Program-made: the position numbers and the translations under genes
NCBI GenBank assembly: GCA_009774655.1
Contig: VSOD01000002.1
Location: 1-40,644 of the forward strand
Source: Lachnospiraceae bacterium
GTDB lineage: Bacteria > Bacillota > Clostridia > Lachnospirales > Lachnospiraceae
DNA length: 40,644 bases
Direction of reading: 5' to 3'
In this document: in pieces, positions 1 to 40,644 of the stretch
How positions within the stretch are numbered: position 1 is the first letter of the stretch
How the letters are laid out: each line of letters starts with the position of its first letter
The notes under the pieces: model-generated
The model's input: the letters and a program-made list of their open reading frames with translations, nothing else
The model's database searches: none
Told to the model about the DNA's origin: nothing

Positions 1-1092
1 CTTATAATAGTAAAGCCCGTATCCGCTTTTCACCAGCGCCTCACCCACCACGTTCTCATACAGCGCCCCTTTGTAGACGCCCAGATTCCGGTTCGCCCGC
101 AGATCCTCCTGCGCCTCCTCATCCAGCATAGCCACAAGCAGTCCGCTGTCCGCAAAATAGATCTTGTACTTCGTCTCGTCAAAATTTCCTTTCAGCGGAA
201 GCTCCGGAAAATGCATACAGTAACAGACATTAATGATTCCCGCATCCGCCAGCCACTCGATACAGCCCCGGTAATCCTTAAACCTGGCACCGGACGCCAC
301 CTTTGAGATCTGGAACTTCTTATTGTCCTTGGAAAGCTGCACCGGAATCTGCCGGAACACATTGAGGATTCTCGTCTGGTCCATCCCTTCCGCATACTTA
401 CGGACATCCTCCTCATAATCCGCCAGAAGCTGCCTCTGGATCGCCAGCGATCCCTCAAAGCTGTCCTTTATGATATACTCTCTGACCACCGCAGGCATCC
501 CGCCCAGAATACAATAATCCAGAAACAGACCGCCGTAGACGGACATCTGCGCCTCGTTAAACGGCTTTTCCTCCCGCATATGGTCCAGAAGTTCGTCTGC
601 AACACTCTCCTCATAACCCTTCGCCCACAGAAATTCCTCAAAATCAAGGGAATGCATGATATAATCCGTCTTATACCCCACGCTGTTACTCTCTATCCTT
701 CCATAATGGATACCCAGCATGGAACCGCTGCATATAACATCAAATCTTCCGTCCTGTGCAAAAAATTTGAGCGCCGTGGCAATCTCCGGAAACTCCTGCA
801 GTTCATCAAAAAAGAGCAGCGTTTTCCCCTCGACGAATTTCTTCGTCGGATCCATGCGCGAAATATTCCGGACCAGATCCGCCGTCTTGTAGCCGTCCGC
901 CGTGATCATCCTGTACTTCGGTTCTTCCACAAAGTTGATCTCCACCATGCACTCATAGTTCTGTTCCCCGAATCTTCTGATGGACTCCGTCTTCCCGACC
1001 TGCCGCGGCCCCTTGACCACCAGCGGCTTCCTCAACAGGTCATTCTTCCACTCTATCAGAAATGTATCTATTTTTCGTTTCAAATAAACCAT
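1..1092 (-). CDS. ATP-binding protein, AAA_14/DUF4143 family (3' end cut by window)
   Basis: The frame runs from ATG at 1092 to the window edge: 364 codons, no stop, so the C-terminus is missing. An AAAAGGAG ribosome site lies about 11 nt before the ATG. The N-terminal AAA domain shows Walker A GPRQVGKT (residues 28-35, Lys34) and Walker B LLFFDE (92-97), followed by a sensor-like CSGSMLG. The later part (GGMPAVVREYI, then IYFADSGLLVAML) matches the DUF4143 domain found behind this ATPase in many bacteria and archaea. The cellular role of the family is poorly defined and no substrate can be named. The gene stands alone; its upstream DNA holds four 33-bp-spaced motifs that may control it. The family assignment is confident, the function unknown. 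Confidence 0.85.
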   Translation of the reverse strand, partial: MVYLKRKIDTFLIEWKNDLLRKPLVVKGPRQVGKTESIRRFGEQNYECMVEINFVEEPKYRMITADGYKTADLVRNISRMDPTKKFVEGKTLLFFDELQEFPEIATALKFFAQDGRFDVICSGSMLGIHYGRIESNSVGYKTDYIMHSLDFEEFLWAKGYEESVADELLDHMREEKPFNEAQMSVYGGLFLDYCILGGMPAVVREYIIKDSFEGSLAIQRQLLADYEEDVRKYAEGMDQTRILNVFRQIPVQLSKDNKKFQISKVASGARFKDYRGCIEWLADAGIINVCYCMHFPELPLKGNFDETKYKIYFADSGLLVAMLDEEAQEDLRANRNLGVYKGALYENVVGEALVKSGYGLYYYK

Positions 1093-1161
1093 GACCGCCC
1101 ACACTCCTTTTGCTTTTCCCCTTATCAGTATATGCCATTTTCTCGAAAAATACAATGCAGT

Positions 1162-1279
1162 GCAAAAAAATGAGGGAATTTTACCATAGGATTTACAAAA
1201 AGATGAGGGAATTATTTTTATATAATCACAAAAAGATGAGGGAATCCAAGTCACAATCCAACAAAAAGATGAGGGAATC
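1162..1279. repeat. Four AAAAAGATGAGGGAAT motifs at exact 33-bp spacing
   Basis: The core TGAGGGAAT begins at 1171, 1204, 1237 and 1270, always 33 bp apart. Three copies are preceded by CAAAAAGA and the first by CAAAAAAA. The 17 bp between cores are not conserved, so the core rather than the whole unit is kept. The array lies 70-190 bp upstream of the ATPase start, on the promoter side of that gene. Thirty-three bp is both about three helical turns and 11 codons; the plus strand is open here and would encode KKMRE every 11 residues, but has no ribosome site. Confidence 0.85.
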
Positions 1280-1312
1280 ATGGTCCACATAACGCAATCC
1301 CCAATAACAACA

Positions 1313-1344
1313 GGCACTGTCCTGTTACCTTCCAAGACAGTGCC
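1313..1344 (-). terminator. Probable terminator of the sugar-acid operon
   Basis: GGCACTGTC (1313-1321) pairs perfectly with GACAGTGCC (1336-1344) around a 14-nt loop, about 85 bp beyond the kdgK stop. The T-rich tail on the minus strand is weak (TGTTGTTATT), so the hairpin is certain but termination is inferred. Confidence 0.6.
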
Positions 1345-1429
1345 CGCCGCTTAAATTTTCATGATTGTATCCGTTATTATATCCGTTGTTTCCACATCTT
1401 ATGCTTCTTCCGAAGATTCGATGCGCCTG

Positions 1430-2527
1430 CTATCTCTGCACCCGCGCGCCTGCGCCGCCCATGATCGCCTCTACTTCCTTCCGGCTGGCCATGGTCGTAT
1501 CACCCGGCGTCGTCATGGCCAGTGCTCCATGTGCCGCGCCATAGTTGACCGCCAGCTCCGCGTCTCCCGTGGTCATCAGGCCATAGATCAGACCGGACGC
1601 AAAGGAATCGCCGCCGCCCACGCGGTCCATGATCTCCAGTCCCTTGTAGTCCTTCGCCTTGTAGATCTCGCCGTCCGCCCAGCAGATAGCGCTCCAGTCG
1701 TTCACCGTAGCTGTCTTCACCTCACGCAGCGTGGTGGCAACCACCTTGAAATTCGGATAAACCTGCGCCGCATGATTGATCATCTTCTTATAACCGTCCA
1801 GATTCAGTTCCTTTAAGTTCTCATCATTTCCCTCGATCTCGAATCCCAGACAGGCGGTGAAGTCTTCCTCATTGCCGATCATCACATCCACATACTTCGC
1901 AATCTCCTTATTAACTTCCTGCGCCTTGGCAAGGCCGCCGATGGCGCTCCACATGGAAGGCCGGTAATTCAGGTCATAAGAAATCACCGTGCCGTATTTC
2001 TTGGCCGTCTTGATCGCCGCCAGTACCGTCTCACAGGACTGCTCGGACAGTGCCGCATAGATGCCGCCCGTATGCAGCCAGCGCGCACCCAGCTCCCCGA
2101 AGATATGCTCAAAATCAAAGTCTTCCGGTGTCGCCTTGGAGATTGCCGTATTCGCACGGTCGGAGCATCCCACTGCTCCGCGGATGCCAAAGCCTCGCTC
2201 TGTAAAATTCAGCCCGTTCCGGCAGGTCCTGCCGATCCCGTCCGTCTTCATCCACTTGATCAGTGAAGTGTCCACGCCGCCCTGCAGAATAAAGTCTTCC
2301 ATCAACATCCCGACTTCATTATCCGCAAAGGCAGTGATAACACCCGTTTTTAATCCGAAGCATCTGCGCAGTCCGCGAACAACATTGTACTCTCCGCCGC
2401 CCTCCCAGGCCCGGAAACTTCTGGCTGTCCGAATCCGTCCCTCTCCCGGATCCAGCCGCAGCATTACCTCGCCCAATGACACCGCATCATATCTGCATTC
2501 CTTTTCTGGTCTCAAATTCAGTTCCAT
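1430..2527 (-). CDS. kdgK: 2-keto-3-deoxygluconate kinase, PfkB family
   Basis: 365 residues. It is predicted to phosphorylate 2-keto-3-deoxygluconate (KDG) to KDPG with ATP, in the cytoplasm. The PfkB/ribokinase fold is marked by the N-terminal glycine-rich segment WEGGGEYNVV (41-50) and the C-terminal signature DRVGGGDSFASG (301-312), where Asp307 is the expected catalytic base. The RVGGGD form, rather than DTTGAGD, is common in KDG kinases. An AGAGGGAG ribosome site precedes the ATG. It is the last gene of the operon gntP, dehydratase, eda, kdgK and follows eda by 50 bp. With the next enzyme being KDPG aldolase, KDG is the most likely substrate; a related keto-deoxy acid (for example the galactonate epimer) is possible. 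Confidence 0.88.
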   Translation of the reverse strand: MELNLRPEKECRYDAVSLGEVMLRLDPGEGRIRTARSFRAWEGGGEYNVVRGLRRCFGLKTGVITAFADNEVGMLMEDFILQGGVDTSLIKWMKTDGIGRTCRNGLNFTERGFGIRGAVGCSDRANTAISKATPEDFDFEHIFGELGARWLHTGGIYAALSEQSCETVLAAIKTAKKYGTVISYDLNYRPSMWSAIGGLAKAQEVNKEIAKYVDVMIGNEEDFTACLGFEIEGNDENLKELNLDGYKKMINHAAQVYPNFKVVATTLREVKTATVNDWSAICWADGEIYKAKDYKGLEIMDRVGGGDSFASGLIYGLMTTGDAELAVNYGAAHGALAMTTPGDTTMASRKEVEAIMGGAGARVQR

Positions 2528-2577
2528 AACGTTCTCCCTCTCTTTTCCTGACTCTTTTCTCCGCTCTTGTTCCGTCT

Positions 2578-3216
2578 TTATCCCCGGATCGACGCTGCCA
2601 GCTCCACAGCCTCTTTTGTCATCTCCCGGATCTTATCAAATTCCCCGTTCCGTATCATATCCCCCTTCACCATCCAGCTGCCGCCACAGCACAGGATCTT
2701 GCCGAAACTAAGATAATCCTTTAAATTCTTTGCACTGATGCCGCCTGTAGGCATAAACTTCACCATCGTATAGGGAGCCGCCATCGCCTTGATCATCGCC
2801 ACGCCGCCGGCCTGCTCCGCCGGGAAGAACTTCACCACCTCCAGACCGCGCTTCACTGCCTGCGCCACCTCAGAAGGCGTGATACATCCCGGGAATACCG
2901 GAATCTTTTTCTCCAGACAATAATCCACGATCTCCGGATCAAAGCCGGGGCTGACGATGAACTTCGCCCCTGCCGCTGCAGCCCGGTCCACCTGCTTTGT
3001 CGTCAGCACCGTTCCTGCTCCGACTAACATTTCCGGATATTTCTCACTCATCAGACGGATGGACTCTTCCGCCGCCTCCGTGCGGAACGTCACCTCCGCA
3101 CAGGGCAGACCACCCTCCACCAGCGCTTTTGCCAACGGCAGCGCATCCTTCGCTTCTTCCAGCACCACTACCGGCACTACTCCATATTCATAAAATTGTT
3201 CTGCAATCGTCTTCAT
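2578..3216 (-). CDS. eda: KDPG/KHG aldolase
   Basis: 212 residues, the usual length of class I KDPG aldolases. It cleaves 2-keto-3-deoxy-6-phosphogluconate to pyruvate and glyceraldehyde 3-phosphate. Visible motifs are EVTFRT (41-46; Glu41 is the expected proton shuttle and Arg45 a phosphate/carboxylate ligand), VGAGTVL (65-71), and VVKFFPAE with Lys129 as Schiff-base lysine. The ribosome site GAGGAG lies 9 nt before the ATG and is the last, degenerate unit of a 16-bp tandem repeat. The gene sits between the dehydratase (150 bp upstream) and kdgK (50 bp downstream), which fits a KDG to KDPG to pyruvate route. Confidence 0.93.
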   Translation of the reverse strand: MKTIAEQFYEYGVVPVVVLEEAKDALPLAKALVEGGLPCAEVTFRTEAAEESIRLMSEKYPEMLVGAGTVLTTKQVDRAAAAGAKFIVSPGFDPEIVDYCLEKKIPVFPGCITPSEVAQAVKRGLEVVKFFPAEQAGGVAMIKAMAAPYTMVKFMPTGGISAKNLKDYLSFGKILCCGGSWMVKGDMIRNGEFDKIREMTKEAVELAASIRG

Positions 3217-3221
3217 GCACC

Positions 3222-3296
3222 CATCTCCTCTTCCTGCTATCCTGTCTTTCTGCTATCCCGTCTTCCCGTTATCCTGTCTTTCAGATATCCTGTTTG
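3222..3296 (-). repeat. 16-bp tandem repeats running into the eda ribosome site
   Basis: Three full units (3237-3252, 3253-3268, 3269-3284) and one partial unit (3285-3296) share the minus-strand form CAGAAAGACAGGATAG with a few changes. The next 16 bp toward eda (CAGGAAGAGGAGATGG) is a diverged unit and contains the eda Shine-Dalgarno. The array fills part of the 150-bp gap after the dehydratase. Confidence 0.75.
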
Positions 3297-3366
3297 TTAA
3301 CGGACTCTGTCGCCAGACCGTTTCGCACAGATATCTCCATCCCGTAACCCTCATTAAGGTTTACGC

Positions 3367-5112
3367 TTAAAAATCCAGATATGCCCCTTTCATCGGACTT
3401 ACCGCATGTTCACTGAACATCCTCAGAACCCCTTTCTTATACTTAGGTTCTCTGGGCTTCCACTGCTTCCGTCTCTCTTCCAACACAGCGTCCACTTCCT
3501 CCATCGTCTTACGTTCCCCGGCAATTCCGATGATATTCAGCTTCCTTTCTTCCACATCGATCTCGATCAGATCCCCTTCTTCCACCAGCGCGATGGGGCC
3601 GCAATCCACCGCCTCCGGGCTGCAGTGCCCGATCACCGGCCCTGTGGACGCTCCGGAGAAACGGCCATCCGTAATCAGCGCAATGCTTTTTCCCAGTTCT
3701 TTATCGCTGCTGATCGCCTCGGAAGTGTAGAACATCTCCGGCATACCGCTGCCTTTCGGCCCTTCATAGCGGATAAAGACGGCATCCCCCTTTTGCACCT
3801 TATGCTTTAAGACCGCATCCAGACATTCCTCCTCACTGTCAAAAGGTCTGGCCTGCAGAACTGCCTTAAACATCTCCTTCGGACAGGCCGTATGCTTGAT
3901 CACAGCCCCCTCCGGCGCCAGATTACCCCGCAGGATGGCGATGCTGCCATCCGTTCCCAGTGCCTGATTAAAAGGCCGGATAATATCTTCTCTGGTCAAC
4001 GAAACATGATACCGCTCATTAAACTCCTGCAGCCACTTCTCACACCGCTCATAGAAACCGTTGCGCTTCAGCTCGTCCAGATTCTCTCCCAACGTCTTAC
4101 CCGTCACGGTCATCACGTCCAGATGCAGATACTCCCGTATCTCTTCCATGATCGCCGGCACGCCGCCCGCATAGTAGAAGCACTCCGCCGGCCAGCGGCC
4201 CGCCGGACGCACATCCAGAAGATATCTGGCGTTCCTGTGCAGTCTGTCGAAGGTATCTCCCGTAACCTCCAACCCGAATTCATGCGCGATGGCCGGAATA
4301 TGCAGCAGACAGTTGGTACTGCCGGATACAGCCGCATGCACCAGGATCGCATTCTCGAAACTGTCCATAGTGATCATCTCGCTGGGCCGCATCCCCGGCA
4401 TGGTCGCCAGCTTCACCGCCTGCGCCCCCGCTTCCCTTGCAAAAGCCAACAGGTCCGGACTGGTGGCCGGCATCAGCGCACTGCCCGGCAGCGCAAGCCC
4501 CAGCGCCTCCGCCATGATCTGCATCGTGGACGCCGTACCGATAAAAGAGCAGGCCCCGCAGCTGGGACAGGCGTTACACTTCGCCCAGTTTAACTTTTCC
4601 TCATCAATCTCGCCCCGCTGGAATTTGGCGCTGTACATGCCAAGCTGCTCTAGCGTAAGCATCTCCGGCCCCGCATTCATCGTACCGCCCGGCACCACCA
4701 CACCTGGCACATCCGCTCTCGCCAGCCCCATCAGATTGCCTGGCATTCCCTTGTCACAGCTCGCCAGATAGACTCCCGCATCAAAAGGCGTGGCTCCTGC
4801 ATGAATCTCGATCATATTGGCGATCATCTCCCGGCTTGCCAGACTGTAATTGATACCGTCCGTTCCCTGACTCTCACCGTCGCAGATATCCGTACAATAA
4901 TATCTTGCGCCATGCCCGCCGGCCTCCTCGACGCCCTTCCGCACTTCCTCCACCAGCAGGTTCAAATGCCCGCTTCCCGGATGGCTGTCGCCGTAAGTGC
5001 TCTCGATCATCACCTGCACCTTAGAAAGATCCTCCGGCTTCCATCCCGTTCCGATCCGCAGCGGATCTAATTCCGGCGCCAGTTTACGCATTTCCTGACT
5101 CTTTAATTCCAT
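3367..5112 (-). CDS. Sugar-acid dehydratase, IlvD/Edd family
   Basis: 581 residues. The IlvD/Edd fold binds an Fe-S cluster and removes water from a 2,3-dihydroxy acid. Likely cluster and active-site residues are visible: CDGESQGTDGINYS (Cys77), SCDKGMPGN (Cys119) and CPSCGACS (Cys182, 185, 188), then the conserved EALGLALPGSA and, near the C-terminus, TDGRFSGAS and SPEAVDCGPIALV. The sequence alone cannot separate dihydroxy-acid dehydratase from sugar-acid dehydratases. Its neighbours are a gluconate-type permease, KDG kinase and KDPG aldolase, with no other branched-chain amino acid gene. Conversion of a hexonate such as D-gluconate to KDG is therefore inferred. Phosphogluconate dehydratase is less likely because the operon has a KDG kinase and no gluconate kinase. 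Ribosome site AAAGGAG. Confidence 0.8.
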   Translation of the reverse strand: MELKSQEMRKLAPELDPLRIGTGWKPEDLSKVQVMIESTYGDSHPGSGHLNLLVEEVRKGVEEAGGHGARYYCTDICDGESQGTDGINYSLASREMIANMIEIHAGATPFDAGVYLASCDKGMPGNLMGLARADVPGVVVPGGTMNAGPEMLTLEQLGMYSAKFQRGEIDEEKLNWAKCNACPSCGACSFIGTASTMQIMAEALGLALPGSALMPATSPDLLAFAREAGAQAVKLATMPGMRPSEMITMDSFENAILVHAAVSGSTNCLLHIPAIAHEFGLEVTGDTFDRLHRNARYLLDVRPAGRWPAECFYYAGGVPAIMEEIREYLHLDVMTVTGKTLGENLDELKRNGFYERCEKWLQEFNERYHVSLTREDIIRPFNQALGTDGSIAILRGNLAPEGAVIKHTACPKEMFKAVLQARPFDSEEECLDAVLKHKVQKGDAVFIRYEGPKGSGMPEMFYTSEAISSDKELGKSIALITDGRFSGASTGPVIGHCSPEAVDCGPIALVEEGDLIEIDVEERKLNIIGIAGERKTMEEVDAVLEERRKQWKPREPKYKKGVLRMFSEHAVSPMKGAYLDF

Positions 5113-5169
5113 ACCCCTTCTTCTCCTTTCCCATTCCTCTGTCAGCTTTTTATAGAAAATCTCTTCACG

Positions 5170-6528
5170 TTATGCAAAGAACGAAACAACAAGCGCCACC
5201 ACAAATCCGGTTCCGCCTACCAGCGTCTCCATGATTGTCCATGTCTTAAGGGTCGTCTTTTCATCCATCCCCACCAGTGACTTTACCAGCCAGAACCCGG
5301 AATCATTGAAATGTGAACATACCGTCGCTCCACCGGCCACTGCCGCCGTCGTGCAGGCCAGATACAGAGGTGACAGATCCGCGATCCCCGGCATCGCCGC
5401 AATAATGCCTGCTGCCATCGTCATGGCCACCGTCGCGGAACCTACACAGATCCTGACTAACGCCGCCACGATAAACGCCACCACCACGATCGGCAGCTTC
5501 GCCGAAGACACCGCATTGCCGATCAGATCACCCAAACCGGAATACTGCAGCATATACCGCAGCACACCGCCGCAGGCCGTTACCAGCAGGATCAGCCCCG
5601 TAGGCTCCAGCGACTTCGTCATGATCTTTTCCAACTCATCCATCTTGTAACCATGTTTTAATCCAAGTATCAGCATCGCCGCGATCGTTGCGATCAGCAG
5701 CGCCACAAAAGGCTCTCCCAGGAAACCGAAGATCGGTGCCAGACCGCTCAGCGCCGGCACAACCCCCGCTACGGAATCCAGAATGATCAGTACCAGAGGA
5801 ATCAGGATGATCCCTACGATAGTCCAGAACTTCGGCAGCTTCGACTCATCGAAATCCGCCTGGTTCGCCACATGCTCCGGCACCGGAACCATGTACTTAT
5901 TGCCGCAGATGGAACCCCACACAGGCCCCGCTACCACCATTGCCACGATACCGCACAGCACACCTACCATAATGACCCAGCCCAGTTCCACATTCAGCAT
6001 GGTAGCCACCAGCACCGGTCCCGGCGTAGGCGGAATAAACGCATGACCCACTGCCAGTCCTGCCAAAAGCGGGATCACATAAAAAAGGGAAGAGCGTTTC
6101 GTCCGCTTCGCCAGCGAGAATGCCAGCGGGATCAGAATGATCAATCCGGCGTCGAAAAATACCGGCATGGCGATGACCAGACCTGTAATACCCAGCGCCC
6201 AGGCCGCTTTCTTATCGCCGAACCACCGGACCATACTGACCGCCAGTGTCTGCGCGCCTCCCGAGGCCTCCAGGATCGCTCCGAACATGGATCCCAGCCC
6301 TACCAGCAGCGCAATTCCTTTTAACGTGTTCCCGATACCGTCATTTACCGCCGTCACAATATTCTCGAAAGGCATCCCCGCCCCGAGTCCGATCACGATC
6401 GCTCCCACCAATATGGAAACCATCGCCTGCACCTTAAATTTAATGATCAACAAAAGTAATACCACAAGCCCCAGAATTGCCGCTGTCACCAATCTGGTCG
6501 GATTTAAAGCCATTGCTTCACCAGCCAT
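5170..6528 (-). CDS. gntP: Gluconate:H+ symporter family permease (GntP)
   Basis: 452 residues, almost entirely hydrophobic, with about 12-14 membrane segments, as usual for the GntP family. Family landmarks are the proline-rich FIPPTPGPV near the middle and CSHFNDSGFWLVKSLVGM followed by KTWTIMETLVGGTGF near the C-terminus. It should import gluconate or a related sugar acid driven by protons. The start at 6528 is chosen because AGGAGGG lies 8 nt before it. It is the first gene of the catabolic operon and is preceded by a good promoter with palindromic operators, so regulation by the upstream GntR protein is expected. The exact acid transported is not fixed by the sequence. Confidence 0.92.
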   Translation of the reverse strand: MAGEAMALNPTRLVTAAILGLVVLLLLIIKFKVQAMVSILVGAIVIGLGAGMPFENIVTAVNDGIGNTLKGIALLVGLGSMFGAILEASGGAQTLAVSMVRWFGDKKAAWALGITGLVIAMPVFFDAGLIILIPLAFSLAKRTKRSSLFYVIPLLAGLAVGHAFIPPTPGPVLVATMLNVELGWVIMVGVLCGIVAMVVAGPVWGSICGNKYMVPVPEHVANQADFDESKLPKFWTIVGIILIPLVLIILDSVAGVVPALSGLAPIFGFLGEPFVALLIATIAAMLILGLKHGYKMDELEKIMTKSLEPTGLILLVTACGGVLRYMLQYSGLGDLIGNAVSSAKLPIVVVAFIVAALVRICVGSATVAMTMAAGIIAAMPGIADLSPLYLACTTAAVAGGATVCSHFNDSGFWLVKSLVGMDEKTTLKTWTIMETLVGGTGFVVALVVSFFA

Positions 6529-6585
6529 TATTTGAACCCTCCTGTTTTACCGTTATGATTGATTTAATACACTTCACTATCTTTT

Positions 6586-6600
6586 AACATCTGACGTCTT
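6586..6600. promoter_or_regulatory. Probable GntR operator (downstream copy)
   Basis: AACATCTGACGTCTT is an imperfect dyad (ACATC-T-GACGT) matching the perfect palindrome at 6644-6660. It lies just downstream of the -10 box, where bound protein would block transcription of gntP. Confidence 0.6.
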
Positions 6601-6616
6601 ATGTTATTGTGGTTAA

Positions 6617-6645
6617 ATTATATAATCACCGTATTTTTCATTCAA
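6617..6645 (-). promoter_or_regulatory. Promoter of the gntP-dehydratase-eda-kdgK operon
   Basis: On the minus strand a TTGAAT -35 box (6640-6645) and a perfect TATAAT -10 box (6617-6622) are separated by exactly 17 bp. Transcription would start near 6610, about 80 nt before the gntP ATG. The operator at 6644-6660 touches the -35 box. Confidence 0.78.
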
Positions 6646-6660
6646 TACATCTGATGTATT
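6644..6660. promoter_or_regulatory. Perfect palindromic operator, probably for the GntR regulator
   Basis: AATACATC-T-GATGTATT is a perfect 8+1+8 palindrome that overlaps the gntP -35 box. A 17-bp dyad with a one-base centre is typical of FadR-type GntR operators. A related copy lies at 6586-6600 and another at 6773-6789. Confidence 0.72.
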
Positions 6661-6681
6661 TATTTTCACTTCTACCTTTTG

Positions 6682-6728
6682 CACAAAAAATGATGGGAAA
6701 TCCACGCCATTCCCCACCATCTTTTGTG
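6682..6728 (-). terminator. Intrinsic terminator of the gntR gene
   Basis: On the minus strand GATGGTGGGGAAT pairs with ATTTCCCATCAT, with G-U pairs, around a GGCGTGG loop, followed by TTTTTTG. It lies between the gntR stop (6793) and the gntP promoter, so the regulator and the catabolic operon appear to be separate transcripts. Confidence 0.8.
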
Positions 6729-6772
6729 TATTATAGCTATTGTATTTTTTCAGTCGTCTGTTATACGTTCTC

Positions 6773-6789
6773 AGTCATCTGACGTATTT
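6773..6789. promoter_or_regulatory. Third GntR-like operator motif
   Basis: GTCATCTGACGTATTTC contains the same CATCTGACGT core as the other two sites. It lies 4 bp beyond the gntR stop codon, about 130 bp upstream of the gntP promoter, where it could take part in looping. A weaker copy (GTCGTCTGTTATACG) lies 20 bp away. Confidence 0.5.
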
Positions 6790-6792
6790 CAC

Positions 6793-7503
6793 TCAGCCTT
6801 CTTTTTCCCGCTCCTCGAGAATCTTCATGATCGTCTGCCGGTTATACGTCAGATGCATCATCATGGCACATCGGGCTCCCACCGAATCCCGTTTCAGCAC
6901 GGCGTCCGTAACTGCCCGGTGGGTCTTGATCGTTTCCTCCATCAGCATATGATGGGTCAGGTTGGCAAACGTATAGACCGCCGTGTTGATGACCGGGATC
7001 AACGTCTCCACCACCTGATTTTTGCTGCAGCGGGCAATGCAGGTGTGGAACTCGATATCCTTACTGATATGATTGCGGCTGCTTCGGTACAGCTGTTCTG
7101 TCTCGTCGCACAGCCTTTTGAGCGTCCTTAATTCCTCCGCCGACGCATTCCTGCAGGCCAGGGCGGCAATCTCCGGCTCAATCATCAGCCGCACCTCGAA
7201 CAGATCCAGCGCCAGCTTATACTTGTCCTCAATCTTACCGAACCCCAGCGGATCCACCTCTATGGAATTGGTATTGATCACATAAGTGCCGGAGCCCCTG
7301 CGCACTTCCAGAATCCCTCTGGAGACCAGTCCCTTCACCGCTTCCCGGATCGTACTCCTGCCTACTCCGAACCGCTCCGCCAACTCAAATTCATTGGGAA
7401 TCTTCTGTCCCGGCTCCACCGGTTCCTGCAGGATATACTTCATCAACTCATCTTCGATCCTGGCCCCCAAAGGTTTTCTGTTCATCTTATCCGGACTGTA
7501 CAT
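6793..7503 (-). CDS. GntR-family regulator, FadR/FCD subfamily
   Basis: 236 residues. The N-terminal winged helix-turn-helix is clear (PNEFELAERFGVGRSTIREAVKGLVSRGILEVRRGSGTYV, given here in shortened reference: ERFGVGRSTIREA is the recognition region, about 43-57). An all-helical FCD ligand domain follows, with conserved polar residues in FEVRLMIEPEIAALA, DIEFHTCIA and KTHRAVTDAV that in this family bind metal and a carboxylic acid. An AGGAGG site lies about 10 nt before the ATG. Its position directly upstream of the sugar-acid operon and the CATCTGACGT dyads there make it the likely repressor, induced by a sugar acid or KDG/KDPG. The effector is not known from sequence. Confidence 0.88.
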   Translation of the reverse strand: MYSPDKMNRKPLGARIEDELMKYILQEPVEPGQKIPNEFELAERFGVGRSTIREAVKGLVSRGILEVRRGSGTYVINTNSIEVDPLGFGKIEDKYKLALDLFEVRLMIEPEIAALACRNASAEELRTLKRLCDETEQLYRSSRNHISKDIEFHTCIARCSKNQVVETLIPVINTAVYTFANLTHHMLMEETIKTHRAVTDAVLKRDSVGARCAMMMHLTYNRQTIMKILEEREKEG

Positions 7504-7555
7504 AACACCGCATCCTCCTGTAAAATCACCCTCACTTGCACTGAAAACTCAACGG

Positions 7556-9133
7556 TCACAGCAGCGGAGCCGCCACCTTCATCAGGCTTCCCAACAGTTT
7601 CATCGTCCACTTTTCGTGCCGCACCGTCTCCTTCGTCACCTGCCTGCATTTCGCCAGCGTGGCCTGAAAATCCGCCTCGATCTGCGGGATACAGTCCGTC
7701 CCGTACATATAAGTGGCGCATTCAAAATGATGGTACAGGCTCCGGTAATCCAGATTGATGGTGCCCACCACCGCTTCCCTGTCGTCGCTGACAAACACCT
7801 TCGCATGGACGAATCCCGGCGTATACTCGAAGATCTTCACGCCCGACTCAAGCAGAGACGCATAGTGGGTCTTGGCCAGCGCATAGGGAATCCGTTTGTC
7901 AGGAATCCCCGGCAGGATCAGCGCCACCTCCACGCCTCTCTCCGCCGCAAACTTGAGCGCCGTCTCCATCTCCCCGTCCAGGATCAGATAAGGTGTCATG
8001 ATATGTACGTACTTAAGCGCCCGGTTCAGCATATCCATATACACCCTCTCCCCCACCTGATCCTCGTCCAGCGGCCGGTCGCCGTAGGGAATCACATACC
8101 CTTTGGCATCCCGTACCTCCAATGTGGGATAGGCCAGAAACGTCTCAAACTCAGCCTGTCCGCCGTCCACCATCCACATCTGCAGAAACATCAGGGTAAA
8201 GCTCTTCACCGCCTCCCCTTTCAGCATGACTGCAGTATCCTTCCAGTGTCCGAATTTCACCTTCTGGTTGATATATTCGTCCGACAGATTGACCCCGCCG
8301 TTAAAAGCTGTATGCCCGTCGATCACGAGTATCTTCCGATGGTCACGGTAATTATAGTGCGTGGAGACAAAAGGCGAGACCGGCGCAAAGGTTCTGCACT
8401 GGATCCCCAGCCTGCGCAGACGTTTCGGATAGTCATGGGGCAGCAGCGCAAACTCGCAGGTGCCGTCATACATCACGCGCACATCCACGCCCTGTGCCGC
8501 TTTCCGCGCCAGGATCTCAAGCACCCTGCCCCACATCAGTCCCTCCCCCACAATAAAGTACTCCATAAAGATAAAATGCTTCGCCGCTTCCAGTTCCCGC
8601 AGCATTGCATCAAACTTGTCCTCACCCAGAGGGAAGTATGTGACTGCAGTCTTATCATATACCGGATGGCAGCCGCTTCGGCCAATATAATGGGCCAGCG
8701 CCGCCACGCCGCCGTTCTCCTTCTCCAGACGCGCCGCCACAGACTCATCCTGCCGGATACATGTCTTCGTGTCCGAGATCACCTTGCCTGTCCACTCCTT
8801 TAAGACCCGGTGTCCTAAGTCACTCTGCGTATAAACGAACAGCAGCACGCCGAATACAGGCAGCAGCAGAATCACGATCAGCCACGTAATCTTAGCCGTA
8901 GGATTAATCCGGTTGTTCAACAGATACACCACGATCACTGAGGTCAATATCACCGTACCGCCGAAAATATGCGGAATCATGCCTCGAAACCATTCAAAGA
9001 TACTGAACAGGATCAAAACCTGCGCCACAAGCATCAGTAAGATCAGCCCGAAACGGCTGAACACCGCGTGGATAATTCCGCTTTGTCCCTTTTTCAACAG
9101 GGTCAGTCCTTTGTTCTTATAATCAATCGACAT
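7556..9133 (-). CDS. cls: Cardiolipin synthase-like phospholipase D family protein
   Basis: 525 residues from the start chosen here (ATG 9133, with AAGGAG 4 nt before it). The N-terminal part has about three membrane segments (SRFGLILLMLVAQVLILF, then GGTVILTSVIVVYLL and TWLIVILLLPVFGVLLFVY). Two HKD catalytic motifs follow: HRKILVIDG with downstream GGVNLSD, and HAKVFVSDD with downstream GTINLDYRSL. This is the layout of bacterial cardiolipin synthase, which joins two phosphatidylglycerols in the membrane. A longer in-frame reading upstream to 9298 exists, but only because the 42-bp repeats are open; it is not supported by a good ribosome site. The gene follows the GH13 gene on the same strand. 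Confidence 0.88.
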   Translation of the reverse strand: MSIDYKNKGLTLLKKGQSGIIHAVFSRFGLILLMLVAQVLILFSIFEWFRGMIPHIFGGTVILTSVIVVYLLNNRINPTAKITWLIVILLLPVFGVLLFVYTQSDLGHRVLKEWTGKVISDTKTCIRQDESVAARLEKENGGVAALAHYIGRSGCHPVYDKTAVTYFPLGEDKFDAMLRELEAAKHFIFMEYFIVGEGLMWGRVLEILARKAAQGVDVRVMYDGTCEFALLPHDYPKRLRRLGIQCRTFAPVSPFVSTHYNYRDHRKILVIDGHTAFNGGVNLSDEYINQKVKFGHWKDTAVMLKGEAVKSFTLMFLQMWMVDGGQAEFETFLAYPTLEVRDAKGYVIPYGDRPLDEDQVGERVYMDMLNRALKYVHIMTPYLILDGEMETALKFAAERGVEVALILPGIPDKRIPYALAKTHYASLLESGVKIFEYTPGFVHAKVFVSDDREAVVGTINLDYRSLYHHFECATYMYGTDCIPQIEADFQATLAKCRQVTKETVRHEKWTMKLLGSLMKVAAPLL

Positions 9134-9189
9134 GTTACTCCTTCTTTCGTATCTTATCCCGCCATGATGACACCCGGCCTGTGCTTTAC

Positions 9190-9330
9190 ACCTGCCGCCC
9201 TCAAACAACGACATCTGTCCTGCGCTTCTGCACCTGCCGCCCTCAAACAACGACATCTGTCCTGCGCTTCTGCACCTGCCGCCCTCAAACAACGACATCT
9301 GTCCTGCGCTTCTGCACCTGCCGCCCTCAA
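9190..9330. repeat. 42-bp tandem repeat, three full copies and a partial
   Basis: The plus-strand unit starts ACCTGCCGCCCTCAAACAAC and ends CTGCGCTTCTGC. Three copies are essentially identical, followed by a 16-bp partial copy. On the minus strand the partial copy begins at the stop codon of the GH13 gene and the array ends about 60 bp before the cls ATG, so it is the whole spacer. Forty-two bp is 14 codons; each unit carries ATG TCG TTG TTT preceded by AGGACAG, so each could be an in-frame start for cls. The identity of the copies suggests recent expansion. Confidence 0.93.
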
Positions 9331-11222
9331 ATCCGGCGCAGGATACGTGCCTCGTATCCCTGCAATGTCCTCACCGTTCTTTCTTCCGCCCGTACCGTAT
9401 CATACACCAGCTTCCATTTTCCTTTCATAGAAAAGGCCCGGCAGGGCTTCCCGCCCAGATTGCAGTCCACCACATAAACCCTCTCCCCCAGTTTTCTGGC
9501 ATACACGAAGCGGTCTTTGTGCCTGTCAAGCACCCGGAACGCGCCGTAGACGAAGGCCTTCTCCTCCCGCCGCAGCCGCAGCAGCTTCCTGTAAGCCGAA
9601 AGCACCTCCTCCTTCGGCTCCTGCCGCAGTCCCGCGTGACAGGCCGGCAGCTTCTCATTCCAGGGCAGCATCACCCGGGCATGTTCCCTGGTTCCCGCCA
9701 GGATCGTGGCAAATACCTTTTCTGCCGGCTCCTTTTTTACATGCTCGTCATAATATCCCCGGGCCTCCACATCCGTGATCTGCTCCATGGACGTAAAGCC
9801 ATAGTTGGCCAGCCCCATCTCGTCCCCCTGGTAGATAAAAGGCGTCCCCTTAAGCGTAAACTGCATCACCGCCAGCAGCCTGGAAAGCGCCGTGTGCCGG
9901 GAAGCATCCCGCGTGATCTTGCTGATCATACGCGGATTGTCATGGTTGTTATAAAAAAGGGACATCCAGCAGTTGCTGCCGTAATGCTCCATCCAGTCGA
10001 TCATATAGTCCCTGAAATAATTCAGATCATAGGCATAGTCTTCCATCCGCACATGACCCGGCGTCTCCAGATGGTCAAAGGAAAACACCATATCCAGCTC
10101 CCGGCGTTCTTCTCCCGTCACCAGCTGACACATCTTCATACCCAGTCCCGGCGTCTCGCCCACCGAAAATGCCCCGTGCGGCGCAAAGGCCTTCTCCTGC
10201 AGCTCCCGCAGATACTGATGCAGCTTCGGCCCGTAATAATAATGCTCGATCCCTGTATACCCCATCAAAGCCCCGATGGTCTCATCGCCCTCTGGCAGTC
10301 CTTCCTTTTTCGAGATATAATTGATCACATCCATGCGGAAGCCGTCCACGCCCCGGTCCAGCCAGCGGTTGACCATCGCAGTCACTTCCTCCCGCACCCG
10401 CGGATTGTCCCAGTTTAAGTCCATCTGCTTTCCGGAAAAAAGGTGCAGCGCCCAGCTGTCACACGCCTCCTCATACTTCCAGGCCGGCCCAGAGAAAAAG
10501 GAAGTCCAGTTGTTGGGCGGCGTATGGCGGCCGTCATCCTGCCGGAAGAAATAAAAGTCCCGATACGGCGAACCCGGCTTTTTCGCCTCCTGATACCATC
10601 TGTGCTCATCGGAAGTGTGGTTCACCACCAGATCCATGATCAGCCGCATTCCCCGCCTGTGCACCTCCGCAAGAAGCCGCTCGAAATCCTCCATCGTGCC
10701 AAATTCTTCCATGATCCTGTCATAGTCTCTGATATCATAACCGTTGTCGTCATTGGGCGAATCGTAGATCGGCGAAAGCCACAGCGCATCCACGCCCAGC
10801 TCCTGCAGGTAATCCAACCGGCTGATGATGCCCTGCAGATCGCCGATGCCGTCCCCGTTGCTGTCACAGAAACTGCGCGGGTAGATCTGATAAAATACCG
10901 CCTCTTTCCACCATTTGGGCGTAATCTTCCCTGCAGGAACCGCCGGTTCCTCCTTCTCACCGTCCACCAGCTCCAGCAGCGCATCGAAAAAGTCCAGCCC
11001 GAACCGTCCGCCGGTCAGCTTCTTTCCCAATCCGTTACCGCACGCCAGATTCGCCAGCGTGCGCAGCTTCAGATTCGCCACCGCCCGATTGGTAATGAGC
11101 CGCTCCGGCAGTCCCAGCTGCAAAAGCACTCTCGCCAGCGCGTCATGTCCCACCGGATTATCATACAATTCCCCGATCGTGCTGTCATAAGTCAGCCAGT
11201 ATTCTTTCTCCTTTTTCCCCAT
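9327..11222 (-). CDS. GH13 alpha-glucosidase (oligo-1,6-glucosidase type) with N-terminal helical extension
   Basis: 631 residues. The GH13 barrel starts near residue 104 (WWKEAVFYQIYPRSF) and has the family landmarks: DLVVNHTS (197-204), GFRMDVIN with nucleophile Asp298, SVGETPG with acid/base Glu356, and NNHDNPR with Asp428. Valine directly after the nucleophile is the form known from alpha-1,6-specific oligoglucosidases, so isomalto-oligosaccharides are likely substrates. No signal peptide, so cytoplasmic. Residues 1-95 are an extra, probably helical region (STIGELYDNPVGHDALARVLL) outside the catalytic domain; I believe it also occurs in other Lachnospiraceae carbohydrate proteins but cannot name it. 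Upstream lies a broken sugar symporter, the probable former uptake partner. Confidence 0.88.
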   Translation of the reverse strand: MGKKEKEYWLTYDSTIGELYDNPVGHDALARVLLQLGLPERLITNRAVANLKLRTLANLACGNGLGKKLTGGRFGLDFFDALLELVDGEKEEPAVPAGKITPKWWKEAVFYQIYPRSFCDSNGDGIGDLQGIISRLDYLQELGVDALWLSPIYDSPNDDNGYDIRDYDRIMEEFGTMEDFERLLAEVHRRGMRLIMDLVVNHTSDEHRWYQEAKKPGSPYRDFYFFRQDDGRHTPPNNWTSFFSGPAWKYEEACDSWALHLFSGKQMDLNWDNPRVREEVTAMVNRWLDRGVDGFRMDVINYISKKEGLPEGDETIGALMGYTGIEHYYYGPKLHQYLRELQEKAFAPHGAFSVGETPGLGMKMCQLVTGEERRELDMVFSFDHLETPGHVRMEDYAYDLNYFRDYMIDWMEHYGSNCWMSLFYNNHDNPRMISKITRDASRHTALSRLLAVMQFTLKGTPFIYQGDEMGLANYGFTSMEQITDVEARGYYDEHVKKEPAEKVFATILAGTREHARVMLPWNEKLPACHAGLRQEPKEEVLSAYRKLLRLRREEKAFVYGAFRVLDRHKDRFVYARKLGERVYVVDCNLGGKPCRAFSMKGKWKLVYDTVRAEERTVRTLQGYEARILRRI

Positions 11223-11278
11223 ATCGTAACCACTTCCTTCCCGTATTTGTCACTGTATACAAAAATCTGCGAACCGCT

Positions 11279-11791
11279 TCAAACCTTCCCCAGCTCCCTG
11301 CAGATCCGGTCGTACTCTTCTTCATCCAGCTTATATTTCTTCTTATATAAATAGTAGGAAAGCAGCATCAACACACAGGGAGCCACCGTCATCGTGATCA
11401 GCAGCCCGGTACTCTGCCCTGCCTGCACCCCGACGTACTTTCCGCCCGTAGTTCCGAAAATAATACCCGATATTTCCGCCAGCTTCTGTTCCTCCGTGAG
11501 CAGTCCGAATTTCCCCATACCGTTTCCCGGGACCGGCAGAGATACAAGCATCAGCCCATAGCCGGACACCGCCAGCACTGCCATGATCCCCAGCAGCTTT
11601 TTCCTGTGCAGCCGTCTGGAAATGGCCGGATAGAAGATCATCAAAAACGCCGTGGCCGACATCCCCACCAGCTGGTCATTGCGGGCAATGGTCCTGAAAA
11701 CCGCCTTTAAGGAAAAACGCTCCTTCCATTCTGCAAATCCAGTACTCCTCACACTATAACACACTTGCACCCCCATGTCAGCCTTTGACAC
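11279..11791 (-). pseudogene. Remnant of a GPH-family sugar symporter with internal deletions
   Basis: The open frame is 170 codons, while glycoside-pentoside-hexuronide symporters have about 450-500. Pieces of the C-terminal half are recognisable in the right order: FSLKAVFRTIARNDQL (central loop), then PAISRRLHRKKLLGIMAVLAVSGYGLMLV, then TMTVAPCVLMLLSYYLYKKKYKLDEEEYDRI at the C-terminus. The whole N-terminal half, the helix between the first two pieces and the conserved EYGQ-type segment between the last two are missing. The frame is intact, so the damage is by deletion. It ends 56 bp upstream of the GH13 start, suggesting a former transporter-glucosidase operon. Confidence 0.75.
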
Positions 11792-11824
11792 AAATACCCC
11801 GGAAAATAAAAGACAAACAAAAGA

Positions 11825-11845
11825 CGGAGAAGCTATTCTTCCCCG
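11825..11845 (-). terminator. Intrinsic terminator after the ECF S component gene
   Basis: On the minus strand CGGGGAAG pairs with CTTCTCCG (one G-U) around a 5-nt loop, followed by TCTTTTGTTTGTCTTTTATTTT. It lies 25 bp past the stop at 11870. Confidence 0.75.
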
Positions 11846-11869
11846 CCCTTTTTCTCATCTGTCTATTCT

Positions 11870-12403
11870 TCACGATATCTCCGCATGGCCTTCCGCAAAC
11901 CGAAGCAGCGTTATGACCGGCACGATCAGCATACCGCACATGAAATTACTCACGCCATGGATCATATCCCAGGGCAGTCCCGCCACGATCCACGCGATCA
12001 TCCCCCGAAAACTCAGCCCGAACAAAACCGCCTGCGCCGGGGCATACAGCGTCCCGAACAGAAATCCATGCGCCGCACAGACCGTCATATAGACAAGCGG
12101 CCGCACCTTCTTCGGCATATGCCGCGGCAGAAGCATGACCGCGCCCCACAGGACTGTCCACACATACAGGTAGGGTACCCACCATGTGGCAAATCCGCTG
12201 AAAATACCGTTTAAGATCACATAAATGTAAATCGGGTACAACGCCTTTTTCCGGTATACCACCGTGAAGGCCACCACAAAGGTGCCAAGAAGATGCACAT
12301 TCGGAAGCACCTCCATCAGCATCTTGGAAGCATACATTACCGCACCCAGCATGGCAAATACCGCAATCTCCCGGGTCGTAAGCCGCATGCCGCTTTTTCG
12401 CAT
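11870..12403 (-). CDS. ECF transporter S component, probably for cobalamin
   Basis: 177 residues from ATG 12403, which follows the stop of the upstream DUF4430 gene by one base, with GGTGGAG 4 nt before it; the two are translationally coupled. About five or six membrane segments are visible (AVFAMLGAVMYASKMLMEVLP, TFVVAFTVVYR, ALYPIYIYVILNGIF, PYLYVWTVLWGAVMLL, YMTVCAAHGFLFG, NFMCGMLIVPVITLL), as in substrate-binding S components of energy-coupling-factor importers. The shared EcfA/EcfT module is not in this window. The cobalamin riboswitch upstream and the DUF4430 lipoprotein, whose domain resembles the C-terminal part of transcobalamin, point to a corrinoid as substrate. Confidence 0.82.
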   Translation of the reverse strand: MRKSGMRLTTREIAVFAMLGAVMYASKMLMEVLPNVHLLGTFVVAFTVVYRKKALYPIYIYVILNGIFSGFATWWVPYLYVWTVLWGAVMLLPRHMPKKVRPLVYMTVCAAHGFLFGTLYAPAQAVLFGLSFRGMIAWIVAGLPWDMIHGVSNFMCGMLIVPVITLLRFAEGHAEIS

Positions 12404-12404
12404 C

Positions 12405-12869
12405 TTACTCCACCTTGAGGGCATAGCTGTCTCCCTCTGTGATCTGCGTAACGTCAACCCCCGAAGCCGCATATTCGCCATTGACATAGAAAGCCCAGTA
12501 TACACCGTCCGCATCATAATCGGCGGTAATACCGTTCACTGTTTTCACAAAAAGGCCGTACTCTCCTTCTTCACCGTCGATCAGGTTAAGCTCCTGCAGC
12601 GCCTCGCCCACCGTCTCCTTGTCCGTGTGAATCTCAAACTGAGTCTCGTTGCCGTCCTTGTCTGTCACGGTAAGGGCAAATTCTTTGCTGCCCTCTCCCA
12701 GTTCGCCGCCTTCCCGCTGTACCTCTGCACCGGCCTGTGCTCCCGCATCTCCGGAAGCTGCTCCACTGTCTTTGCTGCCATTACAACCAACTGTACTAAG
12801 TGCCATAGCCACAATAAGCACCATACAAAGGATGAATGACGATACTTTTTTACCTTGATTCATCTGCAT
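12405..12869 (-). CDS. DUF4430 lipoprotein, probable corrinoid-binding partner of the ECF system
   Basis: 154 residues. A signal peptide (FILCMVLIVAMALSTVGC) ends in a lipobox-like TVGC, so the protein is probably a membrane-anchored lipoprotein; a low-complexity Ser/Gly/Ala/Glu linker follows to about residue 55. The rest (EFALTVTDKDGNETQFEIHTD, then GEALQELNLI, GLFVKTVNGI, YWAFYVNGEYA, ITEGDSYALKVE) matches DUF4430, the transcobalamin-like domain. An AAAGGAG site lies 9 nt before ATG 12869. It shares a riboswitch-controlled transcript with the S component and is likely the external capture protein. Corrinoid specificity is inferred from the riboswitch. Confidence 0.85.
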   Translation of the reverse strand: MQMNQGKKVSSFILCMVLIVAMALSTVGCNGSKDSGAASGDAGAQAGAEVQREGGELGEGSKEFALTVTDKDGNETQFEIHTDKETVGEALQELNLIDGEEGEYGLFVKTVNGITADYDADGVYWAFYVNGEYAASGVDVTQITEGDSYALKVE

Positions 12870-12899
12870 ATTCTTTGTCTCCTTTGTTTTTATTTTACC

Positions 12900-13049
12900 C
12901 GAAGATCTCTGTCAAAATCTTCCCGGTCGTTCTCTTCTCTTCCCGACCGGCCCTCGCGGTCATACCAGAGAAGCCGTAACAGCTTTTCTCTCCTTTTTGC
13001 CGTTACGAAAAATGTCTCTGTCCGGATATTTCGACTTGACACAAACAGA
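12900..13049 (-). promoter_or_regulatory. Probable expression platform of the cobalamin riboswitch
   Basis: Between the aptamer and the DUF4430 gene the minus strand has several mutually exclusive hairpins: CGTAACGGC with GCTGTTACG, CCGGTCG with CGACCGG, and GAAGAT with ATCTTC near the ribosome site. No hairpin has a strong U-tract, so transcriptional or translational control cannot be decided by eye. Confidence 0.45.
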
Positions 13050-13262
13050 CTGCCGGCCTTCTCGAATCGCTTCAATGACTTGTCCCGGATTGTGGCTTCC
13101 GGTCAGGCAGACGTTATCGCGCTTTTCCATTTCAAGAGCTGATCCGGACCGCCACAGGCAGCCGGCTCCCAAACGAAATCTGCAGTTTATCACGTGTCTC
13201 ACGGCGACGGGCTCGTACAGGCTTTTCACCTGTTTCCCCGAACAGATTCTTTCCTATCATAA
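13050..13262 (-). ncRNA. Cobalamin riboswitch aptamer
   Basis: The minus strand from about 13262 contains GGGGAAACAGGTGAAAAGCC (13224-13243) and then TGTACGAGCCCGTCGCCGTG, which closely follow the cobalamin riboswitch core (GGGAA, GGUGAAA.uCC, CnG.CCCGcc.cuGU). Further down are two CTGCCTG-containing segments and GGAAGCCACAATCCGG, similar to the conserved 3' half. It lies in the leader of the DUF4430/ECF operon. The 5' core is convincing; the 3' boundary is approximate. Confidence 0.82.
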
Positions 13263-13300
13263 TACTTTATCTTTGTTTGGTCAACGAAATCTTCACAATC

Positions 13301-13352
13301 AGGAAAGACCACCCCGACCTCATATACCATGAAGCCCCGGAGTGGTCTTTCC
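13301..13352 (-). terminator. Strong hairpin after the OFA transporter gene
   Basis: AGGAAAGACCAC (13301-13312) pairs with GTGGTCTTTCCT (13341-13352), and the stem extends by CCG/CGG after one mismatch. It lies 105 bp past the transporter stop and insulates it from the riboswitch region. The U-tract is weak on both strands. Confidence 0.65.
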
Positions 13353-13456
13353 TGTATTTTGATCTGTATTTCCTTATTATGATTCTACTATTGAAGTCTG
13401 CTCTTTCCTTCTAAATCCGTCTTCTGTTTCCGACCTCTATGCCCGACTGCCGATGC

Positions 13457-14761
13457 TTATTTCTTCTTCGCATCCTTATTCAAAGGACGTACCATAAACA
13501 GGCTGATCAGCAGCGCCACGATATAGAGCACGATCGTCAGATACAGCACATTCTGATAGCCCACCGGGTTAATGCTGTTGCCGTGGGAATCCTGCATGAA
13601 TTCTCCGGTACTGTTCACGATCAGGTTCGCCACCTGGTTACCCGTAAGACCTGCAAACGCCCAGGCTGACAGTGTAATACCATGCAGCGCACTGATGCTG
13701 CCCATGCCGTAATGGTCGGAAAGCAGTGTCGGCACGTTGGAGAAGCCGCCGCCGTATCCCGCATTCACTACAAAGATCAGTCCCAGTACAAGCACCACCA
13801 GAAGCATGTTGCCCTGTCCGTTCTTGATACCGCCCGTCAGCATTACCAGACCGGTAAAGATGATGGAAAGCACGAAGATCAGCTTGTAGATGGTGTTTCT
13901 GTCCTTCATGGTATCCGCCCATGCGGAGAAGCCGAGACGACCGCCTGCATTGAAGATCGCGGAAACCGTAGAGATCACGCCCACGGCGCCTGCCAGGCCG
14001 ATACATTTCACGATCATCTTCTCCTGTGAGATCAACGCCAGGCCACAGGTAATATTGATGTAGAACATCAGCCAGATACCGATATAGTTGGCTATCGGTC
14101 TGGTCTTGATCACAGCCATGATGCTCTGGCCCTTCTCCTTCTTCTGCGGCTCATGCCAGCCTTCCGGTTTCTTCAATAAGATGTGCCCCGTGAACATCAT
14201 GATAAAATATACCACCGCCAGGATCAGGAACATCTTGTAGATGCCGCCTTCCCCCAGATTATCCAGCATCGCCTGCATGATCGGGCTGGCAATCGCCTTC
14301 GCCGCACCGAAACCTGCCACAGCCAGACCGGTGGCAAGACCTTTACGGTCTTCAAACCAGAGCATAAGCGTCTTGACCGGAGACAGATAACCGGTTCCCA
14401 GACCGACACCCATGATAAAACCATAGCATATGTAGATACCGATAAGCGCCAGAGGGCTCTGCTGGTGGCCGCCGTAATAGATAAAGAATCCTGTTCCGGC
14501 CATACCTGCCGCGAAACAGATCGCGGCGATCAGGGAAGATTTGTGAATATCTTTCTCCACCACATTTCCAAGGAATGCCGCCGACATACCCAGGAAGAAG
14601 ATTGCGAAACTGAACGCCCACTCCGTCGCACCTTTGGAGAAGCCGATGTAATCTGCGATCTCCTGACTGAAAATCGACCAGCAGTACACCGTACCGATAC
14701 TGCAATGGAGTAAAAGCGCCGGGATCGCGGCACAAATCCATTTGTTTTGACTCTTTTTCAT
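13457..14761 (-). CDS. MFS transporter, oxalate:formate antiporter (OFA) family
   Basis: 434 residues from ATG 14761 (MKKSQNKWICAAIP); an AGGA lies 6 nt before it, whereas the ATG 27 nt further upstream has no good ribosome site. Twelve membrane segments are expected. OFA landmarks are TVYCWSIFSQEIADYIGFS near the N-terminus, GLGTGYLSPVKTLMLWF with GLATGLAVAGFGAAKAI in the middle, and YGGGFSNVPTLLSDHYG with ALHGITLSAWAFAGLTGN near the C-terminus. The family includes oxalate/formate exchange but also many carriers of other monocarboxylates, so the substrate is open. No oxalate decarboxylation genes are nearby. It is a single-gene transcript. Confidence 0.85.
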   Translation of the reverse strand: MKKSQNKWICAAIPALLLHCSIGTVYCWSIFSQEIADYIGFSKGATEWAFSFAIFFLGMSAAFLGNVVEKDIHKSSLIAAICFAAGMAGTGFFIYYGGHQQSPLALIGIYICYGFIMGVGLGTGYLSPVKTLMLWFEDRKGLATGLAVAGFGAAKAIASPIMQAMLDNLGEGGIYKMFLILAVVYFIMMFTGHILLKKPEGWHEPQKKEKGQSIMAVIKTRPIANYIGIWLMFYINITCGLALISQEKMIVKCIGLAGAVGVISTVSAIFNAGGRLGFSAWADTMKDRNTIYKLIFVLSIIFTGLVMLTGGIKNGQGNMLLVVLVLGLIFVVNAGYGGGFSNVPTLLSDHYGMGSISALHGITLSAWAFAGLTGNQVANLIVNSTGEFMQDSHGNSINPVGYQNVLYLTIVLYIVALLISLFMVRPLNKDAKKK

Positions 14762-14922
14762 GTTGAATCCTATCCTCTCTTTCGTCATTAAAATCTCTTA
14801 TCTATTTTACTCTTAATCAGAGCAGATTTCAATTCCAAAAACACGCTTTTCCTGAATCATTTCCCTCATTCCTCACGTTATAATAAACAAATAACAGATA
14901 ACCAGGAAGGCAGGATATCACT

Positions 14923-15447
14923 TTGACACGTGAAGACGAACTGATCAGACAAATTCAAAAAGGCCGGCAGGAATGTCTGGATGAACTGATAGAACTGTAT
15001 TACCCTGCCATCCTGCGCTATTGCCTGTGGCACATGCCGGATTCGGAGAGCGCACAGGATGCCGCCCAGGAAACTTTCTTAAAGCTGGTGCGTTTTATCG
15101 GGCGCTATGAGCACAGAGGACACTTTAAAGCCTTCCTCTACCGGATCGCTGCCAACGCCTGCATTGACATAAAGCGCAGTCTTCCGTCCGCGGAGCCGCT
15201 TTCGGAAGAGCCGGACTACATTATCTGCCGGCCGGAATCCGGCTATCAGGCGGCCGAAGACAGACAGCTTCTTGCAGCGGCTTTCACATGTCTGCAGGAA
15301 GATCAGCGGGAGCTTGTTCTGCTTCGTTACGGACAGGAGCTGACCCTGCGGGAGATTGCCGCCGTCACCGGACTACCGCTGCGCACGGTGCAGACCCGCC
15401 TTAGTCGAACCTTAAAAAAGCTGCGATTGTTTCTCAAAAACACCTGA
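14923..15447 (+). CDS. RNA polymerase sigma factor, sigma-70 ECF type
   Basis: 174 residues from a TTG start at 14923; AGGA lies about 10 nt before it and no ATG is available. Region 2 is visible (LIELYYPAILRYC, then SAQDAAQETFLKLVRFI), as is region 4 (LQEDQRELVLLRYGQELTLREIAAVTGLPLRTVQTRLSRTL, helix-turn-helix around 140-165). There is no region 1.1 or 3, as usual for ECF sigmas. A TATAAT sits at 14879-14884. It heads a plus-strand cluster with a membrane protein and an ABC exporter-type pair, so it probably controls them or responds to the same envelope stress. No obvious anti-sigma domain is seen, although the next membrane protein could play that part. Confidence 0.9.
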   Translation: MTREDELIRQIQKGRQECLDELIELYYPAILRYCLWHMPDSESAQDAAQETFLKLVRFIGRYEHRGHFKAFLYRIAANACIDIKRSLPSAEPLSEEPDYIICRPESGYQAAEDRQLLAAAFTCLQEDQRELVLLRYGQELTLREIAAVTGLPLRTVQTRLSRTLKKLRLFLKNT

Positions 15448-15516
15448 ACGCACATGCCAGACCCGTGCCACTCCGAATTGCCCCACGCCGCGTCCCGCCG
15501 GGCAATGACCTGATAA

Positions 15517-15540
15517 GTCAATACAAATTGACACCGTTGT
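15517..15540. promoter_or_regulatory. Inverted repeat in the sigma-factor downstream gap
   Basis: GTCAAT-ACAA-ATTGAC (15517-15532) is a perfect dyad that overlaps a second near-dyad, GACACCGTTGTC (15530-15541). It lies 70-95 bp past the sigma stop and 120 bp before the next gene. It has no T-tract, so an operator is more likely than a terminator. Confidence 0.4.
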
Positions 15541-15659
15541 CACACCCCTTTTTGCGCTGCACGCAATCAGCCAAAACAAGCCATTGTAAAGCATATGACT
15601 GCCATGTCACTGCTACCCGCATCTTATTACCACTCACATACAGGAGGGCCTATGATAAT

Positions 15660-16430
15660 ATGAAAAAAAGAAAAGACTGGAACACCTTTTTTGCCATCGA
15701 AAAGAATCTTGCCTATGATTCCTCTATGCAGACCACAAAAGAACTCTCCGGCCTTGGCCTGAGCGCTGCTTTTGCAAAACACAGCGCATCTTTGTCTTTC
15801 GGTGCCCTGATCCGGAAGCAGCTTGCCTTTACCTTCTGGAAGATCTGGTTCTTCCAGGGCCTGGTACTGGCTGCGCTCTGCGCCGCTTTCTTTTGTCTGT
15901 ACCATGAAACTCTCCTGAACCAGATCGCTTCCCCGCTGCCGGAATTTCTCTGCCTGAGCAGCGGTATCGTAGTGCTGAGCGCCATTCCGATCCTTCGAAG
16001 ATCCTCCCGGTATCGGATGATGGAACTGGAACAGTCAACCCGCTTCTCTACCCTGGGAAGCCTGTCGGCACAGCTTATTTTTATCGGCATCGGGGACCTT
16101 GCCATGCTGTCCGTTCTGGCATTTATCGTATGGCAGGATGGTTTGACCGGTTCGGTCATATTTATCTATCTTATCATACCGTTCCTGACTGCCGCCACCA
16201 GCTGCCTGATGCTGTGGATCCGCAGCGCTCCTTCTGCCTTTGAGCAGCGCGCAGTGCTGCTCTGTGCAGCCGCCACGCTGCTGATATGGCAGGTTATCAA
16301 ATGGTACAAAGATTACCGCCCGGACGGCGGACTCTGGTTCTGGTATCTGTACGCATTTTTCTGTCTCGGCATCCTGCACCGTGAATATCGGAAACTGCAG
16401 CTTGTCAGCTATACGGAGAAAATGCTCTGA
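15660..16430 (+). CDS. Membrane protein of the sigma/ABC cluster
   Basis: 256 residues from ATG 15660. A soluble N-terminal stretch of about 60 residues (KKRKDWNTFFAIEKNL ... SLSFGALIRKQLAF) is followed by about six membrane segments in three pairs: IWFFQGLVLAALCAAFF with FLCLSSGIVVLSAIPIL, LIFIGIGDLAMLSVLAFIV with VIFIYLIIPFLTAATSCLM, and the C-terminal AVLLCAAATLLIWQVI with LWFWYLYAFFCLGIL. I do not recognise the family. The position between an ECF sigma gene and an ABC ATPase suggests an accessory or signal-sensing part of that system. The ATG overlaps the stop of a three-codon ORF (ATG ATA ATA TGA from 15652) that is placed ideally behind AGGAGG. Confidence 0.72.
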   Translation: MKKRKDWNTFFAIEKNLAYDSSMQTTKELSGLGLSAAFAKHSASLSFGALIRKQLAFTFWKIWFFQGLVLAALCAAFFCLYHETLLNQIASPLPEFLCLSSGIVVLSAIPILRRSSRYRMMELEQSTRFSTLGSLSAQLIFIGIGDLAMLSVLAFIVWQDGLTGSVIFIYLIIPFLTAATSCLMLWIRSAPSAFEQRAVLLCAAATLLIWQVIKWYKDYRPDGGLWFWYLYAFFCLGILHREYRKLQLVSYTEKML

Positions 16431-16445
16431 CCCATGTCCCCATAC

Positions 16446-16470
16446 TGCCCGGGCCAGGCCACGCCCGGCA
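16446..16470 (+). other. Intercistronic GC-rich hairpin
   Basis: TGCC and CGGGC, split by one bulged C, pair with GCCCG and GGCA around an 8-nt loop, 15 bp past the stop of the membrane protein gene. No T-tract follows, so partial attenuation or mRNA stabilisation is more likely than full termination. Confidence 0.45.
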
Positions 16471-16556
16471 GACAGACAGCCACGCCGTTTTCCGCAGCGC
16501 ACATGCACCTGTATCTGCAAAGAAGAATATAAACAACACCCTGTAAGGAGGCATCT

Positions 16557-17435
16557 ATGGAACTCACATTAGAACATGTATCAAAGCAATTCAAAGACCG
16601 ACAAAACAGTAAGACAGCCGTAGACGACGTCAGCCTGAAATTTGGCCCCGGCGTCTGGGGACTTCTCGGCGCCAACGGTTCCGGCAAGACTACCCTGATG
16701 CGCATGATCTGCGGCATCATGAAGCCCACTGCGGGCCGCATCTGCTACGACGGCATCCCGATCGACCAGCTCGGCGACGCCTACCGGGACGTGATCGGAT
16801 ACCTCCCCCAGGAATTCGGCTTCTACCCCGAATTCACCGTGCAGCAGTATCTGGAATATATCGCCGCCCTGAAAGGCCTGACGGACCAACAGACCCGGCA
16901 AAAGATCGACGAACTGTTAATCCGCCTGTCACTGGAAGACGTGCGGAAGAAAAGGATCACCAAGCTCTCCGGCGGCATGAAACGCCGGGTAGGTATCGGT
17001 CAGGCGCTCCTGAACGATCCGGAATTCCTTGTGCTGGATGAACCTACCAGCGGGCTGGATCCCGGCGAACGCGTCCGCTTCCGCAACCTGCTGTCGGAGT
17101 TCGCCCACGACAGGATCGTGCTGATCTCCACCCATATCGTGTCCGATATCGAATATATTGCAACCCGCAACGCCATTATGAAAAACGGCGCCATCCTGCA
17201 GACCGGTTCCACCCGGGAACTGGTCGTCCAGATGGAAGGAAGGGTCTTCGAGGCTTCGATCGACCCCCGGGATTTAAGCCGACTGGAAGAAAAGGTACAG
17301 GTAGTCAACGTGCGCAACGAAGCCGACGGCAGCGTGTCCCTGCGTTATCTGGGAGCACCGGACGATGTCCCGCAGGCAAGGCCGCAGGAGCCCCGTCTGG
17401 AAGACCTGTACCTGGAACTGTTTCCCAGGAGATGA
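16557..17435 (+). CDS. ABC transporter ATP-binding protein
   Basis: 292 residues. Walker A GANGSGKT (38-45), Q-loop YLPQEFG (82-88), signature LSGGMKRR (137-144), Walker B FLVLDEP (157-163) and the switch histidine in ISTHIVSDIE are all intact. The FYPEFTVQQYLEYIAALKGL stretch and the C-terminal domain of about 75 residues resemble export-type ATPases paired with large membrane permeases (bacitracin/Nat type). Ribosome site AAGGAGG is 6 nt before the ATG. The next gene is the matching permease. Confidence 0.92.
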   Translation: MELTLEHVSKQFKDRQNSKTAVDDVSLKFGPGVWGLLGANGSGKTTLMRMICGIMKPTAGRICYDGIPIDQLGDAYRDVIGYLPQEFGFYPEFTVQQYLEYIAALKGLTDQQTRQKIDELLIRLSLEDVRKKRITKLSGGMKRRVGIGQALLNDPEFLVLDEPTSGLDPGERVRFRNLLSEFAHDRIVLISTHIVSDIEYIATRNAIMKNGAILQTGSTRELVVQMEGRVFEASIDPRDLSRLEEKVQVVNVRNEADGSVSLRYLGAPDDVPQARPQEPRLEDLYLELFPRR

Positions 17436-17449
17436 CGTCATCTCCGGAA

Positions 17450-17474
17450 GAATGCCAAAAGCAGGCATTCTTCC
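17450..17474 (+). other. Intercistronic hairpin between ABC ATPase and permease
   Basis: AAGAATGCC pairs perfectly with GGCATTCTT around a 7-nt loop, 15 bp past the ATPase stop. Two weaker stems (CCGTC with GACGG; ACTCA with TGAGT) follow before the permease. There is no T-tract; an effect on mRNA stability or relative expression is possible. Confidence 0.5.
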
Positions 17475-17591
17475 CATAGCCGTCCGAAACATAAGAAAAC
17501 AGACGGCAAAAAAACAAAAAAGAAAAGATCATCGTTTTATGCGCAGACTCAATAAACTGAGTCCAAAAGCAGCGTAGAAATGGAGGAAACT

Positions 17592-18836
17592 ATGTGGAAA
17601 TTATACAGACAAGAATTAAAACGTATCCTGCGCACCAGAAGCACCCTTCTGTTTCTGGCGGCGGCACTGGCACTGTCGGTTTTCATGGCCTGGGTGCCGG
17701 TCACCTTCGAACGCTATGCCTATGAAGAAAACGGAAAAGAGATTGTTATAAAAGGCCCGGAAGCCCTGGCCCTCACAAAACAGATGGAAGCCCCCTCCGC
17801 CGGAGAAGTGACGCCCGAAAAGCTGGCGCAGGGACTCTCTTTTTACCACAAAAATCTGGAAATCTACGATGATTTCTATAATGAGGAGTTCCCCTTAAAC
17901 CTCCGAGTACAGGAAATCTATCCCTGGCGGCCGCTGATGATGAGACTCAGGGAAGCCATGGCCGATCCGGTAAGCGGCATGGCGCCGGAATATACGGACA
18001 TCTCCGCCGACGACGCACTGGCATTCTATGACCGCTGCCGGAGCCACATTGCCGACTTGATGAAGCTGGAACAGAAAAACAATCCGGCGGCACAGCAGAC
18101 AGCGGTACAGATGTATGAAAAGGTCAGAACGCCTTTTTACTACTATCCCGGCTACGGCAGCAATGTGGCCGAATACGAAGGGTTCTGCCTCTTCCTGCTC
18201 ATGTTCCTTTGCGTGATGATCACCGCGCCGCTTTTTTGCTGTGAATACCAGACCGGCGCAGACGATATTCTGCGCAGCACCAGACACGGCCGCAGGCGGC
18301 TTGCCCTGGTCAAGATCCTCGCTGCCCTGAGCATCGGGATCGCTGCCTTTATTCCCTGCATGGTCATCTTCCAACTGATTTCCAACAGTCTGTTCGGCTG
18401 GGAATGCCGGCAGACCTCCATGCAGATCCTGTTCTCGGTAGTCAGCCTGCTTGACTTGAATATAGGGCAGATGCAGAATCTTGTCATGCTGGGCGGTTTT
18501 GTAACACTGCTCTCCAGTATCAGTTTCGTGCTCTTTCTCTCCGCAGCCTGCAAAAACACCACGATAGCCACCGGTCTGGCCATCGCCTCCGCCCTCCTGC
18601 CGTCCCTTTTCTATATGCTGATCGGCGGCAGTCTGGGATCGTATCTGCGGGTACTGCTTCCCTCCGGCGGACTGGGCGGCAGCAATGCCCTGCTGTACGC
18701 CCTGACAGATTTTGAATTTCTGAAAGTCGGCCCGCTTTCGGTGTGGACGCCCTGGCTGCTGCTCATCATCCCGGCGCTGGAGATTCCGCTGTTTCTCTTC
18801 CTGACCGTACGCACCTACTGCCGCCGGTCCATGTGA
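17592..18836 (+). CDS. ABC transporter permease with large extracytoplasmic loop
   Basis: 414 residues from ATG 17592, because GGAGG lies 5 nt before it; the ATG 12 nt upstream overlaps that ribosome site. The first membrane segment (STLLFLAAALALSVFMAWVP) is followed by about 160 polar residues with YPWRPLMMRLREAM and SVEQ-like helical stretches, probably extracytoplasmic. Five or six more segments follow (FCLFLLMFLCVMITAPLF, ILAALSIGIAAFIPCMVIF, LVMLGGFVTLLSSISFVLFL, TIATGLAIASALLPSLFYML, WTPWLLLIIPALEIPLFLFL). CCEYQTGADDILRSTRHGRRRL after the second segment is typical of ABC-2 type permeases. Substrate unknown; export of a peptide or envelope compound is a guess. Confidence 0.85.
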   Translation: MWKLYRQELKRILRTRSTLLFLAAALALSVFMAWVPVTFERYAYEENGKEIVIKGPEALALTKQMEAPSAGEVTPEKLAQGLSFYHKNLEIYDDFYNEEFPLNLRVQEIYPWRPLMMRLREAMADPVSGMAPEYTDISADDALAFYDRCRSHIADLMKLEQKNNPAAQQTAVQMYEKVRTPFYYYPGYGSNVAEYEGFCLFLLMFLCVMITAPLFCCEYQTGADDILRSTRHGRRRLALVKILAALSIGIAAFIPCMVIFQLISNSLFGWECRQTSMQILFSVVSLLDLNIGQMQNLVMLGGFVTLLSSISFVLFLSAACKNTTIATGLAIASALLPSLFYMLIGGSLGSYLRVLLPSGGLGGSNALLYALTDFEFLKVGPLSVWTPWLLLIIPALEIPLFLFLTVRTYCRRSM

Positions 18837-18845
18837 GATCATTCT

Positions 18846-18882
18846 ACAGACATCGTTATGCCATTCCAAAAGCGATGTCTGT
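18846..18882 (+). terminator. Terminator of the sigma/ABC cluster
   Basis: ACAGACATCG (18846-18855) pairs perfectly with CGATGTCTGT (18873-18882) 10 bp past the permease stop. The following TACTCTATAAT is only mildly T-rich. Confidence 0.7.
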
Positions 18883-18944
18883 TACTCTATAATAGTGCCG
18901 TCCATGGCATTAAAAATTTCTCTTACTATACCTTACCATATTCT

Positions 18945-18974
18945 GCCTGTAAAAAAGCAACAAAATGTAAACAG
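18945..18974. repeat. Left copy of a direct repeat flanking the LytTR signalling cassette
   Basis: GCCTGT followed by AAAAAAGCAACAAAATGTAA and ACAG. The right copy at 22325-22363 has the same sequence with one substitution, one extra A and an 8-bp insertion after GCCTGT. The copies bracket the AT-rich genes 19025-22286. Confidence 0.65.
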
Positions 18975-19024
18975 ATGCAGTGAGGATAGAATATCCGGCA
19001 ACACCTTATATAACGGCTTATCTT

Positions 19025-20128
19025 TCAGTTTGTATTTACTTCAGCAGCAAAAATTTTGCTGCATAATTCTGTATATTCATCATATGAAATTTCAGCATCA
19101 TTCAATGTATATTTCATGCCTGCCTCCGCATTATTGAAATCGGCAGGTTCCTCGCCGAAATTCATCTCTGCTGTCAGGTTATCAGCTCCTTCAAATTTTT
19201 CCATATGGTAAGATTCAAATCCTGCACTCGACCTGTTGCTATACATAATCCATACAGCTCCATTGTAACAGGTATAAGAAAGAACAACCGCATTGCCATC
19301 TCCTGCGGCAAATTCATACACCATATTATTTCGTGCATCAAGATATATTCCGCCATAAGGACCGTTGATAACCAGTTCATTTTCTCCGTCATTGTCAAGA
19401 TCGACTTTCTCTCCGATAGAATATGCGTCCCATTCTTCTGAATCCATATTCAAATCTGTAATATAAAACGTCGATGTCAAATCTGCAGAGTCAACCGCGC
19501 TTACCAGACCATTGACAAATGAATCTAACAGATCGTCTGCTGTTACATCATTTTTCTTTACTGTTTTCTTTACGGCATGATATAAAAACGCCGCTTCATC
19601 GAATGAATCTGTTCCATAATACACATTTATTTCATCTGTGCCATATTCTAAAATATAATAGCCAAAAACAGCCGTGCCGTCAGAAAGTACCTGCTCCGGA
19701 TATTTCAAGTATATTCTGTTATCCTGTATGGTTTCTACGTTAGACAGGTCAGCCAAAAAGCGATAGGAAGATTCTGATTCATAATCAGAAATGTCATAAC
19801 CATAAGCTGTCTTTGCAATCGCTAACTTACCGGTTCCATGATCCGATAAATACTCATATTCCCCAGTCAAACGTTCCAGTTCGGCGCCTGCATCATAATC
19901 ACCGGATTCTTCCTCATGTGCATCCGCTTCGGCTTCGCCGGATATCACCTGCGGCTTTTCTTCATAAATTTCTTTCGTGCTGTCGTCTACATCCATTTGC
20001 ACATCGCCAATTTCTTTCGTGCTGCCATCCATGTTCATTTGCAAATTACCAAAATCCTCTGTCTGGCCGCATGCCGAAAGTGTACACGCAAACATTATCG
20101 TGACCAGTGCCACTTTCATTCTTTTCAT
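19025..20128 (-). CDS. Putative lipoprotein with a DxDNDG calcium-type motif
   Basis: 367 residues. The N-terminus is a lipoprotein signal (KVALVTIMFACTLSAC, lipid on Cys20), so the protein should sit on the outer face of the membrane. Residues about 25-52 are two 14-residue repeats ending STKEI, encoded by a 42-bp tandem duplication. An acidic linker leads to a domain starting near LERLTGEYEYLSDHGTG. Further on, DLDNDGENELVINGP resembles the metal loops of FG-GAP/VCBS or dockerin repeats. No family is recognised. The gene follows the LytTR regulator by 146 bp, and three phased repeats in that gap suggest that regulator controls it. Composition is AT-rich compared with both flanks. Confidence 0.75.
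   Translation of the reverse strand: MKRMKVALVTIMFACTLSACGQTEDFGNLQMNMDGSTKEIGDVQMDVDDSTKEIYEEKPQVISGEAEADAHEEESGDYDAGAELERLTGEYEYLSDHGTGKLAIAKTAYGYDISDYESESSYRFLADLSNVETIQDNRIYLKYPEQVLSDGTAVFGYYILEYGTDEINVYYGTDSFDEAAFLYHAVKKTVKKNDVTADDLLDSFVNGLVSAVDSADLTSTFYITDLNMDSEEWDAYSIGEKVDLDNDGENELVINGPYGGIYLDARNNMVYEFAAGDGNAVVLSYTCYNGAVWIMYSNRSSAGFESYHMEKFEGADNLTAEMNFGEEPADFNNAEAGMKYTLNDAEISYDEYTELCSKIFAAEVNTN
19967..20050 (-). repeat. 42-bp tandem duplication inside the lipoprotein gene
   Basis: Units 19967-20008 and 20009-20050 both begin AATTTCTTTCGTGCTG and agree at most positions. They encode QMxxDxSTKEI-type 14-residue units just after the lipid-anchored cysteine, so the change is in the flexible tether. 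Confidence 0.85.
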
Positions 20129-20202
20129 AAATCATTTTCTCCATTTCCGCGCTGTGTCTCTTCGCTTTTTCCGCGCTTTTTTCTATCATGACGTTTACTG
20201 TT

Positions 20203-20271
20203 TTTATACCACACTGAGAAGAAAATGACACACTGTCGGCATAAAAGACACGTTTTTTGCACAAACGACAC
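20203..20271 (-). promoter_or_regulatory. Three phased direct repeats upstream of the lipoprotein gene (probable LytTR sites)
   Basis: AAAATGACAC, AAAAGACAC and AAACGACAC occur with the GACAC core at 20227, 20247 and 20267, spaced exactly 20 bp. On the minus strand a TATAAA -10 box lies at 20203-20208, and the nearest repeat occupies the -35 position. LytTR-domain activators bind direct repeats spaced about two helical turns near the -35, and the gene for such a regulator ends at 20275, so this is its likely target. Confidence 0.62.
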
Positions 20272-20274
20272 AAA

Positions 20275-20979
20275 TTAATCACCAAACAGCATTCTCCATT
20301 TGAAAAACGCTTTCTTAAACTCCTTGCTGCGGACTCTGCCGATTGTTATCTTTAACCCGTTACACAGCGTAATCTCATGGCTGTTTACAGTTTCAATATA
20401 TTTTAAATTAACAATATACGAACGCTGTACATAAAAAAAGCCAAATGGCGACAGGCTTTGCGCCGTTTCAGATATCCGCCCTTCACAAATATACTCTCTG
20501 CCGTTTAGCATGAGATATCTTAATTTTCTTCCGGTAGTCTCAATAAGCAGCAGATCCCTTAAGTTTATCCCAATCTGAATCCCCGCGGTATCCTTACAAT
20601 AAATGGTTCGATCCTGAATCCTGGTTTTGAAGAAGGAATCAAGCGCCTCGTCCATTTCTTCCAAATATTTTTTGTCGATGTATCTGAATGCATTAACCCT
20701 GTATCCTCGCCTGGCCATTTCTGCATGTGAGGTCAAAAAACATATCCTGCACTGATTTCCGGAATCCATCAATTTTTCAGCTATCCTGAATCCGTCTTCC
20801 CCTTCAGCAAGTTCAATATCCAGAAACAATAAATCTGTATCTGCATCCTTCATAAAATCCCTTTCGTTATCATACGCTTTTATCTGGGCAGAAATATTCT
20901 TATCCATGCAGTATTTTTCAATAGATGCCTTTATCTTATTCCTCCATACTGCCTCATCTTCCACAATACCTATTTTCAT
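20275..20979 (-). CDS. LytTR-family response regulator
   Basis: 234 residues. The receiver domain has the acidic pocket VEDE (6-9), phosphoacceptor Asp54 in LFLDIELAEGEDG, and the conserved FLTSH and later lysine (DKKYLEE) positions. The C-terminal LytTR DNA-binding domain is marked by LLLIETTGRKLRYLMLNG, FFYVQRSYIVNLKYI and ITIGRVRSKEFKKAFF. The start overlaps the stop of the kinase gene as ATGA, with GGAGGAGG upstream, so the two are coupled. It is probably phosphorylated by the kinase and activates the lipoprotein gene. Confidence 0.93.
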   Translation of the reverse strand: MKIGIVEDEAVWRNKIKASIEKYCMDKNISAQIKAYDNERDFMKDADTDLLFLDIELAEGEDGFRIAEKLMDSGNQCRICFLTSHAEMARRGYRVNAFRYIDKKYLEEMDEALDSFFKTRIQDRTIYCKDTAGIQIGINLRDLLLIETTGRKLRYLMLNGREYICEGRISETAQSLSPFGFFYVQRSYIVNLKYIETVNSHEITLCNGLKITIGRVRSKEFKKAFFKWRMLFGD

Positions 20980-22286
20980 ACCCTGTCCTCCTCCGGAATC
21001 ATATCCTTTGGGATCGCAATACCGATTTTAAACATTGCCTCCCCATTTTCCACCATAGACTCCATATAATACTCTCCATGATATTTTTGGACCGTTGCAG
21101 CAATATTTTTCAGACCATATCCATGATTCGGCTTATCTGCTTTTGATGTCCCGCGAAACCCTTTTGGGATATTCATTTCTTCAGACACACTATTGCCGAC
21201 AACAATAAAAATTTCTTTTTTATGTTCAATTATTTCAACCCGGATTTTAGGACTGGCTGTTTGTACTGCTGCTTCCAGGGCATTCTGCAATACATTTCCC
21301 ATCAGGGTTGTGATATCAAACATCTCAAATCCTGTTTTCCCGGTCAGTTTTCCCGTTACTGCAAAATCTATATTTTCCTTTTCCGACAAATATAAATAAT
21401 AATTCAGAATTACATCAAGCAGGCCGTCTCCTGTATGGATTTTTAAATCAAACCCGTCCTGTATATTCCAGATTGTATCTATGTACTCTTTGACCTCTTC
21501 TGTCTTATTCTGATTTGCCAGCTCTCTGAGAACGCCCACATGGTTTATCAGGTCATGCTTAAAAGACCGCACCGCTATCGACTGCTGTAATTGATAATCA
21601 TACTGCTGTTTTTGCATATACATCAAAGATTGCAGTTCTCTGTTCTGCCTGTCTGAAAGTATGTTTTTAATGGCAAGACCCAGCGTAAGAAAAATGGAGT
21701 ATATGACCCCCACTATGCTGATGCCAAATACCACATAGGCATCCAGATTATACACTGCATGATTTTCGTCAAAAAAAATAAAAACAAAATTATAGAACAT
21801 CTGGAAAATACTGCCCTGTACCAGAAGGGCAGACTTATACTTAAATTTTATATCGCACAAGTATATGTCATTTTTCCTGAAAAGCCGCAGATATACGAGA
21901 AGGTACACCAAAAACGAGAGCAGGTAGGCAGGTTCCATCCACCATGTTATATCCGTGCCGCCAAGGCCTCCGCCTATTAAAACAATCTGTATCAGCATGA
22001 CGCTGAATGTATCAATGATGCCCGTGAAATACATGAGGGCGGCGCTCAATGCGCACAGATGCCACAATCTATCTTCAAAAAATAAACATATGGAAAGCAC
22101 ACTCCAAACTATATAAACAAACGGGGAATTTGTATCAAAATATATGTTGCAGGCCCCGGCAGACAACATAGCCAAAACCGACGCGCCAATTAAAAGCCTG
22201 CTTTTTCTTGGGTTTAACCTGAATCCATAATGAATGATAAAAAGATATATGAAGTAATTCAATATATTATCTATAATATAAATCAT
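20976..22286 (-). CDS. AgrC-like sensor histidine kinase (GHKL/HATPase_c_5)
   Basis: 436 residues. About six membrane segments fill residues 1-210, with no large outer loop, as in AgrC-type peptide sensors. The histidine box is RSFKHDLINHV with His244. The ATPase domain has the N-box LMGNVLQNALEAA and the G-box GYGLKNIAATVQKYHG. AgrC-like kinases usually sense secreted peptides, but no agrB or agrD is next to it, so the signal is unknown. AGAGGGG precedes the ATG. The kinase, regulator and lipoprotein form a compact AT-rich cassette. Confidence 0.9.
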   Translation of the reverse strand: MIYIIDNILNYFIYLFIIHYGFRLNPRKSRLLIGASVLAMLSAGACNIYFDTNSPFVYIVWSVLSICLFFEDRLWHLCALSAALMYFTGIIDTFSVMLIQIVLIGGGLGGTDITWWMEPAYLLSFLVYLLVYLRLFRKNDIYLCDIKFKYKSALLVQGSIFQMFYNFVFIFFDENHAVYNLDAYVVFGISIVGVIYSIFLTLGLAIKNILSDRQNRELQSLMYMQKQQYDYQLQQSIAVRSFKHDLINHVGVLRELANQNKTEEVKEYIDTIWNIQDGFDLKIHTGDGLLDVILNYYLYLSEKENIDFAVTGKLTGKTGFEMFDITTLMGNVLQNALEAAVQTASPKIRVEIIEHKKEIFIVVGNSVSEEMNIPKGFRGTSKADKPNHGYGLKNIAATVQKYHGEYYMESMVENGEAMFKIGIAIPKDMIPEEDRV

Positions 22287-22324
22287 TTTTACCCCTCTGC
22301 TGTTTGCTTCTTACTCCGGCAAAA

Positions 22325-22366
22325 GCCTGTTTATCCGTAAAAAAGCAGCAAAAATGTAAACAGGCT
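22325..22366. repeat. Right copy of the cassette-flanking direct repeat, also a hairpin
   Basis: GCCTGT, an 8-bp insertion TTATCCGT, then AAAAAAGCAGCAAAAATGTA and AACAG. AGCCTGTTTA (22324-22333) also pairs with TAAACAGGCT (22357-22366). On the minus strand TTTTG follows, so it could act as a second terminator of glgP or an attenuator of the kinase gene. Confidence 0.6.
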
Positions 22367-22370
22367 ATGG

Positions 22371-22417
22371 ATGAGAAAAGGCCGAACATCCTGCAAAAAT
22401 GTCCTGCCCTTTCTCAT
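22371..22417 (-). terminator. Hairpin after glycogen phosphorylase
   Basis: ATGAGAAAAGGCCGAACAT (22371-22389) pairs with ATGTCCTGCCCTTTCTCAT (22399-22417), with two or three mismatches, 20 bp past the glgP stop. It is probably a terminator together with the hairpin just beyond. Confidence 0.6.
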
Positions 22418-22436
22418 TACAAAATAACCTCTATTC

Positions 22437-24746
22437 TTATCTCAACTTCCAGATATCCCTGTTATACTCCTCGATTGTTCTGTCGGAAGAGAAGAATCCC
22501 GCCCTGGCGATGTTGACAAGCATCATTCTGCGCCACTTCGCCTGATCCTCGTAATCGGCCATCATCTGATCCTTCACCTTGATGTAATCCTCCAGATCCA
22601 GCAGCGTCATAAACCAGTCCTTATTCAACAGCTCCTTGTACAGTCTCTCCAGATTCTCCTTGTGGCCGGCCTTAAGCGCCTGCTTACCGACAATAAAGTC
22701 AACCGCCTCTTTGATCACCGGGCTCTTCTTGTAGTAATCCTTAGAAACATAATCCGCCTTCTCATAATGCTTGATGACCGCCTCGGACTTCTCGCCGAAG
22801 ATATAGATATTCTCGTCGCCCACCAGGTCGTTGATCTCCACATTCGCTCCGTCTGACGTGCCCAGCGTCACCGCGCCGTTCAGCATATACTTCATATTGC
22901 CTGTGCCGGATGCCTCCTTGGAAGCAAGGGAGATCTGCTCGGAAATATCGCAGGCCGGAATCATCTTCTCCGCATACGCCACGTTGTAATTCTCAACCAT
23001 CAGCACCGTCATGTACGGGCTCACATCCGGATCGTTGTTGACGATCTCCTGCAGTACCAGCAGCAGGTGAATGATATCCTGCGCGATGATATAGGCCGGA
23101 GCCGCTTTTGCACCGAAGATAAAAGTCATCGGCCTTGCGGGCTTCTTACCCGCCTTGATCTCCAGATATTTGTGTATGATATAAAGCGCGTTCATCTGCT
23201 GCCGCTTATACTCATGCATCCGCTTACTCTGCAGGTCAAAAATGGAATCCGGATTCAGCGTAATGCCCTCCACTTCCTTCACATAAGCCGCCAGATCCTT
23301 CTTGCGGTTCATTTTGATCTCTGCGATCCGGTTTAACACTGCCTCGTCGTCCTTAAAGTCCAGCAGCTGCTCCAGCTTGTTCGCATCCTTCTTGTAGCCG
23401 TCGCCGATGGTCTCGGACAGGAAGGTCGCCAGCTCATGGTTACAGGACAGCAGCCATCTTCTGAACGTGATGCCGTTGGTCTTATTATTAAACTTTTCCG
23501 GATAAATCTTATAAAAAGCATTCAGCTCGGTATCTTTCAGGATTTCAGTATGAATCGCCGCCACGCCGTTTACCGAGAAACCGTAATGGATGTCGATATG
23601 CGCCATGTGCACCCTGTCATCCTTATCAATGATCTGCACCTTGGGATCCTTATACTGCTTCGCCACCCGCTTATCCAGCTCCTTGATGATCGGCACCAGC
23701 TGCGGCACTACCTTCTCCAGATACTTGAGCGGCCATTTCTCCAGCGCTTCCGCCAGAATGGTGTGATTCGTATAAGCACAGGTCCTGCTCACCACGTCGA
23801 TGGCCTCATCCATGGTAAGTGCTTTATCGTTTACAAGAATCCTGATCAGCTCCGGGATCACCATCGTCGGATGGGTATCATTGATCTGGATCACCGCATG
23901 GTCATACAGTCTGCGCAGGTCATACTGCTTTTCCTTCATCTCTTTTAAAATAAGCTGCGCCGCATTGCTCACCATAAAATACTGCTGATAGATACGCAGC
24001 AGATTGCCGGCCTCGTCGGAATCATCAGGATACAGGAACAGTGTCAGGTTCTTCTCGATGTCTTCCTTGTCAAAATCAATGCCTTCCTTAACAATACTCT
24101 CATCCACGCTCTCAATGTCGAACAGCCTCAATTTATTGACACCATTGTCATATCCGATCACGTCGATATCATACAGCCTGGAAGTCACCTTCCTGTCGCC
24201 AAAAGCCACTTCGAAGGATGTATCCGTCTTCGTCAGCCAGGACTGCTCCTCGATCCAGTCATTGGGCTGCGCTGTCTGCAGTCTGTCCTTGAACACCTGT
24301 TTAAAAAGACCGAAATGATAGTTCAGGCCGATTCCTTCCCCGGGAAGCCCCAGTGTGGCAATGGAATCCAGAAAGCAGGCTGCCAGACGTCCGAGACCGC
24401 CGTTACCCAGCGACGGTTCCGGCTCAACCTCCTCGATCTCGGAAAGGCTCTTGCCGTTCTTTGCCAGAATATCATTCAGCTTATCATAAATTCCCAGATT
24501 GATCAGGTTATTCGATAATAACTTACCGATCAGAAACTCTGCGGAAATATAATAAACCTTCTTCGGACCCTCAATGCGCTCCGATACCTCCATCAGTTTC
24601 TTTGACAGCTGCAAAAGACTGTAGTAAAGCTCGGTGTTGCTGCACTCCGCCACATTCTTGCCACAGCTTTCGTTGGTCTGTGCCTCCAGTTCCTTTTCCA
24701 GATTCAGTACCAAAACGTCTCTTGTCAGGTTACTTGCCTGTGCCAT
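22437..24746 (-). CDS. glgP: Glycogen/maltodextrin phosphorylase
   Basis: 769 residues from ATG 24746; AGGAGG lies 7 nt before it, while the ATG at 24752 is only one base from it. The enzyme releases glucose 1-phosphate from alpha-1,4-glucan using pyridoxal phosphate. Landmarks are [31 protein letters not shown] (shown only as the start of the N-terminal catalytic region), the [18 protein letters not shown] segment, [14 protein letters not shown], and the PLP-lysine site [15 protein letters not shown]. It is somewhat shorter than E. coli GlgP (about 815). A LacI regulator lies directly upstream on the same strand, and a GH13 glucosidase and a phosphofructokinase are elsewhere in the window. 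Confidence 0.95.
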
Positions 24747-24862
24747 GATCATACCTCCTGTTTCTTTACATTGTTGATGTATTTGTATTATTATCTAAAA
24801 AGATATTACTTCCCCATGTTCCGTCTCTATTCCGTATCCCGCCGACAGGCTTCCGTGCATTT

Positions 24863-25852
24863 TCAGCATATGATATCCATATACTTCATGCGGACCAGCT
24901 CATAGTCCAGCACGATCTGCTGCCCTGTGCCTCCGTCGATCAGCCGCTTCAATTCCGTCACGGCCTCGGACGCGATCCGCTTAAAGTTCTGCCGCACAGT
25001 GTTCATCTGCTTTCCCGCATACCCCATCAGCATAATGCCGTCAAAACCACACACCGGCCGGAAAATATCCATCTCGATCAGCGCCTTCATCGCCCCGATC
25101 GCCATCAGGTCGGATGCGCATACCACCACATCTTTCTTTTTTGCATACTTAAAAGTGTGGTTTCTCGCCTGCAGCTCGGAAAACTCTCCGTTACGAACAA
25201 GCAATGACAGTTCCAGCTCCCCGGCCAGCCGCCTGATCCCCTTAAGCCTTTCGTCCGTCACATAACCGTTCTTCTTCCCCGCCAGATAGAGAATGCTCCT
25301 TCCCTGATTGTCCAGCACCGTCTTCTTCGCCACATCATACTGGGCCTGCTCCTGATCGATCCAGACACAGGAAGTCGTCCCGTTCACCATCGGGGCATCC
25401 ACCAGCACGATCTTAAAAACCTGCGCTGCTATCAGTTTATGCAGCACCTTATCTTCCTTTGACATCCCGAAGATGATAAGCCCCGTGATACTCTGCACCT
25501 GTAAATAGCGTATCACCTCTTCGAGATTCTTATTCTGCAACATGGAATAAAATATGGTGATGACGTCCAGATTCAATTCCACGGCCCGCCCGATGGTTCC
25601 CGACATGTACTGCATATTGATCTCGTCCACCGCCTGCGACGCGCTGCTTAAGTTCAAAAGGATCGCCACTCTCCCGGACTGCTTCGACGACAATGCCGCC
25701 GCCACCGAATTGGGCACGAAATTCAATTCATTTACTGCCTGATTTACTTTTTTCTTCGTCTCTTCGCTGACATTCGGGTAGTCATTCAGCACCTTGGATA
25801 CCGTGGAAATCGCTACGCCCGCATGTTTCGCCACATCTTTGATCGATACCAT
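24863..25852 (-). CDS. LacI-family transcriptional regulator
   Basis: 329 residues. The N-terminal helix-turn-helix is canonical (SIKDVAKHAGVAISTVSKVLND, then ALSSKQSG hinge at about 54-61). A periplasmic-binding-protein-like effector domain follows (VAILLNLS, ITGLIIFG, VVVCASDLMAIGAMKAL). In place of the usual DNxxAG effector motif the effector domain has VWIDQEQAQYDVAKK. The ribosome site is weak (GGATGAAGC). Two overlapping CGGAAA-TTTTCCG palindromes lie 90-120 bp upstream, so it probably represses itself; control of glgP, 110 bp downstream on the same strand, is plausible. Confidence 0.9.
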   Translation of the reverse strand: MVSIKDVAKHAGVAISTVSKVLNDYPNVSEETKKKVNQAVNELNFVPNSVAAALSSKQSGRVAILLNLSSASQAVDEINMQYMSGTIGRAVELNLDVITIFYSMLQNKNLEEVIRYLQVQSITGLIIFGMSKEDKVLHKLIAAQVFKIVLVDAPMVNGTTSCVWIDQEQAQYDVAKKTVLDNQGRSILYLAGKKNGYVTDERLKGIRRLAGELELSLLVRNGEFSELQARNHTFKYAKKKDVVVCASDLMAIGAMKALIEMDIFRPVCGFDGIMLMGYAGKQMNTVRQNFKRIASEAVTELKRLIDGGTGQQIVLDYELVRMKYMDIIC

Positions 25853-25944
25853 GCTTCATCCATTCTGAAAACGGTGTGCATTCCGGAGATTGTGCCTTAA
25901 TGCGTATGCCTCCCCATATCCTGCCTGAACTCCTGTACATTTTA

Positions 25945-25974
25945 CGGAAAAGGTTTTCCGGAAATCGTTTTCCG
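25945..25974. promoter_or_regulatory. Twin palindromic LacI-type operators
   Basis: CGGAAAAGGTTTTCCG (25945-25960) and CGGAAATCGTTTTCCG (25959-25974) are near-perfect 16-bp dyads overlapping by two bases, so their centres are 14 bp apart. They match the usual LacI/CcpA-type operator and lie upstream of the LacI gene, which is the natural candidate to bind them. Confidence 0.72.
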
Positions 25975-25989
25975 AAATCATCATACAAT

Positions 25990-26018
25990 AAAAGAGCGGT
26001 TTTGTAAACCACTCTTTT
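25990..26018 (-). other. Hairpin upstream of the LacI operators
   Basis: AAAAGAG-C-GGTTT pairs with AAACC-A-CTCTTTT around TGT. It has A/T-rich edges on both strands, as in a bidirectional terminator, and separates the lacI-type promoter from the divergent region. No gene ends near it, so its role is unclear. Confidence 0.45.
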
Positions 26019-26146
26019 CAGAAACTTATGGAAAAATTTATATGATGAATCATTTTCCTCAACTCAATAATTGAATAGACTATAATGACTGATTATGCTA
26101 TACTTAATTACGTACTTAAAACAACCATAATGAAAGCGGTGAGAAT

Positions 26147-26269
26147 ATGACAGGTAGTGAAGTTGCTAATCTTACTCAAAAATTAGAAGCCGAGGGAATG
26201 TCAGCTGAAAAGATCATAGAAATCATAAAGTATGTCGAAACAGCTGAACCAAGATCAGAAATCAAATAA
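26147..26269 (+). CDS. Small 40-residue protein
   Basis: The reading frame starts MTGSEVANLTQKLEAEGMSA and continues EKIIEIIKYVETAEPRSEIK. A GGTGAG ribosome site lies 4 nt before the ATG, and a bidirectional hairpin terminator follows 14 bp past the stop. The content is a likely two-helix protein with charged and aliphatic residues. It lies on the plus strand between convergently placed flagellin genes and the divergent lacI gene. No family is recognised by me, but the ribosome site, helix-like composition and terminator make it a credible gene. Confidence 0.6.
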   Translation: MTGSEVANLTQKLEAEGMSAEKIIEIIKYVETAEPRSEIK

Positions 26270-26282
26270 CTGCACATTACAA

Positions 26283-26313
26283 ACAGCCGCACTCCTCAAT
26301 GGAATGCGGCTGT
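26283..26313. terminator. Bidirectional terminator between the small gene and the flagellins
   Basis: ACAGCCGCA (26283-26291) pairs perfectly with TGCGGCTGT (26305-26313). On the minus strand TTTG follows, serving the flagellin transcript whose last stop is at 26413. On the plus strand it serves the 40-codon gene. Confidence 0.78.
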
Positions 26314-26412
26314 CTCTGATCATACATCGCTACAACATATAAACTTTTTGTGCTGTCATGTTCCTGCTGATGCAGTACTTATGCAGCCAGCTCCTGACTT
26401 TTCATAAATTCA

Positions 26413-27426
26413 TCAGCCAAGTAAGGACAATGCCAGCTGGTTGCTCTGATTTGCCTGCGACAGCATGGAAGTACCAGCCTGCTGTAAAATGTTGTTGTTC
26501 GCATATCTAACCATCTCGGTCGCGATATCCGTATCACGAATCTGTGCCTCAGCGGATGTGGTGTTCTCCACGATGTTATCCAGGTTGCTGATGGTGTGCT
26601 CAAGTCTGTTCTGGATTGCACCAAGATCGGAACGCTGCTCGGATACATCCTTGATCGCACTCTTGGCAAATGCATTAAGCGCTGCAAAATCGGCTGCCGT
26701 AGGATTATTCGTCTCATCAAGAGCAGCTGCCGCATCTGCATCATTAGTAGCTGTCGTATCAATGAGATCTGCCTCCTTAAAGAAATAAAATTTCTCAAGC
26801 ATCTTGGATGTCAAGGTGTTATCACCGTCTTTAGTACTTTCCTTATAACCATATGTTTTATCCGTACCATCGGTCTCGATATTATTCGTACCGAATTTTG
26901 TTTCTTTGCGGATAGCATTTCCTATCAGCTCATTGGTATTCATATTCTTGATCGTGATACCAATATGCTGACCGGACTCTGCGCCAACCTGCAGACCCTT
27001 GTTAGAGAAAGATCCATTCAACAGACTCTGCTCATTGAATGTGGTCGTGCTCTGCACACGATCAATTTCGGACATCAGCTGCTTAACCTCAGCCTGAATA
27101 TAGCTGCGGTCTGTAGATGTCAATGTGCCGTTCTCACCCTTTACAGCCAGTTCATTCATTCTCTGCAGCATATCCTGCACTTCATTCAGCGCACCTTCTG
27201 CTGTCTGTACGCAGGAGATACCGTCCTGAGCGTTTGCAGATGCCTGCGTCAGGCCACGGATCTGTCTTCTCATCTTTTCGGAAATGGATAAGCCTGCTGC
27301 GTCGTCTGCCGCACGGTTGATCTTATAACCAGATGAGAGTTTCTCCGTTGACTTCGCCTGTGCCTTTGTTGTAAGGCCCAGCATTCTGTTGGAATTCATT
27401 GCTGTAATATTGTGTTGTACTACCAT
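26413..27426 (-). CDS. fliC: Flagellin (distal copy)
   Basis: 337 residues. The D0/D1 N-terminal domain (MVVQHNITAMNSNRMLG, then LSSGYKINRAADDAAGLSIS, residues about 1-145) and the C-terminal domain (RLEHTISNLDNIVENTTSAE ... SMLSQANQSNQLALSLLG, the last 90) are canonical. The middle (about 170-240) is variable and short. It assembles the flagellar filament outside the cell through the type III flagellar export system. The ribosome site AAGGAGG is preceded by a hairpin with AGGA in its loop. The protein is nearly identical to the neighbouring copy outside the middle, and follows it by 118 bp on the same strand with no terminator in between. Confidence 0.96.
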   Translation of the reverse strand: MVVQHNITAMNSNRMLGLTTKAQAKSTEKLSSGYKINRAADDAAGLSISEKMRRQIRGLTQASANAQDGISCVQTAEGALNEVQDMLQRMNELAVKGENGTLTSTDRSYIQAEVKQLMSEIDRVQSTTTFNEQSLLNGSFSNKGLQVGAESGQHIGITIKNMNTNELIGNAIRKETKFGTNNIETDGTDKTYGYKESTKDGDNTLTSKMLEKFYFFKEADLIDTTATNDADAAAALDETNNPTAADFAALNAFAKSAIKDVSEQRSDLGAIQNRLEHTISNLDNIVENTTSAEAQIRDTDIATEMVRYANNNILQQAGTSMLSQANQSNQLALSLLG

Positions 27427-27449
27427 AACTTACCTCCTTGTTATACACT

Positions 27450-27469
27450 GCCGTAAATCCTTTTACAGC
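27450..27469 (-). promoter_or_regulatory. Probable CsrA-binding hairpin in the leader of the distal flagellin gene
   Basis: On the minus strand GCTGTAAA pairs with TTTACGGC (one G-U) around an AGGA loop, 11 nt upstream of the AAGGAGG ribosome site. GGA in a hairpin loop plus a second GGA in the ribosome site is the CsrA-binding layout. The proximal flagellin copy has the equivalent hairpin with a U-A to C-G exchange. Confidence 0.65.
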
Positions 27470-27544
27470 ATTCTTTTTGTACAAAATATTTTTATTCCTT
27501 AAACCTTTATTGCTTAAACCAATACAGCGTTAAGACAGGACTCA

Positions 27545-28603
27545 TCAGCCAAGTAAAGAAAGTGCCAGCTGATTGCTCTGGTTCGCCTGCGACAGCATGG
27601 ATGTGCCTGCCTGCTGCAAAATGTTGTTGTTAGCATATCTAACCATTTCTGTCGCGATATCCGTATCTCGGATCTGTGCTTCTGCGGATGTGGTGTTCTC
27701 TACAATGTTATCCAAGTTACTGATCGTATGCTCCAGTCTGTTCTGGATTGCACCAAGGTCAGAGCGCTGCTGGGATACATCTTTAATCGCATGCTTTGCA
27801 AATGCATTCAAAGCTGCAAAATCTGCTGCCGTAGGTGCATCTGTCAACTTACTATTTACTACCTGATTATTTGCTCCGTCGATATACGTCTGATCACCAT
27901 CAATCGCGTCATAGGTATCTTTATCCTTGACATCGCTTTTATCAAACTCATAAAACTTGGACAACATATTTGTAACAAACGTCGCTTTACCATCGGCATC
28001 CAGTTCTCCAGTTTCATAGTTTTTGTTATCCGTACTGTTTGTATCATCAGCCTCAGTGTTGGATACTCCAAATTTCACTTTATCCACTGCCGCATTCGCG
28101 ATCAACTCATTGGTCTTCATATTCTTGATCGTAATAGAAATATGCTGACCGGACTCCGCGCCAACCTGCAGTCCCTTATTGGTAAAAGAACCATCCAACA
28201 GACTCTGCTCATTGAATGTAGTCGTACTCTGCACGCGGTCAATCTCGCTCATCAGCTGCTTAACCTCAGCCTGAATATAGCTGCGGTCTGTGGTCGTCAA
28301 TGTACCGTTCTCACCCTTTACAGCCAGCTCATTCATTCTCTGCAGCATATCCTGCACTTCATTCAGCGCACCCTCTGCTGTCTGCACACAGGAGATACCA
28401 TCCTGAGCGTTTGCAGATGCCTGTGTCAGTCCACGGATCTGTCTTCTCATCTTCTCGGAAATAGATAAGCCTGCTGCATCATCCGCTGCACGGTTGATCT
28501 TATAACCGGACGATAACTTCTCCGTTGACTTCGCCTGCGCCTTTGTCGTAAGGCCCAGCATTCTGTTGGAATTCATTGCTGTAATGTTGTGTTGTACTAC
28601 CAT
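27545..28603 (-). CDS. fliC: Flagellin (proximal copy)
   Basis: 352 residues with the same N- and C-terminal filament domains as the distal copy. The middle differs (about residues 165-265, with NTEADDTNSTDNKNYETGEL and DKDTYDAIDGDQTYIDGANN), and is where surface exposure is expected. Two strongly similar neighbours allow gene conversion of the conserved parts and mixed filaments. The leader has AAGGAGG at the ribosome site and a GGA-loop hairpin. The gene lies 193 bp downstream of csrA on the same strand; only a weak sigma-28-like -10 is seen in that gap. Confidence 0.96.
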   Translation of the reverse strand: MVVQHNITAMNSNRMLGLTTKAQAKSTEKLSSGYKINRAADDAAGLSISEKMRRQIRGLTQASANAQDGISCVQTAEGALNEVQDMLQRMNELAVKGENGTLTTTDRSYIQAEVKQLMSEIDRVQSTTTFNEQSLLDGSFTNKGLQVGAESGQHISITIKNMKTNELIANAAVDKVKFGVSNTEADDTNSTDNKNYETGELDADGKATFVTNMLSKFYEFDKSDVKDKDTYDAIDGDQTYIDGANNQVVNSKLTDAPTAADFAALNAFAKHAIKDVSQQRSDLGAIQNRLEHTISNLDNIVENTTSAEAQIRDTDIATEMVRYANNNILQQAGTSMLSQANQSNQLALSLLG

Positions 28604-28626
28604 AACTTACCTCCTTGTTGTTTCCT

Positions 28627-28646
28627 GCCGCAATTCCATTTGCAGC
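28627..28646 (-). promoter_or_regulatory. Probable CsrA-binding hairpin in the leader of the proximal flagellin gene
   Basis: GCTGCAA pairs with TTGCGGC (one G-U) around ATGGAA, 10 nt upstream of AAGGAGG. The equivalent hairpin at 27450-27469 differs in loop and one base pair but keeps the fold. Confidence 0.65.
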
Positions 28647-28796
28647 ATTTTCATTTATTTGATTTTGATAATATCCGGCGGATTCTTTCCTTCAAACCCG
28701 CACTCCGCACTCTGTACTTTTACATACTTTTCATGCAGATTTTTTATAATAAACCCGAAACCCCCAGGATAGTTCCGGATTATTACCAACTTGCCT

Positions 28797-29075
28797 CTAT
28801 ACCGCTTTCACATCTTTTCCGGCTGCCTGCCTGCTGCCGCTCTTTTTCTTCCGGTACTTCTCCGGAAGATCCGGCACCGCATAGTAATGTGAAAGCGGCT
28901 CCTCTCCATCCGCATCGGCTGCTTTTGCCTCGATCACCTTACTGCGGACCACATTGACGTCCTTCGGAATGTCCAGCATCACGCGGGTATGGTTTTTGCT
29001 GCCGCCCAGAAAAACAATCTTGATATCATCTCCTATCATCAGATATTCTTCCGTGCTCACCGTCAGTCTTAACAT
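28797..29075 (-). CDS. csrA: CsrA-family translational regulator, atypical
   Basis: 92 residues from ATG 29075, with GGGAGG 7 nt before it. The CsrA core is clear: MLRLTVSTEEYLMIGDDIKI then VFLGGSKNHTRVMLDIPKDV and NVVRSKVIEA, with Arg44 of the RNA-binding surface conserved. The protein is atypical in two ways: positions 6-7, normally Arg-Arg or Arg-Lys, are Val-Ser, and a charged C-terminal tail of about 30 residues (DLPEKYRKKKSGSRQ) follows the usual end. CsrA represses flagellin translation in Bacillus subtilis by binding the hag leader. Here it is immediately upstream of two flagellin genes with matching leader hairpins. No fliW, the usual antagonist, is in the window. An in-frame extension to 29270 crosses the inverted repeat and has no ribosome site. 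Confidence 0.85.
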   Translation of the reverse strand: MLRLTVSTEEYLMIGDDIKIVFLGGSKNHTRVMLDIPKDVNVVRSKVIEAKAADADGEEPLSHYYAVPDLPEKYRKKKSGSRQAAGKDVKAV

Positions 29076-29197
29076 TCTTACACCTCCCGCAAATTGCTTT
29101 TTTCCAAAACCGTCACTCTTTCTGCCAACTTTCGAACGCATCCTTCGGAAAACAGAACCTCCGTCCGAACGCTTACTGCAAAAATATACCCATCTGC

Positions 29198-29228
29198 AAT
29201 GCAACAGTTGTATAAGAAGTGTTGCATT
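29198..29228. repeat. Left inverted repeat (recombination site) of the invertible segment
   Basis: Arms AATGCAACAGTT and AAGTGTTGCATT flank the asymmetric 7-bp spacer GTATAAG (29210-29216). The reverse complement of the right repeat differs at a single base (G at 29207). The outer arm mismatch weakens its hairpin, and the flank toward csrA has no T-tract. Confidence 0.93.
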
Positions 29229-29248
29229 GCTGCAGTCTGTTGTATAGT
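29222..29248 (+). promoter_or_regulatory. Possible promoter of the recombinase gene
   Basis: TTGCAT (29222-29227) lies in the inner arm of the left repeat and TATAGT at 29243-29248, with a short 15-bp spacer. Since both repeats share the inner arm, the promoter would survive inversion. Confidence 0.4.
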
Positions 29249-29291
29249 AATGGAGACCCGGAGAAATCAATTCACAGAAAGGAGCATCATC

Positions 29292-29873
29292 ATGAGCACA
29301 ACGTACCCCATTAAGAGTGAAGAAAAACTGAAAAAATTTAAAGAGTATTATCTGTTCATCAAACCTGTCTGCCGAAATTACGCCATGATCATATTAGGAT
29401 TAAATACAGCGTTCAGAATCGGCGACCTTTTAAGTTTACAGTGGCGGGATGTATTCAGCGAGAAAAAGAACTGCTTCAAGGATCATATATGCATCACGGA
29501 GCAGAAGACCGGAAAAGAACGAAGTGTGGCAGTCAATGCCAGCGTTTCAGATGCTTTGTATATTTTACGGGAAAAGGAAATCCATAGAGAAGAAACCCGG
29601 TATCTGTTCCCGAATGGAAGAAAAGGCTCAGGCCATCTCTCCCGTTCCCAGGCGTTCCGCATCATCAAGGAAGCGGCTGAATATGCAGGACTGGAGGAAC
29701 ACATAAGCTGCCACTCTCTCCGCAAGACTTTCGGTTATCATGCCTGGAAACAGGGCGTGCAGCCTGCTCTTTTGATGGAACTGTACAATCATTCCTCCTA
29801 CCGCGTTACCAAACAATACCTTTGCATTGAACAGGACGACAAAGACAGAGTCTATTTAACTGTACAGCTATAA
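29292..29873 (+). CDS. Small tyrosine recombinase (FimB/XerD-like DNA invertase)
   Basis: 193 residues from ATG 29292, with AAAGGAG about 8 nt before it. It consists almost only of the catalytic domain: Arg42 (NTAFRIGDLLSLQW), Lys72 (TEQKTGKERSV), His141 and Arg144 (CHSLRKTFGYHAW), His167 (YNHSSYRVT) and the nucleophile Tyr176 (TKQYLCIE) are all present. The N-terminal core-binding domain of phage integrases is absent, as in fimbrial invertases FimB and FimE. The gene lies inside a pair of 31-bp inverted repeats built like tyrosine-recombinase sites. The likely job is inversion of its own segment, switching a flagellar promoter next to csrA and the flagellin genes. Confidence 0.92.
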   Translation: MSTTYPIKSEEKLKKFKEYYLFIKPVCRNYAMIILGLNTAFRIGDLLSLQWRDVFSEKKNCFKDHICITEQKTGKERSVAVNASVSDALYILREKEIHREETRYLFPNGRKGSGHLSRSQAFRIIKEAAEYAGLEEHISCHSLRKTFGYHAWKQGVQPALLMELYNHSSYRVTKQYLCIEQDDKDRVYLTVQL

Positions 29874-29902
29874 CTATTTTTTCTTATTTTTAAAATATGC
29901 CC

Positions 29903-29929
29903 TAAACTATTATGCCGCGGGTCCGATAT
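29903..29929 (+). promoter_or_regulatory. Sigma-28/sigma-D type (flagellar) promoter inside the invertible segment
   Basis: TAAA (29903-29906), a spacer of exactly 15 bp (29907-29921) and TCCGATAT (29922-29929) match the flagellar sigma consensus TAAA-N15-GCCGATAA/T at 11 of 12 fixed positions. It points right, with the start site expected near 29936, 10 bp before the right inverted repeat. No gene lies on the plus strand downstream; phosphofructokinase is on the opposite strand. Confidence 0.72.
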
Positions 29930-29945
29930 ATATAATGTAAGTCAA

Positions 29946-29976
29946 AATGCAACACTTCTTATACAAGTGTTGCATT
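29946..29976. repeat. Right inverted repeat, doubling as an intrinsic terminator
   Basis: Arms AATGCAACACTT and AAGTGTTGCATT are perfect complements around CTTATAC (29958-29964). On the plus strand the 12-bp stem is followed by TTTTTG, a proper intrinsic terminator for the recombinase transcript and for the sigma-28 promoter in this orientation. Confidence 0.92.
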
Positions 29977-30041
29977 TTTGTCTGCATTTATCTAATAGAA
30001 TATCCCGGTAAAACCTTTTCATACACAGAAAAACAAAAAGC

Positions 30042-30083
30042 GGGTGAGTGCAGGATGCCAAATAAGCAGCCCACTCTCACCCA
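30042..30083 (-). terminator. Terminator of the phosphofructokinase gene
   Basis: On the minus strand GGGTGAGAGTG pairs with CACTCACCC (bulge of two) and is followed by GCTTTTTGTTTTTC, about 40 bp past the stop. Confidence 0.8.
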
Positions 30084-30123
30084 CATGTGTTCTTTATATC
30101 TTTTTACAACTTATTTCACCTGA

Positions 30124-31350
30124 TTATTTACGTACCAGATGTCTCGGCAGACCATTCACGAACAACGGCTGCAGCTCGCCCATGATCAGCGGTCTTGCAT
30201 ATTTCTCATAGCCTTCTGTCAGTCCCTTGCCGTCCTCTGTGATCCACTCGTCGGGAACGTTTCTCTCTACGTTGGCGATCGCGTGGATATCATATGCGCT
30301 TGTGCCGCACTGGTAAGGATCGTCACCGTTTCTGTCCAGTGTGATCATCATGCCGGTCTTGCCTTCCTCTGCCGCCACAACTGCGTCGTGACCTACCTGG
30401 AATGCCTCGTTGATGTCTGTCAGGGAAGCAAGATGGGTAGCTGCCCTCTGTAAGGTAGAGAACTCAATCGCACGTGTCTTAAGCCCTGTCTCAGCAGCGA
30501 TCTTATCTGCCAGCATAACAGCCGTACCGGACATCTGCTTGTGTCCGAACGCATCCACTGCCACTTCTCTGCCGATCTCACATACATATCTGCCGTCTGC
30601 AACCTTGACACCCTCAGATACCGCGATCACAACGGAAGACTTGTTAGCTGCCAGCTCTTTAACATCTGCAACAAACTTGTCGATATCGAATACTCTCTCC
30701 GGCAGATAGATCGCATCACATCCCTGGCAGTCGTCACCCTTCGCCAGCGCTGCGGCTGCGGTCAACCAGCCTGCATTACGTCCCATGATCTCCACGATAC
30801 ATACAGTAGGCTTCTTCGCACCGAAGGACTCGTTGTCACGGATGATCTCCTTTACGGAAGTTGCGATATACTTCGCAGCGGAACCGTAACCCGGGCAGTG
30901 ATCCGTTACCGGCAGATCGTTATCAATGGTCTTCGGAACGCCCATGAACCGCTGCGGCTTGTTGTGTGCTGCCGCATAGTCGGACAACATCTTAACGGTA
31001 TCCATGGAATCATTACCACCGGCATAGAACAGACACTCGATGTCATGCTTCTCCATGATCTCGAATACCTTCTCATATACATCCTCATGTCCTTCGATCT
31101 TCGGCATTTTAAAACGGCAGGAACCGAGGAATGCAGAAGGAGTTCTCTTTAACAGCTCAATCCCGGTCTCGTCGTTCAGATACTCGCCCAGATCGATCAT
31201 TCTATCCTCTAAAAATCCCTCAATACCATGAACCATACCATAAATCTTCTTAACCCCCAGCTTCTTGGCAGCAGCGTAAACGCCTGCCACAGAAGAATTG
31301 ATTACGGCTGTGGGGCCGCCGGACTGACCAACAACAATATTTCCTTTCAT
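30124..31350 (-). CDS. pfp: 6-phosphofructokinase, pyrophosphate-dependent type
   Basis: 408 residues. It phosphorylates fructose 6-phosphate to fructose 1,6-bisphosphate. Substrate motifs are GQSGGPTAVIN (8-18), YAGGNDSMDT (109-118) and the catalytic PKTIDNDLPVTDH (139-151), then EIMGRNAGWL. In ATP enzymes the phosphoryl-donor loop reads GGDGS; here the fourth residue is Asp (GGNDS) and Lys140 replaces Gly, the combination that marks pyrophosphate users. AAAGGAG precedes the ATG. It is a single-gene transcript. Confidence 0.9.
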   Translation of the reverse strand: MKGNIVVGQSGGPTAVINSSVAGVYAAAKKLGVKKIYGMVHGIEGFLEDRMIDLGEYLNDETGIELLKRTPSAFLGSCRFKMPKIEGHEDVYEKVFEIMEKHDIECLFYAGGNDSMDTVKMLSDYAAAHNKPQRFMGVPKTIDNDLPVTDHCPGYGSAAKYIATSVKEIIRDNESFGAKKPTVCIVEIMGRNAGWLTAAAALAKGDDCQGCDAIYLPERVFDIDKFVADVKELAANKSSVVIAVSEGVKVADGRYVCEIGREVAVDAFGHKQMSGTAVMLADKIAAETGLKTRAIEFSTLQRAATHLASLTDINEAFQVGHDAVVAAEEGKTGMMITLDRNGDDPYQCGTSAYDIHAIANVERNVPDEWITEDGKGLTEGYEKYARPLIMGELQPLFVNGLPRHLVRK

Positions 31351-31489
31351 CGTCTCTCTCCTTTATTATAATATTCTATACAATACGCCCATCCGGCTTC
31401 TAAAAACCACAGATAAGGTACTACACCATAGCTTTCTGCCGGATATCAACAAGATTATACCAAATAAACCCAGACAAGACAAGCTAAAA

Positions 31490-32110
31490 TCACTTCTGTA
31501 CATGCTTCCCGAGCACCCGCTCCAGAAACTCTGACATCAGAAATGTCATCGGACCCGGTGCAAAAAGGATCAGAAGCGGTACCTTCCAGATAAAAGCGCC
31601 AAAACACACCAAAATAAGTACCAGCATCAGACTCGTCAGGAAATACCGTCCGACCATATAAAGGGAAATCTTCAGGATCCATCCGGCCGGCATATCATAC
31701 CTGGACAACGCCGGAAAAGCATAGCAGGCTGCAATTGCCGCATACACACTCACAAACGCATACAGCACAATAAAGAAAAGTCCTGCATACCCCTCAGTCT
31801 TCTCCATCAGGATACCGATGTTCAGCTGCATCAGAAAGGATACTCCCGCAAAAACAACCCACAGGATCGTAGCCGGAACCAGATTCTGCCGAAAGGAATG
31901 AAAAAAGGCTCTGGACACATAGCCTTCATGATTCTTGATACATTTCACGATGGCATAATACAGAGCCGTGCAGGAAGCGCCCACAGTGATCAGCGGAAGG
32001 CTGCATAAGATCCACAGAAACCCCAGTATCATCACATCAAACAGCTTATCACAAAAGCTCATAAAACTGCCGTCAAATCCCCATATATTTCTCCCGCTTT
32101 TCTTCTTCAT
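31490..32110 (-). CDS. DUF624 (YesL-like) membrane protein
   Basis: 206 residues with about five membrane segments (VMILGFLWILCSLPLITVGAS, NLVPATILWVVFAGVSFLM, GLFFIVLYAFVSVYAAIAACY, YFLTSLMLVLILVCFGAFIW). The N-terminal IWGFDGSFMSFCDKLFDVMI and TALYYAIVK are DUF624 hallmarks. These proteins are often encoded with carbohydrate ABC importers and may assist them, but the function is not proven. AGGAGG is 5 nt before the ATG. It is the last gene of the GH31/ABC operon, 61 bp after the second glycosidase, with a hairpin between. Confidence 0.85.
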   Translation of the reverse strand: MKKKSGRNIWGFDGSFMSFCDKLFDVMILGFLWILCSLPLITVGASCTALYYAIVKCIKNHEGYVSRAFFHSFRQNLVPATILWVVFAGVSFLMQLNIGILMEKTEGYAGLFFIVLYAFVSVYAAIAACYAFPALSRYDMPAGWILKISLYMVGRYFLTSLMLVLILVCFGAFIWKVPLLILFAPGPMTFLMSEFLERVLGKHVQK

Positions 32111-32137
32111 CTCCGCCTCCTGCTTTTACAGGAATCC

Positions 32138-32160
32138 GCCCCGCATCTGCCATGCGGGGC
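32138..32160 (-). other. Intercistronic hairpin before the DUF624 gene
   Basis: GCCCCGCAT and ATGCGGGGC pair perfectly around a 5-nt loop, 11 bp past the glycosidase stop. No T-tract follows, so it probably lowers or stabilises expression rather than ending it. Confidence 0.6.
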
Positions 32161-32171
32161 TCTTCCATCTT

Positions 32172-34175
32172 CTATAACTCCGGCCGTGTTCCGGCCTTTA
32201 CAAATACCGGAATCGCATCATAAGGAGCCGCCGCCGTGATCGATTGTCCTCCTGTATATTCCCTGCCGTCATTAATATTTCTCCAGTTTCCTTCCGGCAG
32301 ATAAACCTCCCGCTCTCTGATACCTTCATACAGAACCGGCGCCACCAGCACATCCGGTCCGAACATATACTCGTCCTCAACCTCCCATGCCTTTTTATCA
32401 TCCGGGAAATCATAGAACAGTGGACGCATTACCGGCGTGCCCTTCTCATGAGCCGCTTCCATCAGACTGCGCACATAGGGACGCATCCTCTCACGCAGCT
32501 CCATATACTTCTTACAGATCTCATAGACTTCTTCACCGTAGCTCCACACTTCATTCTCCGCACCGCTGATCTGTTTGCCGCCGCCCGTCGTCCCCAGAGG
32601 TGCCTTAAAAGGCTCTCGAAAACCGTGCAGACGCATTACCGGACAGAATGCACCGAAAGCGAACCATCTGACAAAACACTCCTTAAAAGCGTCATCATGA
32701 ATATTGCCGCCATGAAAACCGCCGATATCCGTGGTCCACCAGGGAATCCCGGAAAGTCCCATGTTTAATCCTGCTGCCAACTGATTACGCAGTGCACGGA
32801 ACGAAGAATCAATATCGCCCGACCACACCAGCGCGCCATACCGCTGGCTGCCGGCCCAGGCACAGCGCAGCAGATTCAGGATATTCTTCTGTCCTTCGGC
32901 CTCCATTCCTTCGTATGCCATCCGTGCATACTCCTTCGGATAAATATTGCCCACTTCCATATCGGCTCCCAGGAAATAGCGATAATGCTCGAACTCATAA
33001 TCCGTAAATTCAGGCTCCGCCTCATCCAGCCAGAAGATTTTGATGCCCTTTTCATAGTAATTCTTCTTCATCTTCTCCCAGACATATTTTCTGCCGTCCG
33101 GATGGGTCACATCGATAAAACATGCTTCTCCCAGCTGTCCGATCCTTTTCCCATACTCCGAGCGGGTCAGATAGCCAAGCTCCCGCATCTCCTCATAATT
33201 CTCGCTCTCCGCATCCACGGTAGGCCAGATGGAAACCATCAGCTCAATGCCCATCTCTTTCAGTTCCCGAACCATCGCCGCCGGATCCGGCCAGTAATCT
33301 TCATCAAATTTCCAATCACCCTGGTGCGGCCAGTGGAAATAGTCGGCAACGATCACATCGATCGGCAGACCTCTTCTCTTATATTCCCGCGCCACTTCCA
33401 GTATTTCATCCTGGGTCTGATAACGCAGCTTACACTGCCAGAACCCCATCCCGTACTCCGGCATCATCGGTACCTTGCCCGTAGCGTCCGCATAGGCTTC
33501 CTCTATCTGGGCCGGCGTATCGCCCGCCGTGATCCAGTAGTCCATCTGTTTTGTCGATTCCGCCACCCATTCCGTCACATTCTTACCAAATGTGGCATGT
33601 CCGATGGCCGGATTGTTCCACAACATGCCATATCCCCTGTCAGAGAGGACGAAAGGCACACTGGCCTGGGAATTCCTGTGGGCCAGTTCGATCACGCAGC
33701 CTTTCAGATCCAGAAACGGCTGCTGATACTGTCCCATACCGTACAGCTTCTCACCGTCATTAGACTCAAAACGAACGGTCAGCCGATAATGATCCGTGCT
33801 CTGTCTGGGGTTAAATGTGCGCGGCACGATCTCCAATGCACTGGCGAACCTGTTGCGCCCTTCTGCCTGGGTATCCCTGACACGGCTGTATTCCTCCAAT
33901 AACACTTCCCCGTCCTGATTACAAAACTGCAGTTCTCCGTTCTCCGATACCGTACAGGTGATCTTCCCGTTGGTAATCGTTGCCTGTTTCCCGTCTATGG
34001 CGATCTCTGCCTCCGCTGCCGACGGCGTCAGCAGCGCACTGTTACCATTCCCGTCCGGCAGAAATTCATGCCGCTGTGTCGCACGAACCCGCAGACTGTT
34101 CTTTCCCCATGGCTCGATCAGCAGCAGTTCCTTATCCTGCCGTCTGTAAAGTTTATTTCCTTCCTGTTTTAACAT
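32172..34175 (-). CDS. GH31 alpha-glycosidase (alpha-xylosidase type), copy 2
   Basis: 667 residues from ATG 34175, which has GGAGGAGG 5 nt before it; an in-frame ATG 66 nt upstream has no ribosome site. The catalytic barrel carries the nucleophile Asp384 in KIFWLDEAEPE and the acid/base Asp454 in LVWSGDIDSS, after an N-terminal beta domain with YGMGQYQQPF and ELAHRNSQASVPF. The WLDEAEPE form is that of bacterial alpha-xylosidases and related glucosidases. No signal peptide, so it acts on imported oligosaccharides. It follows a paralogue by 69 bp and differs mainly around 330-355 and at the N-terminus, so the two probably split the substrate range. Confidence 0.9.
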   Translation of the reverse strand: MLKQEGNKLYRRQDKELLLIEPWGKNSLRVRATQRHEFLPDGNGNSALLTPSAAEAEIAIDGKQATITNGKITCTVSENGELQFCNQDGEVLLEEYSRVRDTQAEGRNRFASALEIVPRTFNPRQSTDHYRLTVRFESNDGEKLYGMGQYQQPFLDLKGCVIELAHRNSQASVPFVLSDRGYGMLWNNPAIGHATFGKNVTEWVAESTKQMDYWITAGDTPAQIEEAYADATGKVPMMPEYGMGFWQCKLRYQTQDEILEVAREYKRRGLPIDVIVADYFHWPHQGDWKFDEDYWPDPAAMVRELKEMGIELMVSIWPTVDAESENYEEMRELGYLTRSEYGKRIGQLGEACFIDVTHPDGRKYVWEKMKKNYYEKGIKIFWLDEAEPEFTDYEFEHYRYFLGADMEVGNIYPKEYARMAYEGMEAEGQKNILNLLRCAWAGSQRYGALVWSGDIDSSFRALRNQLAAGLNMGLSGIPWWTTDIGGFHGGNIHDDAFKECFVRWFAFGAFCPVMRLHGFREPFKAPLGTTGGGKQISGAENEVWSYGEEVYEICKKYMELRERMRPYVRSLMEAAHEKGTPVMRPLFYDFPDDKKAWEVEDEYMFGPDVLVAPVLYEGIREREVYLPEGNWRNINDGREYTGGQSITAAAPYDAIPVFVKAGTRPEL

Positions 34176-34205
34176 AATTTCCTCCTCCGTGTCCGTACAA
34201 CGGCC

Positions 34206-34226
34206 GCTCCATGCCATGCATGGAGC
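34206..34226 (-). other. Intercistronic hairpin between the two GH31 genes
   Basis: GCTCCATGC and GCATGGAGC pair perfectly around CAT, 20 bp past the stop of the first glycosidase. No T-tract follows on the minus strand. Confidence 0.6.
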
Positions 34227-34244
34227 AAAAGCCGTCAACATATT

Positions 34245-36314
34245 TTACACATGCAATACAAAATCATTTCTCGTAAACAGCGGGATCTGCTCGATCGGTG
34301 TCTCTACCGTCACGGTCTGTCCGCCCTCAAAGCTCTCCTTCGTCCACACATTGGTCCATTTCGCACCGGCCGGCAGATAGACTTCCTTCTTCGTCTGCCC
34401 CTTCTCCATCACCGGCGCCACCAGTACATCCGGCCCGAACATGTACTCTGTCTCATTATCCCAGCACACTTTATCTTCCGGGAAATCATAGAACAGCGGG
34501 CGCATCACCGGGCTTCCCTTTTCATGGGCCGCCTCCATCAGACTGCGCACATAAGGCCGCATACCTTCGCGAATCTCAATATACTTTTTACAGATCTCAT
34601 AGACTTCCTCGCCGTAAGACCAGATCTCATTGGGCGCACCCGACACGCACTCTGCACCGCCCGTGGTGCCGAACTGCGGCTGATACGGCATACGGTTTCC
34701 ATGCAGACGCATTACCGGGCAGAAGGTTCCATATTCAAACCAGCGCACCAGCACCTCATGGAACTCCTTATCGTAAATATTGGCGCCAAAGAAACCGCCG
34801 ATGTCAGTGGTCCACCAGGGAATCCCGGCGATGCCCATATTCAGGCCGGCCGCAAACTGATTCTGCAGGCTGTGGAACGTAGAGTGGATATCACCCGACC
34901 AGACAAGCGCACCGTATTTCTGGCTGCCGGCCCATGCACACCGCAGAAGATTTACGATGTTTTCCTGGCCCTGTGCCCGCATCCCCTCGAAAAAGGTCTG
35001 CGCATACATCACCGGGTACACATTGCCGATCTGCACATTAGGCCCCAGATGATAACGGTAATTCTCAAAATCATACACACTGTATTCCGGCTCCGCCTCA
35101 TCCAGCCAGAAGATTTTCACGCCCTTGTCATAATAGTTCTTCTTCGCCTTGCTCCAGACATACTCTCTGGCCTCCGGATTGGTCGGATCATACTGAATGG
35201 TATTCCCCATATAGACATTGTCGATCCGCACACCCTTTTCCACCCTGGTGAGCAGGCCCTTCGCCTTCATCTCCTCGAAATTCTCACTCTTATAATCCAC
35301 CATCGGCCAGATGGAAACCATCAGCTCGATGCCCATCTCCTTCAGCTCTGCGATCATGGCATCCGGATCCGGCCAGTAGGTCTCGTCAAAACGCCAGTCA
35401 CCCTGCTTCGGCCAGTGGAAGAAATCCACCACGATCACATCCACCGGAATACCTCTTCTCTTGTATTCCCGCGCCACCTCCAACAGTTCTTCCTGTGTCT
35501 GATAACGCAGCTTACACTGCCAGAACCCCATGCCGTATTCCGGCATCATCGGCACCTTACCCGTAGCATCCGCATAGGCTTCCTCAATCTCCGCCGGCGT
35601 ATCGCCCGCCGTGATCCAGTAATCCAGTTTCTTCGTAGACTGCACTTCCCATGTGGTAATGTTCTTGTTGAAGCTCACACGCCCGATTGCCGGGTTATTC
35701 CACAGGAAACCATATCCCAGAGAAGACAGCGCAAAAGGCACGCTGGCCTGAGAATTTCTATGTGCCAGTTCCAGTTCCGCACCTTTCACATTCAGGAACT
35801 TCTGCTGGTACTGCCCCATACCGTAGAGCTTCTCCTCCGGATTGGACTCAAACCGCATGGTCAGCTGATAGTCACCGCCGATGATGGGCTTGAATTCTCT
35901 CGCCTCCACCTCCAGCGAACTGCACGTATCGGCAAACATGTCCTCGCGATTACGCACATATTCTTCCAGCAGCACCTCATCCTTCTGATTATAAAAGGTG
36001 AGCTTCCCGATATTATTGACCACCGCCCTGATCTTTCCGTTCACGATCTGTGCCGAATATTCCCCGATCGTCACCTTTGCCTCGTTCTTCTCCGGTTTTC
36101 CGTTAAGCGCCCACAACTCCTGCGGCATCTCTGGCATCTTGGATGCACGCACGCGCAGGCTGTTGTCACCCCACGGTTCCACGATCATCCGTTCCGCATC
36201 ATACCGATAATACAATGCACCGTCCTTCTCCTCAAAGTACCCCAGCAGGAACTTGTTGTCCGAGCGAAAATCCCCTGTGTTTTCCTCGCCCTCTCTCTTT
36301 ACAAAATCAGCCAT
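34245..36314 (-). CDS. GH31 alpha-glycosidase (alpha-xylosidase type), copy 1
   Basis: 689 residues; GGAGG lies 7 nt before the ATG. Nucleophile Asp405 (KIFWLDEAEPE) and acid/base Asp475 (LVWSGDIHST) are intact, and QCKLRYQTQEE, VVDFFHWPKQGDW and MVSIWPMVD are shared with copy 2. Residues 355-375 (RVEKGVRIDNVYMGNTIQYD) differ from copy 2 and lie near the active site. Cytoplasmic. It is the first glycosidase after the ABC transporter genes and likely removes alpha-xylosyl or alpha-glucosyl units from imported sugars such as isoprimeverose or isomaltose; the sequence does not decide between these. Confidence 0.9.
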   Translation of the reverse strand: MADFVKREGEENTGDFRSDNKFLLGYFEEKDGALYYRYDAERMIVEPWGDNSLRVRASKMPEMPQELWALNGKPEKNEAKVTIGEYSAQIVNGKIRAVVNNIGKLTFYNQKDEVLLEEYVRNREDMFADTCSSLEVEAREFKPIIGGDYQLTMRFESNPEEKLYGMGQYQQKFLNVKGAELELAHRNSQASVPFALSSLGYGFLWNNPAIGRVSFNKNITTWEVQSTKKLDYWITAGDTPAEIEEAYADATGKVPMMPEYGMGFWQCKLRYQTQEELLEVAREYKRRGIPVDVIVVDFFHWPKQGDWRFDETYWPDPDAMIAELKEMGIELMVSIWPMVDYKSENFEEMKAKGLLTRVEKGVRIDNVYMGNTIQYDPTNPEAREYVWSKAKKNYYDKGVKIFWLDEAEPEYSVYDFENYRYHLGPNVQIGNVYPVMYAQTFFEGMRAQGQENIVNLLRCAWAGSQKYGALVWSGDIHSTFHSLQNQFAAGLNMGIAGIPWWTTDIGGFFGANIYDKEFHEVLVRWFEYGTFCPVMRLHGNRMPYQPQFGTTGGAECVSGAPNEIWSYGEEVYEICKKYIEIREGMRPYVRSLMEAAHEKGSPVMRPLFYDFPEDKVCWDNETEYMFGPDVLVAPVMEKGQTKKEVYLPAGAKWTNVWTKESFEGGQTVTVETPIEQIPLFTRNDFVLHV

Positions 36315-36444
36315 CTTTTTTCCTCCATTCTGAGACTGTTACCTCCTTATCAGCCTCCTGTGATTACCATTATATTTACTTTTCAGAATAATTTCCCTAT
36401 CTTTCTTGACATATTTTACTGAAATCATGACCTTACAGAAGAAA

Positions 36445-36481
36445 CAGACGGCCGAATCTCCATCCTTCATCCGGCCGTCTG
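36445..36481 (-). terminator. Hairpin after the ABC permease genes
   Basis: CAGACGGCCG (36445-36454) pairs perfectly with CGGCCGTCTG (36472-36481). On the minus strand TTTCTTCTG follows, so partial termination between transporter and glycosidase genes is likely. Confidence 0.65.
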
Positions 36482-36512
36482 CTGCGCTTTGACAAAACGC
36501 AGACATTTTCCA

Positions 36513-37367
36513 CTATTCCTTCACCGCTCCGGCCGTCAGTCCGCCCACAATATACTTTTGCAGGAACACGAACAGCACAATGACCGGCAGTACCAGGATC
36601 GCACCATATGCCATGATACAGTTCCACTTTGTTCCCCACTTACTCTTGAACTTATAGATGTTCGCCGTCAACGGCCGCATCTCCGGCGTCACGTTAAACG
36701 TCATGGAGTAGGCCAGATCATTCCACCCGTTCAGGAAGGAAATGACAACTACTGTAATGATACCCGTTTTGATGGCCGGGATCATAATCTTGAAGAATGA
36801 CCGAAACACCCCGCATCCGTCTATCCTTGCCGCGTCATCGAGAGATGTAGGTACGCTTTTGAAATACGGCCGCAATGTCACCACGATGAAAGGCACCGTA
36901 CCCGACGCGATCGCCAGCGCCGGCCCCTGATAAGTTCCCAGAAGATGCAGCTTATTAAAGATCAGATACATCGGCGTCAGCATCAAAGACGCGGGCAGCA
37001 TCTGGGTAACCAGAAAGGTCAGCATGAAGGTCTTCTGTCCCGGCACCTTGTATCGTCCCATACCGTAAGCTGCCGGCACGCCGAACACCATCGACAGCAC
37101 CATCGACAATACGGCGATCACAGCACTGTTACGCAGCGAATTGAGAAACTCCCTGTCGCTTAAGTTCTTCACCCAGGGATCTATCGTAAATTCGTGAGGA
37201 TAATAGGTCACGATCTTTCCGAAGGACTCCGCATCGGTCTTAAAAGACATCGCCAGAATCCAGTAGATCGGAAACAGGAAGACAACGGCAATGATCAGGG
37301 CAATAATACAGTTGATCACATTTTTCCTTCCTGATTTCGTAGCAAGCATTTTTTCTTTCTTAGCCAT
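36513..37367 (-). CDS. Carbohydrate ABC transporter permease, MalG-like
   Basis: 284 residues from ATG 37367, one base after the stop of the upstream permease and 9 nt after AGGAGG, so the two are coupled. Six membrane segments are expected. The ATPase-contact motif is visible as EAARIDG-like DDAARIDGCGVFRSFFKIMIPAIKTG (core DDAARIDGCG), typical of CUT1 sugar importers. The ATPase itself is not in the window; CUT1 systems often share a distant MsmK-type one. Confidence 0.92.
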   Translation of the reverse strand: MAKKEKMLATKSGRKNVINCIIALIIAVVFLFPIYWILAMSFKTDAESFGKIVTYYPHEFTIDPWVKNLSDREFLNSLRNSAVIAVLSMVLSMVFGVPAAYGMGRYKVPGQKTFMLTFLVTQMLPASLMLTPMYLIFNKLHLLGTYQGPALAIASGTVPFIVVTLRPYFKSVPTSLDDAARIDGCGVFRSFFKIMIPAIKTGIITVVVISFLNGWNDLAYSMTFNVTPEMRPLTANIYKFKSKWGTKWNCIMAYGAILVLPVIVLFVFLQKYIVGGLTAGAVKE

Positions 37368-37368
37368 A

Positions 37369-38262
37369 CTAATCATCCTCCTTTGAAATCATTCTCAAAT
37401 AGAACAGGCCAATGACAAACAGACAGCAGAACAGCACCATAGCCGTCGCAGATCCCAGCGAGAACTCATACTGTGTAAATGACAACATATAGGAATAGGT
37501 GCCAAGCACATCCGTCGCATTTAACGGTCCGCCGCTGGTCATGACAAACTGCAGGTCGAAAGCCTTGAACGTGTAAATGAATCCCAGCATCAGCACTGAC
37601 GCGATGGCAGACTTCATCAGCGGCAGCGTGATATAGATAAACCGCTGGAACGGATTGGCCCCGTCCACTTCCGCGCTCTCGTATACATCCTGCGAGATGC
37701 CCGTCAGCCCGGAGGTGAGCAGCAGCATGTTAAAAGGAATCCCTACCCAGCAGTTGACTGCGATCACTGCCGCCATGGCCGTTTTGCCATTCAGCAGCCA
37801 CTCCACAGGCGCATTGATCAGACCGATCTTCATGAAAAGGTCATTGATCAGACCGCTGGACACATCGAATATGTTCTTACCAAGCATAGCCGTCACCGAC
37901 ATCGGCATCATGTACCCGACCAGGATCAGGCCGCGAACAGGCCCTGCCAGCGTGAACTTCCTGGAGAAAAACATGGCAAAGATAAAACCGATCGTGAACT
38001 GGAATACCAGACAGCCGATCGTAAACACGAACGTATTCTTAAATACCAGCAGAAACGTCTCATCCTGGAACAGCTTGACGAAATTGCCGAAGCCCACAAA
38101 TACATCTGTCCCCGCTTTAAAAGTTTTGACATTTACATCCCGAAATGCCAGAACCACATTGTAGATGAGCGGATACCCCAATACGATCATCATGTAAATA
38201 AAGCCCGGAAGAATAAAAGTATACCCTTCTCTTCTCTTCTTGGCCGCCATGGAAAGCTTCAT
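37369..38262 (-). CDS. Carbohydrate ABC transporter permease, MalF-like
   Basis: 297 residues from ATG 38262. An AAGGG lies 11 nt before it, and a GTG 12 nt upstream is an alternative. Six membrane segments are predicted, with the first at FILPGFIYMMIVLGYPLIYNV and the EAA loop YESAEVDGANPFQRFIYITLP. Its partner genes are the solute-binding protein upstream and the second permease directly downstream. CUT1 permeases import di- and oligosaccharides, in line with the GH31 enzymes of the same operon. Confidence 0.92.
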   Translation of the reverse strand: MKLSMAAKKRREGYTFILPGFIYMMIVLGYPLIYNVVLAFRDVNVKTFKAGTDVFVGFGNFVKLFQDETFLLVFKNTFVFTIGCLVFQFTIGFIFAMFFSRKFTLAGPVRGLILVGYMMPMSVTAMLGKNIFDVSSGLINDLFMKIGLINAPVEWLLNGKTAMAAVIAVNCWVGIPFNMLLLTSGLTGISQDVYESAEVDGANPFQRFIYITLPLMKSAIASVLMLGFIYTFKAFDLQFVMTSGGPLNATDVLGTYSYMLSFTQYEFSLGSATAMVLFCCLFVIGLFYLRMISKEDD

Positions 38263-38350
38263 CGTTTCATACACCCTTCATTACTTTAAAACAGCGCCCG
38301 TAGCTTGAAGAATCAGCCACATTATCTTTTCCCTGATTCAGTTGGTGATT

Positions 38351-39769
38351 TTATTCCGGAAGCGGTACTTTCTCCAGAATCGGATTGATCACTTCCGCCG
38401 CGCCTGCCGCCGCTTCTTCCGGTGTCTTCTCGCCCAAGATCGCAGCCTGCTCCGCCTTGTAAAGCGCCTCGGAGATGGTCGGCCATGATTCGTGAGGTCC
38501 TCTTGCTACCGAGAATTCCATGGAATCATTGAATACCTTGTATCTCTCATCTGCTGTCCAGAAATCCTTCAGGCCAACAGCATCACCGCGGACGGGAAGT
38601 TTACCTGCCACTTCACACCACTCTGCATTGTTCTCCGCCGTCTGCATAAATTTCAGGAACTCAACACATTCTGCAACATGCTCACTGCCTGCGCACACAC
38701 CGAAATTCTCACCACCGATAACGGTTGCCTGTGTTCCATTGTCACTCTTCGGAAACTCTGCATACTTATACTCCCAGGTTACCGTATCCTTGAAATCGCC
38801 GTCCAGATTTGCGATCTGCCATGTACCGGACTGCAGCATTGCCGCCTTACCTGCAACCCATGCATTCAATGCATCGCCCTGTCCCCAGTTCACGACTTCC
38901 TTACTCATCCAGCCATTATTCACCAGATCAGCCAGAAATCCGAATGCGGATGCACCCTCTGCGCTGTCAACCGTTGCAACCGTTGCGCCTGAGCCGTACA
39001 GCCACGGGATGAACTGGAAGGTTCCTTCCTCATTACTGATACAGCACATTGCGAAACCGTACACACCGTTATCCGGATCGGACGTCGCTTCGCAGACTTC
39101 CTTGAACTCCGCCCATGTGGTCGGCGGATTCTCAAAACCTGCCTCCTTTAACATATCCATGTTACACAGGATCGCCAGACAGTTAGAATTGTTCGGCAGT
39201 CCGTAAAGATTTCCTTCCGAATCCATACAACTGCTCATCGGACCATCGTAGAACTGATCCAGATCTTCCCATCCCGAAATATACTCGGAGATATTCTCGA
39301 ATACACCGAGCGAGATATAAGAGGCCATATCCGGTGAATCTACCATACCGATATCCGGAAGTTCTCCTGATACCGCACCGATGGTATACTGCTTCATCAG
39401 CTCTTCACGGGAGATAAAGGTTGGAACAATATAAATATCCGACTGCATTTCATTGTACTGTTTGCAGAGCGCATTCAAAGCCGCTGCCTCATGCTCGAAA
39501 TAATGCCATACCCTGACTTCATCACCGCCGTTTGGCGCCCCGATATCCTCCGCCGATGATGCGGTTCCGTCCTCCGGTGTCTCTGTTGCCGGAATCTCCG
39601 CCTCTGTCTCGTTTGTTGCTGCATCCGAACTCTCCGCCGTCGTGTCGCTGCCTGCACTGTCTGTGCCCGCCGTCCCCGAAGAACCGGATCCGCCGCAGCC
39701 GGCCAAAGTTCCCATAACCATCGCTGTCATCGTCATCGCCGCCGCAAGTTTCGCCATCTTTCTTTTCAT
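38351..39769 (-). CDS. Sugar-binding lipoprotein of the ABC importer (family 1 solute-binding protein)
   Basis: 472 residues from ATG 39769; AGGAGG lies 11 nt before it. The lipoprotein signal is AAAMTMTAMVMGTLAGC, followed by a Ser/Thr/Glu-rich tether of about 60 residues. The binding domain starts near GDEVRVWHYFEHEAAALNAL and shows family 1 features: YNEMQSDIYIVPTFIS, GELPDIGMVDSPDM, YGLPNNSNCLAILCNMDML and GKAAMLQSGTWQI. It delivers sugars to the two permeases. The operon order is binding protein, MalF-like, MalG-like, two GH31 enzymes, DUF624. Confidence 0.93.
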   Translation of the reverse strand: MKRKMAKLAAAMTMTAMVMGTLAGCGGSGSSGTAGTDSAGSDTTAESSDAATNETEAEIPATETPEDGTASSAEDIGAPNGGDEVRVWHYFEHEAAALNALCKQYNEMQSDIYIVPTFISREELMKQYTIGAVSGELPDIGMVDSPDMASYISLGVFENISEYISGWEDLDQFYDGPMSSCMDSEGNLYGLPNNSNCLAILCNMDMLKEAGFENPPTTWAEFKEVCEATSDPDNGVYGFAMCCISNEEGTFQFIPWLYGSGATVATVDSAEGASAFGFLADLVNNGWMSKEVVNWGQGDALNAWVAGKAAMLQSGTWQIANLDGDFKDTVTWEYKYAEFPKSDNGTQATVIGGENFGVCAGSEHVAECVEFLKFMQTAENNAEWCEVAGKLPVRGDAVGLKDFWTADERYKVFNDSMEFSVARGPHESWPTISEALYKAEQAAILGEKTPEEAAAGAAEVINPILEKVPLPE

Positions 39770-39875
39770 TACTCTTTCATCCTCCTTCTTAGATTTGTAC
39801 CATCTCCCGTTCTCTGTCCGCAGATCTGCCGCCGCCGGGCGCATGCACATGCTTCCTTTGAACTTCTGTGGATAC

Positions 39876-39905
39876 TATATATTTTACTTTTTTGGAGATT
39901 TCCAA
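39876..39905 (-). promoter_or_regulatory. Candidate promoter of the sugar ABC/GH31 operon
   Basis: TTGGAA (39900-39905) and TATATA (39876-39881) are 18 bp apart on the minus strand, about 105 bp upstream of the binding-protein ATG. The paired AGTGGATT motifs lie 34 bp further upstream, in an activator position. Confidence 0.42.
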
Positions 39906-39938
39906 CAACCGACATTTTTTAGATAGGGGCAAATTATT

Positions 39939-39965
39939 AGTGGATTGTTTTAAGATAAGTGGATT
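39939..39965. promoter_or_regulatory. Direct repeat AGTGGATT, possible AraC-type regulator site
   Basis: AGTGGATT occurs at 39939-39946 and 39958-39965, 19 bp apart, in an AT-rich gap between the response regulator and the ABC operon. Direct half-sites about two helical turns apart are usual for AraC-family activators, and such a regulator is the neighbouring gene. Confidence 0.5.
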
Positions 39966-40025
39966 TTTTTAATATGATATGTGCATATTGATGAACTACA
40001 TTCGCCTTTTATATTTTTAAATATA

Positions 40026-40060
40026 CAAAAAGACGAAGTGTTCAACACTTCGTCTTTTTG
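40026..40060 (-). terminator. Intrinsic terminator overlapping the end of the response regulator gene
   Basis: A perfect palindrome with 17-bp arms (CAAAAAGACGAAGTGTT and its complement) around one base. On the minus strand it ends in CTTTTTG, and it contains the last five codons and the stop of the regulator gene. Confidence 0.9.
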
Positions 40061-40644
40061 TATTCCGTCATATTAACACCCGTCTCTTCTTTGAAACATC
40101 TGTAGAAATATTTCGGATCGGAAAATCCTACACTGTAGGGGATCTGATCTTTTGGCACCGCGTCCGTGGAGATCAGAATCTTGGCTTTCTCGATACGGTA
40201 CCGACGCAGGAATTTGGCATAGTTCTCCCCGATATCCCGACTGAACAGGAAAGAGAAATATTCTGCGCTGATTCCCAGGTTTTCCGCCAGATCCTTCTGG
40301 GATAGCTTCGTAGCATAGCTGCACTGAATAATATCCAATGCCTTTAAAATCAACGGATGGGCATCCGGATACTGGCTTTTTAAGTCCGTCTGACCCTTTT
40401 CCCCGCAAAATGCGGCCGTTTCCCCTTCCTGCAGACGCTTCCACACCGCCTCCACATCCTCCAGCGTCAGCGGCTTCACCAGATATTCCACAACGCCCAG
40501 CGATATGGCCTGTCTGGCCAGCTCAAATTCTTCATAGGCGCTGATGATCACAAATCTGGTCTTCACACCACCCCGCGCCTGCACCGCCTTGATCATGGAA
40601 ATCCCGTCCATGATCGGCATCTTGATATCCGTAAAGACCACATC
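40042..40644 (-). CDS. AraC-type response regulator of a two-component system (N-terminus cut by window)
   Basis: 200 residues are visible; the frame is open at the window edge. It begins inside the receiver domain at DVVFTDIKMPIMDG, where the Asp of FTDIKMP is the phosphoacceptor, and shows the ISAYEEFELARQAI and VVEYLVKPL switch region. The linker is short. The C-terminal AraC domain has two helix-turn-helices: SQKDLAENLGISAEYFSFLF and PYSVGFSDPKYFYRCFKEETG. Such YesN-type regulators with a membrane kinase often control adjacent sugar ABC operons. It lies directly upstream of the GH31/ABC operon on the same strand. Its own terminator contains its last codons. Confidence 0.92.
   Translation of the reverse strand, partial: DVVFTDIKMPIMDGISMIKAVQARGGVKTRFVIISAYEEFELARQAISLGVVEYLVKPLTLEDVEAVWKRLQEGETAAFCGEKGQTDLKSQYPDAHPLILKALDIIQCSYATKLSQKDLAENLGISAEYFSFLFSRDIGENYAKFLRRYRIEKAKILISTDAVPKDQIPYSVGFSDPKYFYRCFKEETGVNMTEYKKTKC

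What the first reader, a model, noticed from the sequence alone, without database searches (positions are those of the whole stretch)
29198..29976. Self-encoded phase switch next to csrA and flagellin genes, apparently in OFF orientation
Seen: 31-bp inverted repeats with one mismatch, each with 12-bp arms and an asymmetric 7-bp spacer, enclosing a FimB-like tyrosine recombinase with an intact catalytic set, plus a sigma-28-like promoter (TAAA-N15-TCCGATAT) at the right end pointing away from csrA-fliC-fliC. Known: tyrosine recombinases invert DNA between such sites (fim switch; RecV-controlled flagellar switch of Clostridioides difficile). Inference: flipping would place the promoter about 160 nt upstream of csrA, directed at it, and turn on the flagellins. 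I see no good promoter in the 122 bp between csrA and the left repeat, which fits an OFF state. I know of no described switch with this csrA-flagellin layout.
Basis: partly seen in the sequence, partly recalled or inferred. Interest (0 to 1): 0.93.

Follow-up and report, generated by a model that had tools for sequence, protein, structure and literature searches.

The report
Self-flipping switch for alternative flagellin genes
A bacterium, likely a gut Lachnospiraceae, carries a 779-base DNA segment, bounded by matched inverted repeats and holding a recombinase gene and an outward-facing sigma-28-type promoter sequence, that likely flips to turn on a second set of flagellin genes together with their own predicted RNA-binding regulator; in 82 of 85 such loci (this one included) whose direction could be read the promoter points away from those genes, and the system would be a Gram-positive counterpart of Salmonella's classic flagellar switch.

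Summary
In detail: 31-bp inverted repeats (one mismatch), a FimB-like tyrosine recombinase with six catalytic residues, and the window's only exact TAAA-N15-TCCGATAT motif, pointing away from csrA-fliC-fliC. It is a conserved system: 103 of 131 distinct loci (window included) have csrA beside the recombinase. Where promoter direction could be read, 82 point away (OFF) and 3 toward (ON). The crossover core is identical at both sites in 77 of 81 loci although 49 core sequences occur; recombinase dN/dS is about 0.05 against the nearest relative. Two additions. (1) These are likely alternative flagellins: 61 of 62 switch-locus flagellins lack a sigma-28 motif within 400 nt, while 7 of 8 congeneric genomes also hold flagellins with a fixed one, and all 8 a separate fliW-csrA pair; the switch csrA is a distinct paralog, and flagellin leaders carry covarying GGA-loop hairpins. 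(2) The far recombination site tends to be a perfect palindrome with a T-tract, so it likely doubles as terminator in OFF; the csrA-side site is mismatched and lacks the tract. The layout resembles Salmonella Hin/FljB/FljA built from unrelated parts. Inversion, transcription and CsrA targets are untested; no reads were available.

The parts
29198..29228 (.). csrA-side recombination site (31 nt); core GTATAAG at 29210-29216; outer arm has one mismatch to its own palindrome
29946..29976 (.). far recombination site (31 nt); core CTTATAC (+ strand) at 29958-29964; perfect palindrome
29292..29873 (+). FimB-size tyrosine recombinase, 193 aa, catalytic R42 K75 H141 R144 H167 Y176
   Evidence: PF00589; NCBIfam; residues; dN 0.032, dS 0.591 against L003
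29903..29929 (+). sigma-28 (SigD) type promoter motif TAAA-N15-TCCGATAT, inside the segment, pointing away from csrA (OFF)
29944..29979 (+). far site plus T-tract: hairpin predicted to end the OFF transcript
   Evidence: fold of 29936-29990: -18.8 kcal/mol, z -5.05; own criterion met; the tool's stricter scanner found none
28797..29075 (-). csrA paralog (92 aa) of the switch type, with a C-terminal extension unlike the main CsrA of relatives
   Evidence: PF02599; comparison
27545..28603 (-). flagellin 1 (352 aa)
   Evidence: PF00669, PF00700
26413..27426 (-). flagellin 2 (337 aa)
   Evidence: PF00669, PF00700
28626..28647 (-). leader hairpin of flagellin 1 with GGA in the loop (CsrA-site-like)
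   Evidence: folded; in the alignment counted
27449..27470 (-). leader hairpin of flagellin 2 with GGA in the loop
   Evidence: folded
30124..31350 (-). phosphofructokinase gene on the far side, convergent with the OFF promoter (context only)
   Evidence: PF00365

Best explanation
This is a self-contained, likely invertible, promoter switch for what are likely alternative flagellins: a short tyrosine recombinase gene and an outward-facing sigma-28-type promoter sequence lie together between two inverted repeats, beside a csrA paralog and two flagellin genes, and the promoter sequence now points away from those genes. The recombinase is predicted to act on the two 31-nt sites and flip the segment (inferred). 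In the present orientation the sigma-28 transcript would run within about 10 nt into the far recombination site, a perfect hairpin followed by T's, and stop there (inferred). After a flip the same inner half-site would be joined to the csrA-side outer arm, which is mismatched and has no T-tract, so transcription would read through into csrA-fliC-fliC (inferred). In relatives, other flagellins have their own fixed sigma-28 motif (sequence shown), so OFF need not mean non-motile. The CsrA paralog would bind the GGA-loop hairpins that precede flagellin genes and damp flagellin translation, either in its own operon or, like FljA of Salmonella, of the other flagellins (inferred; target untested).
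For: Anatomy. Conservation: 69 of 80 named loci have csrA next to the recombinase and 66 of 80 also flagellin beyond it; 103 of 131 distinct loci have csrA. Outward-facing sigma-28-type motif inside the segment in 85 of 91 csrA-adjacent loci with repeats, inward-facing in 2 of 91; strict form 59 against 0. Both directions: 82 away, 3 toward (L029, L042, L051), 6 unresolved, of 91. L051 (ON) and L050/L033 (OFF) share 85% recombinase identity and homologous csrA-fliC flanks. Core identical at both sites in 77 of 81 loci with 49 distinct cores; re-paired at random mean 3.1, most 9. Site differences: 208 in outer arms, 94 in inner arms, 5 in cores. Terminator design: T's in 12 nt outward 8.5 far against 2.4 csrA side, far higher in 81 of 81; hairpin -12.5 against -8.0 kcal/mol; terminator-like by my criterion at 68 of 81 far sites, 0 of 81 csrA sides in the ON arrangement; T's far higher in 8 of 8 loci that are ON or of the second architecture. 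Alternative flagellins: 61 of 62 switch flagellins have no sigma-28 motif within 400 nt, while 9 flagellins in 7 of 8 genomes have one starting 156-162 nt upstream; fliW with a 72-aa CsrA elsewhere in 8 of 8; fliA over cut-off in 8 of 8. Leader hairpin: 47 of 62, mononucleotide shuffles mean 1.4, most 4; 33 cells changed on both sides against 11.8 shuffled, on a selected set. Recombinase dN/dS about 0.05.
Against: No reads, PCR or expression data; inversion is inferred from loci of different species, not seen in one strain, and only 3 ON loci were found, none in the window's close relatives. The pairs of sites were found by their similarity, which favours identical cores. The tool's own terminator scanner finds no site in 29000-30200, and the far site also looks terminator-like read inward in 41 of 81 loci. 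12 of 103 csrA-adjacent loci have no detected repeats. In L042 the csrA-side site is less mismatched (2) than the far one (4); among 81 OFF loci this is so in 8, with 18 ties. In G056 switch and main flagellin genes are 99.4% identical, so there a flip would hardly change the filament. The window's own assembly is not held, so its main flagellins are inferred from relatives; G075 showed no flagellin with a sigma-28 motif, and four further flagellins in G001, G075 and G044 have neither the motif nor a switch beside them. CsrA targets are unknown.
Confidence: 0.8

Rival explanations
1. One reading: a plain flagella ON/OFF switch, OFF cells making no flagella.
For: Promoter points away from csrA-fliC-fliC; no sigma-70-type site and no exact SigD motif in the 122 bp before csrA.
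Against: In 7 of 8 congeneric genomes other flagellins carry their own sigma-28 motif 156-162 nt upstream, and 8 of 8 have a separate fliW-csrA pair and fliA. The window's own genome could not be checked.
Confidence: 0.15
2. A switch that no longer flips in nature: fixed OFF, a silent flagellin store that matters only by exchange with the main flagellins.
For: 82 of 85 readable loci are OFF; switch and main flagellins of the same genome pair up in 4 of 7 genomes of the tree and are 99.4% identical in G056; 12 of 103 loci have no detected repeats.
Against: Recombinase dN/dS about 0.05, each catalytic residue kept in at least 128 of the 130-131 loci read, core identity in 77 of 81 loci, promoter 13-23 nt from the repeat where both were found, and 3 ON loci.
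Confidence: 0.12
3. The segment is a small mobile element whose ends are the repeats and which happened to insert upstream of csrA.
For: Tyrosine recombinase between inverted repeats; far-side flanks of L051 and five OFF relatives share no similarity.
Against: csrA lies beside it in 69 of 80 and flagellin beyond in 66 of 80 named loci; the sigma-28-type motif faces out of the segment in 85 of 91 loci and inward in 2; the terminator asymmetry lies in the outer arms and flanks, outside the segment.
Confidence: 0.04
4. The palindromes act only as RNA or protein-binding elements (terminator, operator) and the recombinase works elsewhere.
For: The far palindrome plus T-tract looks like a terminator.
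Against: Does not explain identical asymmetric cores at both sites of a locus nor the loci with the opposite promoter direction.
Confidence: 0.03

Closest known systems
Salmonella Hin / fljB-fljA flagellar phase variation
   Same: The invertible segment holds the promoter of the alternative flagellin; the default orientation faces away from it; the operon also holds a post-transcriptional repressor of the other flagellin (PMC2652032, passages). That the recombinase gene lies inside the segment and that fljB uses sigma-28 is recalled.
   Different: Tyrosine instead of serine recombinase; CsrA paralog instead of FljA, and upstream instead of downstream of the flagellin; far site shaped like a terminator; several copies in some genomes.
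Clostridioides difficile flagellar switch (RecV, Cdi4)
   Same: Tyrosine recombinase switch with inverted repeats controlling flagella in a Gram-positive gut bacterium (PMC5386303, passages).
   Different: There the 154-bp switch lies in the 5' UTR of the early flgB operon, acts after initiation, and its recombinase RecV also acts on cwpV. Here promoter and recombinase are inside and flagellin genes are the target.
C. difficile cwpV switch
   Same: OFF explained by a proposed intrinsic terminator at the junction of repeat and inversion region (PMC2784873, passages).
   Different: In cwpV the promoter is outside and fixed; here the promoter flips and the recombination site itself is the hairpin.
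E. coli fim switch (FimB/FimE, fimS)
   Same: Tyrosine invertases acting on inverted repeats (PMC2784873, passages); NCBIfam invertase models match weakly. That they are short and move a promoter is recalled.
   Different: fimE lies next to fimS, not in it (PMC5386303, passages); target is a pilus operon.
Bacillus subtilis CsrA control of flagellin
   Same: CsrA inhibits flagellin gene expression (PMC3720852, passages); GGA hairpin plus Shine-Dalgarno as sites and FliW as antagonist are recalled.
   Different: The switch CsrA is a separate paralog with another C-terminus, behind a likely invertible promoter.

Membership tests
Invertible-promoter (tyrosine recombinase) phase switch | Inverted repeats flanking a promoter | tested here: met
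   (promoter by motif only)
Invertible-promoter (tyrosine recombinase) phase switch | Identical asymmetric crossover core in inverted orientation | tested here: met
   77 of 81 loci, none self-palindromic; window cores identical
Invertible-promoter (tyrosine recombinase) phase switch | Both orientations exist | tested here: met
   82 away, 3 toward across loci of different species; not shown within one strain
Invertible-promoter (tyrosine recombinase) phase switch | Recombinase-dependent inversion and orientation-dependent expression | not testable with these tools
   needs reads, PCR or reporters
FimB-like tyrosine invertases | R-K-H-R-H-Y catalytic set | tested here: met
FimB-like tyrosine invertases | About 200 aa, catalytic domain only | tested here: met
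   193 aa, PF00589 only
FimB-like tyrosine invertases | NCBIfam FimB/FimE-type invertase models over cut-off | tested here: not met
   NF007371 43 bits against 222, NF007370 33.4 against 221: alike in kind, not an ortholog
Salmonella Hin/FljBA | Serine recombinase Hin | tested here: not met
   tyrosine recombinase, so not a member; analogy only
Salmonella Hin/FljBA | Alternative flagellin besides a fixed one | tested here: met
   in relatives only: 7 of 8 genomes; the window's genome is not held
Salmonella Hin/FljBA | Co-transcribed repressor of the other flagellin | not testable with these tools
   CsrA paralog present and flagellin leaders carry GGA hairpins; target unknown
CsrA | CsrA domain with RNA-contact residues L4 and R44 (recalled) | tested here: met
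   PF02599 57.4 bits against cut-off 27; L4 and R44 present in the sequence
CsrA | NCBIfam csrA equivalog cut-off | tested here: not met
   36 of 73 bits and 28.5 of 70.1 bits: a divergent paralog

The most novel reading that the evidence does not exclude
Gut Lachnospiraceae independently re-invented Salmonella's flagellar phase variation from unrelated parts: a tyrosine recombinase for Hin and a dedicated CsrA paralog for FljA, so that flipping turns on the spare flagellins and at the same time silences the main ones; the recombination site doubles as the OFF terminator, the default in the gut is OFF, and genomes with two or three copies with different cores can mix flagellins combinatorially.
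Probability: 0.35. Interest if true: 0.88.

Novelty: new variant of a known kind. Interest (0 to 1): 0.78.

Why it matters
Flagellins of gut Lachnospiraceae are dominant immune antigens (recalled), yet what decides which flagellin is made is unclear; three Roseburia/Eubacterium flagellin genes had no recognisable promoter in earlier work (PMC3720852, passages). Relatives of this recombinase (E below 1e-40) occur in 40 of 77 genomes of one genus and 30 of 397 sampled genomes of the family, mostly beside csrA where examined (103 of 131 loci). That offers a testable answer, a possible second origin of flagellar phase variation, and recombination sites whose two outer arms appear shaped so that one ends transcription and the other lets it pass.

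Tried and rejected
Rejected or not pursued: (a) scoring state by recombinase/csrA direction gave 8 'ON' among 131 loci; reading the sequences showed that five of these (L077 second copy, L167, L172, L175, L200) have the recombinase reversed relative to a promoter-like sequence that still points away; one search confirmed three of the five by motif, L175 and L200 rest on eye; L029, L042 and L051 remain ON. (b) An earlier count mis-scored unoriented loci L083-L111 as ON and was replaced. (c) Loci with csrA but no flagellin: L010 has a run of N where the gene would be, L030's contig ends close by; only L073 (Roseburia faecis M72) remains. (d) Separate evolutionary lineage of switch flagellins: not supported, they interleave with the others (8 label changes, shuffled mean 7.6). 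(f) Ten paper searches listed, by title and start of abstract, no description of this arrangement; the library holds open-licence papers only, and of the listed papers only passages of five were read; a genome-wide inversion survey (PMC5903667) was seen in a listing only. (g) No structure was predicted and no homolog search of the large protein database was made.

Limits of counts: one search kept the best 80 of 163 relatives; one search used 81 of 83 OFF loci with repeats (two too near the end of the fetched DNA); one search found leaders at 54 loci only; the covariation count used 33 of those 54 first leaders, chosen mostly because one search had found a hairpin in them, so it leans toward the structure; sought only outward-facing motifs, so one search counted inward ones as a control; ended with a script error, 31 was rerun as 32 and the missing comparisons of 59 as 74. 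The 'core' is 7 nt in 68 and 8 nt in 13 of the 81 loci.

Full report
OBSERVATION. The two 31-nt repeats differ at one position, and that position lies in the outer arm; it breaks the palindrome on the csrA side, while the far site is a perfect palindrome.

A CONSERVED SYSTEM. A scan of one genome per species with the recombinase gave 163 relatives, best 80 kept; most titles name Lachnospiraceae or genera usually placed there, some only 'bacterium', Clostridiales, Ruminococcus sp. or Bacillus sp. In 69 of 80 a csrA lies next to the recombinase, in 66 of 80 with flagellin beyond it on the same strand. In the nearest held genus 40 of 77 genomes have a match below 1e-40 (counted from the list); in an even draw from the family 30 of 397. 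Pooling all fetched loci and removing duplicates left 131, window included; 103 have csrA adjacent, 91 of them with detected repeats. Inside these 91 segments a sigma-28-type motif faces outward in 85 and inward in 2; in strict form 59 against 0.

ORIENTATION. By promoter direction, 82 of the 91 point away from csrA, 3 point toward it (L029, L042, L051) and 6 were unresolved by the motif; 3 of 85 differs from evenness at p = 5e-21. Two of the six, L175 and L200, by eye have the promoter-like sequence pointing away. In L077 (second copy), L167 and L172 (and L175, L200 by eye) the recombinase gene is reversed relative to the promoter, so the promoter leaves by the recombinase's 5' end; it still points away. 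Thus promoter direction, not recombinase direction, is what stays. The ON locus L051 shares 85% recombinase identity with OFF loci L050 and L033 and a homologous csrA-fliC flank, but no similar far flank. Assemblies report the majority state, so OFF predominance is shown for assemblies only; its cause (biased flipping or selection) is open.

SITES. Over 81 OFF loci the two sites differ at 208 positions in the outer arms, 94 in the inner arms and 5 in the cores. Cores (7 nt in 68 loci, 8 in 13) are identical within 77 of 81 loci although 49 different cores occur; random re-pairing gives 3.1 on average and at most 9. Sites were located by mutual similarity, which inflates identity, but the contrast between core and arms and the variety of cores are not explained by that. 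In the eight assemblies tabulated with two or more repeat-bearing copies the cores differ between copies (for example L014, L022, L024).

TERMINATOR DESIGN. Outward of the far site 8.5 of 12 bases are T, outward of the csrA-side site 2.4 of 12; far exceeds near in 81 of 81 and in 8 of 8 loci that are ON or of the second architecture. The csrA-side palindrome has more mismatches than the far one in 55 loci, fewer in 8, equal in 18 (p = 1e-9). The predicted hairpin of the OFF transcript at the far site averages -12.5 kcal/mol, that of the ON transcript at the csrA side -8.0 (p = 3e-12; far stronger in 65, equal in 4). With an explicit criterion 68 of 81 far sites and 0 of 81 csrA-side sites (ON arrangement) are terminator-like; read inward 41 of 81 far sites are, too. 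Against this, the ready-made scanner, which counts T's only beyond the stem, finds no terminator in 29000-30200. The window's far site folds at -18.8 kcal/mol, z -5.05. The reading is that the outer arms, which never move, decide: one completes a terminator, the other breaks it.

WHICH FLAGELLINS. In 8 chosen congeneric genomes (of 77), each holds a fliA over cut-off, one fliW and next to it a 72-aa CsrA, apart from the switch loci. Nine flagellins in seven of the eight carry the TAAA-N-CGAT motif starting 156-162 nt before the start codon and, by eye in the folds, a hairpin with GGA in the loop. Four further flagellins of similar size (two in G001, one each in G075 and G044) have neither that motif nor a switch beside them. 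Of 62 flagellin leaders at 54 switch loci, 61 have no such motif within 400 nt, and 47 have a GGA-loop hairpin (mononucleotide shuffles 1.4 on average, most 4). On 33 of the 54 first leaders (a selected set) the hairpin covaries: 33 cells changed on both sides against 11.8 in shuffles (0 of 500 as high) and at most 18 when slid. The switch CsrA differs from the main CsrA along its length and in its C-terminal extension. So in ON state a second CsrA would appear together with second flagellins. Whether it acts on its own operon or silences the main flagellins is not tested. In a tree of 23 flagellins switch and other flagellins interleave; same-genome pairs form in G001, G040, G044 (support 82/84) and G056, not in G024, G025 or G075. 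In G056 the two genes are 99.4% identical with unrelated upstream DNA; the other same-genome pairs compared are 74-89% identical in their matching stretches. So exchange between loci has happened, and antigenic difference is not always the point. Against the window's flagellin 1 the first 150 residues are 86-99% and the last 85 are 81-100% identical, the middle 19-69% (one short fragment, G040.C117, left aside).

FUNCTIONALITY OF THE RECOMBINASE. dN 0.032, dS 0.591 between the window and L003; low ratios also in L020-L023, L032-L033, L045-L049 and L050-L033, with dS saturated or high in some pairs. Each catalytic residue is kept in at least 128 of the 130-131 loci read.

COMPARISON. Salmonella's hin segment holds the fljB promoter, its default orientation faces away from fljB, and FljA represses fliC (PMC2652032, passages read). 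Here the same arrangement is met with non-homologous parts, so it works like Hin/FljBA but is not a member. The C. difficile flagellar switch (PMC5386303, passages) and cwpV switch (PMC2784873, passages) are the nearest in phylum; cwpV gives a precedent for proposed termination at the repeat in OFF. A review of phase variation (PMC11868660, 12 of 19 passages shown) names Salmonella's Hin and, in the passages seen, no flagellin switch of this sort. Ten searches listed no paper whose title or abstract start describes it; paywalled work and large inversion surveys may hold it.

SHOWN: sequence anatomy, conservation, both promoter directions among species, site and leader statistics. INFERRED: flipping, transcription, termination, CsrA binding, biological role.

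Noticed in passing
L077 (second copy), L167, L172, L175, L200: Second architecture: recombinase reversed relative to the sigma-28-like promoter inside the segment; repeats contain GTAACA...GTTAC in four of the five.
   Followed up: partly
L130 and L128 (G056): Main and switch flagellin genes 99.4% identical over 948 bp with unrelated upstream DNA: recent exchange between a fixed-promoter and a switch locus.
   Followed up: partly
L051: ON-orientation locus followed by several csrA-fliC cassettes in tandem (3 csrA and 4 flagellin matches).
   Followed up: no
L073 (Roseburia faecis M72) 5567-6579: Switch-type recombinase, promoter-like sequence and csrA but no flagellin next to csrA; repeats imperfect and missed by the script.
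   Followed up: partly
L028 / L104: Recombinase gene broken (a TAA inside and two separate matching stretches) while repeats and promoter motif are intact: a possible locked OFF switch.
   Followed up: no
L193, L194, L195, L197, L198: Related recombinases between repeats without csrA or flagellin in the fetched DNA: other possible targets of this recombinase family.
   Followed up: no
L119 (G001:C12): A third CsrA-like type (34.8 bits, cut-off 27), also in G075 and G044.
   Followed up: no
L068: Flagellin genes on both sides of the recombinase form long inverted copies (about 290 nt or more).
   Followed up: no
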